From the NCBI RefSeq assembly GCF_039614765.1, contig NZ_CP154879.1, forward strand, positions 620,001-684,000: 64,000 nucleotides of DNA. The letters are read 5' to 3'. This document shows positions 1-64,000 of the stretch, one piece after another; position 1 is the stretch's first letter, and every line of letters begins with the position of its first letter. This DNA is from Castellaniella sp. MT123 (GTDB taxonomy: Bacteria; Pseudomonadota; Gammaproteobacteria; Burkholderiales; Burkholderiaceae_B). The translations under genes and the position numbers were made by a program. A model generated the notes under the pieces. It ran no database searches and was not told where the DNA came from. It worked only from the letters and a program-made list of their open reading frames with translations.

Positions 1-35
1 CCCAATTTACGAGAACGAAGTCAAAGGAGACATAC

Positions 36-1205
36 GTGAAGCATTTCATAGGCAAACTGCTGGCCGCCTGCATCCTGGCGGCAACCGGGGCGGGTGTGGC
101 TCAGGCCCAGGACCTGAAGGTCGGTCTGGTCCTTCCGCTGTCAGGGCCGTTCGCCTCGACCGGGCAGCAGATGATGAACGGCGCCCAGCTCTACCTGAAG
201 GAACATGGTGACACTGTCGCGGGACGCCGGATCGTGTTGATCCCGAAGGATGACACGGGCGTTTCGCCGGCAATCAGCAAGCGTCAGGCACAGACCCTGC
301 TGATTCAGGACAAGGTCGAGGTGCTGGCCGGATTTGGTCTGACGCCGGGGGCTTTTTCGGTGGCTCCGCTGGCCACTGAGGCCAAGGTGCCGATGGTCGT
401 CCTCAATGCCGCCACATCGTCGATCACGACCAAGTCGCCCTACATCGTGCGTACGTCGATGACCTTGCCGCAGGTGGCTGCGCCTATGGCCAGCTGGGCG
501 GTGGCCAACGGAATCCGGCGTGTGTACGTTGCGGTGGCGGATTACGGTCCAGGGCACGACGCGGCTGCGCAGTTCAAGAAGACCTTTTCCGCGGCGGGTG
601 GGGACGTGGTCGGTGAAGTGCATACGCCGTTGACCAGCCCGGATTTTGCCCCCTATCTGCAGAAGATCAAGGACGTTCGTCCGGACGCGGTGTTCCTGTT
701 CGTGCCCAACGGCGAACAGGGCGTGGCCTTCGCCAAGGGCTACCGGGAACGCGGCCTGTCCGAGGCCGGCATCCGCCTGCTGGCGACCGGGGATGTCGTT
801 ACAGAGGACGTGCTGGCGGCCATGGGCGATAGTGCCGTGGGCATGATCTCGGCGTTCCATTATTCCGAGGCGCACGAATCACCCGAGAACAAGTCTTTTG
901 TGGACGCCTATGCGAAGGCCTATCCTGGCACCCGCCCGAACATGGTGGCTGTGGCCGCTTACGACGGCATGCGTCTGATCCGTGAAACCCTGTTGAAGAC
1001 GGGCGGCAACGCCCAGGGCGATGCCTTCATCGCGGCGGCCGAGGGGCTGGAATGGACCAGCCCGCGCGGTCCGGTCCGGATCGATCCCAAAACCCGCGAC
1101 ATCGTTCAGAACGTTTATATTCGCAAGGTCGAGCGGGTGAACGGCGTCCTGCAGAACGTTGAGTTCGATACCGTTGCGATGGTCAGGGATCCAGGCAAGG
1201 AATAG
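36..1205 (+). CDS. ABC transporter substrate-binding protein (HAA/Leu-Ile-Val type), paralogue 1
   Basis: A 389-residue periplasmic binding protein of the branched-chain amino acid (HAA, LivK-like) family. It starts at GTG 36 behind a strong AAAGGAGA site at 23-30. Residues 1-24 form a signal peptide ending in VAQA, and the mature protein opens with the typical DLKVGLVLPLSGPFAS strand. It closely resembles the binding protein at 10493-11668 over its whole length, sharing blocks such as VAPLATEAKVPMVVLNAATS and VFLFVPNGEQGVA. No permease or ATPase follows it here, so it either belongs to an importer upstream of the window or serves the 11784-15755 importer. Given the neighbouring protocatechuate genes the ligand is probably an aromatic acid; that is inference. 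Confidence 0.88.
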   Translation: MKHFIGKLLAACILAATGAGVAQAQDLKVGLVLPLSGPFASTGQQMMNGAQLYLKEHGDTVAGRRIVLIPKDDTGVSPAISKRQAQTLLIQDKVEVLAGFGLTPGAFSVAPLATEAKVPMVVLNAATSSITTKSPYIVRTSMTLPQVAAPMASWAVANGIRRVYVAVADYGPGHDAAAQFKKTFSAAGGDVVGEVHTPLTSPDFAPYLQKIKDVRPDAVFLFVPNGEQGVAFAKGYRERGLSEAGIRLLATGDVVTEDVLAAMGDSAVGMISAFHYSEAHESPENKSFVDAYAKAYPGTRPNMVAVAAYDGMRLIRETLLKTGGNAQGDAFIAAAEGLEWTSPRGPVRIDPKTRDIVQNVYIRKVERVNGVLQNVEFDTVAMVRDPGKE

Positions 1206-1213
1206 CAGACCGC

Positions 1214-1226
1214 TATAGCTGCTAGT
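1214..1226. promoter_or_regulatory. Second copy of the TATAGCWGCTAGT element
   Basis: TATAGCTGCTAGT lies 51 bases before the aldo/keto reductase start. It matches 12 of 13 bases of the element at 4271-4283 in the ligU/LysR intergenic region. It may be a second site for the same regulator, linking the upstream genes to the lig operon. The match is short and could be chance. Confidence 0.3.
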
Positions 1227-1277
1227 TCTCCCCAGGGTCTTATCTCGCCGGCGGGATTTGGGGATAATCGGGGCACT

Positions 1278-2276
1278 ATGACGAAAAAGCGCACGATCGC
1301 CGGCATGCCGGTCTTTCCCATCGGCCTGGGGTGCATGGGCCTGAGCCACGGCTATGGTCCGGCGGTGCCGCCGGACCAGGCCGAGTCCCTTCTGCTGGGG
1401 GCGCTGGATGCCGGTGTCACGCTGTTCGATACGGCGGCGCTCTACGGCTTCGGTCACAACGAGGAACTCGTTGGCCGGGTGCTTGCGCCGCATCGCAGCC
1501 GTTTCTTCCTGGCCAGCAAGTGCGGGATCTTCCGGGACAATGGGCAACGCCGCATCGATGGCCGCCCCGAGACCCTGCGCCGCACCTGTGAAGATTCCTT
1601 GCGGCGTCTGCGTACTGACGTCATCGATCTGTATTATCTGCATCGCTGGGACAAATCCGTACCGATCGAAGACAGTGTGGGGGCATTGGCGGATATGGTC
1701 CAGGCGGGCAAGGTCCGCCACATTGGCCTGTCCGAGGTCTCTGCGAACACACTGCGCCGTGCCCATGCCATCCACCCGATCGCCGCCGTCCAGAGCGAAT
1801 ATTCCCTCTGGGTGCGCAACGTCGAAATCGCCGTGCTGCAGGCCTGCCGCGATCTGGACATCGCGCTGGTGGCCTTCAGCCCATTGGGTCGGGCTTTTCT
1901 GGCCGATGGCCTGCCGCCCCTGGATGCCCTGGACGAGCACGATCTGCGGCGGCGCATGCCGCGTTTCCAGCCCGAAGCCCTGCGACATAATCTGGCGCTG
2001 CTCGATCCGTTGCGGCGCCTGGCACGCGAACGGGATTGCACGCCGGGCCAGCTGGCGCTGGCCTGGCTGCTGCATCAGGGCGAGCACGTCATCCCGATTC
2101 CGGGCACGACCCGGCTGTCGCATCTGCGGGAAAATCTGGCTGCGGCCGATCTGTCGCTGGACGACGCATCGTGCGTGGAACTGGCCGCCTGTTTCCATCG
2201 CGCGCGGGTCGCGGGCGATCGCTACGGGCCGGCGACGCAGGCGGAAATCGATACGGAACAGTTTTCAGCGTCCTGA
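1278..2276 (+). CDS. Aldo/keto reductase
   Basis: A 332-residue NAD(P)H-dependent aldo/keto reductase with a TIM-barrel fold. The full catalytic tetrad is visible: D51 and Y56 in LFDTAALYG, K81 in LASKC and H122 in YYLHRWD. The C-terminal IPIPGTTR segment is the usual cofactor phosphate-binding part. Length and motifs fit the group that reduces small aldehydes and ketones. It lies 72 bases after the first binding protein and 58 bases before the dehydrogenase at 2335, all on one strand, so a shared role with the adjacent aromatic genes is likely. The substrate cannot be read from the sequence. A GATAAT at 1263-1268 could be a -10 element of its own promoter. Confidence 0.88.
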   Translation: MTKKRTIAGMPVFPIGLGCMGLSHGYGPAVPPDQAESLLLGALDAGVTLFDTAALYGFGHNEELVGRVLAPHRSRFFLASKCGIFRDNGQRRIDGRPETLRRTCEDSLRRLRTDVIDLYYLHRWDKSVPIEDSVGALADMVQAGKVRHIGLSEVSANTLRRAHAIHPIAAVQSEYSLWVRNVEIAVLQACRDLDIALVAFSPLGRAFLADGLPPLDALDEHDLRRRMPRFQPEALRHNLALLDPLRRLARERDCTPGQLALAWLLHQGEHVIPIPGTTRLSHLRENLAAADLSLDDASCVELAACFHRARVAGDRYGPATQAEIDTEQFSAS

Positions 2277-2334
2277 CGGACCATCGACGTATCCGTGGCC
2301 GATGGCGGGCCACGGGTCAGAGGAGGATTCACTC

Positions 2335-3228
2335 ATGCAAGCAACACATCTGGGACTGATCGGCTATGGCGAGGTCGGCGGTATCTTCTGCGCGGGGCTC
2401 GGTCCGCAAGTGGACGGAGTTCGTGCCTGGGACGTGAAACTGGCCGATCCGGCCGCTGCGGCCCCGCTGCGCGAACGGGCAGGGCAGGATGGCGTGACCT
2501 TGTGCGCTTCCTCGGCCGAGCTCTGCGCGGCGAGCACGCTGCTGGTGTCGGCGGTCACCGCGTCCAACACGGTGGCGGTCGCCCGCGAAGCGGCGGCGCA
2601 TCTGCTGCCGGGCACGGTCTTTCTGGACCTGAATTCGGCGTCTCCGGGCGCCAAGCGCGAGGCCGCGGGTCTCATCGAGGCGGCGGGCGGCCATTATGTC
2701 GAAGCCGGGGTGATGACCTCGGTGCCGCCGTATGGCATCCGGGTGCCGATGCTGCTGGGCGGGCCGCATGCGGAATCGCTCGCCCGGCGGCTCGCGTCGT
2801 TTGGCATGGACGCCAAGGCGGTGTCGGCTGAACTGGGTGTGGCCTCGGCGATCAAGATGTGCCGCAGCGTCATGATCAAAGGATTGGAGGCGCTGGTGAT
2901 CGAGAGCTACACCGCGGCCCGGGCCTATGGGGTCGAAGAACACGTCCTGCCAACGCTGCAGGAAACCTTCCCGTCCATCGACTGGACCGAGCAGGGGCGC
3001 TATTTTTACAGCCGGGTCGTCCAGCACGGCCGCCGTCGCGCCGAGGAGATGCGCGAGGTCGCCAATACCGTACGGGAAGCGGGCTTCGAGCCCTGGATGG
3101 CAGCGGCAACGGCGGAAAAGCAGGACTGGGTGGCCGGCCTGGCCGCGCAGGGGCTGTTCGACGGCGTACAGCCCTCGGACGGCTGGCAGGGCTATGCCGA
3201 CCGTTTGATCGCTCACGCGAAGGCGTGA
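2335..3228 (+). CDS. NAD(P)-dependent dehydrogenase, 6-phosphogluconate/3-hydroxyisobutyrate dehydrogenase-like with DUF1932 C-terminus
   Basis: A 297-residue two-domain dehydrogenase. The N-terminus has a Rossmann dinucleotide motif (GLIGYGEVGG), followed by a DLNSASP segment typical of the beta-hydroxyacid dehydrogenase superfamily. The C-terminal helical half, with ASAIKMCRSVMIKGLEAL, resembles the DUF1932 (PF09130) type, where the Lys is the usual catalytic residue. The ATG at 2335 is chosen because AGGAGG at 2321-2326 precedes it at a good distance; the frame stays open upstream over the aldo/keto reductase gene, but that part is a shadow. Proteins of this type recur near aromatic catabolism genes, yet I know of no proven reaction. 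A hydroxyacid oxidation or reduction is the most that can be said. Confidence 0.8.
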   Translation: MQATHLGLIGYGEVGGIFCAGLGPQVDGVRAWDVKLADPAAAAPLRERAGQDGVTLCASSAELCAASTLLVSAVTASNTVAVAREAAAHLLPGTVFLDLNSASPGAKREAAGLIEAAGGHYVEAGVMTSVPPYGIRVPMLLGGPHAESLARRLASFGMDAKAVSAELGVASAIKMCRSVMIKGLEALVIESYTAARAYGVEEHVLPTLQETFPSIDWTEQGRYFYSRVVQHGRRRAEEMREVANTVREAGFEPWMAAATAEKQDWVAGLAAQGLFDGVQPSDGWQGYADRLIAHAKA

Positions 3229-3242
3229 TCCTCCTGCTGGAA

Positions 3243-3265
3243 CGCACCCCCTGAAATGGGGTGCG
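3243..3265. terminator. Hairpin between convergent genes (weak terminator candidate)
   Basis: CGCACCCC (3243-3250) and GGGGTGCG (3258-3265) form a perfect 8-bp stem with a 7-base loop. It sits between the converging ends of the dehydrogenase (stop 3228) and the LysR gene (stop 3302). No clear T-run follows on either strand, so intrinsic termination is only a possibility. Confidence 0.4.
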
Positions 3266-3301
3266 GTCAGCCGGATCGTCGCTGGCGGGCCACCGGCGCC
3301 A

Positions 3302-4216
3302 TCAAGCGGACTGGATCATCGACGCCGGATAGACTTCACCAACCGTCGAGCGGATCAGTTCCAGCATGGCTTGCTGAGTCAGTGTCGTGATGCGCCCGGC
3401 GGCCGTCGCCAGATAGAGCCGGCTGGGCAGTTCGGGCTGGGCGATGGGCCGGATGTGGTAGCGCTCGGGCTGCGACGAGGTCAGGACCGCATGTTCGGTG
3501 AGCACGGCATAGCCCACACCATCGGCGACCAGGTCCAGGATCGCCGGGACCCCGTCGATTTCCAGGCGGATGTTGGGCCGGCAGCCCATGAGCGCCATCT
3601 GCGATTCGAGCAGCATGCGCACGGTATGCGGACGGTTGGGAATGACCAGCGGAATGTTGGCCAGCGAGCGCAGTTGCACGGGCTGGTGCGACGGATGCGG
3701 GCCCAGGGGGCCGACCAGGTACAGCAGTTCGCTGGTCAATGGGCTGAGATCCAGTTCCGCCGACGGTGTCGGATTGTAGATCAGGGCGATGTCCAGCCGC
3801 CCCGCCAGCAGCCATTCCTGCATCATCAGGGACAGGCCTTCGCTGATCGAGAGGGTGGCATTGGGCAGCTGTTTGCGGAATTTTCGCGTCAGCTGCACCG
3901 TCAGCATCTTGGATGCGCTGGGTGGCACGCCCAGGGCTACCCGGCCGGCCAGTGCGCCCTGAACGCGTCCCATGTCTTCCTTGGCCCGTTCGATCTGATG
4001 CAGGATCCCCCGACAGTGATCCAGCAGCAGCTTGCCTGCTTCGGTCGTCGTGACGCCGCGGCCGTTGCGGTTCAGCAGGTTCTGGCGCAACTCGACTTCC
4101 AGCAGGCGCACCTGCCGGCTGAGCGCGGGCTGTGCGATGTTCAGGGCATGGGACGCCTGGGTGAAGCTTCCCAGTTCGGCCACGCGCGCGAAATATTCCA
4201 GCTGCTTGAGATCCAT
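3302..4216 (-). CDS. LysR-family transcriptional regulator, probable regulator of the lig operon
   Basis: A LysR-type regulator of about 304 residues. The N-terminal winged helix-turn-helix is clear (LEYFARVAELGSFTQASHALNIAQPALSRQVRLLE), followed by a substrate-binding-like effector domain. I start it at ATG 4216 (MDLKQLEYF), the usual LysR start; a frame open to ATG 4252 adds 12 atypical residues. Neither start has a strong ribosome-binding site. It is transcribed divergently from ligU with about 137 bases between them, the standard arrangement for a LysR protein that controls its neighbour in response to a pathway intermediate. A dyad at 4258-4274 is a candidate binding site; it would overlap the longer N-terminus start. 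LigR of Sphingobium is a functional analogue. Confidence 0.88.
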   Translation of the reverse strand: MDLKQLEYFARVAELGSFTQASHALNIAQPALSRQVRLLEVELRQNLLNRNGRGVTTTEAGKLLLDHCRGILHQIERAKEDMGRVQGALAGRVALGVPPSASKMLTVQLTRKFRKQLPNATLSISEGLSLMMQEWLLAGRLDIALIYNPTPSAELDLSPLTSELLYLVGPLGPHPSHQPVQLRSLANIPLVIPNRPHTVRMLLESQMALMGCRPNIRLEIDGVPAILDLVADGVGYAVLTEHAVLTSSQPERYHIRPIAQPELPSRLYLATAAGRITTLTQQAMLELIRSTVGEVYPASMIQSA

Positions 4217-4257
4217 ATCAGGGTTTACCCTAAAGTTCGTTATCGCACCCATTGAAG

Positions 4258-4283
4258 TATATCATTCCGATATAGCAGCTAGT
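4258..4283. promoter_or_regulatory. Candidate LysR operator between the regulator and ligU
   Basis: TATATC (4258-4263) and GATATA (4269-4274) form a perfect inverted repeat with a 5-base centre, and contain the T-N11-A spacing (T4260/A4272) of LysR boxes. It runs straight into TATAGCAGCTAGT at 4271-4283, which recurs with one mismatch at 1214-1226 upstream of the aldo/keto reductase. This is pattern evidence only. Confidence 0.45.
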
Positions 4284-4353
4284 GCTTCCATGCCCTTATT
4301 CGTGGGGGTGTCTGCGCCCATAATGAGTCCAACACAGCAACGGTGGTGATGTG

Positions 4354-5496
4354 ATGCAAAAGCCAGTTCCGACCCTGTTCATGCGTGGAGGCACCTCGCG
4401 CGGGCCCTTCTTCCTGGAGTCCGACCTGCCGTTGGACACGGCGGCGCGCGATCGCGTGCTGCTCGCCGTCATGGGGTCACCCGACCGCCGGCAGATCGAT
4501 GGCCTGGGCGGCGCGCATCCCCTGACCAGCAAGGTCGGCATCGTGCGTGCCGGAACCGTACCGGGTGTGGATCTGGAATTTCTGTTCGCGCAGCTGCAGC
4601 CGGATCGCGACACGGTCGATACCACGGCCAACTGTGGCAACATGCTGGCGGCTGTCGTCCCCTTCGGTCTCGAGCGCGGCTTGATCCAGGCGCAGGGGGA
4701 CGAAACCACGGTGCGCGTGCTGACGCGCAATACCGGCATGCAATGCGACATCACGGTGCAAACTCCCCTGACCCCGCAGGGGCGTCAGGTCAGCTACGAA
4801 GGCTTGGCCCGCATCGACGGCGTACCGGGCACGTCGGCGCCCATCACCATCAATTTCCTGGATACCGCCGGATCGGTCTGCTCCAGCCTGTTGCCGACGG
4901 GCAGGGTGCGAGACCAGGTCCATGTCGAGCCGCCGGCCGGGGCCGATTTTCCCGCCTTCGATATCGATGTGACCTGCATCGACAACGGCATGCCGCTGGT
5001 GTTGTTCCGGGCCGGCGATCTGGGCTGCACCGGCCAGGAAACTCCGGCACAATTGAATGCCGATTCGGCCCTGAAAGCCCGCATCGAGGCGCTGCGCCTG
5101 AAGACGGCGCAACTGATGGGGCTGGGCGACGTCACGTCGCGCAATTATCCCAAAATGACCCTGGTGTCGGCGCCTCAGGCGGGCGGCGCGATCAACACGC
5201 GCTGTTTCATCCCCCATGTTTGTCACGAGGCGATCGGCGTCCTCGCGGCTGTCACCGTCGGCACCGCCTGCGTCCTGGAAGGCTCCGTGCCGCATGCGCT
5301 GACGCGGCTGCCCGAGGGCGCCCGCAAGGCCGTCTCGATCGAACACCCCAGTGGGGAATTCACGGTCGACCTCGAGCTGGACGCCGAAGATCCCCAGAAG
5401 GTCGTGCGTGCCGCGTTGCTGCGCACCGCACGTCTCATCATGCGCGGCGAGGTCATGGTTCCCGCCGCCGCCTGGCCCGATGCCGCACAACCCTGA
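4354..5496 (+). CDS. ligU: 4-oxalomesaconate tautomerase/isomerase (LigU/GalD-type, PrpF family)
   Basis: A 380-residue PrpF-family protein. It opens with the family signature MRGGTSRGPFF and carries the catalytic-type cysteine C94 in TANCGN. In the protocatechuate 4,5-pathway this enzyme isomerises 4-oxalomesaconate so that the LigJ hydratase can act on it; GalD of Pseudomonas does a related tautomerisation in gallate breakdown. PrpF itself, of the methylcitrate pathway, is the other family member to consider, but the six lig genes directly downstream decide for the LigU role. The start could be GTG 4351 or ATG 4354; I prefer the ATG. It is the first gene of the operon, 43 bases before ligJ. 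Confidence 0.87.
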   Translation: MQKPVPTLFMRGGTSRGPFFLESDLPLDTAARDRVLLAVMGSPDRRQIDGLGGAHPLTSKVGIVRAGTVPGVDLEFLFAQLQPDRDTVDTTANCGNMLAAVVPFGLERGLIQAQGDETTVRVLTRNTGMQCDITVQTPLTPQGRQVSYEGLARIDGVPGTSAPITINFLDTAGSVCSSLLPTGRVRDQVHVEPPAGADFPAFDIDVTCIDNGMPLVLFRAGDLGCTGQETPAQLNADSALKARIEALRLKTAQLMGLGDVTSRNYPKMTLVSAPQAGGAINTRCFIPHVCHEAIGVLAAVTVGTACVLEGSVPHALTRLPEGARKAVSIEHPSGEFTVDLELDAEDPQKVVRAALLRTARLIMRGEVMVPAAAWPDAAQP

Positions 5497-5539
5497 ACCG
5501 GGCCAGGCCGAGTCTCGTCACCACAAGGAATTTGCACAC

Positions 5540-6583
5540 ATGAGCCGAAAACCTCTGATCATCGATTGCCACGGGCATTACACGACCGCGCCCCAGGCCC
5601 TGGCGGACTGGCGCGAGCGGCAGATCGCCGGCATCCAGGATCCGGAGCACAGCCCGAAGGCCTCGGATCTGCGCATCAGCGACGACGAACTGCGCGAGAG
5701 CGTCGAAACCAATCAGCTGCGCCTCATGCGCGAGCGGGGTTCGGACCTGACGATCTTTTCGCCGCGCGCCAGCTTCATGGCCCACCACATCGGGGATTTC
5801 CAGGTCTCCAGCACCTGGTCGGCGATCTGCAATGAACTTTGCCATCGGGTGGCCACGCTGTTTCCCGATCATTTCGCAATGGCCGCGATGCTGCCGCAAT
5901 CGCCCGGCGTGGACCCGGCGACGTGCATTCCCGAACTGGAAAAATGCGTGCGGGAATACGGTGCCGTCGGGATCAATCTGAACCCCGACCCGTCCGGCGG
6001 GCACTGGACGGCCCCGCCGCTGTCGGACCGCTCCTGGTATCCGATCTATGAAAAGATGGTCGAACACGACATCCCGGCGATGATCCACGTGTCCACCAGC
6101 TGTAATGCCTGTTTCCACACGACGGGCGCCCACTATCTGAATGCCGATACGACGGCGTTCATGCAGTGCCTGACGTCCGACCTGTTCAAGGATTTCCCGA
6201 CGCTGCGCTTCGTGATTCCACACGGGGGCGGGGCGGTGCCGTACCATTGGGGGCGGTTCCGCGGTCTGGCTCAGGCGCTGAAAAAGCCCCTGCTCGACGA
6301 GCATCTGCTCAACAACGTCTTCTTCGACACCTGTGTCTATCATCAGCCGGGCATCGATTTGCTGACCCACGTGATCCCCGTGAAAAACGTGTTGTTCGCC
6401 TCGGAAATGATCGGCGCGGTGCGCGGCATCGATCCTGAAACCGGTCATTATTTCGACGACACCAAGCGCTATATCGATGCGGCCGGGACGCTCGACGACG
6501 CCGACCGTTTCCAGATCTACGAAGGCAATGCTCGCCGTGTCTATCCGCGCCTGGATGCCGCCCTGAAGGCCAAAGGCCTTTGA
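5540..6583 (+). CDS. ligJ: 4-oxalomesaconate hydratase (LigJ-type amidohydrolase family)
   Basis: A 347-residue member of the amidohydrolase-2 family (metal-dependent TIM barrel), with the metal-binding HGH at residues 11-13 and an IPHGGGAVPYHWGR block later. It matches the LigJ-type hydratase that adds water to the isomerised 4-oxalomesaconate to give 4-carboxy-4-hydroxy-2-oxoadipate. Length agrees with LigJ of Sphingobium (about 340). ATG 5540 is preceded by AAGGAA at 5524-5529; the open frame upstream overlaps ligU and is a shadow. Its place between ligU and ligK gives consecutive pathway steps in consecutive genes. Related decarboxylases (ACMSD-like) share the fold, but context makes the hydratase call firm. 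Confidence 0.9.
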   Translation: MSRKPLIIDCHGHYTTAPQALADWRERQIAGIQDPEHSPKASDLRISDDELRESVETNQLRLMRERGSDLTIFSPRASFMAHHIGDFQVSSTWSAICNELCHRVATLFPDHFAMAAMLPQSPGVDPATCIPELEKCVREYGAVGINLNPDPSGGHWTAPPLSDRSWYPIYEKMVEHDIPAMIHVSTSCNACFHTTGAHYLNADTTAFMQCLTSDLFKDFPTLRFVIPHGGGAVPYHWGRFRGLAQALKKPLLDEHLLNNVFFDTCVYHQPGIDLLTHVIPVKNVLFASEMIGAVRGIDPETGHYFDDTKRYIDAAGTLDDADRFQIYEGNARRVYPRLDAALKAKGL

Positions 6584-6605
6584 TGATTGTTGGAGGACTT
6601 AAAAA

Positions 6606-7301
6606 ATGACCACTCCCCTGAACCAGCTGGGCATCGTTCACCGGACGATTCAGCGCGCCGACGCCGCCGCTGTCGAGCACTTGTCGCATTTCGGCGTGGC
6701 AACCATTCACGAGGCCATGGGGCGCGTCGGATTGATGAAGCCCTACATGCGTCCGGTCTGGCGCGGCGCGCGGCTGTGCGGCACGGCCGTCACGGTGCTG
6801 CTGCAGCCGGGCGACAACTGGATGCTGCATGTGGCCGCCGAGCAGATCCGGCCCGGCGACGTCGTGGTGGCCGGCTGCACAACGGACAGTACTGATGGCT
6901 TTTTTGGCGATCTGCTGGCGACCTCCTTCAAGGCGCGTGGGGCGCGCGGCCTGGTGATCGATGGCGGTGTGCGTGACGTCGATACGCTGGAATCCATGGA
7001 TTTCCCTGTGTTCAGCCGCGAGATCAGTTCCAAAGGGACCGTCAAGGGCACCCTGGGTTCGGTCAATGTCCCCGTGGTGTGTGCGGGCGCGGTGGTGATG
7101 CCGGGCGACGTCGTGATCGCGGACACTGACGGCGTGGTGGTGGTGCCGGCGGCGATCGCCGCCGAAGTCGCCTCCAAGGCGCAGGCCCGCGAGGATAACG
7201 AGGGTGCCAAGCGCGAGATCTTTGCTTCCGGCGTGTTGGGACTGGATTACTACAAGATGCGGGAAGGCCTGGAAAAGGCTGGTCTCAAGTACATCGACTG
7301 A
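6606..7301 (+). CDS. ligK: 4-carboxy-4-hydroxy-2-oxoadipate aldolase (class II pyruvate aldolase, RraA fold)
   Basis: A 231-residue RraA-fold aldolase that cleaves 4-carboxy-4-hydroxy-2-oxoadipate to pyruvate and oxaloacetate, the last step of the pathway. The family can also cleave 4-hydroxy-4-methyl-2-oxoglutarate and decarboxylate oxaloacetate. The substrate- and metal-binding pair R123-D124 sits in [10 protein letters not shown], at the same numbers as in the characterised Pseudomonas HMG/CHA aldolase as I recall them. RraA, the RNase E regulator, has this fold but is shorter and lacks this context. It starts 22 bases after ligJ behind TTGGAGGAC. Confidence 0.92.
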
Positions 7302-7312
7302 GGACGAATCCG

Positions 7313-8230
7313 ATGAGCACCACGGAAACCTTTACCAAAACCCCCGGCTGGCTGGATTATTACGATGGCCCCAGCCGTCCGCGTTTCCGGCTGCCGGCCG
7401 ACGCCGTGGATGCGCATTGTCACGTCTTCGGGCCCGGGGCCGTGTTCCCCTATGCGCCGCAGCGCAAATACACGCCCTGCGACGCCCCGAAAGAGGCCCT
7501 GTTCGCGTTGCGCGATCACCTGGGGTTCGCCAGAAATGTGATCGTGCAGGCCACCTGTCACGGCACGGACAACCGGGCGCTGATCGATGCCTTGCAGGCA
7601 TCGGGCGGACGGGCGCGGGGGGTGGCCACGGTGGCACAGGACGTCACCGATGCCGAACTGCGTGCCATGCATGAAGCCGGTGTGCGCGGCACACGCTTCA
7701 ACTTCGTCAAGCGGCTGGCGGATTTCACGCCACGCGAGGTGCTGGCCGACATTGCTGCGCGCATCGCGCCGCTGGGCTGGCACGTGGTGGTTTACTTCGA
7801 AGCCCAGGATCTGCCCGAACTCTATGATTTCTTCACCACGTTGCCGACGACGGTGGTCGTGGACCACATGGGCCGGCCGGATGTGACCAAGCCGGTGGAT
7901 GGTCCGGAATTCGGCTTGTTCGTGAAAATGATGCAGGACCATCCCAACATCTGGAGCAAGGTCACTTGTCCCGAACGGCTCAGCCAGTCCGGGCCGCCCG
8001 CGCTGAATGGCGAACAGCACCCCTACCGCGACGTGGTCCCGTTCGCGCGTCGCCTGGTCGAGACCTTTCCGGATCGCGTCCTGTGGGGCACCGACTGGCC
8101 ACACCCGAACCTGAAGTCCCACATGCCGGATGACGGCCTGCTGGTGGACTACATTCCCCAGATTGCCCTGACCGCGGAGTCGCAGCGCAAGCTGCTGGTC
8201 GACAATCCTCACCGCTTGTACTGGAGTTGA
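7313..8230 (+). CDS. ligI: 2-pyrone-4,6-dicarboxylate lactonase (LigI)
   Basis: A 305-residue amidohydrolase-superfamily lactonase that opens 2-pyrone-4,6-dicarboxylate to 4-oxalomesaconate. The N-terminal D33-x-H35-x-H37 strand (VDAHCHVFGPG) and D261 in WGTDWPHPN are visible. The latter corresponds to the catalytic Asp of Sphingobium LigI, an enzyme that needs no metal. The blocks FNFVKRL and VVDHMGRPD are also typical of LigI. It lies 11 bases after ligK and 3 bases before ligA, so translation is probably coupled. Confidence 0.93.
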   Translation: MSTTETFTKTPGWLDYYDGPSRPRFRLPADAVDAHCHVFGPGAVFPYAPQRKYTPCDAPKEALFALRDHLGFARNVIVQATCHGTDNRALIDALQASGGRARGVATVAQDVTDAELRAMHEAGVRGTRFNFVKRLADFTPREVLADIAARIAPLGWHVVVYFEAQDLPELYDFFTTLPTTVVVDHMGRPDVTKPVDGPEFGLFVKMMQDHPNIWSKVTCPERLSQSGPPALNGEQHPYRDVVPFARRLVETFPDRVLWGTDWPHPNLKSHMPDDGLLVDYIPQIALTAESQRKLLVDNPHRLYWS

Positions 8231-8233
8231 GCC

Positions 8234-9488
<1,255 letters not shown>

Positions 9489-9489
<1 letters not shown>

Positions 9490-10448
9490 TGGCGGAACGC
9501 ACACTGAAAGTCGCACTGGCCGGGGCCGGCGCGTTTGGCATCAAGCACCTGGACGGTATCGCCCGGATCGACGGTGTCGAGGTCGTCTCGCTGGTGAGCC
9601 GCGATCTGGACAAGACCCGCGAAGTGGCGCGGAAATATGGCATCGAGCACTCGACGACGGATCTGGCCGACGCGTTGTCGCGCCCCGAGATCGATGCGGT
9701 CATCCTTTGCACGCCCACGCAGATGCACGCGTCGCAGGCCATGGCCTGCCTGCGCGCCGGCAAGCACGTCCAGGTCGAGATCCCGATGGCCGACAACCTG
9801 AAGGATGCCCAGGCGCTGGTGGCGCTCGCCCGCGACAGCGGCAAAATCGCCATGTGCGGCCATACGCGCCGCTTCAATCCCAGTCACCAATACGTGCACC
9901 AGCGGGTCCAGCGGGGCGAATTCAACATCCAGCAGATGGATGTGCAGACCTATTTCTTCCGGCGCACGAACATGAACGCACTGGGCGAGCCGCGCAGCTG
10001 GACGGATCATCTGCTGTGGCACCATGCGGCGCACACGGTGGACCTGTTCGCCTATCAGTGCGGCAGTCCGATCGTGAAGGCCAATGCGCTGCAGGGGCCC
10101 ATCCATCCCACGCTGGGTATCGCGATGGACATGTCCATTCAGCTGCAGGCGGCCAATGGGGCCATCTGCACGCTGTCGCTCAGCTTCAACAATGACGGCC
10201 CGCTGGGCACGTTCTTCCGCTATATCGGCGATACCGCCACCTACATCGCGCGCTACGACGAACTGATCACTGGCCGCGACGAGGCTATCGACGTGAGCCA
10301 GGTCGCCGTGTCGATGAACGGGATCGAATTGCAGGACCGCGAATTCTTCGCAGCCATCCGTGAAGGACGGGAACCCAACGCCAGCGTGGCGCAAGTCCTG
10401 CCTTGTTATCAAGTGCTGCATGATCTGGAGCGGCAGCTGGCCAACTGA
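9489..10448 (+). CDS. ligC: 4-carboxy-2-hydroxymuconate-6-semialdehyde dehydrogenase (LigC)
   Basis: A 319-residue Gfo/Idh/MocA-family NAD(P)-dependent dehydrogenase with the dinucleotide motif VALAGAGAFGIKHLDGI at its N-terminus. It oxidises the hemiacetal form of the LigAB product to 2-pyrone-4,6-dicarboxylate. Two ATGs stand in tandem (9486 and 9489), both overlapping the ligB stop. I take 9489 because GGAGG at 9477-9481 is then 7 bases away. It closes the enzyme part of the operon; the ABC importer follows after 44 bases. Length is as in Sphingobium LigC (about 315). Confidence 0.93.
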
Positions 10449-10492
10449 TCGGCCGGAGCCTTTTCCCAAAATTAACCACCAGGAGTGAGACC

Positions 10493-11668
10493 ATGAAGTT
10501 CATCAAGACCCTCGGGGCGATGGCCTTGGCGTTGAGTACCGCCGCCGCCTTCAGCCCTGCCCAGGCCAAGGATCTGAAGATCGGCCTCGTGATGCCGATG
10601 TCCGGCCCGTTCGCTTCGCATGGCAAGCAGATCGGCCACGGCGTCGACTTGTATCTGGCCGAACATAACGGCATGCTGGGCGGGCGCAAGGTCCAGCTGA
10701 TCATCAAGGACGACACCGGCATTTCCCCCGCCGTGGCCAAGCGCCAGGCGCAGGAACTGCTGATCAAGAACAAGGTCGACGTCCTAACCGGCTTCTCGCT
10801 GACACCCAACGCTTTCTCGGTCGCCCCGCTGGCGACCGAAGCGAAGGTTCCGATGGTGGTGCTCAACGCGGCGACGTCGTCCATCACCGAGAAATCGCCC
10901 TACATCACCCGCGTCTCGATGACCTTGCCCCAGGACACCGCGCCGTTGGCGCAGTGGGCCTACGCCAACGGCATCCGCTCGGTCTACACGCTGGTGGCCG
11001 ATTACGGTCCGGGCCACGACGCGGAAAAGCAGTTCCAGAAGACCTTCACCAGCCTGGGCGGCAAGATCATCGGTGAAGTGCGCACCCCGGTCGCCACGCC
11101 CGACTATGCGCCGTACCTGCAGCGTATCAAGGACGCCAAGCCGGATGCCGTCTTCCTGTTCGTGCCCAACGGCGAGCAGGGTGTCGCTCTGGCCAAGGGC
11201 TTCAAGGAGCGCGGCCTGGAAAAGGCAGGCATCAAGGAACTGGCAACGGGTGACGTGACCGACGAGGACGTTCTGAACGCCATGGGCGATGCCGCGATCG
11301 GCATGATCACGTCGTTCCATTATTCGGCCGCGCATGATTCGCCGGAGAACAAAGCCTTCGTTGCCGCCTACCATAAAGCCTATCCCAACGATCGCCCGAA
11401 TTTCATGGCGGTTGCCGGTTATGACGGCATGCATCTGATCGACATGGCCCTGGAAAAGACCAAGGGCGATGCCAGCGGCGAGGCGTTCATCAACGCGGTC
11501 AAGGGCATGAAGTGGGTCAGCCCGCGGGGCCCGGTGGAAATCGACCCGCAGACCCGCGACATCATCCAGAACGTCTACATCCGCAAGGTCGAAAAAGTGG
11601 ATGGCGTGCTGCAGAACGTCGAGTTCGACACCATCAAGGACGTCAAGGACCCCGGCAAGCAGGGGTGA
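10493..11668 (+). CDS. ABC transporter substrate-binding protein (HAA type), paralogue 2
   Basis: A 391-residue periplasmic binding protein of the HAA family, with a signal peptide cleaved after residues 23-25 (AQA) and the mature start KDLKIGLVMPMSGPFAS. AGGAG stands 7 bases before ATG 10493. It is the first gene of a complete importer (binding protein, LivH, LivM, LivG, LivF) directly behind ligC. Protocatechuate or a related aromatic acid is therefore the likely ligand; HAA proteins are known to bind 4-hydroxybenzoate-like and phenylpropanoid ligands in other bacteria. It is strongly similar to the protein at 36-1205, so one of the two may have a shifted ligand range. Confidence 0.9.
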   Translation: MKFIKTLGAMALALSTAAAFSPAQAKDLKIGLVMPMSGPFASHGKQIGHGVDLYLAEHNGMLGGRKVQLIIKDDTGISPAVAKRQAQELLIKNKVDVLTGFSLTPNAFSVAPLATEAKVPMVVLNAATSSITEKSPYITRVSMTLPQDTAPLAQWAYANGIRSVYTLVADYGPGHDAEKQFQKTFTSLGGKIIGEVRTPVATPDYAPYLQRIKDAKPDAVFLFVPNGEQGVALAKGFKERGLEKAGIKELATGDVTDEDVLNAMGDAAIGMITSFHYSAAHDSPENKAFVAAYHKAYPNDRPNFMAVAGYDGMHLIDMALEKTKGDASGEAFINAVKGMKWVSPRGPVEIDPQTRDIIQNVYIRKVEKVDGVLQNVEFDTIKDVKDPGKQG

Positions 11669-11676
11669 TCGTTTCC

Positions 11677-11715
11677 CGGTCCTGGGTGGCGGTGCCTGCG
11701 CGCCACCCAGGACCG
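11677..11715 (+). terminator. 15-bp stem-loop between binding protein and permease genes (attenuator or mRNA-stabilising hairpin)
   Basis: CGGTCCTGGGTGGCG (11677-11691) pairs perfectly with CGCCACCCAGGACCG (11701-11715) around a 9-base loop. It lies 9 bases after the binding-protein stop and 69 bases before livH. There is no strong T-run, so it may act as a partial terminator or block 3'-exonucleases, raising binding protein over permease as known for malE and similar genes. Confidence 0.7.
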
Positions 11716-11783
11716 CCGCTTTCCTGACTGCGGGGACTGTGCCCGGGCCGGTGTGCAGTCCGTCTTACCCTCCAGGGTGAATC

Positions 11784-12641
11784 ATGACTATACTTTTCGA
11801 TGGCATCGCGTACGGCATGCTGTTGTTCCTGATCAGCGTCGGTTTGTCGGTGACGCTGGGGTTGATGAATTTCGTCAACCTGGCACACGGTGCATTTGCC
11901 ATGCTGGGTGGCTACGCCTGTGTGATCCTGCTCAATGATTACGGGGTGCCGTTTCTGGCGACCCTGCCGGTCGCGATCCTCGTGCCGGCGATCGTGGGGG
12001 CGATTCTGGAGCGGGTGCTGTACCGGCGCCTGTATGCGGCCTCCGATCTGGATCAGGTGCTGTTTTCCATCGGGCTGGTGTTCATGGCGGTGGCGGCGGC
12101 GCATTATTTCTTCGGCGCCCAGCAGCAGCCGCTGCATCTGCCCGAATTCCTGTCCGGCCAGATCCATGTGATGCAGGGGCTGGATGTCGGCGTCTATCGC
12201 CTGTTCCTCATCTTCGCAGGCCTGTTGGTGGCGCTGCTGCTGCAGTGGTCGGTGATCCGGACTTCGTTTGGCGCGCGTCTGCGGGCCTCCGTGGACAATC
12301 AGCGCGTGGCGCGCGGATTGGGGATCGACGTCAGCCGGGTGTTCAGCCTGACTTTCGCGCTGGGGTCCGCCTTGGCGGGGCTCGGTGGCGCCCTGGGGGT
12401 CGAAATGCTCGGCCTGGACCCGGAATTCCCGGTGAAGTATCTGGTGTACTTCCTGATCGTGGTATCGGTGGGCGGCAGCGGCAATATCCTCGGATCCCTG
12501 TATGCTGCGATCCTGCTGGGGGTGGCCGACGTGGCCGGCAAGTACTACGTACCGCAGATCGGGGCCTTCATCATCTATGCCGTCATGGTGGCGACGCTGA
12601 TTTACCGTCCGCATGGCCTGTTCGGCCGGGCGCACAAATAG
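11784..12641 (+). CDS. livH: Branched-chain amino acid-type ABC transporter permease (LivH-like)
   Basis: A 285-residue inner-membrane permease with about eight hydrophobic segments. The LivH signature appears near the start (LMNFVNLAHGAFAMLGGYA), and the coupling-helix region around residues 180-200 reads ASVDNQRVARGLGID. It forms the heterodimeric channel with the LivM-like protein that follows 9 bases later. The gene name marks the family, not leucine specificity; the context suggests an aromatic-acid importer. Confidence 0.9.
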   Translation: MTILFDGIAYGMLLFLISVGLSVTLGLMNFVNLAHGAFAMLGGYACVILLNDYGVPFLATLPVAILVPAIVGAILERVLYRRLYAASDLDQVLFSIGLVFMAVAAAHYFFGAQQQPLHLPEFLSGQIHVMQGLDVGVYRLFLIFAGLLVALLLQWSVIRTSFGARLRASVDNQRVARGLGIDVSRVFSLTFALGSALAGLGGALGVEMLGLDPEFPVKYLVYFLIVVSVGGSGNILGSLYAAILLGVADVAGKYYVPQIGAFIIYAVMVATLIYRPHGLFGRAHK

Positions 12642-12650
12642 GACTCTGAC

Positions 12651-13691
12651 ATGACGACCTCTTCCCTTCCCGGAACCGGTTCCGTGCCGCGGCGCGAGGA
12701 TCTGCTCGACCGCTATCGCCGCACGGCGCACTGGAAGCCGCTGGAATACGTGTTCTGGTGCCTGCCGATCCTGGCGTATTTCGCCTTTCCCGGCAATTAC
12801 CTGCTGCTCAGCCAGATCGCCATCACGGGGCTGTTCGCGCTGTCGCTGGATCTCATCTTCGGCTATGCGGGGATCATCTCGCTGGGCCATGCCGCGTTTT
12901 TCGGCGTCGGCGCCTATACCGTGGGACTGCTGGGTTCCCACGGCCTGGGAGATCCGCTGCTGGGGCTGCTGCTGGCCGCCGTCTTCGCAGGGCTGCTGGG
13001 TTTTCTCAGCAGCTTCCTGTTGCTGCGGGGCAGCGACCTGTCGCGCCTGATGGTCACCCTGGGTGTGGCCCTGATGCTCTACGAGCTGGCCAACAAGTTC
13101 ACCCGCATCACCGGAGGGGTGGACGGCATGCCGGGCATCGAGATCAAACCCATCCTGGGTGTGTTCGATTTCGACATGTTCGGCCGGGTGGGGTTCATCT
13201 ATTCGGTCGTGGTGCTCTTCGTGCTGTTCTGGGTGGCCCGGCGGCTGGTGTATTCGCCCTTCGGGCAGAGCCTGCGCGGCATTCATATGAACGTCCTGCG
13301 CATGCCCGCGCTGGGGGTGCCGGTGAACCGCCGTCTGGTGCAGATCTACACGATCGGCGCGGCCTACGCGGGGGTGGCCGGGGCGCTGCTTGCCCAGACC
13401 AACCAGTTCGTGTCCCTGGACGTGCTCAGCTTTCAGCGTTCGGCCGATCTGCTGCTGATCCTGATCCTGGGGGGCGCCGGCCATCTGTACGGTGGGCTCA
13501 TCGGTGCCGTCGTCTTTGTCATGATCAATTATTTCCTATCCGACATGAACCCGCAGTACTGGCAGTTCTGGCTCGGCCTGATCCTGGTGCTGGTCGTGCT
13601 GTTCGCGCGCGGCGGCATCCTCGGCACGGCGCAGCAGTGGATCCGTTCCTCCCGGCAGCGGGCGCAGGCCAAAACGGAGACCTCCGCATGA
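12651..13691 (+). CDS. livM: Branched-chain amino acid-type ABC transporter permease (LivM-like)
   Basis: A 346-residue membrane permease. A hydrophilic N-terminal stretch of about 30 residues precedes the membrane segments. The LivM signature is visible (LDLIFGYAGIISLGHAAFFGVGAYT, near residues 65-90), as is the coupling helix near IHMNVLRMPALGVPVNRR. It partners the LivH-like protein. Its stop overlaps the start of the next ATPase by ATGA at 13688-13691. Confidence 0.9.
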   Translation: MTTSSLPGTGSVPRREDLLDRYRRTAHWKPLEYVFWCLPILAYFAFPGNYLLLSQIAITGLFALSLDLIFGYAGIISLGHAAFFGVGAYTVGLLGSHGLGDPLLGLLLAAVFAGLLGFLSSFLLLRGSDLSRLMVTLGVALMLYELANKFTRITGGVDGMPGIEIKPILGVFDFDMFGRVGFIYSVVVLFVLFWVARRLVYSPFGQSLRGIHMNVLRMPALGVPVNRRLVQIYTIGAAYAGVAGALLAQTNQFVSLDVLSFQRSADLLLILILGGAGHLYGGLIGAVVFVMINYFLSDMNPQYWQFWLGLILVLVVLFARGGILGTAQQWIRSSRQRAQAKTETSA

Positions 13692-14437
13692 ATCCCGTCT
13701 TGCAAACTCACGACCTGATCCGGCGCTTCGGCGGTTTCGTGGCGACCGATCAGGTGAACCTGGCGATTGCGCCGGGCGCGCGTCACGCCCTGATCGGACC
13801 CAACGGCGCGGGCAAGACGACGCTGATCAATCTGCTGACTGGTTTTCTGGAACCGTCCTCGGGAAGCGTCTCGCTGATGGGGCGAGACGTCACCCGGATG
13901 CCGCAGCACGAACGCTGCCGGCAGGGGCTGGTGCGTACCTTCCAGATCAACCAGCTGTTCATGGGGATGACCGTGCTGGAATCGGTTGCCCTGGCGGTCA
14001 GCGAACGTCAAGGCCTGGGGACCCAGTGGTGGAAGCCGCTGTCGGCCCACGCGGAAGTGGTCGACGAGGCCGCTGCCATCCTGGAGCAGCTGAAGCTCCT
14101 GCCCGACGCCTACGAAACCACGCGCGATCTGGCCTATGGCCGCCAGCGTCTGATCGAGATCGCGCTGGCCCTGGCCCTGCGCCCCAAGGTGCTGCTGCTG
14201 GACGAGCCGGCGGCCGGGGTGCCGACGGGCGAGAGCCGCGAACTCTTCGACACCATCGCGCAGTTGCCACGTGATGTGACCATCCTGTTGATCGAGCATG
14301 ACATGAATCTCGTGTTCCGCTTTGCCGAACGTATTTCCGTGCTGGTATCGGGCGCTCTGCTGCTCGAGGACACGCCCGAGGTGATTGCCCATCATCCTCG
14401 GGTCAAGGAAGTCTACCTGGGAGAAGCCCATGGCTGA
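13688..14437 (+). CDS. livG: ABC transporter ATP-binding protein (LivG-like)
   Basis: A 249-residue ATPase of the LivG class. Visible motifs are Walker A (GPNGAGKTT), the Q-loop region RTFQINQLF, and Walker B LLLDEPAAGVPTGE; the signature loop reads AYGRQRLIE rather than the usual LSGGQ-type, a common deviation in LivG proteins (which have YGxQR). The H-loop is IEHDMNLVF. Its start overlaps livM and its end overlaps the next ATPase by 8 bases, so the three are translated together. It pairs with the hemerythrin-fused LivF-like subunit. Confidence 0.9.
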   Translation: MNPVLQTHDLIRRFGGFVATDQVNLAIAPGARHALIGPNGAGKTTLINLLTGFLEPSSGSVSLMGRDVTRMPQHERCRQGLVRTFQINQLFMGMTVLESVALAVSERQGLGTQWWKPLSAHAEVVDEAAAILEQLKLLPDAYETTRDLAYGRQRLIEIALALALRPKVLLLDEPAAGVPTGESRELFDTIAQLPRDVTILLIEHDMNLVFRFAERISVLVSGALLLEDTPEVIAHHPRVKEVYLGEAHG

Positions 14438-15755
14438 TTTGCTGCGGATGGAGAACGTCTGGGCCGGGTACGGTGATGCCGTCATCCTCGAGGACCTGTC
14501 CTTCTCGCTGGAGGAGGGCGGCAGCTTGGCCCTGCTGGGGCGCAACGGCATGGGCAAGACGACATTGCTGGCTACCTTGATGGGCGTGACGCGTTTGCGC
14601 CAGGGGCGGATCGTTTTCGAGGGCCGTGACATCGCTCGCGTGCCCAGCCACCAGCGGGCCCGGGCCGGTCTGGGGTGGGTACCCCAGGAACGCGATATCT
14701 TCCGGTCGCTGACGGTCGAGGAAAATCTGATGGTGGTCGCCCGGCCGGGGGAATGGACGCTGGATCGCGTCTACGACATGTTCCCTCGGTTGCGCGAGCG
14801 GCGGGCCAATCTGGGCAATCAGCTGTCCGGGGGCGAGCAGCAGATGCTCGCCATGGGCCGCGCGCTGATGCTCAATCCGAAGATCCTGCTGCTGGACGAA
14901 CCCCTGGAAGGCCTGGCTCCGCTGATCGCACAGGAACTGCTGCACATCATCGACCGCATGGTCACAGAAGGCCGCATGGCCGTCATTCTGGTCGAGCAGC
15001 ATGCCCGCCAGATCCTGCCCATCACCCGTCAGGCCCTGGTGCTGGAACGCGGCAAGGTCGTCTATGCGGGTGGTAGCGCCGAGCTGCTGCGGGATGGACA
15101 AGCCCTGGACCGCTGGCTGGGAGCGGGCTCGACCGAAGAATCCCCTGGCCCGGCTGTGGCGTCGCCTGTGCCGGTGCCGGCGATCGAGGTCATCCACGAG
15201 GAACATCGGGCCATCGCGGCGATTCTGAATGCCATGTCCCGCGTCCTGGAAGGCATCGAGGCCGGTCGCCTGCAGCCCGATTTCACGCTGTTGGCCACCA
15301 TGGTCGAATACATCGCCGAAATGCCGGACAAACTGCATCACCCCAAGGAAGACCAGATCTTCGCGTTGTTGCGCACCAAGACCCACGAGCTCGATGCACA
15401 GCTCGATCGCCTGGAGGCCGAACACCGCGACACGGTTCCGGCGACCAGCCGGCTGGATCGGGCGCTGGTTAGCTACGTGCAGGGCGGGGCGGCGGCTTTC
15501 GGCGGATTCCGGGATGCCGTGCAGACGTATATCGCCGATGAATGGGTGCATCTGAACACCGAGGAAGGCGCCGTGCTGCCGGCGGCCAGGCGCCTGTTCA
15601 GCCCCGAGGAATGGCAGGAGATCAATGCCGATTTCGCCCGCAATGGCGATCCCTGGTCCGGTGCGGACAATCGCTACGCCGAGCTGTTCAAGCGGATCGC
15701 CAATCTGGCGCCGGCGCCGGTCGGCGTGGGCGCATCGGGCCTGGATGCGACCTGA
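14430..15755 (+). CDS. livF: ABC transporter ATP-binding protein (LivF-like) fused to a C-terminal hemerythrin-like domain
   Basis: A 441-residue protein; LivF proteins are normally about 235-240. Residues 1-235 are a complete LivF ATPase: Walker A GRNGMGKTT, signature LSGGEQQM, Walker B ILLLDEP, H-loop VEQHARQ. After a Pro/Ala-rich linker (about 236-250), residues 252-425 look like a hemerythrin/HHE cation-binding domain (PF01814-like) with candidate di-iron ligands H256, H259, H303-x3-E307, H332 and H374-x3-E378. The frame is continuous, with no stop or internal start that would separate the parts. Hemerythrin domains bind O2 or iron; here it could tune import to oxygen, which LigAB consumes. 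That role is inference. ATG 14430 overlaps livG. Confidence 0.88.
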   Translation: MADLLRMENVWAGYGDAVILEDLSFSLEEGGSLALLGRNGMGKTTLLATLMGVTRLRQGRIVFEGRDIARVPSHQRARAGLGWVPQERDIFRSLTVEENLMVVARPGEWTLDRVYDMFPRLRERRANLGNQLSGGEQQMLAMGRALMLNPKILLLDEPLEGLAPLIAQELLHIIDRMVTEGRMAVILVEQHARQILPITRQALVLERGKVVYAGGSAELLRDGQALDRWLGAGSTEESPGPAVASPVPVPAIEVIHEEHRAIAAILNAMSRVLEGIEAGRLQPDFTLLATMVEYIAEMPDKLHHPKEDQIFALLRTKTHELDAQLDRLEAEHRDTVPATSRLDRALVSYVQGGAAAFGGFRDAVQTYIADEWVHLNTEEGAVLPAARRLFSPEEWQEINADFARNGDPWSGADNRYAELFKRIANLAPAPVGVGASGLDAT

Positions 15756-15779
15756 GTCGATGCGGGCCATACCTGATAG

Positions 15780-16682
15780 TCAGGCGTCCTGGTAGAGCTC
15801 CAGGGCCAGACTGCGTAGCCAGCGGTGGGCCGGGTCCCCGTCCTGCCGATGGCTCCAATGGATGGGGACGTCGAATTCCCGCAGCGGAAAGTCGGCCTCG
15901 ACGATCGCGTACCGTTCCGGAGGGACGAACGATCGTGCGATGTTGCGCGGAATGATGACCGCCAGGTCGCTGGTTTCGATCACGACGGGCAGGGCCATGA
16001 AGTGTTCCGTGGTCAGGCGGATGCGGTCGGCCATGTGCAGGGCTTCCAGCGCCGTGTGCGTATAGGCATGGGTGCGTACGGCGATGAATTCCAGCGCCCG
16101 GATGTCGTCGAGCGGGACGGGGGAAGGCCGCGCGGTCAGCGCGAAGGGGTGGCTGTGGCGCATCAGGATGATGTAGCGGTCCTGGAACATGACGGCCGAA
16201 CGCATGCCCTGCAGCCCGGGCAGAAACCCAAAAGCCAGATCTACCCGTCCGTGGTCCAGGGCGACGCCCAGCTCCGGCACGGGCAGACGCATGGTTTCGA
16301 TCCGTGCGCGGGGCGCGCGCTGGCGCATGGCCTGAATCAGCCTCGGCAGGAACTGTCCTTCGCCGATGTCGGTCATGTGCAGACGAAAGCGACGATCAGA
16401 CTGTGGCGGATCGAAAGGCGCGGAATCCGTCGCCGCATTTTCCAGGACCCGCAGGGCATCGTGAATCGATAGCGCCATGCGTTGTGCCCGGGGTGTCGGC
16501 GCAACCCCGCCCGCCGCACGAATGAACAGCGGATCACCCACCAGATTGCGAAGGCGGGTCAGTCCCTGACTCACGGCGGGCTGGGTCAGGTTCAGTGCGA
16601 TAGCGGCCTGGCTGACGCTGCCTACTGTGTAGACCGCATCGAAGACACGCAGCAGATTCAAATCGAAGTTTTTAATATTCAT
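15780..16682 (-). CDS. LysR-family transcriptional regulator, probable regulator of the benzoylformate decarboxylase module
   Basis: A 300-residue LysR-type regulator of the NodD/PcpR-like branch, beginning MNIKNFDLNLLRVFDAVYTVGSVSQAA; the recognition helix is LTQPAVSQGLTRLR. The effector domain covers about residues 90-300. It is divergent from the decarboxylase gene at 16811 across an AT-rich intergenic region with two palindromes. It ends 24 bases from the convergent LivF-hemerythrin gene. The natural inference is that it senses an aryl-glycolate or benzoate-type acid and activates the 16811-25590 block. Confidence 0.88.
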   Translation of the reverse strand: MNIKNFDLNLLRVFDAVYTVGSVSQAAIALNLTQPAVSQGLTRLRNLVGDPLFIRAAGGVAPTPRAQRMALSIHDALRVLENAATDSAPFDPPQSDRRFRLHMTDIGEGQFLPRLIQAMRQRAPRARIETMRLPVPELGVALDHGRVDLAFGFLPGLQGMRSAVMFQDRYIILMRHSHPFALTARPSPVPLDDIRALEFIAVRTHAYTHTALEALHMADRIRLTTEHFMALPVVIETSDLAVIIPRNIARSFVPPERYAIVEADFPLREFDVPIHWSHRQDGDPAHRWLRSLALELYQDA

Positions 16683-16693
16683 GTCTCTAATAA

Positions 16694-16721
16694 TAGATAT
16701 CTAAATCATTTTATTGATTTA
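16694..16721. promoter_or_regulatory. Candidate operator in the LysR/decarboxylase intergenic region
   Basis: Two overlapping dyads stand in an AT-rich patch very unlike the surrounding DNA: a perfect 10-bp palindrome TAGATATCTA (16694-16703), and TAAATCA (16702-16708) with TGATTTA (16715-16721) spaced by 6 bases. They lie 12-39 bases upstream of the LysR start codon, where autoregulation and divergent activation sites are expected. No binding data. Confidence 0.5.
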
Positions 16722-16810
16722 TATCATGGGGGCTTTCATCATGCTTCAAACCCGTGCGAAGTGGGCATGAGGACAATGCAACTGGCTGGATGAATGGCCC
16801 GGAGGATGAC

Positions 16811-18430
16811 ATGCAAGCAGACGCGGTGATAGCGCGCGTACAGGACAACGAACAGACCGGGCTGGTGCCGGTCCGCCAGGCCGTCACGGATCTGCTGCGG
16901 CAATTCGGCATGACGACGATGTTCGGCAATCCGGGTTCGACCGAACTGGGCCTGTTCCTGGATTTCCCAGCGGACTTCCGTTACGTCCTGGGGCTGCAAG
17001 AATCCGTCGTGGTCGGTATGGCCGACGGATATGCGCAGGCGACGCACAATGCCGCCTTCATCAATCTGCATTCGGCGGTGGGAGTGGGGCACGCCATGGG
17101 CGCCATCTTTACGGCGCACAAGAACCGGACTCCGCTGGTGATCACCGCGGGCCAGCAATCGCGGGCCATCCTGCCTTACGATCCGTTCCTGTTCTCCAGC
17201 CAGGCCACGGAGCTGCCCAAGCCTTACGTCAAATGGAGCATCGAGCCAGCACGCGCCGAGGACGTGCCCCTGGCGATCGCCCGGGCCTATTACATGGCGA
17301 TGCAGCCGCCGTGCGGACCCGTGCTGGTGTCGGTGCCCGCCGACGACTGGGGCCGCTTGTGCGAGCCCGTGCAGGCGCGCCAGGTCAGCCGCTCGGTGCG
17401 TCCGGATCCGGTGCTGCTGGACCGGATCGGCGGCCAGCTGGATGTGGCCGGGCGCCCGGCCTTTGTCCTGGGCGCGGCGGTGGACCGGGACGGTGCCTGG
17501 GACGATGTGGTCGCCCTGGCGGAGCGTCATCGCGCCGCAGTCTGGACCGCGCCCATGTCGGGACGCAACGGTTTTCCCGAAGACCATCCTCTGTTCGCCG
17601 GCTTCCTGCCGGCAGCGCGAGAGCGCATCGTCAGCCTATTGGACGGGCACGATTTCATTCTGGCCTTGGGCGCCGCCGCCTTCACCTATCACGTCGAGGG
17701 CGAAGGGCCACACGTGCCGCCGGGCAGCGTCCTGGCGCAGATCGTGGACGACCCGAACACCTTGTCCTGGGCTCCGGTGGGCACGGCGGTGCAGGGGAGC
17801 GTGCGCCAGAGCGTGCGCGATCTGCTGGCCCGGCCGCAGCCTGCCGCGCGGCAGGATCCGCCGCGACGCGTGCCGGCCCCGCGTGCCGAGCCATCGCCGC
17901 TGATGTCCGTGGCGTACGTGCTGCAGACGTTGGCGGAAGTCCGCGCGGCCGATTCGATCGTGGTCGAGGAAGCGCCCAGTGCGCGACCGGTCATGCAGCG
18001 CTATCTGCCGATCCTGCAATCCGGAACCTTCTATACGATGTGCAGCGGCGGCCTGGGATTCGGTCTGCCCGCCGCCGTCGGGGTGGCGTTGGGCAAGCCG
18101 GGCAGCAAGGTCATCGGCGTGCTGGGGGATGGTTCCAGCATGTATTCGATCCAGGGGCTCTGGAGCGCCGCGCAGCTGGGCTTGCCCATCACGTTCCTGA
18201 TTCTGAAGAACCGCAGCTATGCGGCATTGCGGGAATTCGCACCGGTCTACGGCTTTACCGCCAAGGACGCGCTGCATGGCGTCGATCTGCCCGACATCGA
18301 TTTCGTCGCCACGGCCCGGGGCATGGGCTGCGAAGCCATGCGGGTATCCGAGCCGGATGCCCTGCCGGTCATCCTGCGCAAGGCGCTGGGCATGAAACTG
18401 CCGGTGCTGGTCGAGATCGACGTTGCTTGA
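16811..18430 (+). CDS. mdlC: Benzoylformate decarboxylase-like thiamine diphosphate enzyme
   Basis: A 539-residue ThDP-dependent decarboxylase. The catalytic residues of Pseudomonas benzoylformate decarboxylase (S26, E47, H70, H281) line up as S43 (NPGSTE), E64 (LQESVV), H87 (NLHSAVG) and H294 (TYHVEG). The ThDP motif begins GDGSS at 439. The reaction would be an aryl-glyoxylate to an aryl-aldehyde plus CO2. ATG 16811 is chosen for GGAGG at 16801-16805; the frame opens earlier at GTG 16754 and ATG 16790. The next genes encode an aldehyde dehydrogenase and an FAD-dependent hydroxyacid dehydrogenase, the flanking steps of a mandelate pathway. Ring substituents of the true substrate are unknown. 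Confidence 0.88.
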   Translation: MQADAVIARVQDNEQTGLVPVRQAVTDLLRQFGMTTMFGNPGSTELGLFLDFPADFRYVLGLQESVVVGMADGYAQATHNAAFINLHSAVGVGHAMGAIFTAHKNRTPLVITAGQQSRAILPYDPFLFSSQATELPKPYVKWSIEPARAEDVPLAIARAYYMAMQPPCGPVLVSVPADDWGRLCEPVQARQVSRSVRPDPVLLDRIGGQLDVAGRPAFVLGAAVDRDGAWDDVVALAERHRAAVWTAPMSGRNGFPEDHPLFAGFLPAARERIVSLLDGHDFILALGAAAFTYHVEGEGPHVPPGSVLAQIVDDPNTLSWAPVGTAVQGSVRQSVRDLLARPQPAARQDPPRRVPAPRAEPSPLMSVAYVLQTLAEVRAADSIVVEEAPSARPVMQRYLPILQSGTFYTMCSGGLGFGLPAAVGVALGKPGSKVIGVLGDGSSMYSIQGLWSAAQLGLPITFLILKNRSYAALREFAPVYGFTAKDALHGVDLPDIDFVATARGMGCEAMRVSEPDALPVILRKALGMKLPVLVEIDVA

Positions 18431-18470
18431 CGACTGCATATAAAAACACATTACCTTCCAGGAGGACACC

Positions 18471-19922
18471 ATGAGCACCATTTCTCTGCTGATCCGGGGT
18501 CGGCATCGGCAAGCCAGCGGGGGCAAGACCTTCGAACGCCGCAATCCGCTCGATAGCGGTGTGGCCACGGTGGCGCCGGCCGCCACGCCCGCGGATGCGC
18601 AGGAGGCCGTGCAGGCGGCGGCCGATGCCTTTGCGCAGTGGTCCCAGACCGGCCCCAGCCAGCGACGCGCCCTGCTGAGCAAGGCTGCCGATGCACTGGA
18701 AGCCCGCGAAGCCGATTTCGTGGCCGCGATGGCGGCTGAAACGGGGGCATCGGCCCTCTGGGCCGGGTTCAACGTCCATCTGGCAGCCGGCATGCTGCGC
18801 GAGGCGGCGGCGCTGACCTCGCAGATCGGCGGCGAGGTCATCCCGTCCGACGTGCCGGGCAATCTGGCCATGGCGCAGCGCGTGCCGGCAGGCGTCGTGG
18901 TGGGCATGGCTCCCTGGAACGCGCCAATCATCCTGGGGGTGCGGGCGATCGCCACGCCGCTGGCCTGCGGTAATACTGTGGTCCTGAAGGGCTCCGAACT
19001 GTGTCCCGCCACGCATGGCCTGATCATCGAGTCCTTGCAGGAAGCCGGGATGCCCGAGGGGGTCGTGAATTTCATCACCAATGCGCCGGATGACGCGCCC
19101 GCCGTGGTCGAGGCGCTGGTGGCCCACCCGGCCACACGGCGCGTGAATTTCACCGGTTCGACCAAGGTCGGGCGGATCATTGCCGGTCTGTGCGCGCAGC
19201 ATCTCAAGCCGGTCGTGCTGGAACTGGGCGGCAAGGCGCCCCTGGTGGTGCTCGACGACGCGGACCTGGAGTGCGCGGTCAATGCCGCCGCTTTCGGCGC
19301 TTTCGCCAATTCGGGCCAGATCTGCATGTCGACGGAGCGCATTGTCGTCGATGAAGCCATCGCGGATGCCTTCGTCACCCGGCTGGCCGACAAGGTGCGC
19401 GGGTTGCCGGTCGGCGATCCGCGCAAGGGGCCGGTGGTGCTGGGGTCGGTGGTGGACATGGCCGCCGTTCATCGCTGCAACGCCATGATCGACGATGCCC
19501 TGTCCAAGGGCGCGAAGCTGCTGTGCGGCGGCAAGTCGGACGACACCCTGATGCCGGCTACGCTGTTGGACCACGTGACGCCGGACATGCGGATCTATGC
19601 CGAGGAGACGTTCGGCCCGGTCAAGGCCATCGTCCGGGTCGAAGGCGAGGATGCCGCGGTCGCCTGCGCCAACGACAGCGCCTATGGCCTGTCGTCCGCT
19701 GTGATCAGTCGGGACGTCGCACGCGCCATGCGCATTGCCGGACGGATCCAGTCGGGGATTTGCCACATCAACGGCCCGACCGTCCATGACGAGCCGCAGA
19801 TGCCGTTCGGCGGCGTCAAGGACAGCGGCTACGGCCGGTTCGGCGGCAGGGCGGGGATCGATGCTTTCACCGAACTGCGCTGGATCACGGTCCAGACGGC
19901 GCCGCGCGCCTATCCGTTCTGA
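18471..19922 (+). CDS. Aldehyde dehydrogenase, aromatic (benzaldehyde/vanillin/salicylaldehyde) type
   Basis: A 483-residue NAD(P)-dependent aldehyde dehydrogenase. The general base E251 (ELGGKAP) and the nucleophile C285 (SGQICMSTER) are 34 residues apart, as is standard. The N-terminal half has the FNVHLAAGMLREAAAL and MAPWNAPIILGVRAIATPLACGN blocks seen in vanillin/salicylaldehyde dehydrogenases. It would oxidise the aldehyde from the upstream decarboxylase to a benzoate-type acid. CAGGAGGAC precedes ATG 18471 at a good distance. It lies 40 bases after the decarboxylase and 9 bases before the FAD dehydrogenase. Confidence 0.88.
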   Translation: MSTISLLIRGRHRQASGGKTFERRNPLDSGVATVAPAATPADAQEAVQAAADAFAQWSQTGPSQRRALLSKAADALEAREADFVAAMAAETGASALWAGFNVHLAAGMLREAAALTSQIGGEVIPSDVPGNLAMAQRVPAGVVVGMAPWNAPIILGVRAIATPLACGNTVVLKGSELCPATHGLIIESLQEAGMPEGVVNFITNAPDDAPAVVEALVAHPATRRVNFTGSTKVGRIIAGLCAQHLKPVVLELGGKAPLVVLDDADLECAVNAAAFGAFANSGQICMSTERIVVDEAIADAFVTRLADKVRGLPVGDPRKGPVVLGSVVDMAAVHRCNAMIDDALSKGAKLLCGGKSDDTLMPATLLDHVTPDMRIYAEETFGPVKAIVRVEGEDAAVACANDSAYGLSSAVISRDVARAMRIAGRIQSGICHINGPTVHDEPQMPFGGVKDSGYGRFGGRAGIDAFTELRWITVQTAPRAYPF

Positions 19923-19931
19923 GGATCCGCC

Positions 19932-21332
19932 ATGACGGAAAATCTGCTCGATACGCTGCGTGCTGTCGTCGGCGCAGGCCAGTGCTTCACGGAAGGTGCC
20001 ATCGAGGATCGCTTCCTGCATGACTGGATGATCAAAACGCCGCTGGGCCAGCCGCTGGCCGTGGTCCGACCGGCCGACACCGACCAGGTGTCCGCTGTCC
20101 TGCGCGCCTGCCACGCCGCCCGGGTGCCGGTGGTACCCCAGGGCGGACGCACGGGTCTGGCGGGCGGTGCCCTGCCGATCGAAGGCTGCGTCGTGCTCTG
20201 TCTGGAGCGGCTCGACGCCATCCACGAAGTCGATACGGCGGCGGCCACCATGACGGTCGGGGCGGGGACCGCGCTGGAGACGATCCAGCGCGCGGCCCAG
20301 CACGCCGGGTTCCTGTTTCCGCTGGATCTGGGAGCCCGGGGTTCCTGCCGCATCGGCGGCAACCTGTCGACCAACGCGGGCGGCAACCGGGTGCTGCGCT
20401 ACGGCATGACCCGCGACCTGGTGCTGGGGCTGGAAGCCGTGCTGATGGACGGCACCGTGCTGACCCAGATGAACAAGATGCTCAAGAACAACACGGGCTA
20501 TGACCTCAAGCAGCTGTTCATCGGCAGCGAGGGTACCCTGGGCGTCATCACGCGGGTGGTGCTGCGCCTGTTCCCGCAGCCGCGCAGCCGCTGCACCGCG
20601 CTGTGCGCGCTGGCGGACTATTCCGCCGTGGTCCGTCTGCTGAATCATGCCAAATCGGGTCTGGGTCCCAGCCTCTCGGCCTTCGAGCTCATGTGGCCGG
20701 ATTTCTACGAACTGGTGACGACGCAGCTGCCGTCGTTGCCCACCCCCGTGTCGCATGGACATGGCGCCTATGTGCTGCTGGAGTCCATGGGGACTGACCA
20801 GCAGGCGGATCAGGCCCGCTTCGAGGCGGTGCTGGGCGAGGCCCTGATGTCCGACATCGTCCAGGATGCGGTGATCGCACAGTCCGAGGCGCATGCGATG
20901 ACCCTGTGGTCGGTGCGTGATGCGTCAGGCGAGTTGCAGCGCATCTTCTGGCCGCACGCCGGCTATGACGTCAGCATTCCGACCGGGCAGCTGGGGGACT
21001 TCATCCTGGCCTGCACGCGCGCAGTGAAGCGGCGCTGGCCCGATGCGCGGACCGTGTTCTTCGGGCATGTGGGTGACTCCAACATCCATATCGGCGTCAA
21101 GGTCGATCAGGATCCCTTTCCCGAGTCGAAGATCGACGAAATCGTCTACGGCCTGGTGCGCGACTGGGGCGGCTCGGTGTCGGCCGAACATGGAATCGGC
21201 GTGCTCAAGCGGCCCTATCTCGAGTTCAGCCGCAGTCAGGCCGAACTGAGCACCATGCGCGCCTTGAAGGCCACGCTGGATCCGCTGGGTCTGCTCAACC
21301 CCGGCAAGGTCCTGCCCGAACCTGTCGGCTGA
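19932..21332 (+). CDS. FAD-linked D-2-hydroxyacid dehydrogenase (GlcD/D-lactate dehydrogenase family), candidate D-mandelate-type dehydrogenase
   Basis: A 466-residue flavoprotein of the vanillyl-alcohol-oxidase fold. The N-terminal FAD-binding domain shows PQGGRTGLAGGALPIEG and GGNLSTNAGGNRVLRYG; the C-terminal FAD-oxidase domain shows GHVGDSNIHI and SAEHGIGVLKR. Family members oxidise D-lactate, glycolate or D-2-hydroxyglutarate. Placed with a benzoylformate-type decarboxylase and an aromatic aldehyde dehydrogenase, the best guess is oxidation of a D-mandelate-type acid to its keto acid. This differs from the FMN-dependent L-mandelate dehydrogenase (MdlB) of the Pseudomonas pathway. Substrate not proven. 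Confidence 0.85.
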   Translation: MTENLLDTLRAVVGAGQCFTEGAIEDRFLHDWMIKTPLGQPLAVVRPADTDQVSAVLRACHAARVPVVPQGGRTGLAGGALPIEGCVVLCLERLDAIHEVDTAAATMTVGAGTALETIQRAAQHAGFLFPLDLGARGSCRIGGNLSTNAGGNRVLRYGMTRDLVLGLEAVLMDGTVLTQMNKMLKNNTGYDLKQLFIGSEGTLGVITRVVLRLFPQPRSRCTALCALADYSAVVRLLNHAKSGLGPSLSAFELMWPDFYELVTTQLPSLPTPVSHGHGAYVLLESMGTDQQADQARFEAVLGEALMSDIVQDAVIAQSEAHAMTLWSVRDASGELQRIFWPHAGYDVSIPTGQLGDFILACTRAVKRRWPDARTVFFGHVGDSNIHIGVKVDQDPFPESKIDEIVYGLVRDWGGSVSAEHGIGVLKRPYLEFSRSQAELSTMRALKATLDPLGLLNPGKVLPEPVG

Positions 21333-21336
21333 CGGA

Positions 21337-21358
21337 GCCCCGGCCTGGAGGCCGGGGC
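21337..21358 (+). terminator. GC-rich hairpin between the dehydrogenase and TRAP genes
   Basis: GCCCCGGCC (21337-21345) and GGCCGGGGC (21350-21358) form a perfect 9-bp stem with a 4-base loop, directly after the hydroxyacid dehydrogenase stop. It is followed by CCTCAAAAG rather than a T-run, so it probably attenuates or stabilises mRNA rather than ending the operon; the TRAP genes follow 37 bases later. Confidence 0.5.
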
Positions 21359-21394
21359 CCTCAAAAGAAAAGACATCCGACATCTGGAGACACC

Positions 21395-21958
21395 ATGCAC
21401 ACACCCTCGGCTGACGAGGCTCACGTCCCGCCCGTCCTACTCCCGGCCCAGTTCGGTCCGTATGGCCGGGCCCTGCTTCTGCTATCCAAATTCCTGGCAA
21501 CCCTGGGGGGCTTGGCCTTCGTGGCGCTGGTCGGCATATCCCTGATTTCCGTCGTCGGGCGCAAGCTGCTGGCCATGCCCGTGCCGGGCGACATGGAAGT
21601 CCTGATGATGGTGGCGGCAACGGCCTCGGCTACCTTCTTCGCCTACTGCCACCTGGAAGGCGGCGATGTGAAGGTCGACTTTTTCACCGCGCGCGCCCGG
21701 CCGGGAACCGTCCATCTGCTGGACGCGTTCGGCTCGCTGCTGGTCGGGCTGTTCGGCGTCCTGATTGCCTGGCGCAGCTGGGTCGGGGCCATGTCGCTGT
21801 TCGACGCCGGCGAGACCTCGGCCATCCTGGGCTGGCCCGTTTGGCTGGCTCAGGTGGGCATGGTCCCGGGTTTCGTCCTGCTGGCGCTGGCCGGCTTTTA
21901 CATGTGCGGCCTGCATCTGCAGGCATCGTGGGCCCGTCGCGCGGAGGTTCGGTCATGA
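21395..21958 (+). CDS. dctQ: TRAP transporter small permease (DctQ family)
   Basis: A 187-residue inner-membrane protein with four hydrophobic segments, the DctQ pattern, after a cytoplasmic N-terminus of about 30 residues. The family-typical FAYCHLEGGDVKVDFF segment lies in the middle. It partners the large DctM subunit, whose start overlaps its stop by ATGA (21955-21958). TRAP systems are sodium- or proton-driven and take up organic acids delivered by periplasmic DctP proteins. CTGGAGACACC precedes the ATG. Confidence 0.88.
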   Translation: MHTPSADEAHVPPVLLPAQFGPYGRALLLLSKFLATLGGLAFVALVGISLISVVGRKLLAMPVPGDMEVLMMVAATASATFFAYCHLEGGDVKVDFFTARARPGTVHLLDAFGSLLVGLFGVLIAWRSWVGAMSLFDAGETSAILGWPVWLAQVGMVPGFVLLALAGFYMCGLHLQASWARRAEVRS

Positions 21959-23289
21959 GCGGCATCACCATCGGTTTCGTCATGTTTGCGGTCCTGCTGA
22001 CCCTCATGGTGGTCCGCGTTCCCATCGGGATCTCCATGTTCGTCGTCGGGGCCGGGGGGTATGTCTACCTGACGGGCAGCAACTGGGCGCCGCTCATGGC
22101 GTCGCTGAAGAATCTGGCCTATGCCCGGCTGTCGAATTACGACCTCGTGGTGATTCCGCTGTTCCTGCTGATGGGGCAATTCGCCACCCACGGCGGCCTG
22201 AGCCGCAGCCTGTTTCGGTTCGTCAGCGCCTTCATCGGCCATCGGCGAGGCGGCGTGGCGATGGCCGCGGTCGGCGCTTGTGCTGGTTTCGGCGCCATCT
22301 GCGGATCTTCCCTGGCCACCGCCGCGACCATGGGGCAGGTCGTGCTGCCGGAACTGCGCCGCTACGGCTATGCCGGCAGCCTGGCCACCGGCACGCTGGC
22401 TGCGGGTGGGACGCTGGGCATCATGATCCCGCCGTCCGTGCCGCTGATCATCTACGCCATCCTGACCCAGGAATCCATTGGCAAGCTCTTCATGGCGGCG
22501 GTCATCCCGGGCCTGATAGCCATGATTGGCTACATGATCGTGATCCAGATCATCGTGCGCCGCAAGCCAGAGATGGGGCCCGCCGGCGCACGGACAGCCT
22601 GGTCGGAGCGCCTGAAGGCACTGATCCAGGTCGGGCCGGTGCTGGCGGTGTTTTTCATCGTCATCGTGGGCATCTATGCGGGGTGGGCGACGCCCACCGA
22701 AGCCGCAGCCATCGGGGCGGCGGCCTGCGGGATCATTGCGGTGGTGTCGGGCGGCCTGCGCTGGAAAGGCCTGCTCGAGAGCGCCCTGGGCACGGCGCAG
22801 GCCACGGCCATGATCTATCTGGTGCTGCTGGGAGCGGACATGCTGAACGTGTCCCTGGCCCTGTCGCAGATGCCGGCGGAACTGGCCTCCTGGGTGCAGC
22901 ACAGCGGCCTGTCGCCTTTCCTGGTGATCGTGTCCATTCTGCTGGTCTATATTTTTCTGGGCTGTGTGATGGATTCGCTGGCCATGATCCTGCTGACGAT
23001 TCCCATCTTCTATCCGATGGTGATGGGGCTGGATTTCTATGGCATGGGCCACGACGACAAGTCGATCTGGTTCGGGATCCTGGCCCTGATGGTCGTGGAG
23101 ATCGGTCTGGTCCACCCGCCCGTCGGCATGAACGTCTACATCATCAACCGCCTGGCCAAGGACGTCCCGCTGACGGAAACCTTCAAGGGGGTCATCCCTT
23201 TCCTGGCGTCGGACTTCATTCGCATCGCGGCCCTGATGCTGTTCCCCAGTATTTCCCTGGTCCTGGTAAAGACCTTCGGGGCGCTCTGA
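21955..23289 (+). CDS. dctM: TRAP transporter large permease (DctM family)
   Basis: A 444-residue integral membrane protein with about 12 hydrophobic segments. Typical DctM blocks are AAVGACAGFGAICGSSLATAATM, TLGIMIPPSVPLIIYAILT, GWATPTEAAAIGA and VHPPVGMNVYIINRLAKD. ATG 21955 overlaps the dctQ stop; frames open upstream are shadows. With the small permease and the binding proteins at 23367 and 24535 it makes a complete TRAP importer, probably for the acid consumed by the 16811-21332 enzymes. Confidence 0.92.
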   Translation: MSGITIGFVMFAVLLTLMVVRVPIGISMFVVGAGGYVYLTGSNWAPLMASLKNLAYARLSNYDLVVIPLFLLMGQFATHGGLSRSLFRFVSAFIGHRRGGVAMAAVGACAGFGAICGSSLATAATMGQVVLPELRRYGYAGSLATGTLAAGGTLGIMIPPSVPLIIYAILTQESIGKLFMAAVIPGLIAMIGYMIVIQIIVRRKPEMGPAGARTAWSERLKALIQVGPVLAVFFIVIVGIYAGWATPTEAAAIGAAACGIIAVVSGGLRWKGLLESALGTAQATAMIYLVLLGADMLNVSLALSQMPAELASWVQHSGLSPFLVIVSILLVYIFLGCVMDSLAMILLTIPIFYPMVMGLDFYGMGHDDKSIWFGILALMVVEIGLVHPPVGMNVYIINRLAKDVPLTETFKGVIPFLASDFIRIAALMLFPSISLVLVKTFGAL

Positions 23290-23366
23290 ACCATGGCCCG
23301 GCGTTCAAGGTTGCACCAACTACACATAAAGAGAAGCAATTCCCACTTATCCACGAGGAGACAAGC

Positions 23367-24434
23367 ATGACGCAGCAGTACTTGACAACATCACGTCTTG
23401 GCAAGGCCCTGGCGGCGCTGGCTCTGGGCCTGACTGTAGCCACGGGGGCGCAGGCAGCCGATCAGGTCGTCCTGCGTGTAGCCCATTTCCTGCCGGCGAC
23501 TTCCAGCGCCCAGGTGAACCTGATCCAGCCGTGGTGCAACAAGATCGCGCAGGAATCCAATCAGCGCATGGTCTGCCAGATCTACCCGGCGATGCAGCTG
23601 GGCGGCACGCCCGCGCAACTGTTCGACCAAGCCAAGGACGGCGTGGCCGACATTGTCTGGACCGTGCCGACCTACGCGGCGGGCCGCTTCGTGAAGAGCG
23701 AGGTCTTCGAGCTACCCTGGATCGCGGTGAAGGCCGAAGCCGGCAGCCAGGCGCTGTGGGAATACGTCCATCAGTATTCGATGGACGAGTTCAAGGGCGT
23801 GCATCCGATCTTCATGCATCTGCATGACGGGGCGCTGTTCCACTTTTCGAGCAAGCAACCCAGGACGCTGGAGGATCTGAAGGGACTCAAGATTCGGGCG
23901 GCGACGCGTTCGAATTCCCGCACTATCGAGGCGCTGGGTGCCGTGCCGGTGCAGATGCCGATGCCGGCCGTGCCCGAAGCACTCAGCAAGGGTGTAGTGG
24001 ACGGGGTAACCGTCCCCTGGGAAAGCGCTCCGGCGATCAAGCTGTCCGAGATCTCCAACTATCACTTCGACGTGCCCGAAGGCGCCCCCCGTCTGTCGAA
24101 CACGATCTTCTTGTTCGGCATGAACCAGGCCCGCTACGACAGCCTGCCGGCCGACCTGAAGAAAATCATCGACGACAACAGCGGCCTGAAGGCCTCCGCC
24201 TGGGCCGGCCGGGTCGGTTTCGACGAGATCATCCCCAAGTTCAAGGAGCAGGCCAAGGCCGCCGGTAATCGGTTCTACAACATGCCGGATTCAGAATACC
24301 GCCGCTTCGTCGAGGCCACTCAGGGCGTCAGCAAGGACTGGATCAAGACGGTCGATGCAAAGGGTGGTAACGGCGCCGAACTGCTGGCCGCAGCCCGCAA
24401 CATGATCAAGGAGCATGCCGCTTCGGGGCAATGA
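23367..24434 (+). CDS. dctP: TRAP transporter substrate-binding protein (DctP family), paralogue 1
   Basis: A 355-residue periplasmic binding protein. Residues 1-30 are a signal peptide ending in GAQA; the mature protein starts ADQVVLRVAHFLPATS. The DctP ligand-binding arginine region is LKGLKIRAATRSNSRTIEALGAVPVQMP; the TRAP consensus here is KIR...N. ATG 23367 follows GAGGAGACAAGC; the frame upstream belongs to a dctM shadow. It strongly resembles the protein at 24535-25590 over its whole length. The two may bind different ring-substituted acids or give extra dose. Confidence 0.9.
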   Translation: MTQQYLTTSRLGKALAALALGLTVATGAQAADQVVLRVAHFLPATSSAQVNLIQPWCNKIAQESNQRMVCQIYPAMQLGGTPAQLFDQAKDGVADIVWTVPTYAAGRFVKSEVFELPWIAVKAEAGSQALWEYVHQYSMDEFKGVHPIFMHLHDGALFHFSSKQPRTLEDLKGLKIRAATRSNSRTIEALGAVPVQMPMPAVPEALSKGVVDGVTVPWESAPAIKLSEISNYHFDVPEGAPRLSNTIFLFGMNQARYDSLPADLKKIIDDNSGLKASAWAGRVGFDEIIPKFKEQAKAAGNRFYNMPDSEYRRFVEATQGVSKDWIKTVDAKGGNGAELLAAARNMIKEHAASGQ

Positions 24435-24448
24435 TCTCGGCACGACGA

Positions 24449-24502
24449 CCCGCGCCACTTCGCGCGGGCCATCATCGACACCCCGGAATTCCCGCTTCCG
24501 GG
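24449..24502 (+). terminator. Two successive hairpins between the tandem dctP genes
   Basis: Hairpin one pairs CCCGCGC (24449-24455) with GCGCGGG (24462-24468). Hairpin two pairs CCCGGAA (24482-24488) with TTCCGGG (24496-24502). Both stems are perfect 7-mers with loops of 6-7 bases. They separate the two binding-protein genes and may set different transcript levels; no strong T-run is present. Confidence 0.45.
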
Positions 24503-24534
24503 CTGACGCGGGTTTTATCAAAAGGAGACACTCA

Positions 24535-25590
24535 ATGAAACGACACCCTCTGAAACCGACAGTGCGCCTGCTGACGGGAATGGCCGCCAGCCTGATGCTG
24601 GTCGCCGCCGCTCACGCTGAGCAGATCGTCCTCAGGGTCCATCATTTTCTGCCGTCCACATCCAATGCCCAGGTGAACATGATCCAACCCTGGTGCGACA
24701 AGATCGCCAAGGAGTCGAATCAGCGACTGGTCTGCCAGATCTATCCGGCCATGCAGCTAGGCGGCACGCCTGCGCAGCTGTTTGATCAGGCCAAGGACGG
24801 GGTGGCCGATATCGTCTGGACCTTGCCGACCTACGCGGCGGGCCGCTTTACCAAGAGCGCCGTCTACGAATTGCCCTGGTTGGTGCCAAATGCTGAATCG
24901 GGCAGCCGCGCCCTGTGGGAGTTCACCCAGAAATACGCCCTGGACGAATACAAGGGCGTGCATCCGATCTTCATGCACACGCATAGTGGCACCCTGATGC
25001 ATTTCGTCAACAAGCAGCCCAAGACCTTGGCGGACATGAAGGGCATGAAGATCCGCTCGGCCAATCGGGTCAATTCTCAGATGCTGGATACGATCGGCGC
25101 CGTCCCGGTGCAGATGCCTTTGCCGGCTGTCCCGGATTCGCTGGCCAAGGGGGTCGTTGATGGCGCAGCTGTTCCTTGGGAAGGTGTCCCGGCCATCAAG
25201 CTCGACGAGATTTCCCGCTACCACCTTGACGTGCCCCAGGGCAAGCCGCGCATGGGCAATTCGATCTTCCTGTTCGGGATGAACCAGGCGCGTTACGACA
25301 GCCTGCCTGCGGATCTGAAGAAGGTGATCGACGACAACAGCGGCGCCGATGTGTCCGCGTGGGCTGGCCGCACGGTCTTCGATGAGCGTGAAGCCGAGTT
25401 CATGAAGACATCCAAGGAGAACGGCAGCACGTTCCACTACATGGATGACGCCGAATACCAGAACTGGATCAAGGCGACCCAGGGCGTGCGCGACCTGTGG
25501 ATCCAGGCGGTCGACAAGAAGGGCGGGAAGGGCGCCGATCTGTACGCGGCGGCCCGCAACATGGTGAAGCAGTACGCGACGCGCCAGTGA
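24535..25590 (+). CDS. dctP: TRAP transporter substrate-binding protein (DctP family), paralogue 2
   Basis: A 351-residue periplasmic binding protein with a signal peptide (residues 1-28, ending AAAHA) and mature start EQIVLRVHHFLPSTS. ATG 24535 follows AAAGGAGACACTCA. It shares most of its sequence with the protein at 23367-24434, including WTxPTYAAGRF, GMNQARYDSLPADLKK and IDDNSG, and differs around the ligand segment (MKIRSANRVNSQMLDTIGAVPVQMPL). This is a tandem duplication at the end of the operon; a perfect hairpin terminator follows. Confidence 0.9.
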   Translation: MKRHPLKPTVRLLTGMAASLMLVAAAHAEQIVLRVHHFLPSTSNAQVNMIQPWCDKIAKESNQRLVCQIYPAMQLGGTPAQLFDQAKDGVADIVWTLPTYAAGRFTKSAVYELPWLVPNAESGSRALWEFTQKYALDEYKGVHPIFMHTHSGTLMHFVNKQPKTLADMKGMKIRSANRVNSQMLDTIGAVPVQMPLPAVPDSLAKGVVDGAAVPWEGVPAIKLDEISRYHLDVPQGKPRMGNSIFLFGMNQARYDSLPADLKKVIDDNSGADVSAWAGRTVFDEREAEFMKTSKENGSTFHYMDDAEYQNWIKATQGVRDLWIQAVDKKGGKGADLYAAARNMVKQYATRQ

Positions 25591-25644
25591 TCCTCGTTCG
25601 ATTCACGGCCGTGCCCCAATCCGGAATCGCGACATGACCCGATA

Positions 25645-25668
25645 AGCCCGGCGGGAAACCGCCGGGCT
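25645..25668 (+). terminator. Rho-independent terminator after the TRAP operon
   Basis: AGCCCGGCGG (25645-25654) pairs perfectly with CCGCCGGGCT (25659-25668) around a GAAA tetraloop, followed by GTTTC. It lies between the convergent dctP (stop 25590) and benE-like (stop 25672) genes. It is the strongest terminator hairpin in the window and could serve both strands. Confidence 0.8.
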
Positions 25669-25671
25669 GTT

Positions 25672-26862
25672 TCATGAGTGCTTCCGCCGCAGGGCGAAGT
25701 GGCAGACGCCCCCCAGCACCAGCCCCCAGAAGGCGCTGCCGATACCGAGCAGGCTCATGCCGGATGCCGTGGCCAGAAAAGTGACCAAGGCGGCGTCCCG
25801 GTGTTCGGGGGCTTGCAGGGATTCATGGATGCTGGTGCCCAGGGTGCCCAGCAGGGCCAGGCCGGCGATGGCGGCGACCAGTTCGTGGGGGAACGCCGCG
25901 AACAGCGCCACGACGGTCGCCCCGAAAATGCCGGTCAGCAGATAGAACACCCCTGCCCAGACGGATGCCTTGTAGCGTTCCCGGGCGTCCGGGTCGGCAT
26001 CCGGGCTCATGCAGATGGCCGCGGTGATGGCCGCCAGGTTGTAGGCGTAGCCGCCGAAGGGCGCCAGGATCATCCCGGTGACGCCCGTCCAGGAAATCAG
26101 CGGTGAAGCGGGCACACGCGCGTAGCCGTTGGCGCGCAGCACCGCCAGGCCGGGAACGTTCTGCGAGGTCATGGTGACAATGAACAGCGGCAGCGCGACC
26201 CCGATCATGGCGGACAGCGAGAACGACGGCGCCATCCAGACCGGGTGAGCCGGTGTCCAGTCCAGCCCGGCCAGGGGCAGCCCGCCTTGCAGGCTGGCGC
26301 AGACGATGCCGGCCAGTAGCGCCAGCGGCACGCTGTAGCGGGGCAGAAAGCGGCGAGCCAGCAGGAACGTGGCGAACATGGCGATGACCAGCGCCGGGCG
26401 CCCGTGCATCGAGGTGAACAGATCCATGCCAAAGCGCAGCAGGATCCCCGCCAGCATGGCCGACGCCAGGTGTCGCGGGACCCAGTCCATGATCTTCTGG
26501 AACCAGCCGGTGATGCCGCATAGGGTGATCAGCGCGGAGCTGACCATGAAGACGCCGATGGACTGGGCCAGGCCGATGTCGCCGAGGCTGGTGGCCAGCA
26601 GGGCGGCGCCGGGCGTCGACCAGGCGGTCAATACCGGTGCGCGCCAGGCCAGCGACAGGCCGATGCAGGTGATCCCCATGCCAAGTCCCAGGGCCCACAT
26701 CCAGGAAGCCAGTTGGGCGTCGTGCGCGCCGGCTGCGCTGGCCGCCTGGAAAACGATGGCGACTGAACTGGTGTATCCCACCAGCACGGCAATGAAGCCG
26801 GATGACACATGCGAGATCCGCAGCCAGCCGGCAAGCCGCCCGCCGAGGCTGGACGCGGTCAT
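25672..26862 (-). CDS. benE: Benzoate/H+ symporter family transporter (BenE-like)
   Basis: A 396-residue inner-membrane protein with about 12 hydrophobic segments, of the BenE family of benzoate transporters. Family blocks include SSGFIAVLVGYTSSVAIVFQAA near the start, APVLTAWSTPGAALLA, and GGYAYNLAAITAAICMSPDADPD in the middle. It would import benzoate or a related aromatic acid. It is convergent with the TRAP operon and its start overlaps the stop of the EAL/HDOD gene by 4 bases, so the two are coupled. Benzoate-degrading genes are not in the window. Confidence 0.88.
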   Translation of the reverse strand: MTASSLGGRLAGWLRISHVSSGFIAVLVGYTSSVAIVFQAASAAGAHDAQLASWMWALGLGMGITCIGLSLAWRAPVLTAWSTPGAALLATSLGDIGLAQSIGVFMVSSALITLCGITGWFQKIMDWVPRHLASAMLAGILLRFGMDLFTSMHGRPALVIAMFATFLLARRFLPRYSVPLALLAGIVCASLQGGLPLAGLDWTPAHPVWMAPSFSLSAMIGVALPLFIVTMTSQNVPGLAVLRANGYARVPASPLISWTGVTGMILAPFGGYAYNLAAITAAICMSPDADPDARERYKASVWAGVFYLLTGIFGATVVALFAAFPHELVAAIAGLALLGTLGTSIHESLQAPEHRDAALVTFLATASGMSLLGIGSAFWGLVLGGVCHFALRRKHS

Positions 26863-28139
26863 GGTGCGGCGCGGGTGATGCCGTGCGCCCAGGTGAACGC
26901 CTGCTGGATCAGCGGATCGAGCTGTTCCGCGCTGACGCCCAGGGCCTGCAGCAATGGAGCCGGGTTTTCTTCGACGTCACGGTCGGACGGGAAGATCAAC
27001 GTGGCCAGGCGCAGGTCGGGCCCCAGCGCGCCTTCGCGTCGCAGCAGCGCCTCGCGCACGGGGACGTCCACGCTCACCTGGGACATCAGGTCGGCCATGG
27101 AACTGCTGAACAGCTGGTCCATGATGGACAGCATCCCGGTGGTGAAGGCGGCATCCGCGCGCACGGTCTGTTCCGGGTGACGCAGCACCGACAGCGATTC
27201 CATCAGACGGGCGCGGGCACTGGCCTGGATCAGGGTGGGCGACAGGTATCCAGCCGGACGGCCGGATTCGGTGTACATCAGGGCCTGGATCCAGCGTTGC
27301 AGTTGCCGCCGGCCCAGCAGCATGATGGCCTGGTTCAGGGATTCGACTTCCTGGCTCAGGCCGTAGGCCGGGGTATTGACCATGTCCAGCAGGGTCTTGA
27401 CCAGCTCGGCATCCTGCTGCAGGCAGGCCTGGATTTCGGGCGTTTCGCCCTCGCCCATGATGAGCGTGATCAGGCGCAGCAGGGTCTTCTGGCGGGGTGT
27501 GAGGGATGCGGCCGACACCAGATCGGAGGGCCATCGTCCCTGGAATAGGGTGAAACCCAACAACAGGAAATTGTCCAGGGATGCCTTGTCGGGCACGTTG
27601 GCGGCCATCAGCAGGCGGCCTGCCTGCTTGTGCTGGAAGCTCTGGCGGAAGATGTCGGCCTTTGTGCTGAAACCCGGATCGAAGCACACCACCTTGCAGA
27701 AGGGTGTCAGGGCGCTGCGCTCGGGCTGGGCGGCCAGGTCGCCGCGCATGGAGAACTTCAGGCCCCCATGCGCCAGCCCCTGCAGCGACGGGATCAGTTC
27801 CGGCGTGATTTCGAGCGATTCGGGAAATTCGATGTAGCAGCGGTTACGCGGCAGGGTCGCCGTAAAGACGTTGTGCAGCAGGGCCGGGGTGCCGTCGATC
27901 CAGTGCGGCGCATAGGCCAGAAAGTTGTTGACTCCATGCGCGCGCGCGGATTCGATCAGCGCGGCGCCGGCATCGGGATTCGAGGGGGGCTCCGTGGCCC
28001 ACAGGATCTTCAATCGATAGCCATGCAGGCCGCGATTCTGATCCAGCACGGGTTCGCGGCGGATCAGATAAGGCGGCAGCGGTTCCTGGGTGTCCTCCCC
28101 GGTTTCAGGCCGGGGGTCGGACGTCAGGGTGGTCTCCAT
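26859..28139 (-). CDS. HDOD domain protein with degenerate EAL-like domain (YuxH-like)
   Basis: A 426-residue cytoplasmic protein. Residues 25-200 resemble an EAL domain (LIRREPVLDQNRGLHGYRLKI) but the catalytic ELLFR-type motif is replaced by RLKILW, so phosphodiesterase activity is not expected. Residues 215-410 form an HDOD domain (LTPRQKTLLRLITLIMGEGETPEIQACLQQDAELVKTLLDMVNTPAYGL). Such EAL-HDOD proteins act as signalling or scaffolding factors. The gene precedes the BenE-like transporter with ATGA overlap; the reason for this coupling is unknown. The 246-base region between its start and the aminotransferase at 28386 holds only a small hairpin (28288-28307). Confidence 0.82.
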   Translation of the reverse strand: METTLTSDPRPETGEDTQEPLPPYLIRREPVLDQNRGLHGYRLKILWATEPPSNPDAGAALIESARAHGVNNFLAYAPHWIDGTPALLHNVFTATLPRNRCYIEFPESLEITPELIPSLQGLAHGGLKFSMRGDLAAQPERSALTPFCKVVCFDPGFSTKADIFRQSFQHKQAGRLLMAANVPDKASLDNFLLLGFTLFQGRWPSDLVSAASLTPRQKTLLRLITLIMGEGETPEIQACLQQDAELVKTLLDMVNTPAYGLSQEVESLNQAIMLLGRRQLQRWIQALMYTESGRPAGYLSPTLIQASARARLMESLSVLRHPEQTVRADAAFTTGMLSIMDQLFSSSMADLMSQVSVDVPVREALLRREGALGPDLRLATLIFPSDRDVEENPAPLLQALGVSAEQLDPLIQQAFTWAHGITRAAP

Positions 28140-28287
28140 GCTTACTCCTCGACGGGGGCTTGCCGGACAGGCGAGAGGCCTTTTCAGGGCAGGCGATTCG
28201 GATCTTTTATTGTCATGGTTCGCCGGCCGTCACGGACCAGGGCGCATGACATTATAGGGAGTCGCCGGTCAGAGTGATCGGCGGGAC

Positions 28288-28307
28288 TGACCCCATTCAT
28301 GGGGTCA
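28288..28307. other. Small perfect hairpin in a divergent intergenic region
   Basis: TGACCCC (28288-28294) and GGGGTCA (28301-28307) pair perfectly around ATTCAT. It lies 79 bases before the aminotransferase start, in the 246-base gap that also carries the EAL/HDOD promoter. It could be an operator or a leader hairpin; nothing decides between them. Confidence 0.3.
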
Positions 28308-28385
28308 TGGCTGGCGTTTGCGGCGGTTCGCAATCGCGTCCAGCCCCTGGACTACAATCGGGGCGTCCTCACACCGGAGAAGCTC

Positions 28386-29513
28386 ATGCCAGGATTGCTC
28401 CCCCAAGTCGACCCGGAGGGTCTGCTGGAATATTCCGTCGTCTATACCGACCGCGCGCTGAACCATATGTCCCAGTCGTTTCAGGGCGTCATGCGGGATA
28501 TCTCGCGCACGCTGAAATCGGTGTATGGCGCCCATTCGGCCATCGTCGTGCCGGGCAGCGGCACTTTCGGCATGGAAGCCGTGGCTCGCCAGTTCGCCAC
28601 CGGCAAACGCTGCCTGGTGATTCGCAATGGCTGGTTCAGCTATCGCTGGACACAGATCTTCGAGGCCGGCGACATCCCGTCCGAATCCCGCGTGCTGAAG
28701 GCCCGCCCGGTGGAACCGGGCAATCAGCCGTATTTCGCCCCGCCGCCCGTCGACGAGGTCGTCGCGGCCGTGAAAGAATTCAAGCCGGACGTCGTGTTCG
28801 CGGCCCACGTGGAAACGGCATCGGGCATCATGCTGCCCGATGACTACATCCGCCGGGTCGCCGATGCCGTGCATGCGGTGGGCGGGCTGTTCGTGCTGGA
28901 CTGCATCGCCTCGGGCACGATCTGGGTGAACATGCGCGACACGCATGTGGATGTGCTGATCTCGGCGCCCCAGAAAGGCTGGACGTCCTCGGCCTGCTGC
29001 GGCCTGGTGATGCTGGGCGAGACCGCCCGCCAGCGCATCGACTCCACGCAAAGCACCAGCTTCGCCTGCGACCTGCGCAAGTGGCTGGGGATCATGGAAG
29101 CCTATGAAAAGGGTGGCCACGCATACTACACGACGCTGCCGACCGATTCCCTGATCGTGCTGCGGGACGTCATGGCCGAAACCGACTCTTATGGCTACGA
29201 CCGGGTGCGCGCCGAACAACAGCAGCTGGGGGATGCCGTGCGCGCCCTGCTGCGCGAGCGCGGCTTCAAAAGCGTCGCGGCACCTGGTTTCGAAGCTCCG
29301 GGCGTGGTGGTCAGCTACACCACCGACGACGGCATCCAGTCCACGCGGAAATTCGCCGAGGCCGGGCTGCAGGCCGCCGCCGGCGTGCCGCTGGCCTGCG
29401 ACGAGCCGGAAGGATTCAAGACCTTCCGTATCGGCCTGTTCGGGCTGGACAAGCTGCACAACGTTCAACGTACAGTGGATACCCTGGCCCGGGCCCTGGA
29501 CCGCATCCAGTAA
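28386..29513 (+). CDS. Class V aminotransferase (alanine-glyoxylate/serine-pyruvate type)
   Basis: A 375-residue PLP enzyme of fold type I. The Schiff-base lysine is K197 in SAPQKGWTSS; the cofactor aspartate is in LFVLDCIASG, and the N-terminal glycine-rich site is VVPGSGTFGMEAVARQ. It most resembles alanine-glyoxylate or serine-glyoxylate transaminases. ATG 28386 follows CCGGAGAAGCTC; an open frame to 28299 adds an atypical N-terminus. It stands alone, convergent with the ABC exporter genes that follow. Confidence 0.85.
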   Translation: MPGLLPQVDPEGLLEYSVVYTDRALNHMSQSFQGVMRDISRTLKSVYGAHSAIVVPGSGTFGMEAVARQFATGKRCLVIRNGWFSYRWTQIFEAGDIPSESRVLKARPVEPGNQPYFAPPPVDEVVAAVKEFKPDVVFAAHVETASGIMLPDDYIRRVADAVHAVGGLFVLDCIASGTIWVNMRDTHVDVLISAPQKGWTSSACCGLVMLGETARQRIDSTQSTSFACDLRKWLGIMEAYEKGGHAYYTTLPTDSLIVLRDVMAETDSYGYDRVRAEQQQLGDAVRALLRERGFKSVAAPGFEAPGVVVSYTTDDGIQSTRKFAEAGLQAAAGVPLACDEPEGFKTFRIGLFGLDKLHNVQRTVDTLARALDRIQ

Positions 29514-29531
29514 GTCCACTCAGCGCGGCCC

Positions 29532-30293
29532 CTACGGCCGCAGCCGGTACCCGGTGCGGAAGATCCAGGCAACGATGGCCAGGCAGACCGCCAGGAACAG
29601 CATGGTCACCGCCAGGCTCAGCCAGACGTTGACGTCGGCTAGTCCGAAAAAACTCCAGCGAAATCCGCTGACCAGGTACACCACAGGGTTGAAGAGTGTC
29701 ACTTTTTGCCAGAAGGGCGGCAGCATGTCGATGGAATAGAAGCTGCCTCCCAGAAAAGTCAGCGGGGTGACGATCAGCAGCGGCACGAACTGCAGTTTTT
29801 CGAAATTGTCGGCCCAGATGCCGATGATGAAGCCCGCCAGACTGAAGGTGAAGGCTGTCAGGATCATGAAGACGATCATGGTCAGCGGATGGTCGATCCG
29901 CAGCGGTACGAACAAAGCAGCCGTCGCCAGGATGATGACGCCCAGGATGATGGATTTGGTGGCGGCGGCGCCGACATAGCCCAGGAGAATTTCCCCATAG
30001 GAGATGGGGGCGGACAGGATCTCGTAGATGGTGCCTGTGAATTTCGGGAAATAGATCCCGAAGGCCGAATTCGAGATGCTGTGCGTGAGCAACGACAGCA
30101 TGATCAGTCCCGGCACGATGAAGGCCCCGTAGCTGACGTCGCCCACGTGCTGGATGCGCGACCCGATGGCGGTGCCGAACACCACGAAATACAGCGACGT
30201 GGAGATCACCGGCGCGACGATGCTCTGCATCAGGGTGCGCCGGGTACGCGCCATTTCGAAACGATAGATGGCCTGGATGGCGCGCAGATTCAT
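29532..30293 (-). CDS. yadH: ABC-2 type transporter permease (YadH-like)
   Basis: A 253-residue inner-membrane permease of the ABC-2 family with six hydrophobic segments. Typical blocks are [44 protein letters not shown], and [25 protein letters not shown] 30293 overlaps the stop of its partner ATPase; frames open further upstream are shadows over that gene. With the ATPase it makes an exporter of the YadGH/NodIJ type, substrate unknown. Confidence 0.88.
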
Positions 30294-31237
30294 GCGGGTC
30301 TCCCGATCAGGTCGACGAAGATGTCTTCCAGCGAGCGCTGCTCGGTTTCCAGGTCGGTCACCGTCAGCCCGTTGGACTGCAGCGCAGCCATCAGGGCGGG
30401 GACCGCTTCGCCAGCCTGGGGCGATTCGTAGCGGTAGCGCAGCTGGCGCGTGTCCGTGCCGAGTTCCAGCGGCCAGTCCTGAAGGCCGGGCGGCAGCCCC
30501 GGCAGGGGGTCGCGCAGGTGCACGGTCAGGAATTTCTGCCCCAGCTGGCGCATGAGGCGGGACTTTTCCTCGACCAGCAGCAGCCGGCCGTGATTGATGA
30601 TGCCGATCCGGTCCGCCATTTCCTCGGCTTCCTCGATGTAGTGGGTCGTCAGGATGACGGTCACTCCGGTCGCTCGCAGCGAGCGCACCAGATTCCACAT
30701 GTCCTTGCGCAGCGCCACGTCCACGCCCGCCGTGGGTTCGTCCAGGAACAGGATCGACGGTTCGTGCGACAGGGCCTTGGCGATCATGACGCGGCGCTTC
30801 ATCCCGCCCGACAGCGTGATGAGGTTGCTGTTGCGCTTGTCCCAGAGTGACAGAGCGCGCAGGATGCGTTCCAGGCCGGCGGGGTCGGGCGCCTTGCCGA
30901 ACAGGCCCCGCGTGAAACTGACGGTGTCCCAGACGGTTTCGAAGGCGTCGGTGGTCAGTTCCTGGGGCACGAGCCCGATAGCGGAGCGGGCGGCCCGATA
31001 GTCGCGTACGATATCGTGACCTGCGACCCTGACTGTGCCGCTGGTGGGGTTGACCAGGCCACAGACGATGCTGATGAGTGTCGTCTTGCCGGCGCCGTTG
31101 GGGCCCAGCAGGGCGAAAATTTCCCCTGCGCGGATCGTCAGGTCGACCGCGTCGAGTGCGCGGTGCCCCGAGGCATAGGTCTTCCCGAGCTGTCGAATGG
31201 CAATGATCGGATCGGATTCATCCGGAGATGTCGTCAT
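30290..31237 (-). CDS. yadG: ABC exporter ATP-binding protein (YadG-like)
   Basis: A 315-residue ATPase of the drug/polysaccharide ABC-2 class. Walker [10 protein letters not shown] lies near residue 45, the signature is LSGGMKRRV, Walker [13 protein letters not shown] and H-loop [10 protein letters not shown]. The C-terminal 85 residues are the usual accessory domain. It is coupled to the permease by a 4-base overlap, and is divergent from the BaeS-like kinase with 87 bases between them, so control by that two-component system is possible. Confidence 0.9.
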
Positions 31238-31324
31238 GAATGTCTCGTTGGCAGGCCGGTTGCTTGTCCGGTGATCCGGCGGGCGGGCGCCAGGGAACAG
31301 GACATCTGCCTGACATCATAGAGC

Positions 31325-32725
31325 ATGGTTGGAGAAGGACAATTGCGATCCAGCATCACGTTCAAGCTGTTTCTGGCCATTCTGGCGACGTGCCTCGCGG
31401 TGGCGCTGGCCATGGGCATGGCGGTGCGCTACAGCTTCGACAGCGGTTTCGACGACTATGTCCAGGAACGCGAGCATCAGCGCCTGGATACCTTGTCCCA
31501 GTTGCTCGCGTCCGATTACGCGGAATCGGGGGGCTGGCAGTTCCTGGCGGGCCGCCAGGACCGCTGGTGGCGCAGCCTGCGTCTGTCGCGGCGCGATCTG
31601 CCCCTCGGTGAACACCCGCATGGGGCGCAGCCGCTGCGCGTCACCCTGGTTGATGCGCAGGGCGACTGGCTGGCGGGGCCGCGCGCGCGGCCTGGCGCCG
31701 ACATCCGGCGGGTGCCAGTCGTGGTCGAGGGTCAAACAGTGGGCTGGCTCATGACGCCGCCGCTCGTGTCCAGAGCCGTCAACGACGAGATCGACCGCCA
31801 GTTCCAGGCCCGACAGCTACGCGCGACCTGGGTGATCGTCGGGCTGTCCGTGCTGCTGGCTGCCGTGGTCAGCCTGTTGCTGGCCCGGATCCTGCTTGTG
31901 CCGGTGCGGCGGATGGCCCGGGCCACGCATCGGCTCGCCAGCGGCGACTATCAGACACGGGTGCGTGTGGGCACGCCCGACGAACTGGGCCGATTGGCGC
32001 GGGACTTCAACCGGCTGGCGCACAATCTGGAACGCCATGAACAATGGCGTCGCGAACTGATGGCGGATGTATCGCACGAGCTGCGAACCCCGCTTTCCGT
32101 GTTGCGCGGCGAGATCGAGGCGCTGCAGGATGGGCTGCGTCCACTGGATGCGGGCGCGCTGGGGTCGCTCGCCCACGAGGTCAAGCAGCTCAGCGACCTG
32201 ATCGACGACCTTTACGAATTGTCCCTGGCCGATGCGGGTGCGCTGAACTATCACATGAAACCAGTGGACCTGAGTGTCCTGGTGGCGCAAGCGGTCGATG
32301 CCGTGCGGGATCGTTTTCAGCGCGGCGGCTTGTCGATCGATGTGCGCATCGAACCGGGCCTGGCGCTGCAAGGCGATGAGAAACGGCTGTTGCAGCTCAT
32401 GAGCAATCTGCTGGAGAACAGTCTGCGCTACACCGACAGCCCGGGTCAGGTAAAGATACTGGCCTGCCGGACACGCGACGCGATCGAACTGGAAATTGCC
32501 GATAGCGCGCCCGGTGTCGGGGCGGAACACCTGCCCAGGCTGTTCGAGCGTCTGTATCGGGCCGAGGCCTCGCGCAGTCGCCAGCATGGCGGCGCCGGCT
32601 TGGGGCTGGCGATCTGCCGCCGCATCGTGCAGGCGCATGGCGGGCGGATCGCGGCGTCGCCATCCGCGCTGGGTGGGCTGGCGATCCACATCACATGGCC
32701 TGCCGTCCCGGGGAAGGAGTCCTGA
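31325..32725 (+). CDS. baeS: Two-component sensor histidine kinase (BaeS-like)
   Basis: A 466-residue membrane kinase. A first membrane segment at about residues 13-33 (ITFKLFLAILATCLAVALAMGMAV) and a second near 163-188 enclose a periplasmic sensor region; HAMP, HisKA (phospho-acceptor H251 in DVSHELRTPLS) and HATPase domains (LMSNLLENSLRYTD) follow. The N-terminus KLFLAILATC is characteristic of BaeS envelope-stress sensors. A TTG at 31343, directly behind GGAGAAGG, is an alternative start that would remove six residues. The stop overlaps the regulator gene by one base. Confidence 0.88.
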   Translation: MVGEGQLRSSITFKLFLAILATCLAVALAMGMAVRYSFDSGFDDYVQEREHQRLDTLSQLLASDYAESGGWQFLAGRQDRWWRSLRLSRRDLPLGEHPHGAQPLRVTLVDAQGDWLAGPRARPGADIRRVPVVVEGQTVGWLMTPPLVSRAVNDEIDRQFQARQLRATWVIVGLSVLLAAVVSLLLARILLVPVRRMARATHRLASGDYQTRVRVGTPDELGRLARDFNRLAHNLERHEQWRRELMADVSHELRTPLSVLRGEIEALQDGLRPLDAGALGSLAHEVKQLSDLIDDLYELSLADAGALNYHMKPVDLSVLVAQAVDAVRDRFQRGGLSIDVRIEPGLALQGDEKRLLQLMSNLLENSLRYTDSPGQVKILACRTRDAIELEIADSAPGVGAEHLPRLFERLYRAEASRSRQHGGAGLGLAICRRIVQAHGGRIAASPSALGGLAIHITWPAVPGKES

Positions 32726-33420
32726 TGAAGATTCTCGTCGTCGAAGACGAACCCAAGCTGGCCGAGGTTCTGCGCACCTATCTGGAAGCGGCGGGTTACG
32801 AGGTGCGCTGTGTGGACAATGGCTTGCAGGTCATGGATCTGGTGCGCGAATGGGAGCCCTCGTTGGTGCTGCTGGATCTGATGCTGCCCGGACGCGACGG
32901 ACTGGATGTCTGCCGCGATATCCGTGGCCATGCCGCGATCCCGGTCATCATGGTGACCGCCCGGACCGAGGAGATCGACCGCCTGCTGGGTTTGGAGCTG
33001 GGGGCGGACGATTACATCTGCAAGCCATACAGTCCCCGTGAAGTGGTGGCCCGGGTGCGCGCGGTCCTGCGTCGGGTCGAAGGGGATTCAGGCAACGGCC
33101 GGGCCCGCGATGCCAAGCAGGGTTTACGGATCGAACCGGATGCCTGGCGGGCTTGTCTGGATGGGGTGAGTCTCGATCTGACGCCCGTCGAGTTTCGCCT
33201 GTTGGCGCTGCTGGCCAGCCAGCCTGGGCGCATTTTCTCGCGGGATCAGGTCCTGGACGGGCTGTATGACGATCACCGAATCGTCACGGACCGCACGGTC
33301 GACAGCCATGTCAAAAATCTACGCCGCAAGCTGGCGGCTGTGCGTCCGGGGGACGAACTGATCCGCTCCGTGTATGGGGTGGGGTATCGGCTGGAGCTGG
33401 CCGGCCAATCCCCACCCTGA
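32725..33420 (+). CDS. baeR: Two-component response regulator, OmpR family (BaeR-like)
   Basis: A 231-residue OmpR-type regulator: receiver domain with phospho-acceptor D51 (LVLLDLMLPG), acidic pocket E7/D8 and K near 103 (DYICKPYSPRE), then a winged-helix DNA-binding domain (TDRTVDSHVKNLRRKL). ATG 32725 shares its A with the kinase stop, behind AAGGAG. In E. coli BaeR turns on spy and drug efflux genes; a Spy-like gene is found at 35839-36330 here. Confidence 0.9.
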   Translation: MKILVVEDEPKLAEVLRTYLEAAGYEVRCVDNGLQVMDLVREWEPSLVLLDLMLPGRDGLDVCRDIRGHAAIPVIMVTARTEEIDRLLGLELGADDYICKPYSPREVVARVRAVLRRVEGDSGNGRARDAKQGLRIEPDAWRACLDGVSLDLTPVEFRLLALLASQPGRIFSRDQVLDGLYDDHRIVTDRTVDSHVKNLRRKLAAVRPGDELIRSVYGVGYRLELAGQSPP

Positions 33421-33427
33421 TGCGCGC

Positions 33428-34384
33428 TTATTGCGTGGATTTCGCGGGTGCGTGGCCGGTCAGACGCCCACCTGCCGGGGGCGAGTCCGCACCCAGGACC
33501 TTGCCGTTGATCTCGCGGCCGTACAGGTCGTTCTTCCCGCCGTGGTGTTCCTTGATCGTGGCCTGCAGGTCGCCCGCATAACGGGGGTCTTGGGGACGGT
33601 CGTGTCCGTCCATGTAGTAGGCCACATCCCAGGATTCCTGTTCGGTGAGGGTGCCGCCACGGCTCAGGGGCATGTTGGCGTGTATGAAGGCCGCCGCCGT
33701 GCTGACGGAATGCATGCCCGCGCCCCAGTTGAATGAATCATCACCCCACAGCGCCGGAAAGACCATGCGGCCGGTGGCATCGTGCTGGCCCTGGCCCTGG
33801 GCGCCATGGCACAGCGTGCAGTGCTGCTCGAATACCTTCTGGCCGCGGACGTAATCCGGTTCCTGGGCGGGCTTGGGCAGTGCGGGAAAGCCCTGTCCGG
33901 CCAGCTTGACGCCGGTGGGGGCGCCCTTGGCCATCCAGTACATATAGCTTTCCAGATCGACGATCGTCTGGCTGTCGGCCGCCGGCCTCTTGCCGTTCAT
34001 GCTGAACTGGAAGCAGCCCTGCAGGCGTTCGGCCAACGTGTTCACGTGGCCGTTCTTGGCCCGGTAGGCGGGATACAGGACATAGGCCGCCCACATTGGC
34101 GAGGCACCCGGCTGGCGTCCAGCGTCCATGTGGCAACTGGCGCAGTTCAGGGAATTGCCCGCGTATTGCGAAGCGAATTTCCCTGTGTGCAGGAAGATGT
34201 CCTGGCCGCGTCGCACGGCATCGCCGAATGGCCCTTCTGGGATCGCGTCGGCGGGCGGTGGCGTGAACTGGGGGGCGCCTGCCGCCTTGGCCGCCGCAGG
34301 TTGAGCCGGCTGGGCTTGCTGCGCCAGCGCCGAGCCGCAGGCCAATGCGCTGACGGCCCAGATGCAGAAGGGGATCAGTTTCAT
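33428..34384 (-). CDS. tsdA: Thiosulfate dehydrogenase, di-heme cytochrome c (TsdA-like)
   Basis: A 318-residue periplasmic protein with signal peptide (1-21) and two c-type heme sites: C81-x2-C84-H85 and C189-x2-C192-H193. The segment MWAAYVLYPAYRAKNGHVNTLAERLQGCF is the TsdA hallmark, and C124 in LQGCF is the expected unusual Cys ligand of the active-site heme; M238 (ANMPLSRGG) probably ligates the second. TsdA oxidises two thiosulfates to tetrathionate or works in reverse. It overlaps the tsdB-like gene by 4 bases. A plain sulfite-oxidising cytochrome is less likely because of the Cys ligand motif. Confidence 0.88.
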   Translation of the reverse strand: MKLIPFCIWAVSALACGSALAQQAQPAQPAAAKAAGAPQFTPPPADAIPEGPFGDAVRRGQDIFLHTGKFASQYAGNSLNCASCHMDAGRQPGASPMWAAYVLYPAYRAKNGHVNTLAERLQGCFQFSMNGKRPAADSQTIVDLESYMYWMAKGAPTGVKLAGQGFPALPKPAQEPDYVRGQKVFEQHCTLCHGAQGQGQHDATGRMVFPALWGDDSFNWGAGMHSVSTAAAFIHANMPLSRGGTLTEQESWDVAYYMDGHDRPQDPRYAGDLQATIKEHHGGKNDLYGREINGKVLGADSPPAGGRLTGHAPAKSTQ

Positions 34385-35097
34385 GGTGTGGCTCCGGATG
34401 CCTGGGGGACCGCCGCCTGGGGCAGGCCGGCGAAATAGGTGGCGACGGCCTCGATCTGAGGTTCCGCCAGTCGTTTGGCGATGTTTCCCATCACTTGACC
34501 GGGCCCGGCGGGCCGCTGGTCATGGCGCCACAGATTGAACTGTTCGATGATGTAGGTCTTGCTCAGGCCGGCAATGGCCGGAAACTGGCTGCCGACCCCG
34601 ATGCCGCCGGCCGCGTGGCACTGGGTACAGGCTGGCACCTGCTTCGACCAGTCGCCCCGGTTGGCCAGCCAGGCGCCGGTGTCCTTGCCGTCGGGGTAGG
34701 TCTGGGCCTTGGCCGCCAATTGTGCCGCGTTCCAGGGGCGGGGCAGGGACGCTGCATAGGTGGCAACCGCGTGACGCTGGGGTTCGGACAACGCGGAGGC
34801 GATGGGTTTCATGATCGGGTTCTGGCGGCTGCCATCGGCCAGAGCCTTCAGTTGTTCCTCCAGATAGGCGCCACCCTGGCCGGCCAGGTAGGGGAAATTG
34901 GCGGCGGCCGAGCCTTCGCCCCGTGCGCCATGACAGGTGACACAGGCGGGGGTGCCAGACACGCCCTGGGTGTAGATCTGCTTGCCCTGATCCAGCAGCG
35001 CGTCGGCCTGTGCGGTGGACAACGCCAACAAAGTCAGGCACCCTGCCAGCAATGGTCCCCATCGGAGGCCGCGCGTTGGTGTTCTGTTCCGCTTCAT
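34381..35097 (-). CDS. tsdB: Di-heme cytochrome c4-type electron acceptor (TsdB-like)
   Basis: A 238-residue periplasmic protein with a signal peptide (cleavage near residue 31, AQA) and two heme sites, C52-x2-C55-H56 and C157-x2-C160-H161, in two similar halves as in cytochrome c4; candidate Met ligands lie in NPIMKPIA and GQVMGNIA. TsdB takes electrons from TsdA. ATG 35097 is chosen because GGGGAG precedes it; the frame remains open upstream over the divergent lipoprotein gene. The two cytochrome genes form one short operon. Confidence 0.87.
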   Translation of the reverse strand: MKRNRTPTRGLRWGPLLAGCLTLLALSTAQADALLDQGKQIYTQGVSGTPACVTCHGARGEGSAAANFPYLAGQGGAYLEEQLKALADGSRQNPIMKPIASALSEPQRHAVATYAASLPRPWNAAQLAAKAQTYPDGKDTGAWLANRGDWSKQVPACTQCHAAGGIGVGSQFPAIAGLSKTYIIEQFNLWRHDQRPAGPGQVMGNIAKRLAEPQIEAVATYFAGLPQAAVPQASGATP

Positions 35098-35146
35098 TCG
35101 TCTCCCCGGATGTTGATTGAATTGAATATATCTCGACAGTATAAGC

Positions 35147-35695
35147 ATGGTTATTTTAGTTATTAAGCTAATTGACGCCAGCTTTGGCGCCCGTTTTCGG
35201 ACCTGGGCTGTCTTGCGCAATGCGCTCGTTGGCGGCTTGTGCGTGCTGCTGGCCGCGTGCGCGGGCCCGTCAGGGTCGCGGCGGACCGAGGCCAGGATCC
35301 AGCCGATCGACCCCGCGCAGCGCACGGAGGTGGTGATGACGGCGCTCAGCCTGCTGGATACGCAGTACCGCTACGGCAGCGCCCGCCCCGTGCGGGGATT
35401 CGATTGCAGCGGGCTGGTGAAGTATGTGTTCGCGACGGCCACGCACACGGCGCTGCCGCACAATACCGATGACATCGCGCGTCTGAGCCGACCAGTGTCC
35501 CGCAGGGCCCTGCAGCCGGGGGACCTGGTGTTCTTCGATACCCTGAATCAGCCCAATTCACACATGGGCATCTATCTGGGCGATGGCCGCTTCATCAACG
35601 CGCCATCCACCGGGGGCCAGGTACGTATCGATTCGCTCGACAGTCCCTATTACCGGCGGCATTTCCAGTCGGTGGGCACGTTGTTTGCACGGTGA
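35147..35695 (+). CDS. NlpC/P60-family lipoprotein, probable cell-wall endopeptidase
   Basis: A 182-residue protein with lipobox LLAAC (lipidated C38) and an NlpC/P60 cysteine peptidase domain: catalytic C87 in GFDCSGLVKYVF, H139 in NSHMGIYLGDGRFI. Such proteins cut peptidoglycan cross-links or stem peptides at the outer membrane. The N-terminus from ATG 35147 is long for a lipoprotein signal, so an internal TTG near 35213 could be the real start. It is divergent from the tsdBA pair with only 49 AT-rich bases between. Confidence 0.85.
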   Translation: MVILVIKLIDASFGARFRTWAVLRNALVGGLCVLLAACAGPSGSRRTEARIQPIDPAQRTEVVMTALSLLDTQYRYGSARPVRGFDCSGLVKYVFATATHTALPHNTDDIARLSRPVSRRALQPGDLVFFDTLNQPNSHMGIYLGDGRFINAPSTGGQVRIDSLDSPYYRRHFQSVGTLFAR

Positions 35696-35749
35696 GCGCG
35701 CCGGCTCATCAGGAGCGTGGATGTGGTTGTCTGGCTCGGGATCGAGACG

Positions 35750-35789
35750 CCACCGCCTGAACGGCTCTGGCGGGCGGTTCAGGCGGTGG
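35750..35789. terminator. 13-bp inverted repeat between convergent lipoprotein and Spy-like genes
   Basis: CCACCGCCTGAAC (35750-35762) and GTTCAGGCGGTGG (35777-35789) match perfectly around a 14-base GC-rich loop. It lies in the 143-base gap between two converging genes and is followed on the plus strand by GTTTGAAG. Probably a bidirectional terminator, though the T-runs are poor. Confidence 0.55.
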
Positions 35790-35838
35790 GTTTGAAGTGA
35801 AAAAGGGTCTGATGGCATCGCCATCAAGTGATGGGCGA

Positions 35839-36330
35839 TCAGGGTTTCATCGGGCCTTTCATGTTGCCCTTGAGTCCACGCTGTTCGTGCCGTTCAGCCA
35901 GCTTCTGCCGCTGTTCGGGTGTCAGGACGGCGCGAACCTGGGCCATGGTCTGGGCGCGCAGCAGGGCCAGCTGACCCTGGGCCTGACCCAGTGTGTCGGC
36001 GGCTTGCTTGGCCTTGGCCTGATCGAAACTGTCGGCCTGGGTCAGTTCGCGCAGATTGCCGGCGGCTTCCTTCAGGGCCTTTTTCTGGTCGTAGACGGCC
36101 TGTTCCTGGTCGTGACGGATCTTGAAGATCTGATCCTGTTGCGCCTGGGTCAGATCCAGGCCGCGCATCCAACGGTCGCCATGGTGGTCATTGTCGTGAC
36201 CAGCCTTCTGCGATGCGTGTTCCCCCCACTGTCCCTGCGGACCGGAGGCCGCTGTGGCGGCCAGCGGGGCGGCGACGATGGTGGCGGCCAGCGCCAGGGC
36301 GGAGAGCGTGCGGATCGGCGTGAAAGTCAT
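35839..36330 (-). CDS. Periplasmic Spy/CpxP-family (LTXXQ) protein
   Basis: A 163-residue exported protein: signal peptide to about residue 28 (ATAA), a His/Asp-rich patch GHDNDHHGD at 44-52, then a largely helical domain with two LTxxQ motifs, LTQAQ (60-64) and LTPEQ (136-140). Spy is an ATP-independent periplasmic chaperone and CpxP a stress adaptor; both sit under BaeSR/CpxAR control in E. coli. The BaeSR-like pair 2.4 kb away makes that link attractive. The His-rich patch could bind metal. Gene name withheld, as Spy and CpxP cannot be told apart here. Confidence 0.82.
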   Translation of the reverse strand: MTFTPIRTLSALALAATIVAAPLAATAASGPQGQWGEHASQKAGHDNDHHGDRWMRGLDLTQAQQDQIFKIRHDQEQAVYDQKKALKEAAGNLRELTQADSFDQAKAKQAADTLGQAQGQLALLRAQTMAQVRAVLTPEQRQKLAERHEQRGLKGNMKGPMKP

Positions 36331-36352
36331 GGTGTCTGTCCTTCTGATTCGA

Positions 36353-36371
36353 CCGCACCCCGGTGGTGCGG
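36353..36371. other. Hairpin just upstream of the Spy-like gene
   Basis: CCGCACC (36353-36359) and GGTGCGG (36365-36371) pair perfectly around a 5-base loop, 23-41 bases before the Spy-like start codon on the minus strand. It may be a leader structure or the terminator of the YggS-like gene read from the other side. Confidence 0.3.
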
Positions 36372-36452
36372 CAATGAAGACAGGTTAAGCGTCGACTGCG
36401 GCGTAAAAATGGAACCATTGTGAAGAAAACGTGGATCTTGTTAGATCGTTCT

Positions 36453-37241
36453 TCAGGGCTTCCCGGCGGTGCCCTCTGGCCAGTAATAGCTGTCGGGCAG
36501 GGTGCGCGATCCGAAAATCGCCTGGCCAACGCGCACGGTGGTGGCGCCTTCCTCGATGGCCCATTCGAAGTCCCCCGACATGCCCATGGACAGTTCGGCG
36601 AAGGCGTCTCCCTGGGGGGCTTCCTGGCGCAGCTGATCCCGCAGGGACCTGAGCAGCACGAAGCAGGGCCTGACGTGATTTTCGTCCGAGGAAAACAGGG
36701 CCAGCGTCATCAGGCCGCGCACGCGCAGCGCGCCGTAGGCGGGCAGGGCGCGCGCGAAATCCAGCACCTGGTCGGGCGCCAGCCCGAATTTGCTGTCCTC
36801 GCCCGACGTGTTCACCTGGACGAGGACATCCAGGCTGCGACCTTCTTCTTGTAGCCGCCGGTCCAGCGCCTCGGCCACCCGGAGATTGTCCAGCGCCTGG
36901 AATTCCTGCGCGAAGCGGGCGACGAATTTGGCCTTGTTGGTCTGCAGGTGACCGATGATGGCCCAGTGCAGATCTGTCAGGTCGGCCATGGTTTCCCATT
37001 TGCCGTAGGCTTCCTGGACCTTGTTTTCCCCCAGCAGCCGACAGCCGGCGGCGTAGGCCATCCGGATGCGGGACTCGTCAACGGTTTTGCTGACGGGCAG
37101 CAGACGTACTGTCGACGGATCGCGGTCGGCCCGCGCGCAGGCCGCCTGGATGCGGTGCCGGATGTCGGCCAGGTTGGCCTGGATTTCCGCCTGGGACGAT
37201 GCGGTCTGATAAGCCGGACGGATCGGGGGAACAGCGCTCAT
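36453..37241 (-). CDS. yggS: YggS-family pyridoxal phosphate homeostasis protein
   Basis: A 262-residue PLP-binding TIM-barrel protein. The PLP lysine is K52 in LLPVSKT; other family blocks are RLLGENKVQEAYGKW, HWAIIGHLQTNKAK, LVQVNTSGEDSKFGL and ELSMGMSGDFEWAIEEGATTVRVG. The family (COG0325, PLPBP/ProSC) keeps free PLP in balance and has no known enzymatic activity. It has a loose N-terminal extension of about 20 residues. It is divergent from recC with 78 bases between. In many bacteria it neighbours pilT or proC; neither is here. Confidence 0.92.
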   Translation of the reverse strand: MSAVPPIRPAYQTASSQAEIQANLADIRHRIQAACARADRDPSTVRLLPVSKTVDESRIRMAYAAGCRLLGENKVQEAYGKWETMADLTDLHWAIIGHLQTNKAKFVARFAQEFQALDNLRVAEALDRRLQEEGRSLDVLVQVNTSGEDSKFGLAPDQVLDFARALPAYGALRVRGLMTLALFSSDENHVRPCFVLLRSLRDQLRQEAPQGDAFAELSMGMSGDFEWAIEEGATTVRVGQAIFGSRTLPDSYYWPEGTAGKP

Positions 37242-37319
37242 GGACAGTCTCGGGTGATGCGACGTAAGGGGATTGTAAAATGCCTTTTGTCATGCTGCTT
37301 TGAAAACGGGGAAGGGCGG

Positions 37320-40300
37320 ATGCGCGAAGAAGGGTCGGAACTGACGCCGGGACTGGTGCTGGTGCATGGCAATCGCGCCGAGCAGCTGCGCGAGGTTCTG
37401 GTCGCCTGGATGGGCCACGACCCGCTGGCACCGCTGGAAAACGAGTCCCTGCTGGTGCACAGCAACGGTATCGCCCAGTGGCTGCGCTTGGCGTTGGCGC
37501 AGGACTTGAATGGCGGCATCGCCGCCGCGCTGGATTTCCTGCTGCCGTCGCGCTTCATGTGGCAGGCGTATCGCAGTGTCCTGGGGGCCGATGCCGTGCC
37601 CGAGGACTCCCCGCTGGACAAGAACGCCCTGGTCTGGCGCCTGATGCGCCTGCTGCCTGATCTGCTCGACCGGCCGGACTATGCCGTCCTGCAGCGATTT
37701 CTGGCCGATGATGCCGACGTGCGCAAGCGCTACCAGCTGGCCTGCCGGCTGGCGGATTTGTTCGATCAGTACCAGGTCTATCGCGCCGACTGGCTGCAGG
37801 CCTGGTCCCAGGGCGAGGCCGTGCTGAGCGATGGCCGGGGGCCTGTGCGGGAACTGCCAGATACCCAGGCCTGGCAGGCACACCTGTGGCGCGCCTTGCT
37901 CGACGACCTGGGAGGGGGGGCCGCGCCGGTCGGCCGCGCGGCGATCCACGAAGCCTTCATGACCAGGGTGCTGGATCCGGGCATGCAGGTCCGGCCGGCG
38001 GGTCTGCCGCGCCGCATCCTGGTGTTCGGCATTTCCGCCATGCCGCGCCAGACCTTCGAGGCGCTGGCCTCGCTGTCGCGCTGGGTGCAGATTCTGGTTT
38101 GCGTGCACAATCCCTGCGCGCATTACTGGGCCGACATCCAGGGGGACCGGGATCTGCTGCGCGCGCGCTTCCGGCGCCAGGCGCGCCGCCCCGGCATGGC
38201 CGATGTGCTGGACGACACAGCGCTGCATCAGCAGACGCACCCACTGTTGGCATCCTGGGGGCGCCAGGGCCGCGACTACATCGGCATGCTGGACGATTTC
38301 GACGACCCGGCCCAGCGTAGCCGCTGGGTACCGCATTTCGATGCCCTGCACCGGCGTATCGACGCCTTCCAGGACCTGCCGGGCGACACCCTGCTGGAAC
38401 AGCTGCAGGACGATATCCGCGACTTGCGCCCCCTGTCCGAGACGCGGGATCTCTGGCCGGCGGTGGATCTCGGGCAGGACGCCTCGATCCGCTTCCTGGT
38501 CGCCCACAGCGTCCAGCGCGAGGTCGAGATCCTGCAGGATCAGTTGCTGGCCGCCTTCGAGGCCGACCCTTCGCTGCAGCCGCGCGACGTGATCGTCATG
38601 GTGCCCGACATCGAAATCTACGCGCCGCACATCCAGGCGGTATTCGGCCTGTACGGGCCGCGCGATAGGCGCCACATCCCGTATGCCCTGGCTGACCGTA
38701 GCCAACGGCATGCCGACCCGCTGGTCATCGTGCTCGAGCAGTTGCTGACATTGCCGCGCCTGCGCCTGGGGCTTGCCGAACTCCTGGAATGGCTGGACGT
38801 GCCGGCGCTACGGGCGCGCTTTGGCATCGCGGCCGAAGACCTGCCGCTGCTCCAGACCTGGGCGCGCGACGCACAGGTGCGGTGGGGCCTGCATGCCGGG
38901 CATCGAGCGGCCTTCGATCTGGACCAGACCGAACAGGCCGCCCATGCGCATACCTGGCGGTTCGGGCTGCAGCGTATGTTGCTGGGCTACGCCACCGGGC
39001 CGGACGCGCCGGCCTGGCAGGGCATCGAACCCTACGACGAACCCGGCGGCCTGCAGGCCGCCGCCCTGGGGGCGCTGGCGCATCTGCTGGATACGGTGGA
39101 TCGCTATTGGCGCTTGCTGAACGAGCCGGCCGCTCCCCGGCAGTGGGTGGGGTATTTTCAGGCCCTGCTGGACGATTTCTTTCGCCCCCAGACCGATGCG
39201 GATGCCCAGACGCTGACCCGGTTTCGTCAGAGCCTGCAGGACTGGCTGCAGGCTTGCGATGCCGCGGGTCTGGCAGAAGCCTTGCCATCCGCGATTGCCG
39301 CCGAGCATTGTCTGGCGCAACTGGATCATGGGGGGCTGTCGCAGCGGTTCTTCGCGGGCGCCGTCACCTTCGCGACCCTGATGCCGATGCGGGCGATCCC
39401 CTTTCGTCGCGTCTGTCTGCTGGGCATGCACGACGGGGCCTTCCCCCGGGTGCGCGCGCCGTCGGACATGGATCTGATGGCCACCCATCCCCGCTCGGGC
39501 GACCGCTCGCGCCGGGAGGACGACCGCTATCTCTTCCTGGAGGCCCTGCTCTCGGCGCGCGACCAGTTCTATGTTTCCTGGGTCGGCCACAGCATCCAGG
39601 ACAATGCGCAGCAACCGCCATCGGTCCTGGTGGCGCAACTGTGCGAACACCTGGACCGCGGATGGCGCCTGGCCGATGCGGCCGGCACCGTGTCGGCGGC
39701 GCTGACTTGCCAGCATCCGCTGCAGCCTTTCAGCCGACGCTACTTTCCTCTGCCATCCGAACCCGGCGATTCGCGCCTGTTCACGTATGCGGCCGAGTGG
39801 CGCGCGGCGCGATCGGGCCTGGGGCAGGTCAGGCAGCCAGCCGCGGACGCGGATCCGCTGCCGCCGCTGGTGCTGGAAACCGTCTTGCATCTAGGCCTGC
39901 TCAGAGGTTTCCTGCGGCACCCGGTCCAGATGTTCTTCCGGCAGCGCCTGCAGGTCGGTTTCGATGTGGCGGATGCGGATCTGTCCGAAGACGAGCCCTT
40001 TGCCCAGAGCGGCCTGACGCGCTGGCAGTTGTGCCAGGAACTGCTGGACGAGGTCGTTCAGGCCGATCCCGGGAACCTGCCTCAGGGGTTGGACACCGGC
40101 GACCTCGTCGACGCGCGCTTGCGGCAGATGCTGCGCCGGGGTGCGCTGGTCAGCGGCCCGTTGGGCGAGCGGGCCGCCCGGGAACTGCGCGATGCCGTGC
40201 AGCCGCCCCTGGACGAATACGCGGAAGCCTGCGCCCGATGGCCGATCGTCGTGGCCGAGACGCTGCGCATGACGAGCTCCGTCCCGGATGGCCAGGATGG

Positions 40301-40853
40301 GATGGCGGGCTTCGATGATGCGCTCTCCGGCTGGCGCCGGAATGCCGATGGCGCATGGTGCCGCATCCATCTGCTCGCCAGCGGCCTGATCGACAAGGAC
40401 AAGCGATATCGCTTCAAGCCCCTGGTGCCGGCGTGGCTGGAGCACGTGGCGGCGCATGTGCATGGCCGGTCTCTGACGACGCAGGTCATCAGCCCCAAGG
40501 GTACGATGGTCCTGGCGCCGCTGGACATGGGGGATGCCTTGCGGATCTGGGCGACGCTGTGGGATGCCTGGCGGCAGGGCATGCGTGCCGCCTTGCCCGT
40601 CGAGATCGGCGCGGCCAATGCCTGGCTGCGCGCCGGCGCGGCGACCGATCCCGATAGCCCCGCCTGCCAGGCCGCCCGGCAATCCTATGAACAGACCGTG
40701 GAACGCGACCTGTATCTGCGGCGTGGCTATCCTGATTTCGATTGTTTGTGCCAGGGGGACGGTTTCTTTCGCTGGGCGCGGATCTTGTACGGCGACTTGT
40801 CCACCGCCCTGCCGGCGGACACCAAAAAGCGCGCCGCCCGGGAGGCCTCCTGA
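37320..40853 (+). CDS. recC: Exodeoxyribonuclease V gamma subunit (RecC)
   Basis: A 1177-residue RecC-like protein; E. coli RecC is 1122. Family blocks include LVHSNGIAQWLRLALAQ near residue 50, RRILVFGISAMPRQTF, VIVMVPDIEIYAPHIQAVF and FCxLGMHDGAFPR-like VCLLGMHDGAFPRVRAPSDMDLM. RecC recognises Chi in the RecBCD helicase-nuclease that repairs double-strand breaks. ATG 37320 follows GGGGAAGGGCGG; an open frame to 36948 runs over the yggS promoter and is not used. Its stop overlaps the recB start (TGATG at 40851). Gene order recC-recB-recD suggests a single operon. Confidence 0.93.
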   Translation: MREEGSELTPGLVLVHGNRAEQLREVLVAWMGHDPLAPLENESLLVHSNGIAQWLRLALAQDLNGGIAAALDFLLPSRFMWQAYRSVLGADAVPEDSPLDKNALVWRLMRLLPDLLDRPDYAVLQRFLADDADVRKRYQLACRLADLFDQYQVYRADWLQAWSQGEAVLSDGRGPVRELPDTQAWQAHLWRALLDDLGGGAAPVGRAAIHEAFMTRVLDPGMQVRPAGLPRRILVFGISAMPRQTFEALASLSRWVQILVCVHNPCAHYWADIQGDRDLLRARFRRQARRPGMADVLDDTALHQQTHPLLASWGRQGRDYIGMLDDFDDPAQRSRWVPHFDALHRRIDAFQDLPGDTLLEQLQDDIRDLRPLSETRDLWPAVDLGQDASIRFLVAHSVQREVEILQDQLLAAFEADPSLQPRDVIVMVPDIEIYAPHIQAVFGLYGPRDRRHIPYALADRSQRHADPLVIVLEQLLTLPRLRLGLAELLEWLDVPALRARFGIAAEDLPLLQTWARDAQVRWGLHAGHRAAFDLDQTEQAAHAHTWRFGLQRMLLGYATGPDAPAWQGIEPYDEPGGLQAAALGALAHLLDTVDRYWRLLNEPAAPRQWVGYFQALLDDFFRPQTDADAQTLTRFRQSLQDWLQACDAAGLAEALPSAIAAEHCLAQLDHGGLSQRFFAGAVTFATLMPMRAIPFRRVCLLGMHDGAFPRVRAPSDMDLMATHPRSGDRSRREDDRYLFLEALLSARDQFYVSWVGHSIQDNAQQPPSVLVAQLCEHLDRGWRLADAAGTVSAALTCQHPLQPFSRRYFPLPSEPGDSRLFTYAAEWRAARSGLGQVRQPAADADPLPPLVLETVLHLGLLRGFLRHPVQMFFRQRLQVGFDVADADLSEDEPFAQSGLTRWQLCQELLDEVVQADPGNLPQGLDTGDLVDARLRQMLRRGALVSGPLGERAARELRDAVQPPLDEYAEACARWPIVVAETLRMTSSVPDGQDGMAGFDDALSGWRRNADGAWCRIHLLASGLIDKDKRYRFKPLVPAWLEHVAAHVHGRSLTTQVISPKGTMVLAPLDMGDALRIWATLWDAWRQGMRAALPVEIGAANAWLRAGAATDPDSPACQAARQSYEQTVERDLYLRRGYPDFDCLCQGDGFFRWARILYGDLSTALPADTKKRAAREAS

Positions 40854-43800
40854 TGCCGGCCGACAGCATGATCACACCCGATTTCATCCCCCAAGTCGAT
40901 CCGTTGCGGTTCGAGCTGCGAGGCAGCCATCTGATCGAGGCCAGTGCCGGGACTGGAAAAACCTGGACGATCGCGGCGCTCTATGTGCGGCTCGTCCTCG
41001 GCCACGGAGGCCAGCCGCCGCGCCTGCCCTCCCAGATCCTGGTGCTGACCTTCACCGACGCGGCCGCGCAGGAACTGCGGGATCGCATCCGCAGCCGTCT
41101 GTCCGAGGCCGCTGTGGGGTTCTCCGCAGCCATCGGCCAGGATGCGCCCGAGCCCTTGCCCGATCCGTTCCTGCAGGATTTACGGGCAGCCCATCCCGCC
41201 GAGCGCTGGCCGGCCTGCGCGCGGGTGCTGGATCTGGCGGCCCAGTCCATGGACGAAGCCTCGATTTCCACGATCCACGCCTGGTGCGCCAGGGTGCTGA
41301 AGGAACATGCCTTCGATAGCGCCAGTCTGTTTGAGCAGGAACTGCTCACCGATCTGCGGGAATCCCAGCGCCAGGTGGCCTGGGACTACTGGCGCGCCTG
41401 CGTGGCACGCCTGCCCGCCGCCGCACTCGATGACGTCCTGGGGATCTGGCCGGGACCGGATGCCCTGGACCAGTCCCTGTCGCGGTTGCTGACTCGTGAA
41501 GGGTTGCCGGATATGGGCGAGGATGATCTCGAACAGGTCTGGTCCGCGGCCTCGGCCGAGCGTCGGGCGCAGCTGCTGGCCCTGAAGGCGCCCTGGCCGC
41601 AGGCCGTGGACGAACTGCAGGCCTGGCTGGATGCCCAGGGAAACCAGGTGAGCATCCGGGCGGATCACCGTGGTGGCTGGCTGCAGGCGCTGCGCGACTG
41701 GGCAGCCAGCCCTGATCTGGAGAAGCCGGCGTTGAGTTCCACCGCCTGGAAGGCGCTTGCGCCCCAGGGACTGGACGAGCGCTGGAAAGGTGCCGGCCCG
41801 GCCCCTGAACCGCCAGCGGCCAGCCGGGCTCTGTCGCGGCTGCAGGCGGATCTGGACAGTCTGCCCGCCGTGCGCCTGCCCGTCCAGCGGCATGCGCTGG
41901 CCTGGATGGCGGCCCGCCTGCGGCAACTGCTGGCGCGCAAGGCCGCCATGGGGTTCGACGGTTTGCTGACCGGGCTGGATGCCGCCTTGCGGGGGATGCG
42001 AGGAGAGCCCCTCATCCGGACGCTGCGCGAACAGTTTCCCGTCGTGCTGATCGACGAATTCCAGGATACGGATCCGGTCCAGTACCGGATCTTCGACCGT
42101 ATCTACGACGTGGCGGATCCGGCCCCGGAGACGGCCCTGATCTTCATCGGGGACCCGAAGCAGGCGATCTACGGTTTTCGTGGCGCCGATGTGCACACCT
42201 ACCTGCAGGCGGCGCGTGCCTGCGACGGCCGGGTCCAGACCCTGAACCGGAATCACCGCTCATCGACGGCGCTGGTGCAGGCGGTCAACCATTGTTTCGA
42301 CCGCCACGAGGCACCCGCCGTATTCCCCACCGGGCTGGCGGATGAAACCATCGCTTTCCATCCCGTGCAGGCGCGTGGCCGTGCCGAGTCCTGGGAGATC
42401 GACGGGCAGGCGCCGTCGGCCATGACGGCTCGCTGGATCGATGTGGACCCACCCGACGGAACCCTGACGGTCGATGCCTATTGCGCGCAGGCGGCCGAAT
42501 GGTGCGCCCGTCAGGTGGCCGATCTGCTGGAACTGGGGCATTGGGGGCGGGCCGGGTTCCGCTCGGATTGCGGGCTGGCCGCGGTACAGCCCGCCGACAT
42601 GGCGATTCTGGTCAACGGCAAAGATGAGGCCCGGCAAATCCGCGAGGCCCTGAGCCGGCAGGGGGTGCGCAGCGTCTATCTCTCGGATCGGCGGTCAGTC
42701 TATGCGTCGGCCGTGGCCCAGGAGCTGGTCTTCATTCTGGCCGCCTGTGTACATCCCGAGGACGAGCAGGCCATCCGCGCTGCGCTGGCGACCCCTTTGC
42801 TGGGGCTGGACGTCGCCCGGCTGGCGATGCTGGGGGACGACGAATGGGCCTGGGACGGGCAGGTCGAACGCTTCCAGTCATATCATCAACGCTGGCGGCA
42901 GCGGGGCGTCCTGCCGATGCTGCGCCAGCTGTTGCACGATTTCGAGGTCCCCGCCCGTCTGCTGGCCCAAGGCCCGGATGGCGAACGCCTGCTCACCGAC
43001 TGCCTGCATTTGGCCGAACTGTTGCAGCAGGCGAGCGCTCAGCTCGATGGCGAGCAAGCTGTCCTGCACCATCTGGCGCGCCAGTGCGCCACACCGGATG
43101 ATGACGCCGATGCGGAGGATGCGCGCCGCCTGCGTCTGGAAAGCGACGAGAATCTGGTACGGGTCATCACCATCCACAAGTCCAAGGGGCTCGAATATCC
43201 TCTGGTGTTCCTGCCCTTCATCTGCCGGGGCCGCGCCGCTCGGCTGCAGGATCGCCCCCACCTGCTGACGGTGGATGGCGAGCGCCAGTGGATCATGCAG
43301 GCCACCGATGCGCAACGCCGCCAGTTGCTGCAGGAACAGCTGGGCGAGGAGACCCGCAAGCTCTATGTCGCGCTGACCCGCGCCCGGCATGCCGTCTGGC
43401 TGGCGCTGGCGGTGCCGGGGAAAGATCGTGTCAGCGGCATTGGCCATGTCCTGGGAGAAGACCTGCGTCTGGCCTGGAGTGATCGGGTCGCCGCCCATCC
43501 GGACGAGTTTGCCTGGGACACTTCGCAGCCGGCCGATGCGGCCGGTTCGATCGCAAGGCAGGAGGATATTTCGGACGATACCGCGGACCTGGGGCCCGCC
43601 CGACTGCTGGCTGTGCCAGCGGTGCGCCATCCCTGGTGGGTGGCCAGCTATTCCGCCCTGCATCCGACAGACGCCCAGATCGGGGCCGCCGGCTCTCGGG
43701 ATGCGTCTCCCGAGACGGCGTCCGAAGACGTGTTGCGTGAGGGGCGCCGGGTGGTGGATGTGGCGGGGTGGCCACCGGAACCGGATGTTCCCCTCGCCGC

Positions 43801-44557
43801 TTCGGACGGTCTTTCGGGCGCCCTGTCCGGACTTCCCCGGGGTAGCGAGACGGGTACCTTCCTGCATGGCCTGCTCGAATGGGCCGCACAGCGGCGCTTC
43901 CGCCATCTGGACGGTGCGCGCGACCTGATCGCCCGTCGCTGTGCCGTGCGTGGCTGGGAAGCTCACATCGATACGCTGCACGCCTGGCTGCTGGATTTCG
44001 TCCAGACCGCCTGGACCCCCCGGGTGCCGGGCGGCCCGGTGCTGCGGCTGGATCGCCTGCGGGCCAGCTTGCCCGAAATGGAGTTCTGGCTGCCGGTGGA
44101 GCAGGTGTGGGTGACGCGGCTGGATCAGTTGATTACACAGGCCACGTTCGATGCGGCCCCCCGTCCCGCGCTGGCCGAAGACAGGCTCAACGGCCTGTTC
44201 AAGGGTTTCATCGATCTGTGCTTGCAGGGCGACGACGGGCGCTATTACCTGATCGACTACAAGTCCAACGATCTGGGTGCGCGGCTGTCGGACTATCGCC
44301 CTTCGGCGTTGCAGGCGGCCATGTGTGCGGCGCGCTATGACGTGCAACTGGTCATGTACGTCCTGGCGCTGCACCGGCAGTTGCGAACCCGGCTGCCGGA
44401 TTACGATTACGAACGGGATATGGGCGGGGCGATCTATCTGTTTCTGCGGGGGCGGATGGCACCCGGCCAAGGCCTCCTGTCCCTGCGTCCGCCGCCGTCC
44501 CTGATCGAGGATCTGGATGCCTTGTTTGCCGGCCAGGAGGCCGCGGCCCATGACTGA
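40853..44557 (+). CDS. recB: Exodeoxyribonuclease V beta subunit (RecB)
   Basis: A 1234-residue SF1A helicase-nuclease. Walker A is ASAGTGKTWT (about 30-39), motif II VVLIDEFQDTDPVQ, motif III IGDPKQAIYGFRGADV, motif V VRVITIHKSKGLEYPLVFLPF. The C-terminal RecB nuclease domain shows GTFLHGLLEW and the active-site pair D1135/K1137 (YLIDYKSNDLG). GGAGG at 40841-40845 and overlap with recC fix ATG 40853. The overlap with recD (44550-44557) points to coupled translation. Confidence 0.95.
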   Translation: MPADSMITPDFIPQVDPLRFELRGSHLIEASAGTGKTWTIAALYVRLVLGHGGQPPRLPSQILVLTFTDAAAQELRDRIRSRLSEAAVGFSAAIGQDAPEPLPDPFLQDLRAAHPAERWPACARVLDLAAQSMDEASISTIHAWCARVLKEHAFDSASLFEQELLTDLRESQRQVAWDYWRACVARLPAAALDDVLGIWPGPDALDQSLSRLLTREGLPDMGEDDLEQVWSAASAERRAQLLALKAPWPQAVDELQAWLDAQGNQVSIRADHRGGWLQALRDWAASPDLEKPALSSTAWKALAPQGLDERWKGAGPAPEPPAASRALSRLQADLDSLPAVRLPVQRHALAWMAARLRQLLARKAAMGFDGLLTGLDAALRGMRGEPLIRTLREQFPVVLIDEFQDTDPVQYRIFDRIYDVADPAPETALIFIGDPKQAIYGFRGADVHTYLQAARACDGRVQTLNRNHRSSTALVQAVNHCFDRHEAPAVFPTGLADETIAFHPVQARGRAESWEIDGQAPSAMTARWIDVDPPDGTLTVDAYCAQAAEWCARQVADLLELGHWGRAGFRSDCGLAAVQPADMAILVNGKDEARQIREALSRQGVRSVYLSDRRSVYASAVAQELVFILAACVHPEDEQAIRAALATPLLGLDVARLAMLGDDEWAWDGQVERFQSYHQRWRQRGVLPMLRQLLHDFEVPARLLAQGPDGERLLTDCLHLAELLQQASAQLDGEQAVLHHLARQCATPDDDADAEDARRLRLESDENLVRVITIHKSKGLEYPLVFLPFICRGRAARLQDRPHLLTVDGERQWIMQATDAQRRQLLQEQLGEETRKLYVALTRARHAVWLALAVPGKDRVSGIGHVLGEDLRLAWSDRVAAHPDEFAWDTSQPADAAGSIARQEDISDDTADLGPARLLAVPAVRHPWWVASYSALHPTDAQIGAAGSRDASPETASEDVLREGRRVVDVAGWPPEPDVPLAASDGLSGALSGLPRGSETGTFLHGLLEWAAQRRFRHLDGARDLIARRCAVRGWEAHIDTLHAWLLDFVQTAWTPRVPGGPVLRLDRLRASLPEMEFWLPVEQVWVTRLDQLITQATFDAAPRPALAEDRLNGLFKGFIDLCLQGDDGRYYLIDYKSNDLGARLSDYRPSALQAAMCAARYDVQLVMYVLALHRQLRTRLPDYDYERDMGGAIYLFLRGRMAPGQGLLSLRPPPSLIEDLDALFAGQEAAAHD

Positions 44558-46670
44558 ATCCGATCAAACATACGGCGTGTCCGCCACGACGCGGTGGCCT
44601 GACTGGCTGCGGTATTCCGACGAAGAGACCTCGCGGGATCTGGATGTCGCCTTTGCCAGGCTGCTGGCGGATCAGGCGCCGCAGGCCGGCGAACCGGCAT
44701 TGCGTCTGGCGATGCTGTGCAGCGCGCAGCTCGCGCAGGGGCATTCCTGCCTGGACATCCAGCCATGGTACCCGGCCCAGGATGCCAGCCGCGACACGAC
44801 GGTCTCCAGCATGACAGGCAGCGACGCGGGCGGCATCGTGCGGCCTCGCTGGCTGCCACCCGACCTGGCGGACTGCCTGGCCGCGCTGGCACGGGCGCCG
44901 TTCGTCGGTGACGGGTCTGGCGACGAGCCGCTCGTGCTGCACGGAACCCGCCTGTATCTTGCCCGGTACTGGCGCGCCGGCCTGCGGATCCGCCAGACCA
45001 TCGCGATGCGCCTGTCCGGGCCGTCCGAGGATGCGGCGGATCCGCGACAGGCGCGGGACTGGCTGGATCGTCTGTTTCCGGCGCCGTCGGATATGCTGGA
45101 CTGGCAAAAGCTGGCCTGCGCCGTGGCGCTGCTGCGGCGCTTCAGCATCGTCACCGGCGGGCCGGGGACGGGCAAGACGACCACCGTGGTGCGCCTGCTG
45201 GCGGTGCTGCAGGGGCTGGCCCTTGCACGAGGGCGGGCGCAAGGGCTGCGCATCCGGCTCGCGGCGCCCACCGGCAAGGCGGCCGCGCGGCTCAACGAAT
45301 CCATCGCCGGCAAACTGCGGGAACTGGCCGACACCGGGGACGATGCTTTGCGGGCGGCGCTGGCCTGTGTGCCTTCCCAGGTCGTCACGCTGCATCGCCT
45401 GCTGGGCAGCCGGCCAGGGACGCGTCGCCTGGCCCATGACGCGGGCAGGCCCCTGGATCTGGACGTGCTGGTGATCGACGAAGCGTCGATGATGGACATC
45501 GAGATGATGGATGCGGTGCTGGCGGCCCTGCCAGCCGATGCGCGCCTGATCCTGCTGGGGGACAAGGACCAACTGGCTTCCGTCGAAGCCGGCGCGGTGC
45601 TGGGCGAACTATGCGCCCGGGCCGAGGGTGGGCATTACTGGATGCGCACCTGCGAGCAGCTGGCCGCCCTGTCCGGACAGGATCTGCGGGCTGCGGCGCG
45701 GGACCCCGCGCTCAGCGGTGTGGAGGCCGGCCTCGCCCACTGGCCGGATGACGCGGGTACGGAACTGGATCAGGCAGTGGTGATGTTGCGCCGCAGCATG
45801 CGTTTCGGACCCGACAGCGGCATCGGGCAGTTTGCCACGGCCGTCAATCGCGGGCGGATGCCAACCGTGCGAGAACTCCTCGACAAACCGCCGGCCGATC
45901 TGCGTTGCATCCGGCATGCCGGTTCGGCAGCCAGCCATCCTGCTGACGTGGCTGGCTTCAGCGCAGAGGTGGGCCTCGCCGCTGTCGGCGAGCGAGAGGA
46001 CTGGCTGACCGAGTCCGGCGTTCTTGGCACGACCGGATACCCGGCGCTGTTTACCCTGATCAAAAACCAACGCCCGCCGCGCGAGGCGCCGATGAGTCGC
46101 TGGGATGCCTGGGCCCTGTCGATCCTGGCACAACAGACCCGTTTTCAGGTGCTGTGCGCGGTGCGCGAAGGGCCTTGGGGTGTGCAGGGTCTCAATCAGC
46201 GGATCGAATCCCGTCTGCGGGCGGCCGGTCTCGTGCTGGCCGGACCCAACGCCTGGTATGCGGGAAGGCCTGTCCTGGTGCGGCGCAATCTGCCCGTCCT
46301 GGGCCTGGCCAACGGCGACATCGGTGTGGCGCTACCCGTGCCCGATCCGGGGCGGGCCGATGGCTGGACACTGCGCGTGGCTTTCGCGGGCGCGGCCCAG
46401 GGGGCAGTGCGCTGGGTGTCTCCGGCGCGCCTGCCAGCCATCGAGACCGTGTATGCGCTGACCGTACACAAGTCCCAGGGTTCGGAATTCGACCAGGTCG
46501 TGCTGGTGCTGCCCGACGTGCCAGGGCCGTTGGTGACGCGGGAACTGCTCTATACCGGTGTCACCCGTGCCCGCCGGTCCCTGGCGTTGGTGCTGCCGGG
46601 CGGTGACGCGGTCCTGCGGCATGCCGTCCTGCATCCCACCCGGAGGGCGGGTGGCGTCTGGAACCCCTGA
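44550..46670 (+). CDS. recD: Exodeoxyribonuclease V alpha subunit (RecD)
   Basis: A 706-residue SF1B helicase. Walker A GGPGTGKTTTVVRLLA lies near residue 203, motif II LVIDEASMMDIEMM, then LILLGDKDQLASVEAGAVLGE, and the C-terminal motif ALTVHKSQGSEFDQVVLVLP. The N-terminal domain is about 150 residues. E. coli RecD is 608, so this copy is somewhat long, with extra sequence between the motifs (a stretch around 375-470). AGGAGG at 44535-44540 supports ATG 44550, which overlaps recB by 8 bases. Confidence 0.94.
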   Translation: MTESDQTYGVSATTRWPDWLRYSDEETSRDLDVAFARLLADQAPQAGEPALRLAMLCSAQLAQGHSCLDIQPWYPAQDASRDTTVSSMTGSDAGGIVRPRWLPPDLADCLAALARAPFVGDGSGDEPLVLHGTRLYLARYWRAGLRIRQTIAMRLSGPSEDAADPRQARDWLDRLFPAPSDMLDWQKLACAVALLRRFSIVTGGPGTGKTTTVVRLLAVLQGLALARGRAQGLRIRLAAPTGKAAARLNESIAGKLRELADTGDDALRAALACVPSQVVTLHRLLGSRPGTRRLAHDAGRPLDLDVLVIDEASMMDIEMMDAVLAALPADARLILLGDKDQLASVEAGAVLGELCARAEGGHYWMRTCEQLAALSGQDLRAAARDPALSGVEAGLAHWPDDAGTELDQAVVMLRRSMRFGPDSGIGQFATAVNRGRMPTVRELLDKPPADLRCIRHAGSAASHPADVAGFSAEVGLAAVGEREDWLTESGVLGTTGYPALFTLIKNQRPPREAPMSRWDAWALSILAQQTRFQVLCAVREGPWGVQGLNQRIESRLRAAGLVLAGPNAWYAGRPVLVRRNLPVLGLANGDIGVALPVPDPGRADGWTLRVAFAGAAQGAVRWVSPARLPAIETVYALTVHKSQGSEFDQVVLVLPDVPGPLVTRELLYTGVTRARRSLALVLPGGDAVLRHAVLHPTRRAGGVWNP

Positions 46671-46743
46671 CGGGTTTGCGCCAGCGCAGGGCGCAGTTCA
46701 GTCCCGCGCCGCTAAAATGGATTTCAGTTCAGAAGGAGACACC

Positions 46744-48390
46744 ATGACCTCGATGTACGATCAGGATCTGCCCCAGACGTCCGCCAATTTCGCACCGTTG
46801 ACGCCCTTGCTCTATCTCGAGCGGGCCGCCGATGTCTATCCGTACCGCCTGGCGGTGGCGCATGGTTTGGGCGATGCGGCCATCCGTTTCAGTTGGGCGG
46901 ATCTGTACCAACGCTGCCGGCGTCTGGCCAGTGCACTGACTACCCGTGGGATCGGCCGGGGTGATACGGTGGCCGTGATGCTGCCCAACACCCCGGCGAT
47001 GGTCGAGGCGCATTTCGGCATCCCCATGAGCGGCGCCGTGCTGAACACCCTGAACACCCGGCTGGATGCCGCCACGCTGGCCTTCATGCTGGACCACGGT
47101 GAAGCCCGCGTCGTGATCGTCGACCGCGAGTTTTCCCGGGTCATGCGCGAAGCCCTGGCACTGCGCACGCGGGCCGAGCCGATCCTGGTCGTGGACGTGA
47201 ATGACCCTCTGTACGACGGCCCCGGCGAAGCCATCGGCACACTGGACTACGAGGCCCTGCTGGCGCAGGGTGATCCTGACTTTGCCTGGGTCATGCCGCA
47301 GTCCGAATGGGATGCGATTTCCCTGAACTACACCAGCGGCACCACCGGCAACCCGAAGGGCGTCGTCTATCATCACCGGGGCGCCGCCATCAATGCCGTC
47401 TCCAACATCCTGGAATGGGACATGCCCAAGCACGCGGTCTATCTGTGGACGCTGCCCATGTTCCATTGCAATGGCTGGTGCTTTCCCTGGACCGTCGCGG
47501 CGCGCGCCGGCGTCAATGTGTGCCTGCGACGGGTGGACGCCGGTGCCATGATCGATCTCATGGTGGAACACGGCGTCACGCACTACTGCGGCGCACCGAT
47601 CGTGCAGAGCATGCTGGTCAACGCGCCGCAGGCGGTGCGCGAGCGGATTCCGGCCGGCATCAGTGCCATGGTCGCAGGCGCCGCCCCGCCGGCGTCGATC
47701 ATCGAAGGCATGGAATCCATTGGCGTTGACCTGACTCACGTCTATGGCCTGACCGAGGTTTACGGACCCGCCACGGTCTGCGCCAAACATGCCGCCTGGG
47801 ACGCGCTGGACATCGGCGAGCGGGCGCGCCTGAACGCACGCCAGGGGGTGCGGTATCACCTGGAGAAATCCGCAGCGGTGCTCGACCCGGCGTCCATGCA
47901 GCCGGTTCCGGCCGACGGACAAACCATGGGCGAGATCATGTTCCAGGGGAACATCTGCATGAAGGGCTATCTGAAGAACCCCCAAGCCACCCAGGAAGCC
48001 TTCGCGGGCGGCTGGTTCCATAGCGGCGATCTGGCCGTCATGGATCCGGACGGTTATATCAAGATCAAGGACCGATCGAAGGACATCATCATTTCCGGCG
48101 GTGAAAACATCTCTTCGATCGAGGTCGAGGACGTACTGTATCGCCATCCGGCGGTGTTGGCCGCTGCCGTCGTGGCGCGGCCCGACGAGCGCTGGGGCGA
48201 AACACCCTGCGCCTTCATCGAACTCAAGGCCGATTCGCAGGTGACGGCCGAGGACATCATCGCGCATTGCAAGGCGCATCTGGCGGGCTTCAAGGTCCCG
48301 CGCCGCGTCATTTTCGGCGAGCTGCCGAAAACGTCGACGGGCAAGATCCAGAAGTTCGAGCTGCGTCAGCGAGCGGCCGAGGCGGAATGA
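46744..48390 (+). CDS. AMP-binding acyl-CoA synthetase (medium-chain fatty acid/AlkK-like type)
   Basis: A 548-residue ATP-dependent CoA ligase of the ANL superfamily. Motifs: P-loop YTSGTTGNPKGVVYHH, A5 VYGLTEVYGP, A7 GWFHSGDLAVMDPDGY, hinge IKDRSKDIIISGGENISSIEVE, and catalytic Lys in TSTGKIQKFELR. The WTLPMFHCNGWCFPW segment is typical of the medium-chain AlkK/acyl-CoA ligase group. It would activate a fatty or similar acid to its CoA ester. AAGGAGA before ATG 46744 decides the start over ATG 46716. The stop overlaps the next gene by ATGA. Confidence 0.88.
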   Translation: MTSMYDQDLPQTSANFAPLTPLLYLERAADVYPYRLAVAHGLGDAAIRFSWADLYQRCRRLASALTTRGIGRGDTVAVMLPNTPAMVEAHFGIPMSGAVLNTLNTRLDAATLAFMLDHGEARVVIVDREFSRVMREALALRTRAEPILVVDVNDPLYDGPGEAIGTLDYEALLAQGDPDFAWVMPQSEWDAISLNYTSGTTGNPKGVVYHHRGAAINAVSNILEWDMPKHAVYLWTLPMFHCNGWCFPWTVAARAGVNVCLRRVDAGAMIDLMVEHGVTHYCGAPIVQSMLVNAPQAVRERIPAGISAMVAGAAPPASIIEGMESIGVDLTHVYGLTEVYGPATVCAKHAAWDALDIGERARLNARQGVRYHLEKSAAVLDPASMQPVPADGQTMGEIMFQGNICMKGYLKNPQATQEAFAGGWFHSGDLAVMDPDGYIKIKDRSKDIIISGGENISSIEVEDVLYRHPAVLAAAVVARPDERWGETPCAFIELKADSQVTAEDIIAHCKAHLAGFKVPRRVIFGELPKTSTGKIQKFELRQRAAEAE

Positions 48391-49901
48391 ATCCGCTATC
48401 CGAGGCGCCCTGCGATGCGCACGTGCTGCTCGACCCGGCGCAGATGGCCCGGGCCGACCGGGCGGCGATCGCCTCGGGAGTGACCGGTGTGCGACTCATG
48501 GCGGCAGCAGGCGCCGCCGTCGCGCGTGCCATCCGCGAGCGCTGGTCACCAAGGCCAACCGTCATTCTGTGCGGTCCGGGCAATAACGGCGGTGATGGGT
48601 TTATCGTTGCCCATCTGCTGCGTGCGGCCGGCTGGTCCGTGCGTGTGGCACTGTGGGGGAATCGCGCCGATCTGCGTTGCGACGCCGCCCGTGCGGCGCA
48701 GGAATGGGGTGGTCCCATCGAGACCGCCGACGCGAAATCCCCGCAGGGGGCGGCGCTGATCATTGATGGCCTGCTGGGAGCGGGCCTCAGCCGCGCGCCG
48801 GCAGGTGCGCTGCAAGCGCTGATCCAGGCCATCAATGCGACCGGTGTACCGGTCTGCGCCATCGATGTGCCTACGGGGCTGGACGGTGCGACCGGCCAGA
48901 GCCCAGGGGCGGCGATCCAGGCCGATCTGACGGTCACCTTCTTTCGCCGCAAGCCCGGGCACCTGCTGCTGCCGGGGCGCCTGCTGTGCGGCGAACTACG
49001 GTGCGCCGACATCGGAATCCCGGCCTCGGTGCTGGGGCCGATCGCGTCGCAGACCTGGATCAATGATCCGGACCTGTGGCAGTCGCTCTTTCCCTGGCCG
49101 CGCACCGGTGACCACAAATATCGGCGTGGACACGTCCTGGTGGTCGGTGGGGGTGTCATGCTGGGAGCCAGTCGCCTGGCCTGTCTGGCGGCGGCCCGCA
49201 TCGGGGCCGGATTGGTGACGCTGGCCGTGCCACCCTCCGCCTGGGCGATCCAGGCGGGCGCACTGACGTCCGTCATGGTCGAATCCCTGCCCAACGATGG
49301 GGGGCTGGCTGACGCCCTGACCGATGCGCGCCGCAACGTCTTGCTGATCGGCCCCGGGTTGGGCCGTTCTCCGGTCGCGCAGCGTCAGGTGCTGGACTTG
49401 CTGGCCAGCGGGCGGCCTTGCGTGCTGGATGCCGATGCGCTCAGCGCCTTTGGCGACCGGCCCGATACGCTGCTGGACAGGCTGCATGCGCAGTGCGTGC
49501 TGACACCGCACGAGGGCGAATTTGCCCGCCTGTTCAGCCTGGATGGCGATAAACTGCGGCGTGCACGGGCTGCGGCCCAACGCAGCGGTGCGGTGATCGT
49601 CCTGAAAGGCGCGGATACCGTGATCGCGGCGCCGGATGGGCGCTGCGTCATCAATGACAATGCGCCGCCGACACTGGCCACCGCCGGGGCGGGGGACGTG
49701 CTGGCGGGCTGCATCGCCGGTCTGCTGGCGGGCGGCATGCCGGTCTTTGAGGCCGCCTGCGCCGCAGTCTGGCTGCATGGTCTGGCGGCCGATCGCCTGG
49801 GCTGGGGCCTGCTGGCGGAGGATCTGCCCGGCGCCTTGCCCGGCGCGCTGGAATCCCTGGCGCGCCTGGACGAACACAGAATGGATAGCACGCATGGCTG
49901 A
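48387..49901 (+). CDS. nnr: Bifunctional NAD(P)HX epimerase / ADP-dependent NAD(P)HX dehydratase
   Basis: A 504-residue two-domain repair enzyme (YjeF type). Residues 1-215 are the epimerase part (CGPGNNGGDGFIVAHLLR, IDGLLGAGLSR, IDVPTGLDGATGQ). Residues 235-500 are the ribokinase-like dehydratase (RGHVLVVGGG, LIGPGLGRS, LTPHEGEFARLF, TAGAGDVLAGCIAGLLAGG). It restores hydrated NAD(P)H to the active cofactors. ATG 48387 overlaps the ligase stop, and its own stop overlaps the HAD gene start. Confidence 0.93.
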   Translation: MNPLSEAPCDAHVLLDPAQMARADRAAIASGVTGVRLMAAAGAAVARAIRERWSPRPTVILCGPGNNGGDGFIVAHLLRAAGWSVRVALWGNRADLRCDAARAAQEWGGPIETADAKSPQGAALIIDGLLGAGLSRAPAGALQALIQAINATGVPVCAIDVPTGLDGATGQSPGAAIQADLTVTFFRRKPGHLLLPGRLLCGELRCADIGIPASVLGPIASQTWINDPDLWQSLFPWPRTGDHKYRRGHVLVVGGGVMLGASRLACLAAARIGAGLVTLAVPPSAWAIQAGALTSVMVESLPNDGGLADALTDARRNVLLIGPGLGRSPVAQRQVLDLLASGRPCVLDADALSAFGDRPDTLLDRLHAQCVLTPHEGEFARLFSLDGDKLRRARAAAQRSGAVIVLKGADTVIAAPDGRCVINDNAPPTLATAGAGDVLAGCIAGLLAGGMPVFEAACAAVWLHGLAADRLGWGLLAEDLPGALPGALESLARLDEHRMDSTHG

Positions 49902-50742
49902 TGTCATCGCACTGGTCTTCGATTTCGACGATACACTCGCGCCAGACAGCACCTCCGGGTTTCTGCAGGAGATCGGCGTGGATCCGGACGCATTCTGGCG
50001 CGATCAGGTCGGACCTCTGCTGGATCATGAAGACTGGGATCCGGTGCCAGCCTACCTGTATCACATGCTGGAACTCTCGCGTTCCGGCGGGTATGGCCGC
50101 ATTACCCGGGAACGCCTCCAGGACTGGGGGCGCCGCCTGCCGCTGCATGATGGGGTGGATACGCTTTTCGATCGGTTGCGGGCCAGCTTGCGCCAGGCGC
50201 ATCCGACCGTCCAGCTGGAGTTCTATCTGATCTCCAGCGGGATCGGTGACGTCCTGCGAGGCACTCCGATCGCCGAGCAGTTCTCCGACATCTGGGCTTC
50301 GGAATTTCATTACGATGCGACCGGCGCGATCGATTTCCCCCGGCGCGTGGTCAGCTTCACCGACAAGACCCGGTATCTGTTCCATATCCAGAAGGGCATC
50401 ATCGGCCCCGAATCCCGCAACAAGCCCTTCGAGGTCAACCGCAAGGTGGCCGCCGACAAGCTGAGGGTGCCGTTCGAACAGATGATCTTTGTGGGCGACG
50501 GCTATACCGACATCCCCTGTTTCTCCCTGATCCGCCGGTCGGGCGGCGTCGCTTTCGGGGTCTGGGATGCGCGCCACAAGGAAAAGCGCAGCCGGGCCTG
50601 GGGCTTCATCGAGGATGGCCGGGTCTCGAACCTGAATCAGGCGCGCTTTGATGATGCCGCCGAACTCTATCCCTTGCTCGAGGCCGCCGTGGAAAGCCTG
50701 GCCTCGAAGATCATCCTCAAGACGCGGACTTACGGTGGCTAG
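49894..50742 (+). CDS. HAD-superfamily phosphatase (phosphoserine phosphatase-like)
   Basis: A 282-residue haloacid dehalogenase-type hydrolase. Motif I is LVFDFDDTLAPD (nucleophile D10, D12), motif II LISSGIGDVL, motif III includes K in NRKVAADK and motif IV VGDGYTDIPCF. The cap domain between motifs I and II is helical. The substrate is not evident. ATG 49894 overlaps the end of the NAD(P)HX gene by 8 bases; the following tadA frame can begin at GTG 50735, before this gene's stop. Confidence 0.84.
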   Translation: MADVIALVFDFDDTLAPDSTSGFLQEIGVDPDAFWRDQVGPLLDHEDWDPVPAYLYHMLELSRSGGYGRITRERLQDWGRRLPLHDGVDTLFDRLRASLRQAHPTVQLEFYLISSGIGDVLRGTPIAEQFSDIWASEFHYDATGAIDFPRRVVSFTDKTRYLFHIQKGIIGPESRNKPFEVNRKVAADKLRVPFEQMIFVGDGYTDIPCFSLIRRSGGVAFGVWDARHKEKRSRAWGFIEDGRVSNLNQARFDDAAELYPLLEAAVESLASKIILKTRTYGG

Positions 50743-52420
50743 GAAATCCGCAATCACTGCGATCGCATCGGATCGATCCGTCGACCAGGCTTCCGTTGCT
50801 CATCCGCTGGCGGGGCACCGTCATGCGACCGGAGGCGAAGGGGCACTGGACGATGATCAGGCCATGGCGCTCGCACTGGAACAGGCCCGGCTGGCTGCCA
50901 GCCTCGACGAGGTCCCTGTCGGGGCGGTAGTACTGGATGCGCGCGGGTGCGTGCTTGCCACCGGGCACAATCGCACGATCCTGGACCGGGACCCTACCGC
51001 GCATGCCGAGATCGTTGCCTTGCGCGCCGCCGCCCGGCTGCTGGACAATTACCGCCTGACCGGCGCGCGCCTGTATGTCACGCTGGAACCCTGCGCTATG
51101 TGTCTGGGCGCCATGTTCCATGCCCGCCTGACCGAAATCGTCTACGGCGCCCCCGACCCCAAGACCGGCGCCTGCGGCGGCGTGGTGGATCTCAGCGGCC
51201 AGACGCGATTGAACCACCACGCCACGGTGCGCGGCGGCATCCGCGCGGAGGAGGGCGGCGCGCTACTGCGTGCGTTCTTTCGCGCGCGGCGCGTGGCGGC
51301 GCGCCAGCCGCTACCGGGACCGTCCTCGGCAATGACGGGAGGCCTGGATCTGTCCGGTTCTTTGCCGGGGCTTGGTGCCGCCCCTTCGCCCCAGGCTTAT
51401 ATTCATCAGGATTCACTGCACATGAAGAAAAACCAATCCACAGCCGTTGCGGCTTCCTCCGGAAAGAACGCGGAGCATACCCACTGGGTTTGCCAGGATG
51501 ACGACGGTCACGTGCATCAGCACGAAGCCCCTTCGGGTATCTACCTGATCTCGCCCTCGGGCGCCGTGCCGGATCCGGCGGCACTCGATTTGTCGGTCGA
51601 GCGACTGAAGGCGATGGGCTATCGGGTCACCGTCGATCGCACAGCCCGAGCCGTGCACGAGCGGTTTGCCGGCACCGACAAGCAGCGTCTGGCGAGCATC
51701 CAGCGTGCCTTGAAGCAGAAGCATCCTGTGGTCATGGCGACGCGCGGCGGCTATGGCCTGAGCCGCCTGCTGCCTTTCATCGACTGGCAGGCCGTCGCCG
51801 ACAGCGGCAAGACCTTCATCGGCCAGAGCGATTTCACCGCATTCAACCTGGCCCTGCTGGCGCGTACGGGCGCCGTCAGTCTTGCAGGCCCCACGGCTCT
51901 CTACGATTTTGGCGGCAAGAAAGTCGATGACCTGACCCAGGCGCTGTTCCAGGAAACCCTGTCGGGCGAGCTGGAGATCCTCAGCTTCGAATCCGCCGAT
52001 GCGGATTCCGTGGATGCGCGCGGCGTTCTGTGGGGTGGCAATCTGGCCATGGTGGCGTCGCTGGTCGGCACACCGTACCTGCCTGATATCCAAGGCGGTA
52101 TCTTGTTCCTGGAGGACATCGCGGAACATCCCTTCCGCGTCGAACGCATGCTGACCCAGCTGTGGCATGCCGGCGTGCTGGAAAAGCAGCATGCGATCGT
52201 TCTGGGGCATTTCACCGATTACCGGCTGGCGCCGCACGACAACGGCTACGATCTGGCCTCGGTGGTACGCTGGCTGCGCGCAACGGTGAAGGTTCCCGTC
52301 ATCACGGGTCTGCCGTACGGTCACGTCCGCGTGAAGGCGACGCTGCCGGTCGGGGCTCAGGTGGGCATCGCGACCGAGGACGGCATGGCGCATCTGGTGC
52401 TGCAGGAACATTCGCACTGA
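50735..52420 (+). CDS. tadA: In-frame fusion: tRNA-specific adenosine deaminase (TadA) plus LD-carboxypeptidase (LdcA)
   Basis: One uninterrupted frame of about 561 residues from GTG 50735 (ATG 50864 is the other possible start). Residues 40-195 are TadA: H90-A-E92 and P-C120-x2-C123 bind zinc, for A34-to-inosine editing of tRNA-Arg. From M230 (ATG 51422) follows an LD-carboxypeptidase (S66 peptidase) that trims tetrapeptide stems in murein recycling, with the nucleophile Ser in RGGYGLSRLLPFID. No stop codon separates them. The linker (about 196-229) is Pro/Ala/Gly-rich. LdcA may also be made on its own from ATG 51422, behind a weak AGGA at 51408; it has a His-rich N-terminus (HTHW...HVHQHE). 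Confidence 0.82.
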   Translation: MARKSAITAIASDRSVDQASVAHPLAGHRHATGGEGALDDDQAMALALEQARLAASLDEVPVGAVVLDARGCVLATGHNRTILDRDPTAHAEIVALRAAARLLDNYRLTGARLYVTLEPCAMCLGAMFHARLTEIVYGAPDPKTGACGGVVDLSGQTRLNHHATVRGGIRAEEGGALLRAFFRARRVAARQPLPGPSSAMTGGLDLSGSLPGLGAAPSPQAYIHQDSLHMKKNQSTAVAASSGKNAEHTHWVCQDDDGHVHQHEAPSGIYLISPSGAVPDPAALDLSVERLKAMGYRVTVDRTARAVHERFAGTDKQRLASIQRALKQKHPVVMATRGGYGLSRLLPFIDWQAVADSGKTFIGQSDFTAFNLALLARTGAVSLAGPTALYDFGGKKVDDLTQALFQETLSGELEILSFESADADSVDARGVLWGGNLAMVASLVGTPYLPDIQGGILFLEDIAEHPFRVERMLTQLWHAGVLEKQHAIVLGHFTDYRLAPHDNGYDLASVVRWLRATVKVPVITGLPYGHVRVKATLPVGAQVGIATEDGMAHLVLQEHSH

Positions 52421-52515
52421 CGTTTTGGTTGATCCGGGCGCTGTGGTCTGGCCTGTTTCCACACCTGTTAAACTAACGGGTTGTTTTGACATCATTTTTT
52501 CCAAATCCAGCCACC

Positions 52516-54117
52516 GTGATCTCCACCAATAATCTCACCATCCAGTTCGGCAGCAAACCCCTGTTCGAGAACGTCAGCGTCAAATTCGGCGATGGCAACC
52601 GCTATGGCCTGATCGGCGCCAACGGATCGGGCAAATCCACCCTGATGAAGATCATCGGTGGGGACCTGGAAGCTTCATCAGGCAATGTGGCGCTCGATCC
52701 GGGCGTACGCCTGGGCAAGTTGCGCCAGGACCAGTTTGCGTTCGAAGACCAGCGGGTGCTGGATGTTGTCATGATGGGGCACGTGGAAATGTGGCAGGCC
52801 ATGACCGATCGCGATGCCATCTACGCCGATCTGGAGGCCACGGAAGACGATTACATGCGCGCGGCCGAACTGGAAGGCAAATTCGCCGAATACGGCGGAT
52901 ATACTGCCGAAGCTCGCGCCGGCGAATTGCTGCTGGGGCTGGAAATCCCGGTCGAGCAGCATCAGCTGGCCATGCGCGAGATCGCTCCAGGTTGGAAATT
53001 GCGCGTCCTGCTGGCGCAGGCCCTGTTCTCCAACCCCGACGTGCTGCTGCTGGACGAGCCGACCAACAATCTGGACATCAATACGATCCGCTGGCTGGAA
53101 ACCGTGCTTAACGGCTACGACAGCACCATGATCATCATCAGCCACGACCGCCACTTCCTGAACCAGGTCTGCACCCATATGGCGGACCTGGATTACGGCG
53201 AACTGCGCGTGTATCCGGGCAACTACGATGACTACATGCTGGCCTCCACCCAGGCGCGCGAGCGCCAGGTGGCTGCCAACGCCCGGGCCAAGGAACGCGT
53301 CAGCGAGTTGCAGGACTTCGTGCGCCGCTTTGCCGCCAACAAATCGAAATCCCGCCAGGCCACCTCGCGCCTGAAGCAGATCGACCGCATCAAATCCGAA
53401 ACCGTCCAGGTCAAGCCCTCGTCGCGCCAGAACCCCTACATCCGCTTCGAGGTCAACAAGGTCCTGCACCGTCAGGCGGCTCACATCGAGGACCTGTCCA
53501 AAGCCTACGACCGGCCGATCATCCAGGGGCTTTCCACCATGATCGAGGCTGGCCAGAAGGTCGCCATCATCGGCGCCAACGGGGTGGGGAAGACCACGCT
53601 GCTGCGCCTGCTGGCCGGCAATCTGTCGCCCGATGACGGGCACGTGCGCTGGTCGGAAAACGCCGACATCGGCTACATGGCGCAGGACGTCTCGGATCAG
53701 TTCGATTCGGATCGCGACCTCTTCGACTGGATGACCGACTATCGCCAACCGGGCGACGAGGACCAATCGATCCGCTCGGTGCTGGGGCGTCTGCTGTTTT
53801 CCGGCGACGAGATCACCAAGGCGGTGCGGGTGCTGTCGGGCGGCGAAAAGAACCGCATGAGCTTCGGGCGCCTGATGCTGGGCCGGCACAACGTCATGCT
53901 GATGGATGAGCCGACCAACCACCTGGACATGGAATCCATCGAATCCTTGCAGTACGCGCTGGAACAATACCAGGGCACCCTGGTGTTCGTGTCGCACGAT
54001 CGCCAGTTCGTCTCGGGCGTGGCCACCCGGGTCATCGAAATCCTGCCGGATGGCCGCTTGAACGACTACCCGGGCACCTACGAGGAATATCTGGCCTCGC
54101 AGGGCATCGAAGCCTGA
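52516..54117 (+). CDS. ybiT: ABC-F family ATPase (YbiT-like)
   Basis: A 533-residue soluble protein with two ABC ATPase domains and no membrane segment. First Walker [13 protein letters not shown], Walker [13 protein letters not shown]; second Walker [13 protein letters not shown], signature [12 protein letters not shown], Walker [12 protein letters not shown]; a charged linker with [27 protein letters not shown] joins them. Length and the start [24 protein letters not shown] fit YbiT, a ribosome-associated ABC-F protein. GTG 52516 is chosen to match YbiT; TTG 52486 would add ten residues. Confidence 0.9.
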
Positions 54118-54120
54118 TTC

Positions 54121-54174
54121 CCGGAGCCGGTGATGCTGCGATCAGGCTCCGGTGGCTGCGGGACGAGGTCCCGC
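54121..54174 (+). terminator. Double hairpin after the ABC-F gene
   Basis: CCGGAGCC (54121-54128) pairs with GGCTCCGG (54145-54152), and GCGGGAC (54158-54164) pairs with GTCCCGC (54168-54174) around GAG. The first begins 4 bases after the ABC-F stop. They sit before the YigZ-like start, whose GTG 54189 has no clear ribosome-binding site, so they may end or attenuate the transcript. Confidence 0.45.
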
Positions 54175-54188
54175 CGGGTCGGCCTGTC

Positions 54189-54779
54189 GTGCCTCAGGCG
54201 CTGACAGGCCCGGCCCGCCACGAAGCGGATATTCGCAAGAGCCGCTTCGTGGCCCTGGCCGCGCCCATCGATTCGGCGCAGGCGGCGCAGGCATTTCTGG
54301 ACACGCATCGGGATCCGCAGGCAACGCACAACTGTTGGGCCTGGCGGCTGGGTGATCAGTACCGCTTCAATGATGACGGCGAGCCCGGCGGCACCGCGGG
54401 CCGGCCGATCCTGCAGGCCATTGAGTCACAGGATTGCGACCGCGTGGCCGTCCTGGTGATCCGCTGGTTCGGTGGCATCAAGCTAGGCACTGGCGGCCTT
54501 GCGCGCGCCTATGGCGGCACGGCCGCCGAGTGCCTGCGAGTGGCTGACAAGATTGTCCTGCGCGAGGAATACCGGGTGTGCTGTTCTTGTCCGTATTCGG
54601 ACATCGACCGTGTCCAGGCCCGCCTGCTGGCGGCAGGCGCCCGGATCGAGTCTTCACGATTCGACACGGATGGGGTGGTGTGGGACTTGCGGGTGGTGAA
54701 GGAAGACGAGGCCGCCCTCCGTGCGCTGCACGCCGATCAGACACGGGGGCGGGGGGATTGGTCAGTGCGTCGTGGATGA
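54189..54779 (+). CDS. yigZ: YigZ/IMPACT-family protein
   Basis: A 196-residue protein of the UPF0029/IMPACT family. The N-terminal IMPACT domain has the family blocks KSRFVALAAPIDS, THNCWAWRLG, DDGEPGGTAGRPIL and VLVIRWFGGIKLGTGGLARAYG; a short C-terminal domain follows. In eukaryotes IMPACT modulates translation control; the bacterial role is unsettled. GTG 54189 is the only start consistent with the conserved region. Its last 18 bases overlap the convergent thioredoxin gene. Confidence 0.86.
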   Translation: MPQALTGPARHEADIRKSRFVALAAPIDSAQAAQAFLDTHRDPQATHNCWAWRLGDQYRFNDDGEPGGTAGRPILQAIESQDCDRVAVLVIRWFGGIKLGTGGLARAYGGTAAECLRVADKIVLREEYRVCCSCPYSDIDRVQARLLAAGARIESSRFDTDGVVWDLRVVKEDEAALRALHADQTRGRGDWSVRRG

Positions 54780-55142
54780 CGATTTTTCCTGTTCCGCGAT
54801 CTGGGCATGGACCTGGGCCATGTCCACCGACTTTACCTGGGTGACAAGTTCTTCCAGCTGCGAGGCCGCCAGCGCGCCTGCCTGCTGAAACAGCAGCACG
54901 TTTTCCCGGAACACCATCAGGGTCGGGATGGAGCGGATGCGCAGCGCCGCCGCCAGTTCCTGCTGTTCTTCGGTATTGATTTTGGCGAAGGTGACGTCAG
55001 GGTGCTTTTCGGCAGCAGCTTCGAAGGTCGGTGCAAATTGGCGGCACGGGCCGCACCAGGGCGCCCACAGGTCGATGATCAGCGGCTTTTCGGCCTTGGT
55101 GGCTTCCTGGAAGGTTTCCTGGGTGAGTTCGATGATGCTCAT
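54762..55142 (-). CDS. Thioredoxin-family protein
   Basis: A 126-residue thioredoxin with active site W-C30-G-P-C33 (LWAPWCGPCRQF), the cis-Pro segment SIPTLMVF and conserved D25 (IIDLWA). No signal peptide, so cytosolic disulfide reduction is expected. The C-terminal tail of about 20 residues (VDMAQVHAQIAEQEKSS) is longer than in TrxA of E. coli (109), so it may be a second thioredoxin rather than the main one. Its 3' end overlaps the YigZ-like gene. Confidence 0.9.
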   Translation of the reverse strand: MSIIELTQETFQEATKAEKPLIIDLWAPWCGPCRQFAPTFEAAAEKHPDVTFAKINTEEQQELAAALRIRSIPTLMVFRENVLLFQQAGALAASQLEELVTQVKSVDMAQVHAQIAEQEKSSSTTH

Positions 55143-55245
55143 GGGGACTCCGGTCGATTGATGGGCGAATGGCGGTCATCCGTCCTGATGGGCAACAGAT
55201 GGGGTCAGTTTACCTTGCTTGCAAGTACCACAATTCGATCGACAT

Positions 55246-55269
55246 GGAAGGGTCCGCAGGGACCCTTCC
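55246..55269. terminator. Perfect 10-bp hairpin, probable terminator of the NCS2 permease gene
   Basis: GGAAGGGTCC (55246-55255) pairs perfectly with GGACCCTTCC (55260-55269) around a 4-base loop, 10 bases beyond the permease stop on the minus strand. It also lies in the upstream region of the thioredoxin gene, isolating it from read-through. Confidence 0.65.
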
Positions 55270-55278
55270 TGTCCTATC

Positions 55279-56613
<1,335 letters not shown>

Positions 56614-56673
56614 GTTATGTAACGTGAGTATTCTAAGGCCCCCAAAACCCTTTTGTGAACAGCGTTACACTGT

Positions 56674-57723
56674 ATGGCTATGCTGATCATCGGATTTGAA
56701 AGCTCCTGCGACGAGACCGGGGTCGCCGTTGCCTGCACCGAACGCGGCTTGCTGGCGCACGCGCTGCATAGTCAGATTGCGATGCATCGCGACTACGGTG
56801 GTGTGGTGCCTGAACTGGCGTCGCGCGACCACATCCGGCGTATCGTGCCGCTGACGCGGCAGGTGCTCGACGAGGCCGGCGTGCGGCCGCAGGACCTGGA
56901 CGCGGTGGCGTATACCGCCGGGCCTGGCCTGGCTGGCGCCCTGCTGGTGGGCGCGGGCTTTGCCCGGGCCTTCGCCTGGGCGCGGGACCTGCCGGCCATT
57001 CCCATCCATCACCTGGAAGGCCATCTGCTGTCGCCGCTCCTGGCCGACGAGGTCCCGTCCTTTCCCTTTGTTGCCCTGCTGGTGTCGGGGGGGCATACAC
57101 AGCTGATGCGGGTCGACGGCGTGGGCCGGTACACCCTGCTTGGCGAGACCCTGGATGATGCTGCGGGCGAGGCCTTCGACAAGAGCGCGAAGCTCCTGGG
57201 GCTGGGTTACCCGGGAGGGCCTGAATTATCTCGTCTGGCCCAGCAGGGGAATCCTCAGGCCTGCGCCTTGCCGCGCCCCATGTTGCATAGCGGGGATCTG
57301 GATTTCAGTTTCAGCGGTCTGAAGACGGCCGTGCTGACCCGCATGCGCGCCCTGCAGGCGGAAGGGCGGGAATCCGACCTGGCTGCCCGGGCGGATCTGG
57401 CGGCCTCGACAGAGGCGGCCATCGTCGACGTGCTGGCGGCGAAATCCTTGCGCGCTCTGCGTCAAACGGGACTGAAAACCCTGGTCGTGGCGGGGGGCGT
57501 CGGGGCCAACAGCCACTTGCGCCAGCAGCTTCGGGCGGCCATGCCGGGCCTGGGCGGGCGCGTGTATTTTCCGCCGCTGCATCTGTGCACCGACAACGGC
57601 GCGATGATCGCCTGGGCGGCTGTACAGCGGGTGCGGGCGGGCCTGGTGGACTTGCCAGCGCTGCACGATGCCGCGTTTTCCGTACGGCCGCGCTGGGATC
57701 TGCGGGACGTCTGCGTCGCCTGA
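56674..57723 (+). CDS. tsaD: tRNA N6-threonylcarbamoyladenosine synthase subunit TsaD
   Basis: A 349-residue ASKHA-fold protein. It transfers the threonylcarbamoyl group to A37 of ANN-decoding tRNAs together with TsaB and TsaE. Family blocks: [41 protein letters not shown]-like [15 protein letters not shown], metal-binding HHLEGH (H-x3-H), GGHTQLM, and [14 protein letters not shown] 56680 (MLIIGFES) may be the true start, two codons in. It is convergent with plsY; the stop codons abut at 57723/57724. Confidence 0.95.
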
Positions 57724-58365
57724 TTACTTCTTTTTCGATCCGATCCGGCTTTCCTTGCCAGCCAGCAGGCGCGCGATGTTTTCGTGGTGGCGCGACAACA
57801 ACAGAACGCTGATGGCCACGATAACCGACGTCGTCAGCCCATCGGTGGGCCAGGCGACGTCGCCGCCCAAAATATAGTAGAACGGCGCGAACACGGCGGC
57901 GAGGATGGCGGCCAATGATGAATACCGGGTGACGACGGCCACGATCAGCCATGTCAGCGCGGTGGCCAGTGCCAGCCACGGCTGCAGTGCCAGCAGCACG
58001 CCTAGTGCGGTGGCCACGCCTTTGCCGCCTCGAAAATGCAGAAACAGGGGATACAGGTGGCCCAGGAACGCCCCCAGACCCGCCAGCGGCAGGGCGGCAT
58101 CCGGCAGGATGCCCTGGTTGATCCCCCAGGCGGCCAGTACGACTGCCAGCCAGCCCTTGGCGGCGTCGCCCAGCAGCGTCAGCAGGGCGGCCAGTTTGTT
58201 GCCGCCGCGCAGTACGTTGGTTGCACCGGGGTTGCCGGAGCCGAAGCTGCGCGGGTCGCGCAGCCCCATGATCCGGCTGACGACCACGGCGAACGAGACC
58301 GAACCGATCAGGTAGCCGACCAGCAGGCTGAGGACGACGCCCCCGGGAAGAAACAGTTGAGACAT
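57724..58365 (-). CDS. plsY: Glycerol-3-phosphate acyltransferase PlsY
   Basis: A 213-residue membrane acyltransferase with five to six hydrophobic segments, transferring acyl groups from acyl-phosphate to glycerol-3-phosphate, the first step in phospholipid synthesis. The three PlsY motifs are present: [12 protein letters not shown] near residue 42, [12 protein letters not shown] near 113, and a C-terminal ARYSSLAAI-like TRYSSLAAI. It is divergent from surE. Confidence 0.94.
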
Positions 58366-58446
58366 GGCGTGTGAAATGATTTGAGATCGCCGAAAGCGGG
58401 AATGGCGGCCATTCTAAAGCCGTCGTGCCGTGCCGTCACTATTTTG

Positions 58447-58467
58447 GGGGATATCCCCGAGTACAAT
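58447..58467 (+). promoter_or_regulatory. Palindrome and -10-like element upstream of surE
   Basis: GGGGATATCCCC (58447-58458) is a perfect 12-bp palindrome, followed 3 bases later by TACAAT (58462-58467), a good -10 match 35 bases before the surE start. The palindrome would lie in the promoter spacer, a usual place for a repressor site. No -35 of quality is seen. Confidence 0.4.
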
Positions 58468-58502
58468 TCGCACCATCCGGTTTCAGACAAGTAGGGAAGG
58501 GC

Positions 58503-59249
58503 ATGCGCATTCTGGTCACCAATGACGACGGCTATAACGCGGCGGGCATCGAGGCGCTGGTGGCGGTCCTGCGCCCGTTGGGCGATCTGACTGTCGTCGC
58601 GCCCGAGACCAACTGCAGCGGCGCATCGAATTCCTTGACGCTGCGCCGGCCGCTGTCGGTGCGCCAGGCGGCCAACGGTTTTTATTTCGTCAATGGCACG
58701 CCGTCGGATTGCGTGCACGTCGCCCTCACGGGCCTGCTGGATTTCCGCCCTGACCTGCTGGTGTCCGGGATCAACAATGGCGCCAATCTGGGCGAGGACA
58801 CCCTCTACTCGGGAACCGTCGCTGCCGCATCCGAGGGTTATCTGTTCGGGGTGCCGTCTTTGGCCTTTTCCCTGGTGCAGCGCGAATGGCAGCATCTGGA
58901 CACCGCGACTCAGGTGGCCCGCGAACTGGTCGAGCGGTTCCGCGATCATCCCTGGCAGTCTCCTCTGCTTCTCAACGTGAACATTCCACCGGTTCCCTAC
59001 CGCGATCTGAAAGGCTTCCGGGCGACACGCCTGGGGCGCCGGCACCCCTCCGAGCCCGTCATCCGTAGTACGACTCCTTACGGGGAATCGGTGTACTGGA
59101 TCGGTCCGGTCGGCAGGGCGCTGGACGGCGGGGCAGACACCGATTTCGGCGCAATCGAGGCGCAAGCCGTCTCCATGACGCCGCTGCGCCTGGATCTGAC
59201 CGATCACGCTCAAACCCAGACGGTTGCCCGCTGGATGGAAGCTCGATGA
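58503..59249 (+). CDS. surE: 5'/3'-nucleotidase SurE
   Basis: A 248-residue metal-dependent nucleoside monophosphatase. The metal-binding start is [19 protein letters not shown] (N7, D8, D9), with [24 protein letters not shown] and [22 protein letters not shown] as further family blocks. ATG 58503 follows GGGAAGGG. It overlaps pcm by ATGA (59246-59249). surE-pcm-nlpD is a conserved stationary-phase cluster. Confidence 0.95.
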
Positions 59250-60067
59250 GCAAGTCCCGCCATCCCCTGGACAAGACTCCGCGGATTTCGCGCAGCCCTG
59301 TGCGCGGTTCCGGGCTTGGTCCTGGCTTTTCGGTGGCCAACAGCAACACGCGCATTCTGGGGCCGCGCGCCTTCGGCGCCCCTGCGTCGCCTTTGCCCCA
59401 GGCAGGCCAGATGCCGACCAATCTGGGGTTGAATTCCGACCGCCTGCGCACTCAGATGGTCCGGCGCCTGCGGGAGCAGGGGATCGTCGATGACCGGGTT
59501 CTGGCGGCGATGCAGGCGGTCTCGCGACACGAATTCGTGGACCAGGGACTTGCCAGCCGCGCCTATGAAGACGCTGCGTTGCCGATCGGCTATGGGCAGA
59601 CGATTTCCCAGCCTTGGGTAGTCGCCTATATGGTGTCGGTGATGTGCGAAGGCCGGGCGCCCGAACGGGTGCTGGAGATCGGTGCGGGCTGCGGCTATCA
59701 GGCTGCGGTGCTGGCTCAGTTCGTGCCCGAGGTCTATGCCGTTGAGCGGATCCGCGGCCTCTACGACCAGGCGCGGCTCAACCTGTCGCAGGGACGCGCC
59801 CGGGGGCGCGTGCGCCTGTCTTTCGGCGACGGCATGCAGGGCCTGGAACATCGTGCGCCCTTCGACGGCATTGTCGTGGCGGCCGCGGGCGTTAAAATCC
59901 CTGAAGTCTTGCTGCATCAGCTGGCTATCGGGGCGCGTCTGATCGCCCCCGAAGGCGCGACGCACCAAAGACTCATCCTCTTCGAGCGGACTGGTCCGTC
60001 ATCCTGGCACCGGGTCGAACTCGAAGATGTCCGATTCGTACCGCTGCGTCCTGGCACGCAGACTTAA
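59246..60067 (+). CDS. pcm: Protein-L-isoaspartate O-methyltransferase
   Basis: A 273-residue SAM-dependent methyltransferase that repairs isoaspartyl residues in aged proteins. The SAM motif is [17 protein letters not shown], with the family blocks [37 protein letters not shown] and [21 protein letters not shown]. It has about 65 extra residues at the N-terminus relative to E. coli Pcm (208), rich in Ser, Pro and Gly and probably disordered. The start overlaps the surE stop; nlpD follows 13 bases after. Confidence 0.94.
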
Positions 60068-60080
60068 GTAGGAGAACCAT

Positions 60081-60932
60081 ATGCTCGATGGGACGCTGGT
60101 GACAGATGCTCCGTTCACCCAACCGCCAAGCACCGGGCGCATTCTGCTCTGGGCTGTCCTCTTGTCGGCCGCCGTCCTGTCGGGCTGTGCTTCGCGCTCG
60201 CAACGTGCGCCAGTGTCCGATCAGTCGAGTGCGTCGGCTGCAGCCAGCGCGGGCAGTCAGGCCGCTCGTGGCACCTATGTGGTGCGCGCGGGAGACACGC
60301 TCTACAAGATCGCCCAGGCTCACGGGATGGAAGTCTCGCGGCTGGCGCAGCTGAACAACATCAGCAATCCAACCCAGCTGTCGATCGGTCAGGTTCTGAG
60401 GCTGGATTCCGGCACGCAGCAGCCCGCGAATCATTCGACAGCGGTGGCAACACCGGTGCCGACCAAGCCGGCGGGTAATGGCGCCTCCTCCTCGTCAGGC
60501 GCTTCTGGCGGCACAGCCGAAGCCGCGGCCCCCGTCGAAGCATCGGCATCCCGCGCCAGCGACGCCACCCTCATTTCCTGGGGCTGGCCCGCCGATGGCA
60601 AGATCATCCAGGGCTTCAACGCCAACACCAAGGGCATCGACATCGAAGGCCCGGTCGGCACGCCGATCATGGCCGCCGCCGGCGGCAAGGTCATGTATGC
60701 GGGCAACGGGGTGCGTGGCTTGGGCAACCTGATCCTGTTGGGCCACAGCAACGGGTTCATCACCGCCTATGCGCACAATCAAACCTTGCTCGTGAAGACC
60801 GGGGAAACCGTGAAAAAGGGCGCCAAGATCGCCACCATGGGCCAGACCGACTCGACCTCGCCGCGGTTGCATTTCGAAGTCCGCCGCCGGGGCACGCCGG
60901 TCAATCCCTTGTCCTATTTGCCGTCCCGATGA
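60081..60932 (+). CDS. nlpD: NlpD-like lipoprotein (LysM plus degenerate M23 peptidase domain)
   Basis: A 283-residue lipoprotein: membrane segment 20-35 with lipobox LSGC (lipidated C36), LysM domain at 73-117 (YVVRAGDTLYKIAQAHG), an Ala/Ser-rich linker, and a C-terminal LytM/M23 domain. The first zinc ligand pair is degenerate (TKGIDIEG where active enzymes have HxGxD), while HFEVRRRGTPVNPLSYLP is retained, as in NlpD, an activator of amidase AmiC at the division site. Active lytic function is not expected. It is followed not by rpoS but by an exonuclease gene with ATGA overlap. Confidence 0.9.
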   Translation: MLDGTLVTDAPFTQPPSTGRILLWAVLLSAAVLSGCASRSQRAPVSDQSSASAAASAGSQAARGTYVVRAGDTLYKIAQAHGMEVSRLAQLNNISNPTQLSIGQVLRLDSGTQQPANHSTAVATPVPTKPAGNGASSSSGASGGTAEAAAPVEASASRASDATLISWGWPADGKIIQGFNANTKGIDIEGPVGTPIMAAAGGKVMYAGNGVRGLGNLILLGHSNGFITAYAHNQTLLVKTGETVKKGAKIATMGQTDSTSPRLHFEVRRRGTPVNPLSYLPSR

Positions 60933-61711
60933 TCCCGACCCTGGTCTTCGACCTGGAAACGATTCCGGACGCCGCAGGCTTGCGGCGCCTGAATCCGCAG
61001 TGGGCCGATCTGCCTGATGCCGAACTGATCGAAGCCGCCCTGGCGGCTCGCCGCGAAACGCACGGCAACGATTTCCTGCCGCTGCACCTGCAGCAGGTGG
61101 CGGTGATCGGGTGCGCGTTTCGTGACGACCAGGGGTTTCGCGTACGCACCATCGGCCAGGCCGACGACACGGAAGCCACCTTGCTGTCGGGGTTCTTCAA
61201 GACCATTGGGCATTACACGCCCACGCTGGTCAGCTGGAACGGTTCGGGGTTCGACCTGCCCGTGCTGCACTACCGCAGCCTGATCCACGGGGTTGCGGCG
61301 CCGCGCTATTGGGATACCGGCGAAGACGATCGCGACTTCCGCTTCAACAACTACCTGAATCGCTACCACACCCGCCATGTCGATCTGATGGATGTGCTGG
61401 CGAAATTCAACGGTCGTGCCAACGCGCCGCTGGATCAGCTGGCAAAGCTTTGCGGCTTTCCCGGAAAGCTCGACATGGACGGCGGCCAGGTCTGGCAGGC
61501 CTGGCATGCCGGGGACCGCGATCACGTGCGCAATTACTGCGAGACCGACGTGGTCAACACGTGGCTGGTGTACTGCCGTTATCGCCTGATCAAGGGCGAC
61601 CTGGACGCCGCTTCATATGCCGCCGAACTGGATCTGGTGCGCAACACCCTGACGGCGCTCGATGCGCCGCACTGGAAAGAATTCCTTTCCGCCTGGAATC
61701 ATGCCTGCTGA
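60929..61711 (+). CDS. 3'-5' exonuclease, PolB-like DEDDy family
   Basis: A 260-residue predicted exonuclease of the DNA-polymerase-B-exo2 type (PF10108-like). DEDDy residues: D8 and E10 in [10 protein letters not shown] in [12 protein letters not shown], and Y-x3-D in [11 protein letters not shown]. Such stand-alone proteins may take part in DNA repair or RNA trimming. It overlaps nlpD by 4 bases and rlmD by 11 bases, so it is cotranslated with both. Confidence 0.85.
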
Positions 61712-63026
61712 ACCCATTCTGTACCCCCTGGAAATCGAATCGCTGGATCTGGAAGGGCAGGGTATCGCCCACCATGACGGCAAGGTGGTTTTCGTCGAGG
61801 GGGCCTTGCCCGGTGAACGGGTCATCGCCCGCGTCACGCGGCGTAAGCCTTCCTTCGACAAGGCCCGCGTCGAACAGGTCCTGAGACCCTCGTCCCAGCG
61901 AACCCAGCCGCCTTGTCCGCATTTCGGCGTGTGCGGCGGTTGCGCCATGCAGCATCTGGAACCGGCCGCCCAGGTGGCGACCAAGCAGCGCGCCCTGGAA
62001 GACGCCCTGGCCCATATCGGCAAGGTCAGACCGCTTCAGATCTTGCCGGCTCTGCAGGGGCCGACCTGGGGCTATCGCCATCGGGCCCGTCTGTCGGTGC
62101 GGCTCGTCCCGAAAAAGGGCGGGGTCCTGGTGGGATTCCGTGAACGGGCCAGCAGCTATGTCGCCGACATCCGGGAATGCCGGGTGTTGCCCCCGCACGT
62201 GTCCGCCTTGTTGATGCCGCTGCGCAGCCTGATCGCCGGCCTGTCGCACCCCGACCGCATGCCGCAGATCGAGGTGGCCGTGGGCGACCAGGCAACCGTG
62301 CTCTGCTTGCGCCACCTCGAGCCGCTGTCTTCAGCCGATATCGAGCGGCTGCGTGAATTTGGCGAAGCCCACCGCATCGTCTGGTGGCTGCAGCCCAAGG
62401 GCCCGGAAACCGCGCATCCGCTTGATCCGGCCCAGGCGGACGCCCTGGCCTATGCGTTGCCGGCCTACGGCCTGCGCATGCACTACCGGCCCGCCGATTT
62501 CACCCAGGTCAATCCCTACATCAACCAGACGCTGATTGCACGCGCCCTAAGCCTGCTGGGCGTGCAACCGCAGGACCGGGTGGCCGACCTATTCTGCGGC
62601 CTGGGCAATTTCAGCCTGCCGCTGGCGACCCAGGCCCGCGAGGTCGTCGGCATCGAAGGCAGCGCAACCCTGGTCGCCCGGGCGCGTGAAGACGCGGCCC
62701 GTCAGGGGCTGGGCGAACGAACGACGTTCACCGAGCTGAACCTGTTCGAAGTCGATGTCGCGTGGCTTCGTGGCCTGGGGCATTTCGACCGCATGCTGAT
62801 CGACCCACCGCGCGAAGGCGCGCTGGCCCTGGCCCAGGCGCTGGCCGCCCTGGCACCGGAAGAACGCCCGCGCCGGATCGTGTACGTGTCCTGTAATCCC
62901 GCCACCCTGGCGCGCGATGCCGGGATGCTGTGCCATGTGGGCGGATGGACGCTGAAGGCCGTGGGCGCAGTCAATATGTTCCCGCACACGGCGCACGTGG
63001 AATCGATCGCGGTTTTTGAACCCTAA
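61701..63026 (+). CDS. rlmD: 23S rRNA (uracil(1939)-C5)-methyltransferase RlmD
   Basis: A 441-residue SAM-dependent RNA methyltransferase. An N-terminal TRAM domain (residues 5-60) is followed by a 4Fe-4S site, C72, C78 and C81 in [15 protein letters not shown], with the fourth Cys in IRECRVLP. The catalytic domain shows [33 protein letters not shown] and the nucleophile Cys in [13 protein letters not shown] 61701 overlaps the exonuclease gene. Confidence 0.94.
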
Positions 63027-63051
63027 AGAAAGTGCCCGGATCGAGCACGCC

Positions 63052-64000
63052 ATGACGCCCACGCTGAACACCGCAAGGACTCCATTGGAAATCTGGCTGG
63101 ATGCCTGGGTCCTGCCCTGGGTACCCCAGGGTGCCTGGGCCCAGGCCCTGGTGGGTGTGCTGGTGCTGGCGGGTGTGGTGTGGCTGGCGGGCCTGCTGGC
63201 TTCGCGCGGACTGGCGCTGGCCCTGGGGCGCGCCTTGCGGGTCCTGGGGCGGGACGACTGGAGCCAGGCGGTGGCGCGCCGCAGCGTCTATCGCCACCTG
63301 GGCCACGCCGTGTCCCTGTTGCTGATCGCCGCCAACATCCGGCTGCTCTCCATCGGCAGCACGCTCGAATCCTCTCTGGGGCGGCTGATCCAGGCGGTCG
63401 CCCTGATCTATGTGTTTCTGGCCTTGACCCGGCTGCTGAGCGCCTGGCAGGACGTCAACATGCTGCGGGTGCAGCAGGGCCGGGGACGCCCCATCAAGGG
63501 GTATCTTGAAATCGCGCAGCTGGCCGTCTGGGCGCTGTGCCTGGTGCTGGTGGTGTCCGTCTTGCTGGATCAGTCGCCCCTGCTGATGATTTCCGGTCTG
63601 GGCGCCTTGTCCGCCGTGCTGCTGCTGGTATTCAAGGATACGCTGCTCTCGCTGGTAGCCAGCACGCAGATGAACACCAACGACATGCTGCGTATCGGCG
63701 ACTGGATCGAGATGCCCCAGGCGGGCGCCGATGGTTTCGTGATCGATATGGCCCTGCACACCGTCAAGGTGCAGAACTGGGACAAGACCGTCACCACGAT
63801 CCCCACCTACAAGCTCTTCTCCGAGAGTTACCGCAACTGGCGTCAGATGTTCGAATCGGGTGGGCGGCGCATCAAGCGCACGTTGCGCATCGATGCGGAA
63901 TCGGTCCGGTTCCTGGACGATACCGAAATCCTGGCGCTGCGCCGCTACCGTTTGCTGGGCGACTATCTGGCGGCCAAGCAATCGGCCCTGGAGGATGCCA
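63052..64000 (+). CDS. Mechanosensitive ion channel, MscS family (YbdG-like), truncated by the window end
   Basis: At least 316 residues, running off the end at 64000. ATG 63052 starts a protein with five hydrophobic segments in the first 200 residues (for instance LVGVLVLAGVVWLAGLLA, ALCLVLVVSVLLD). The MscS pore and beta-domain blocks follow: SGLGALSAVLLLVFKDTLLSLVAST and LRIGDWIEMPQAGADGFVIDMALHTVKVQNWDKTVTTIP. The pattern resembles YbdG-type channels that protect from mild osmotic downshock. It stands 25 bases after rlmD. The C-terminal domain is not visible. Confidence 0.86.
   Translation, partial: MTPTLNTARTPLEIWLDAWVLPWVPQGAWAQALVGVLVLAGVVWLAGLLASRGLALALGRALRVLGRDDWSQAVARRSVYRHLGHAVSLLLIAANIRLLSIGSTLESSLGRLIQAVALIYVFLALTRLLSAWQDVNMLRVQQGRGRPIKGYLEIAQLAVWALCLVLVVSVLLDQSPLLMISGLGALSAVLLLVFKDTLLSLVASTQMNTNDMLRIGDWIEMPQAGADGFVIDMALHTVKVQNWDKTVTTIPTYKLFSESYRNWRQMFESGGRRIKRTLRIDAESVRFLDDTEILALRRYRLLGDYLAAKQSALEDA

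What the first reader, a model, noticed from the sequence alone, without database searches (positions are those of the whole stretch)
14430..15755. LivF ATPase fused to a hemerythrin-like domain inside an aromatic-acid importer
The sequence shows one uninterrupted frame with a complete LivF ATPase (residues 1-235) and a C-terminal domain carrying H256/H259, H303-x3-E307, H332 and H374-x3-E378, the pattern of a di-iron HHE/hemerythrin domain. LivF proteins normally end at about 240 residues. I know of no characterised importer with this architecture. The next operon upstream encodes LigAB, an Fe(II)- and O2-dependent dioxygenase. An oxygen- or iron-responsive ATPase could stop uptake of a substrate that cannot be degraded without O2. 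The role is inference.
Basis: partly seen in the sequence, partly recalled or inferred. Interest (0 to 1): 0.78.

Follow-up and report, generated by a model that had tools for sequence, protein, structure and literature searches.

The report
Importer ATPase with built-in di-iron domain
A bacterial pump that probably imports aromatic acids carries, fused to its ATP-burning subunit, a hemerythrin-like domain predicted to bind iron; the same pairing arose several times, often beside oxygen-dependent degradation pathways, so uptake may be tied to oxygen or iron, though this is not yet tested.

Summary
Window 14430-15755 (+) is one frame of 441 aa: a LivF ATPase, a flexible linker (232-248) and a hemerythrin/HHE domain (PF01814, E=3e-14). 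It ends a LigAB plus livKHMGF gene string in a Castellaniella. Eight genomes of the genus, this one included, have this order, and the domain is under purifying selection. The genome holds a second fusion in the opposite order (HHE-LivF) in a phenylacetate-type operon. HHE-LivF occurs in several families of the class; a third fusion (L148) looks separate; separate HHE genes sit directly after livF in meta-cleavage, benzoate, gentisate and lig contexts. Repeated fusion in both orders argues for function with LivF. Against a simple O2 story: one lineage has a broken site, a box-type liv operon in the same genome lacks HHE, and carriers are not enriched for narG. Best reading (0.45): a sensory module gating importer ATPase activity by Fe/O2/redox state. 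My searches found no report of the fusion; separate HHE genes in benzoate clusters are in print.

The parts
14430..15755 (+). livF-HHE fusion gene, 441 aa
   Evidence: open frame and Pfam PF00005 + PF01814; AlphaFold model with two confident domains
14430..15134 (+). LivF-type ATP-binding domain (residues 1-235)
15123..15176 (+). Flexible Pro/Ala-rich linker, about residues 232-249
   Evidence: pLDDT < 50 for 232-248; variable in sequence and length among relatives
15177..15719 (+). HHE/hemerythrin-like four-helix domain with C-terminal helical extension (residues 250-430)
15204..15206 (+). His259 codon, predicted Fe ligand (helix 1)
   Evidence: 45/45 liv-associated, 79/80 other
15336..15350 (+). 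His303-x3-Glu307 codons, predicted Fe ligands (helix 2)
   Evidence: H303 45/45, E307 43/45
15423..15425 (+). His332 codon, predicted Fe ligand (helix 3)
   Evidence: 43/45
15549..15563 (+). His374-x3-Glu378 codons, predicted Fe ligands (helix 4)
   Evidence: H374 44/45, E378 45/45
13688..14437 (+). livG, second ATPase subunit; overlaps livF by 8 bp
   Evidence: PF00005 and PF12399
12651..13691 (+). livM permease
   Evidence: PF02653
11784..12641 (+). livH permease
   Evidence: PF02653
10493..11668 (+). livK substrate-binding protein, probably for hydroxybenzoates
   Evidence: PF13458; nearest solved chains 4ey3/4eyg/4eyk, 445 bits; that these were crystallised with hydroxybenzoates is recalled
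9486..10448 (+). ligC-type dehydrogenase (name recalled, not searched)
   Evidence: open frame 9363-10448 in line between ligB and livK
8623..9489 (+). ligB, catalytic subunit of protocatechuate 4,5-dioxygenase type
   Evidence: PF02900 E=1.1e-80; NF009903 (class III extradiol dioxygenase subunit beta) over cut-off
8234..8626 (+). ligA, protocatechuate 4,5-dioxygenase small subunit
   Evidence: PF07746; TIGR02792 over cut-off
7313..8230 (+). amidohydrolase (ligI-like lactonase by position; name recalled)
   Evidence: PF04909 E=5e-63
15780..16682 (-). LysR-type regulator gene, convergent with livF-HHE (named by reading, no family search)
   Evidence: open frame

Best explanation
The gene encodes the LivF ATPase of an aromatic-acid importer (here most likely for protocatechuate or related hydroxybenzoates) with a cytoplasmic HHE di-iron domain tethered by a flexible linker. 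The HHE domain binds two irons through H259, H303, E307, H332, H374 and E378 and changes state with iron loading, O2 or redox. That state raises or lowers ATP hydrolysis by the LivFG pair, so that substrate is drawn in only when the O2- and Fe-dependent ring-attacking enzymes of the same operon can use it. Shown here: the fusion, its conservation and selection, the ligand pattern, repeated pairing with LivF in both orders and as neighbouring genes, and the gene contexts. Inferred: the substrate, metal binding, the sensed quantity, and control of ATPase activity.
For: Two fusions in one genome in opposite orders, both domains homologous. HHE tree of 105 domains: type B (HHE-LivF) one group (17 rows; support 76/44 as a whole, 96/98 for 16 of them), type A (LivF-HHE) in another group with separate HHE genes that directly follow livF, and L148 apart from both. 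LivF tree: HHE-paired LivFs fall in several lineages, with HHE-less LivFs of the window's genome between them (quick method). In L051 the LivF is of the type-B lineage without its N-terminal HHE, and a separate HHE gene of the type-A group follows it. Contexts: LigA/LigB (window, L105, L118), PaaN/PaaX/PaaK and an FAD monooxygenase (type B), catechol 2,3-dioxygenase (L062), BenA (L060), 3-hydroxybenzoate 6-monooxygenase (Azospirillum plasmid). In G000, HHE is on 2 of 21 livF-like genes (140 bits or more), both beside oxygenase genes. [quoted passage not shown]
Against: No biochemical data. The ligand pattern is that of YtfE rather than O2-carrying hemerythrins. In L261/L262 the HHE of HHE-LivF has lost the E307 and H332 equivalents (Thr, Tyr) yet the fusion is kept. 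A LivF of the genome in a box-type cluster (recognised by reading) lacks HHE. narG is not enriched: 5 of 12 liv-associated genomes against 125 of 387, p=0.54. 60 of 80 order-level homologue places read lie away from recognised liv genes, so the module also has other jobs. A 17-residue disordered linker predicts no fixed contact; pTM of the full model is only 0.55. For L148 no aromatic marker was recognised.
Confidence: 0.45

Rival explanations
1. The HHE domain is an O2/iron store or a peroxide/ROS scavenger anchored at the importer. It protects the cell or the Fe(II) enzymes where redox-active aromatics enter and oxygenases leak peroxide, without controlling transport.
Against: Does not explain repeated fusion to LivF; no oxygenase fusion was seen, though only some multi-domain frames were scanned; one domain per ATPase gives little storage or turnover.
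Confidence: 0.25
2. The domain is mainly a docking or assembly module that holds LivF near a partner (permease, oxygenase or each other), and the metal site is secondary.
For: Degenerate ligands in L261/L262 with the fusion kept; both orders tolerated; flexible linker.
Against: Ligands almost invariant elsewhere and purifying selection on the domain; among the fusions read only L261/L262 have lost them.
Confidence: 0.13
3. The domain senses or repairs nitrosative damage, as YtfE/RIC does, and shuts uptake under NO made in denitrification.
For: Same ligand pattern and similar spacing as YtfE: 45/31/44 there, 44/29/42 here (PMC9268430 passages). YtfE found by the profile at E=2.4e-4. narG present in G000.
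Against: No enrichment of narG among carriers. NO-related genes were not searched for in the operons; none came up among the names obtained. No ScdA N-terminal domain in the Pfam result.
Confidence: 0.12
4. Chance fusion or annotation artefact without function.
For: None found.
Against: Fusion present in 8 genomes of one genus and in the type-B group across several families, with low dN/dS.
Confidence: 0.02

Closest known systems
LivF, HAAT-family ABC importer ATPase (solved relative 1ji0 of Thermotoga maritima)
   Different: About 205 extra residues forming an HHE domain; none of the 50 rows shown covers both domains
YtfE/RIC di-iron proteins
   Same: Ligand pattern H-HxxxE-H-HxxxE and spacing; profile hit E=2.4e-4
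   Different: No ScdA N-terminal domain; fused to an ABC ATPase; not listed in the structure comparison, which is inconclusive
FBXL5 hemerythrin domain (iron/O2 sensor of animals, role recalled)
P1B-5 transport ATPases with C-terminal hemerythrin-like domain
   Same: A transport ATPase carrying a hemerythrin-like domain, sensed quantity unresolved (PMC9388753 section 8)
   Different: P-type metal pump; motif H-HxxxE-HxE-HxxxxD
COG3945 HHE genes in benzoate clusters of Rhodocyclales (PMC6449761)
   Same: HHE gene with aromatic catabolism; our separate HHE genes after livF in L059 and L061 are in Azonexus and Zoogloeaceae
   Different: Reported as genes of unclear role; the passages read do not mention fusion to LivF

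Membership tests
LivF-type ABC importer ATPase | ABC_tran domain, in a livKHMGF gene set | tested here: met
   PF00005 E=9.8e-32; neighbours PF13458, PF02653 twice, PF00005
LivF-type ABC importer ATPase | Score over the NCBIfam LivF equivalog cut-off | tested here: not met
   NF008626 183.2 bits against cut-off 441; UrtE TIGR03410 221.9 against 285.8: LivF-like, not the curated equivalog
Hemerythrin/HHE domain (PF01814) | Match over Pfam gathering score | tested here: met
   54.0 bits against 25.3
Hemerythrin/HHE domain (PF01814) | Four-helix bundle | tested here: met
Hemerythrin/HHE domain (PF01814) | Binds two irons | not testable with these tools
   Ligands predicted only
O2-binding hemerythrin (five-His motif) | H-HxxxE-HxxxH-HxxxxD | tested here: not met
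   No His four residues after H332 in the window (Val336); 3 of 45 liv-associated rows have His in that column; HxxxE(E) in place of HxxxxD
YtfE/RIC | H-HxxxE-H-HxxxE ligand set | tested here: met
YtfE/RIC | ScdA N-terminal domain | tested here: not met
   No such match in Pfam at E<=0.001
YtfE/RIC | Fe-S centre repair activity | not testable with these tools
   needs biochemistry
ABC importer gated by a regulatory domain on its ATPase | State of the domain changes ATPase rate | not testable with these tools
   needs biochemistry

The most novel reading that the evidence does not exclude
A family of ABC importers in which a di-iron HHE module built onto (or encoded beside) the LivF ATPase makes aromatic-acid uptake directly dependent on cellular O2, iron or redox state: a post-translational check that ties import to oxygenase capacity, evolved several times by gene fusion in both orders.
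Probability: 0.4. Interest if true: 0.85.

Novelty: new variant of a known kind. Interest (0 to 1): 0.7.

Why it matters
Bacteria that break aromatic rings with O2 gain little from loading the cell with substrate they cannot oxidise. No direct coupling between O2 or iron status and an aromatic importer is known to me. Repeated LivF-HHE fusion gives a role to test for HHE genes of aromatic operons whose function is called unclear in print (PMC6449761), and one purified protein would make the question testable.

Tried and rejected
Sequencing error or chance frame: rejected; the fusion is an open frame in 8 genomes with low dN/dS.

Classical O2 carrier: rejected on the ligand motif.

H256 as ligand: rejected (8/45).

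Link to nitrate respiration as proxy for facultative anaerobes: not supported. 26 of 62 HHE genomes against 104 of 337 others have narG, p=0.10; 5 of 12 liv-associated against 125 of 387, p=0.54.

Marker control in the own genome: 20 other livF-like regions (19 at 140 bits or more, one at 128) hold no HHE, and of the marker set only distant (24-35%) ALDH-, thiamine-enzyme-, LysR- and TRAP-like matches besides liv genes. That set came from HHE loci and is biased, so I added four Pfam families. They brought up a BoxB-like gene 11 kb from an HHE-less livF and a weak partial PF01494 match (22.4 bits, cut-off 22) 9 kb from another livF. Fisher 2 of 3 against 0 of 18, p=0.014, is post hoc.

Fusions in the class of G931: 11 of 308 genomes match at E<=1e-30. 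Ten regions holding 11 of the 16 places were fetched and two more places had been read before: no LivF fusion. One region (L316) lies about 3 kb after a livF.

Not read: five weak order-level places, many stand-alone-sized places, and G964 (same score as G1026).

PDB by single sequence: only chance hits. Foldseek on the domain: no match with E<=0.001. YtfE is absent from the VIA list, which shows nothing.

Papers: the listings showed no paper recognisable as being on a LivF-HHE fusion; one search was on FBXL5. Passages read: PMC4919030, PMC9388753, PMC9268430, PMC6449761, PMC12844201, and the two papers holding both 'hemerythrin' and 'LivF', PMC4178425 and PMC5061731, where the two are unrelated, and PMC11841059. 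Sections read: 8 of PMC9388753, 6 of PMC4919030. The rest were seen as listings only. Two further papers sought by id are not held. Gescher et al. 2002 is known only as cited in PMC6449761.

Full report
What is there. Window 14430-15755 (+) encodes 441 aa in one frame. Pfam finds an ABC ATPase (20-159) and a hemerythrin HHE domain (252-386, E=3.1e-14). The gene closes a string of genes on one strand: an amidohydrolase, ligA, ligB, a ligC-type gene, livK, livH, livM, livG, livF-HHE, with 44 bp between the ligC-type gene and livK and an 8-bp overlap of livG and livF. LigA passes the NCBIfam cut-off for protocatechuate 4,5-dioxygenase alpha, LigB that for class III extradiol dioxygenase beta. LivK is closest to PDB chains 4ey3/4eyg/4eyk; that these hold hydroxybenzoates is recalled. 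The genus follows from named loci: the same-species genome G174 has the contig lengths of Castellaniella sp. DR_1_1.49, and G029 that of C. defragrans DSM 12141.

Metal site. Over 45 liv-associated domains (near copies included): H259 45, H303 45, E307 43, H332 43, H374 44, E378 45. The exceptions are L261 and L262 (E307 to Thr, H332 to Tyr) and L151 (Leu at H374; a separate HHE protein fused to an alpha/beta hydrolase). The pattern H-HxxxE-H-HxxxE equals the YtfE set H84, H129/E133, H160, H204/E208 (PMC9268430 passages), and differs from the O2-carrier motif H-HxxxE-HxxxH-HxxxxD and from the P1B-5 ATPase motif (PMC9388753). So the site is predicted intact but is not that of a classical O2 carrier.

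Conservation and selection. Within the family, 200 genomes were searched with a two-sequence profile; 43 have a match at E<=0.001. Of the places, 21 in 16 genomes score at least 150 bits. Seventeen are fusions (8 LivF-HHE, 9 HHE-LivF) and 4 are separate HHE genes in liv operons, one of them (L048) 2.1 kb after livF behind a monooxygenase gene. dN/dS of the HHE part against the window is 0.085-0.26 in seven comparisons; of LivF 0.015-0.16 in the six that could be computed. A pattern scan of 84,980 species genomes gave 15 confirmed named loci, with records of the window's own genome possibly left out.

The second fusion. The same genome holds at 2.91 Mb the opposite order, HHE (2-136) then ABC (223-367), 439 aa. 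The HHE parts are 38% identical over 188 aa including a shared C-terminal extension; the LivF parts 42%. Its neighbours include PaaN, PaaX, an Fe-S/FAD reductase, and an FAD-dependent aromatic monooxygenase just downstream. A third HHE gene of the genome (L003, 135 aa) stands alone.

Spread. In the order, 62 of 399 genomes match the 19-row profile at E<=1e-15. I fetched 80 of the 85 places outside G000 and G029. By hand count are LivF fusions (8 HHE-LivF, 1 LivF-HHE in L148), 6 are HHE genes directly after livF (L105, L118, L124, L131, L134, L151), 5 lie within a few kb of liv genes, and 60 lie elsewhere (four of these with only distant, 28-33%, ABC matches nearby). In the class 28 of 321 and in the phylum 21 of 349 genomes match at E<=1e-25 (some genomes are in both). 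Of 20 further regions read, 5 are HHE-LivF fusions, four with PaaX near, the fifth on a short contig; the other places of those two calls were not read unless fetched before. In the class of G931, 11 of 308 match at E<=1e-30, with no LivF fusion in the places read. On a plasmid of Azospirillum oryzae a gene annotated as hemerythrin domain-containing follows the second ABC ATPase gene of a liv-type set by 17 bp, after 3-hydroxybenzoate 6-monooxygenase and maleylacetoacetate isomerase genes.

Independent origins. In the HHE tree (105 rows) HHE-LivF forms one group (support 76/44; 16 of 17 rows at 96/98); the Castellaniella LivF-HHE lie in a second group (100/97) together with a split version (L048) and separate HHE genes after livF; L148 lies elsewhere. 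The bootstrap had not settled, and L148 is a long branch. The LivF tree (quick method, long branches flagged) places HHE-paired LivFs in several lineages, with HHE-less LivFs of G000 between them. In L051 a type-B LivF lacks its HHE and is followed by a separate HHE gene of the type-A group. Fusion in both orders and pairing as neighbours are the classic sign of a working partnership; this is the strongest argument here.

Pathways (cluster table recounted; one representative of each named cluster was identified, the meta-pathway aldolase, dehydrogenases and hydratase by reading). A marker among PaaN, PaaX, PaaK, an AurF-like protein (PF11583 at 29.4 bits, just under its cut-off of 29.6), a BenC-like reductase (under its cut-off) or the FAD monooxygenase lies in 16 of 21 HHE-LivF regions (L036, a near copy of L034, left out; without: L100, L102, L103, L106, L258). 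LigA and/or LigB lie in 6 of 7 Castellaniella LivF-HHE regions other than the window (L044 is the exception, on a contig end) and in the split version L048. Of 13 regions with a separate HHE gene after livF, 12 show aromatic genes: LigB-cluster, BenA, catechol 2,3-dioxygenase, meta-pathway enzymes, PaaN/PaaX or the AurF-like protein; L059 lies on a 6-kb contig. For L148 no marker was recognised. Meta-pathway enzymes, PaaX, PaaN and PaaK are pathway markers, not oxygenases themselves.

Control in the own genome. LivF finds 51 ABC matches at E<=1e-20, 21 of them at 140 bits or more; only two carry HHE. Both lie beside oxygenase genes (LigB, PF01494). One more livF lies in a cluster read by eye as box-type and lacks HHE. 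Four Pfam families (PF00848, PF05138, PF01494, PF02900) put no other strong match within 10 kb of the remaining livF genes. Two of three against 0 of 18, p=0.014, is a small post hoc test.

What does not fit. The box-type livF without HHE; ligand loss in L261/L262; no narG enrichment; most order-level homologues outside liv operons. Four plasmid records were opened of 30 with a match: one is the Azospirillum case; the other three show the homologue near or within universal stress protein genes.

Mechanism. I hold a sensory module that adjusts ATPase activity most likely (0.45), because the recurring partner is LivF while the pathway enzymes differ. A scavenger or store (0.25), a docking role (0.13) and an NO role (0.12) remain. 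Whether the signal is O2, iron, redox or peroxide is open. That regulatory domains on ABC ATPases gate transport in other importers (MetN, MalK, ModC, OpuA) is recalled.

Novelty. HHE genes in benzoate clusters are known (PMC6449761, passages; role called unclear). P1B-5 ATPases carry a hemerythrin-like domain. A 2016 survey of O2-binding hemerythrins counts 56 architectures; its main text does not contain the words ABC or transporter (figures and supplements not seen). The paper searches listed under Tried and rejected showed no LivF-HHE fusion; most subscription papers are not in that library. I file it as a new variant of a known kind.

Noticed in passing
G000:C1:2913510-2916914 (L001), also L034: Second fusion in the same genome in opposite order (HHE then LivF), 439 aa, in a phenylacetate-type operon.
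   Followed up: yes
L059:2561-3022 and L062:10589-11068: Directly after the HHE gene of a liv operon lies a second hemerythrin gene (153 and 159 aa, PF01814; the L062 one also TIGR02481).
   Followed up: partly
L151:6958-8409: HHE protein after livF fused to an alpha/beta hydrolase (PF00561), in a meta-cleavage operon; its H374-equivalent is Leu.
   Followed up: partly
L261:6264-7628 and L262:6961-8325: HHE-LivF fusions whose di-iron site has lost ligands (E307 to Thr, H332 to Tyr), a natural comparison for the role of the metal.
   Followed up: partly
L300 (G000:C1:122000-141000): Box-type cluster (by reading) with its own liv genes and no HHE, although HHE genes are reported for benzoate clusters in Rhodocyclales.
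   Followed up: partly
L301:6718-10293 (G000:C1 about 612.7-616.3 kb): Just upstream of the window: a PobA-like hydroxylase (PF01494, 324 bits) and a second LigAB pair (LigB by PF02900, LigA by reading); a further LivK-like gene opens the window (36-1205).
   Followed up: partly
window 16754-23289: After the LysR gene: thiamine-enzyme, aldehyde dehydrogenase, FAD-oxidase and TRAP transporter genes (named by reading), perhaps a mandelate-like side pathway; three of them have homologues after the HHE gene in L048.
   Followed up: no
L316:7040-8337: Two overlapping or neighbouring HHE frames, about 3 kb after a livF, in a genome of another class.
   Followed up: no
L120:7056-8573: 505-aa frame with HHE at its C-terminus; the first 312 residues have no Pfam match (the true start is not known).
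   Followed up: no
L297:6533-7558 (Azoarcus sp. KH32C plasmid): HHE homologue lies inside a gene annotated as universal stress protein, another possible architecture of the module.
   Followed up: no
L003:1489-1899 (-): Third HHE gene of the window's genome, a stand-alone protein of 135 aa (PF01814) near a sigma-factor-like gene.
   Followed up: no
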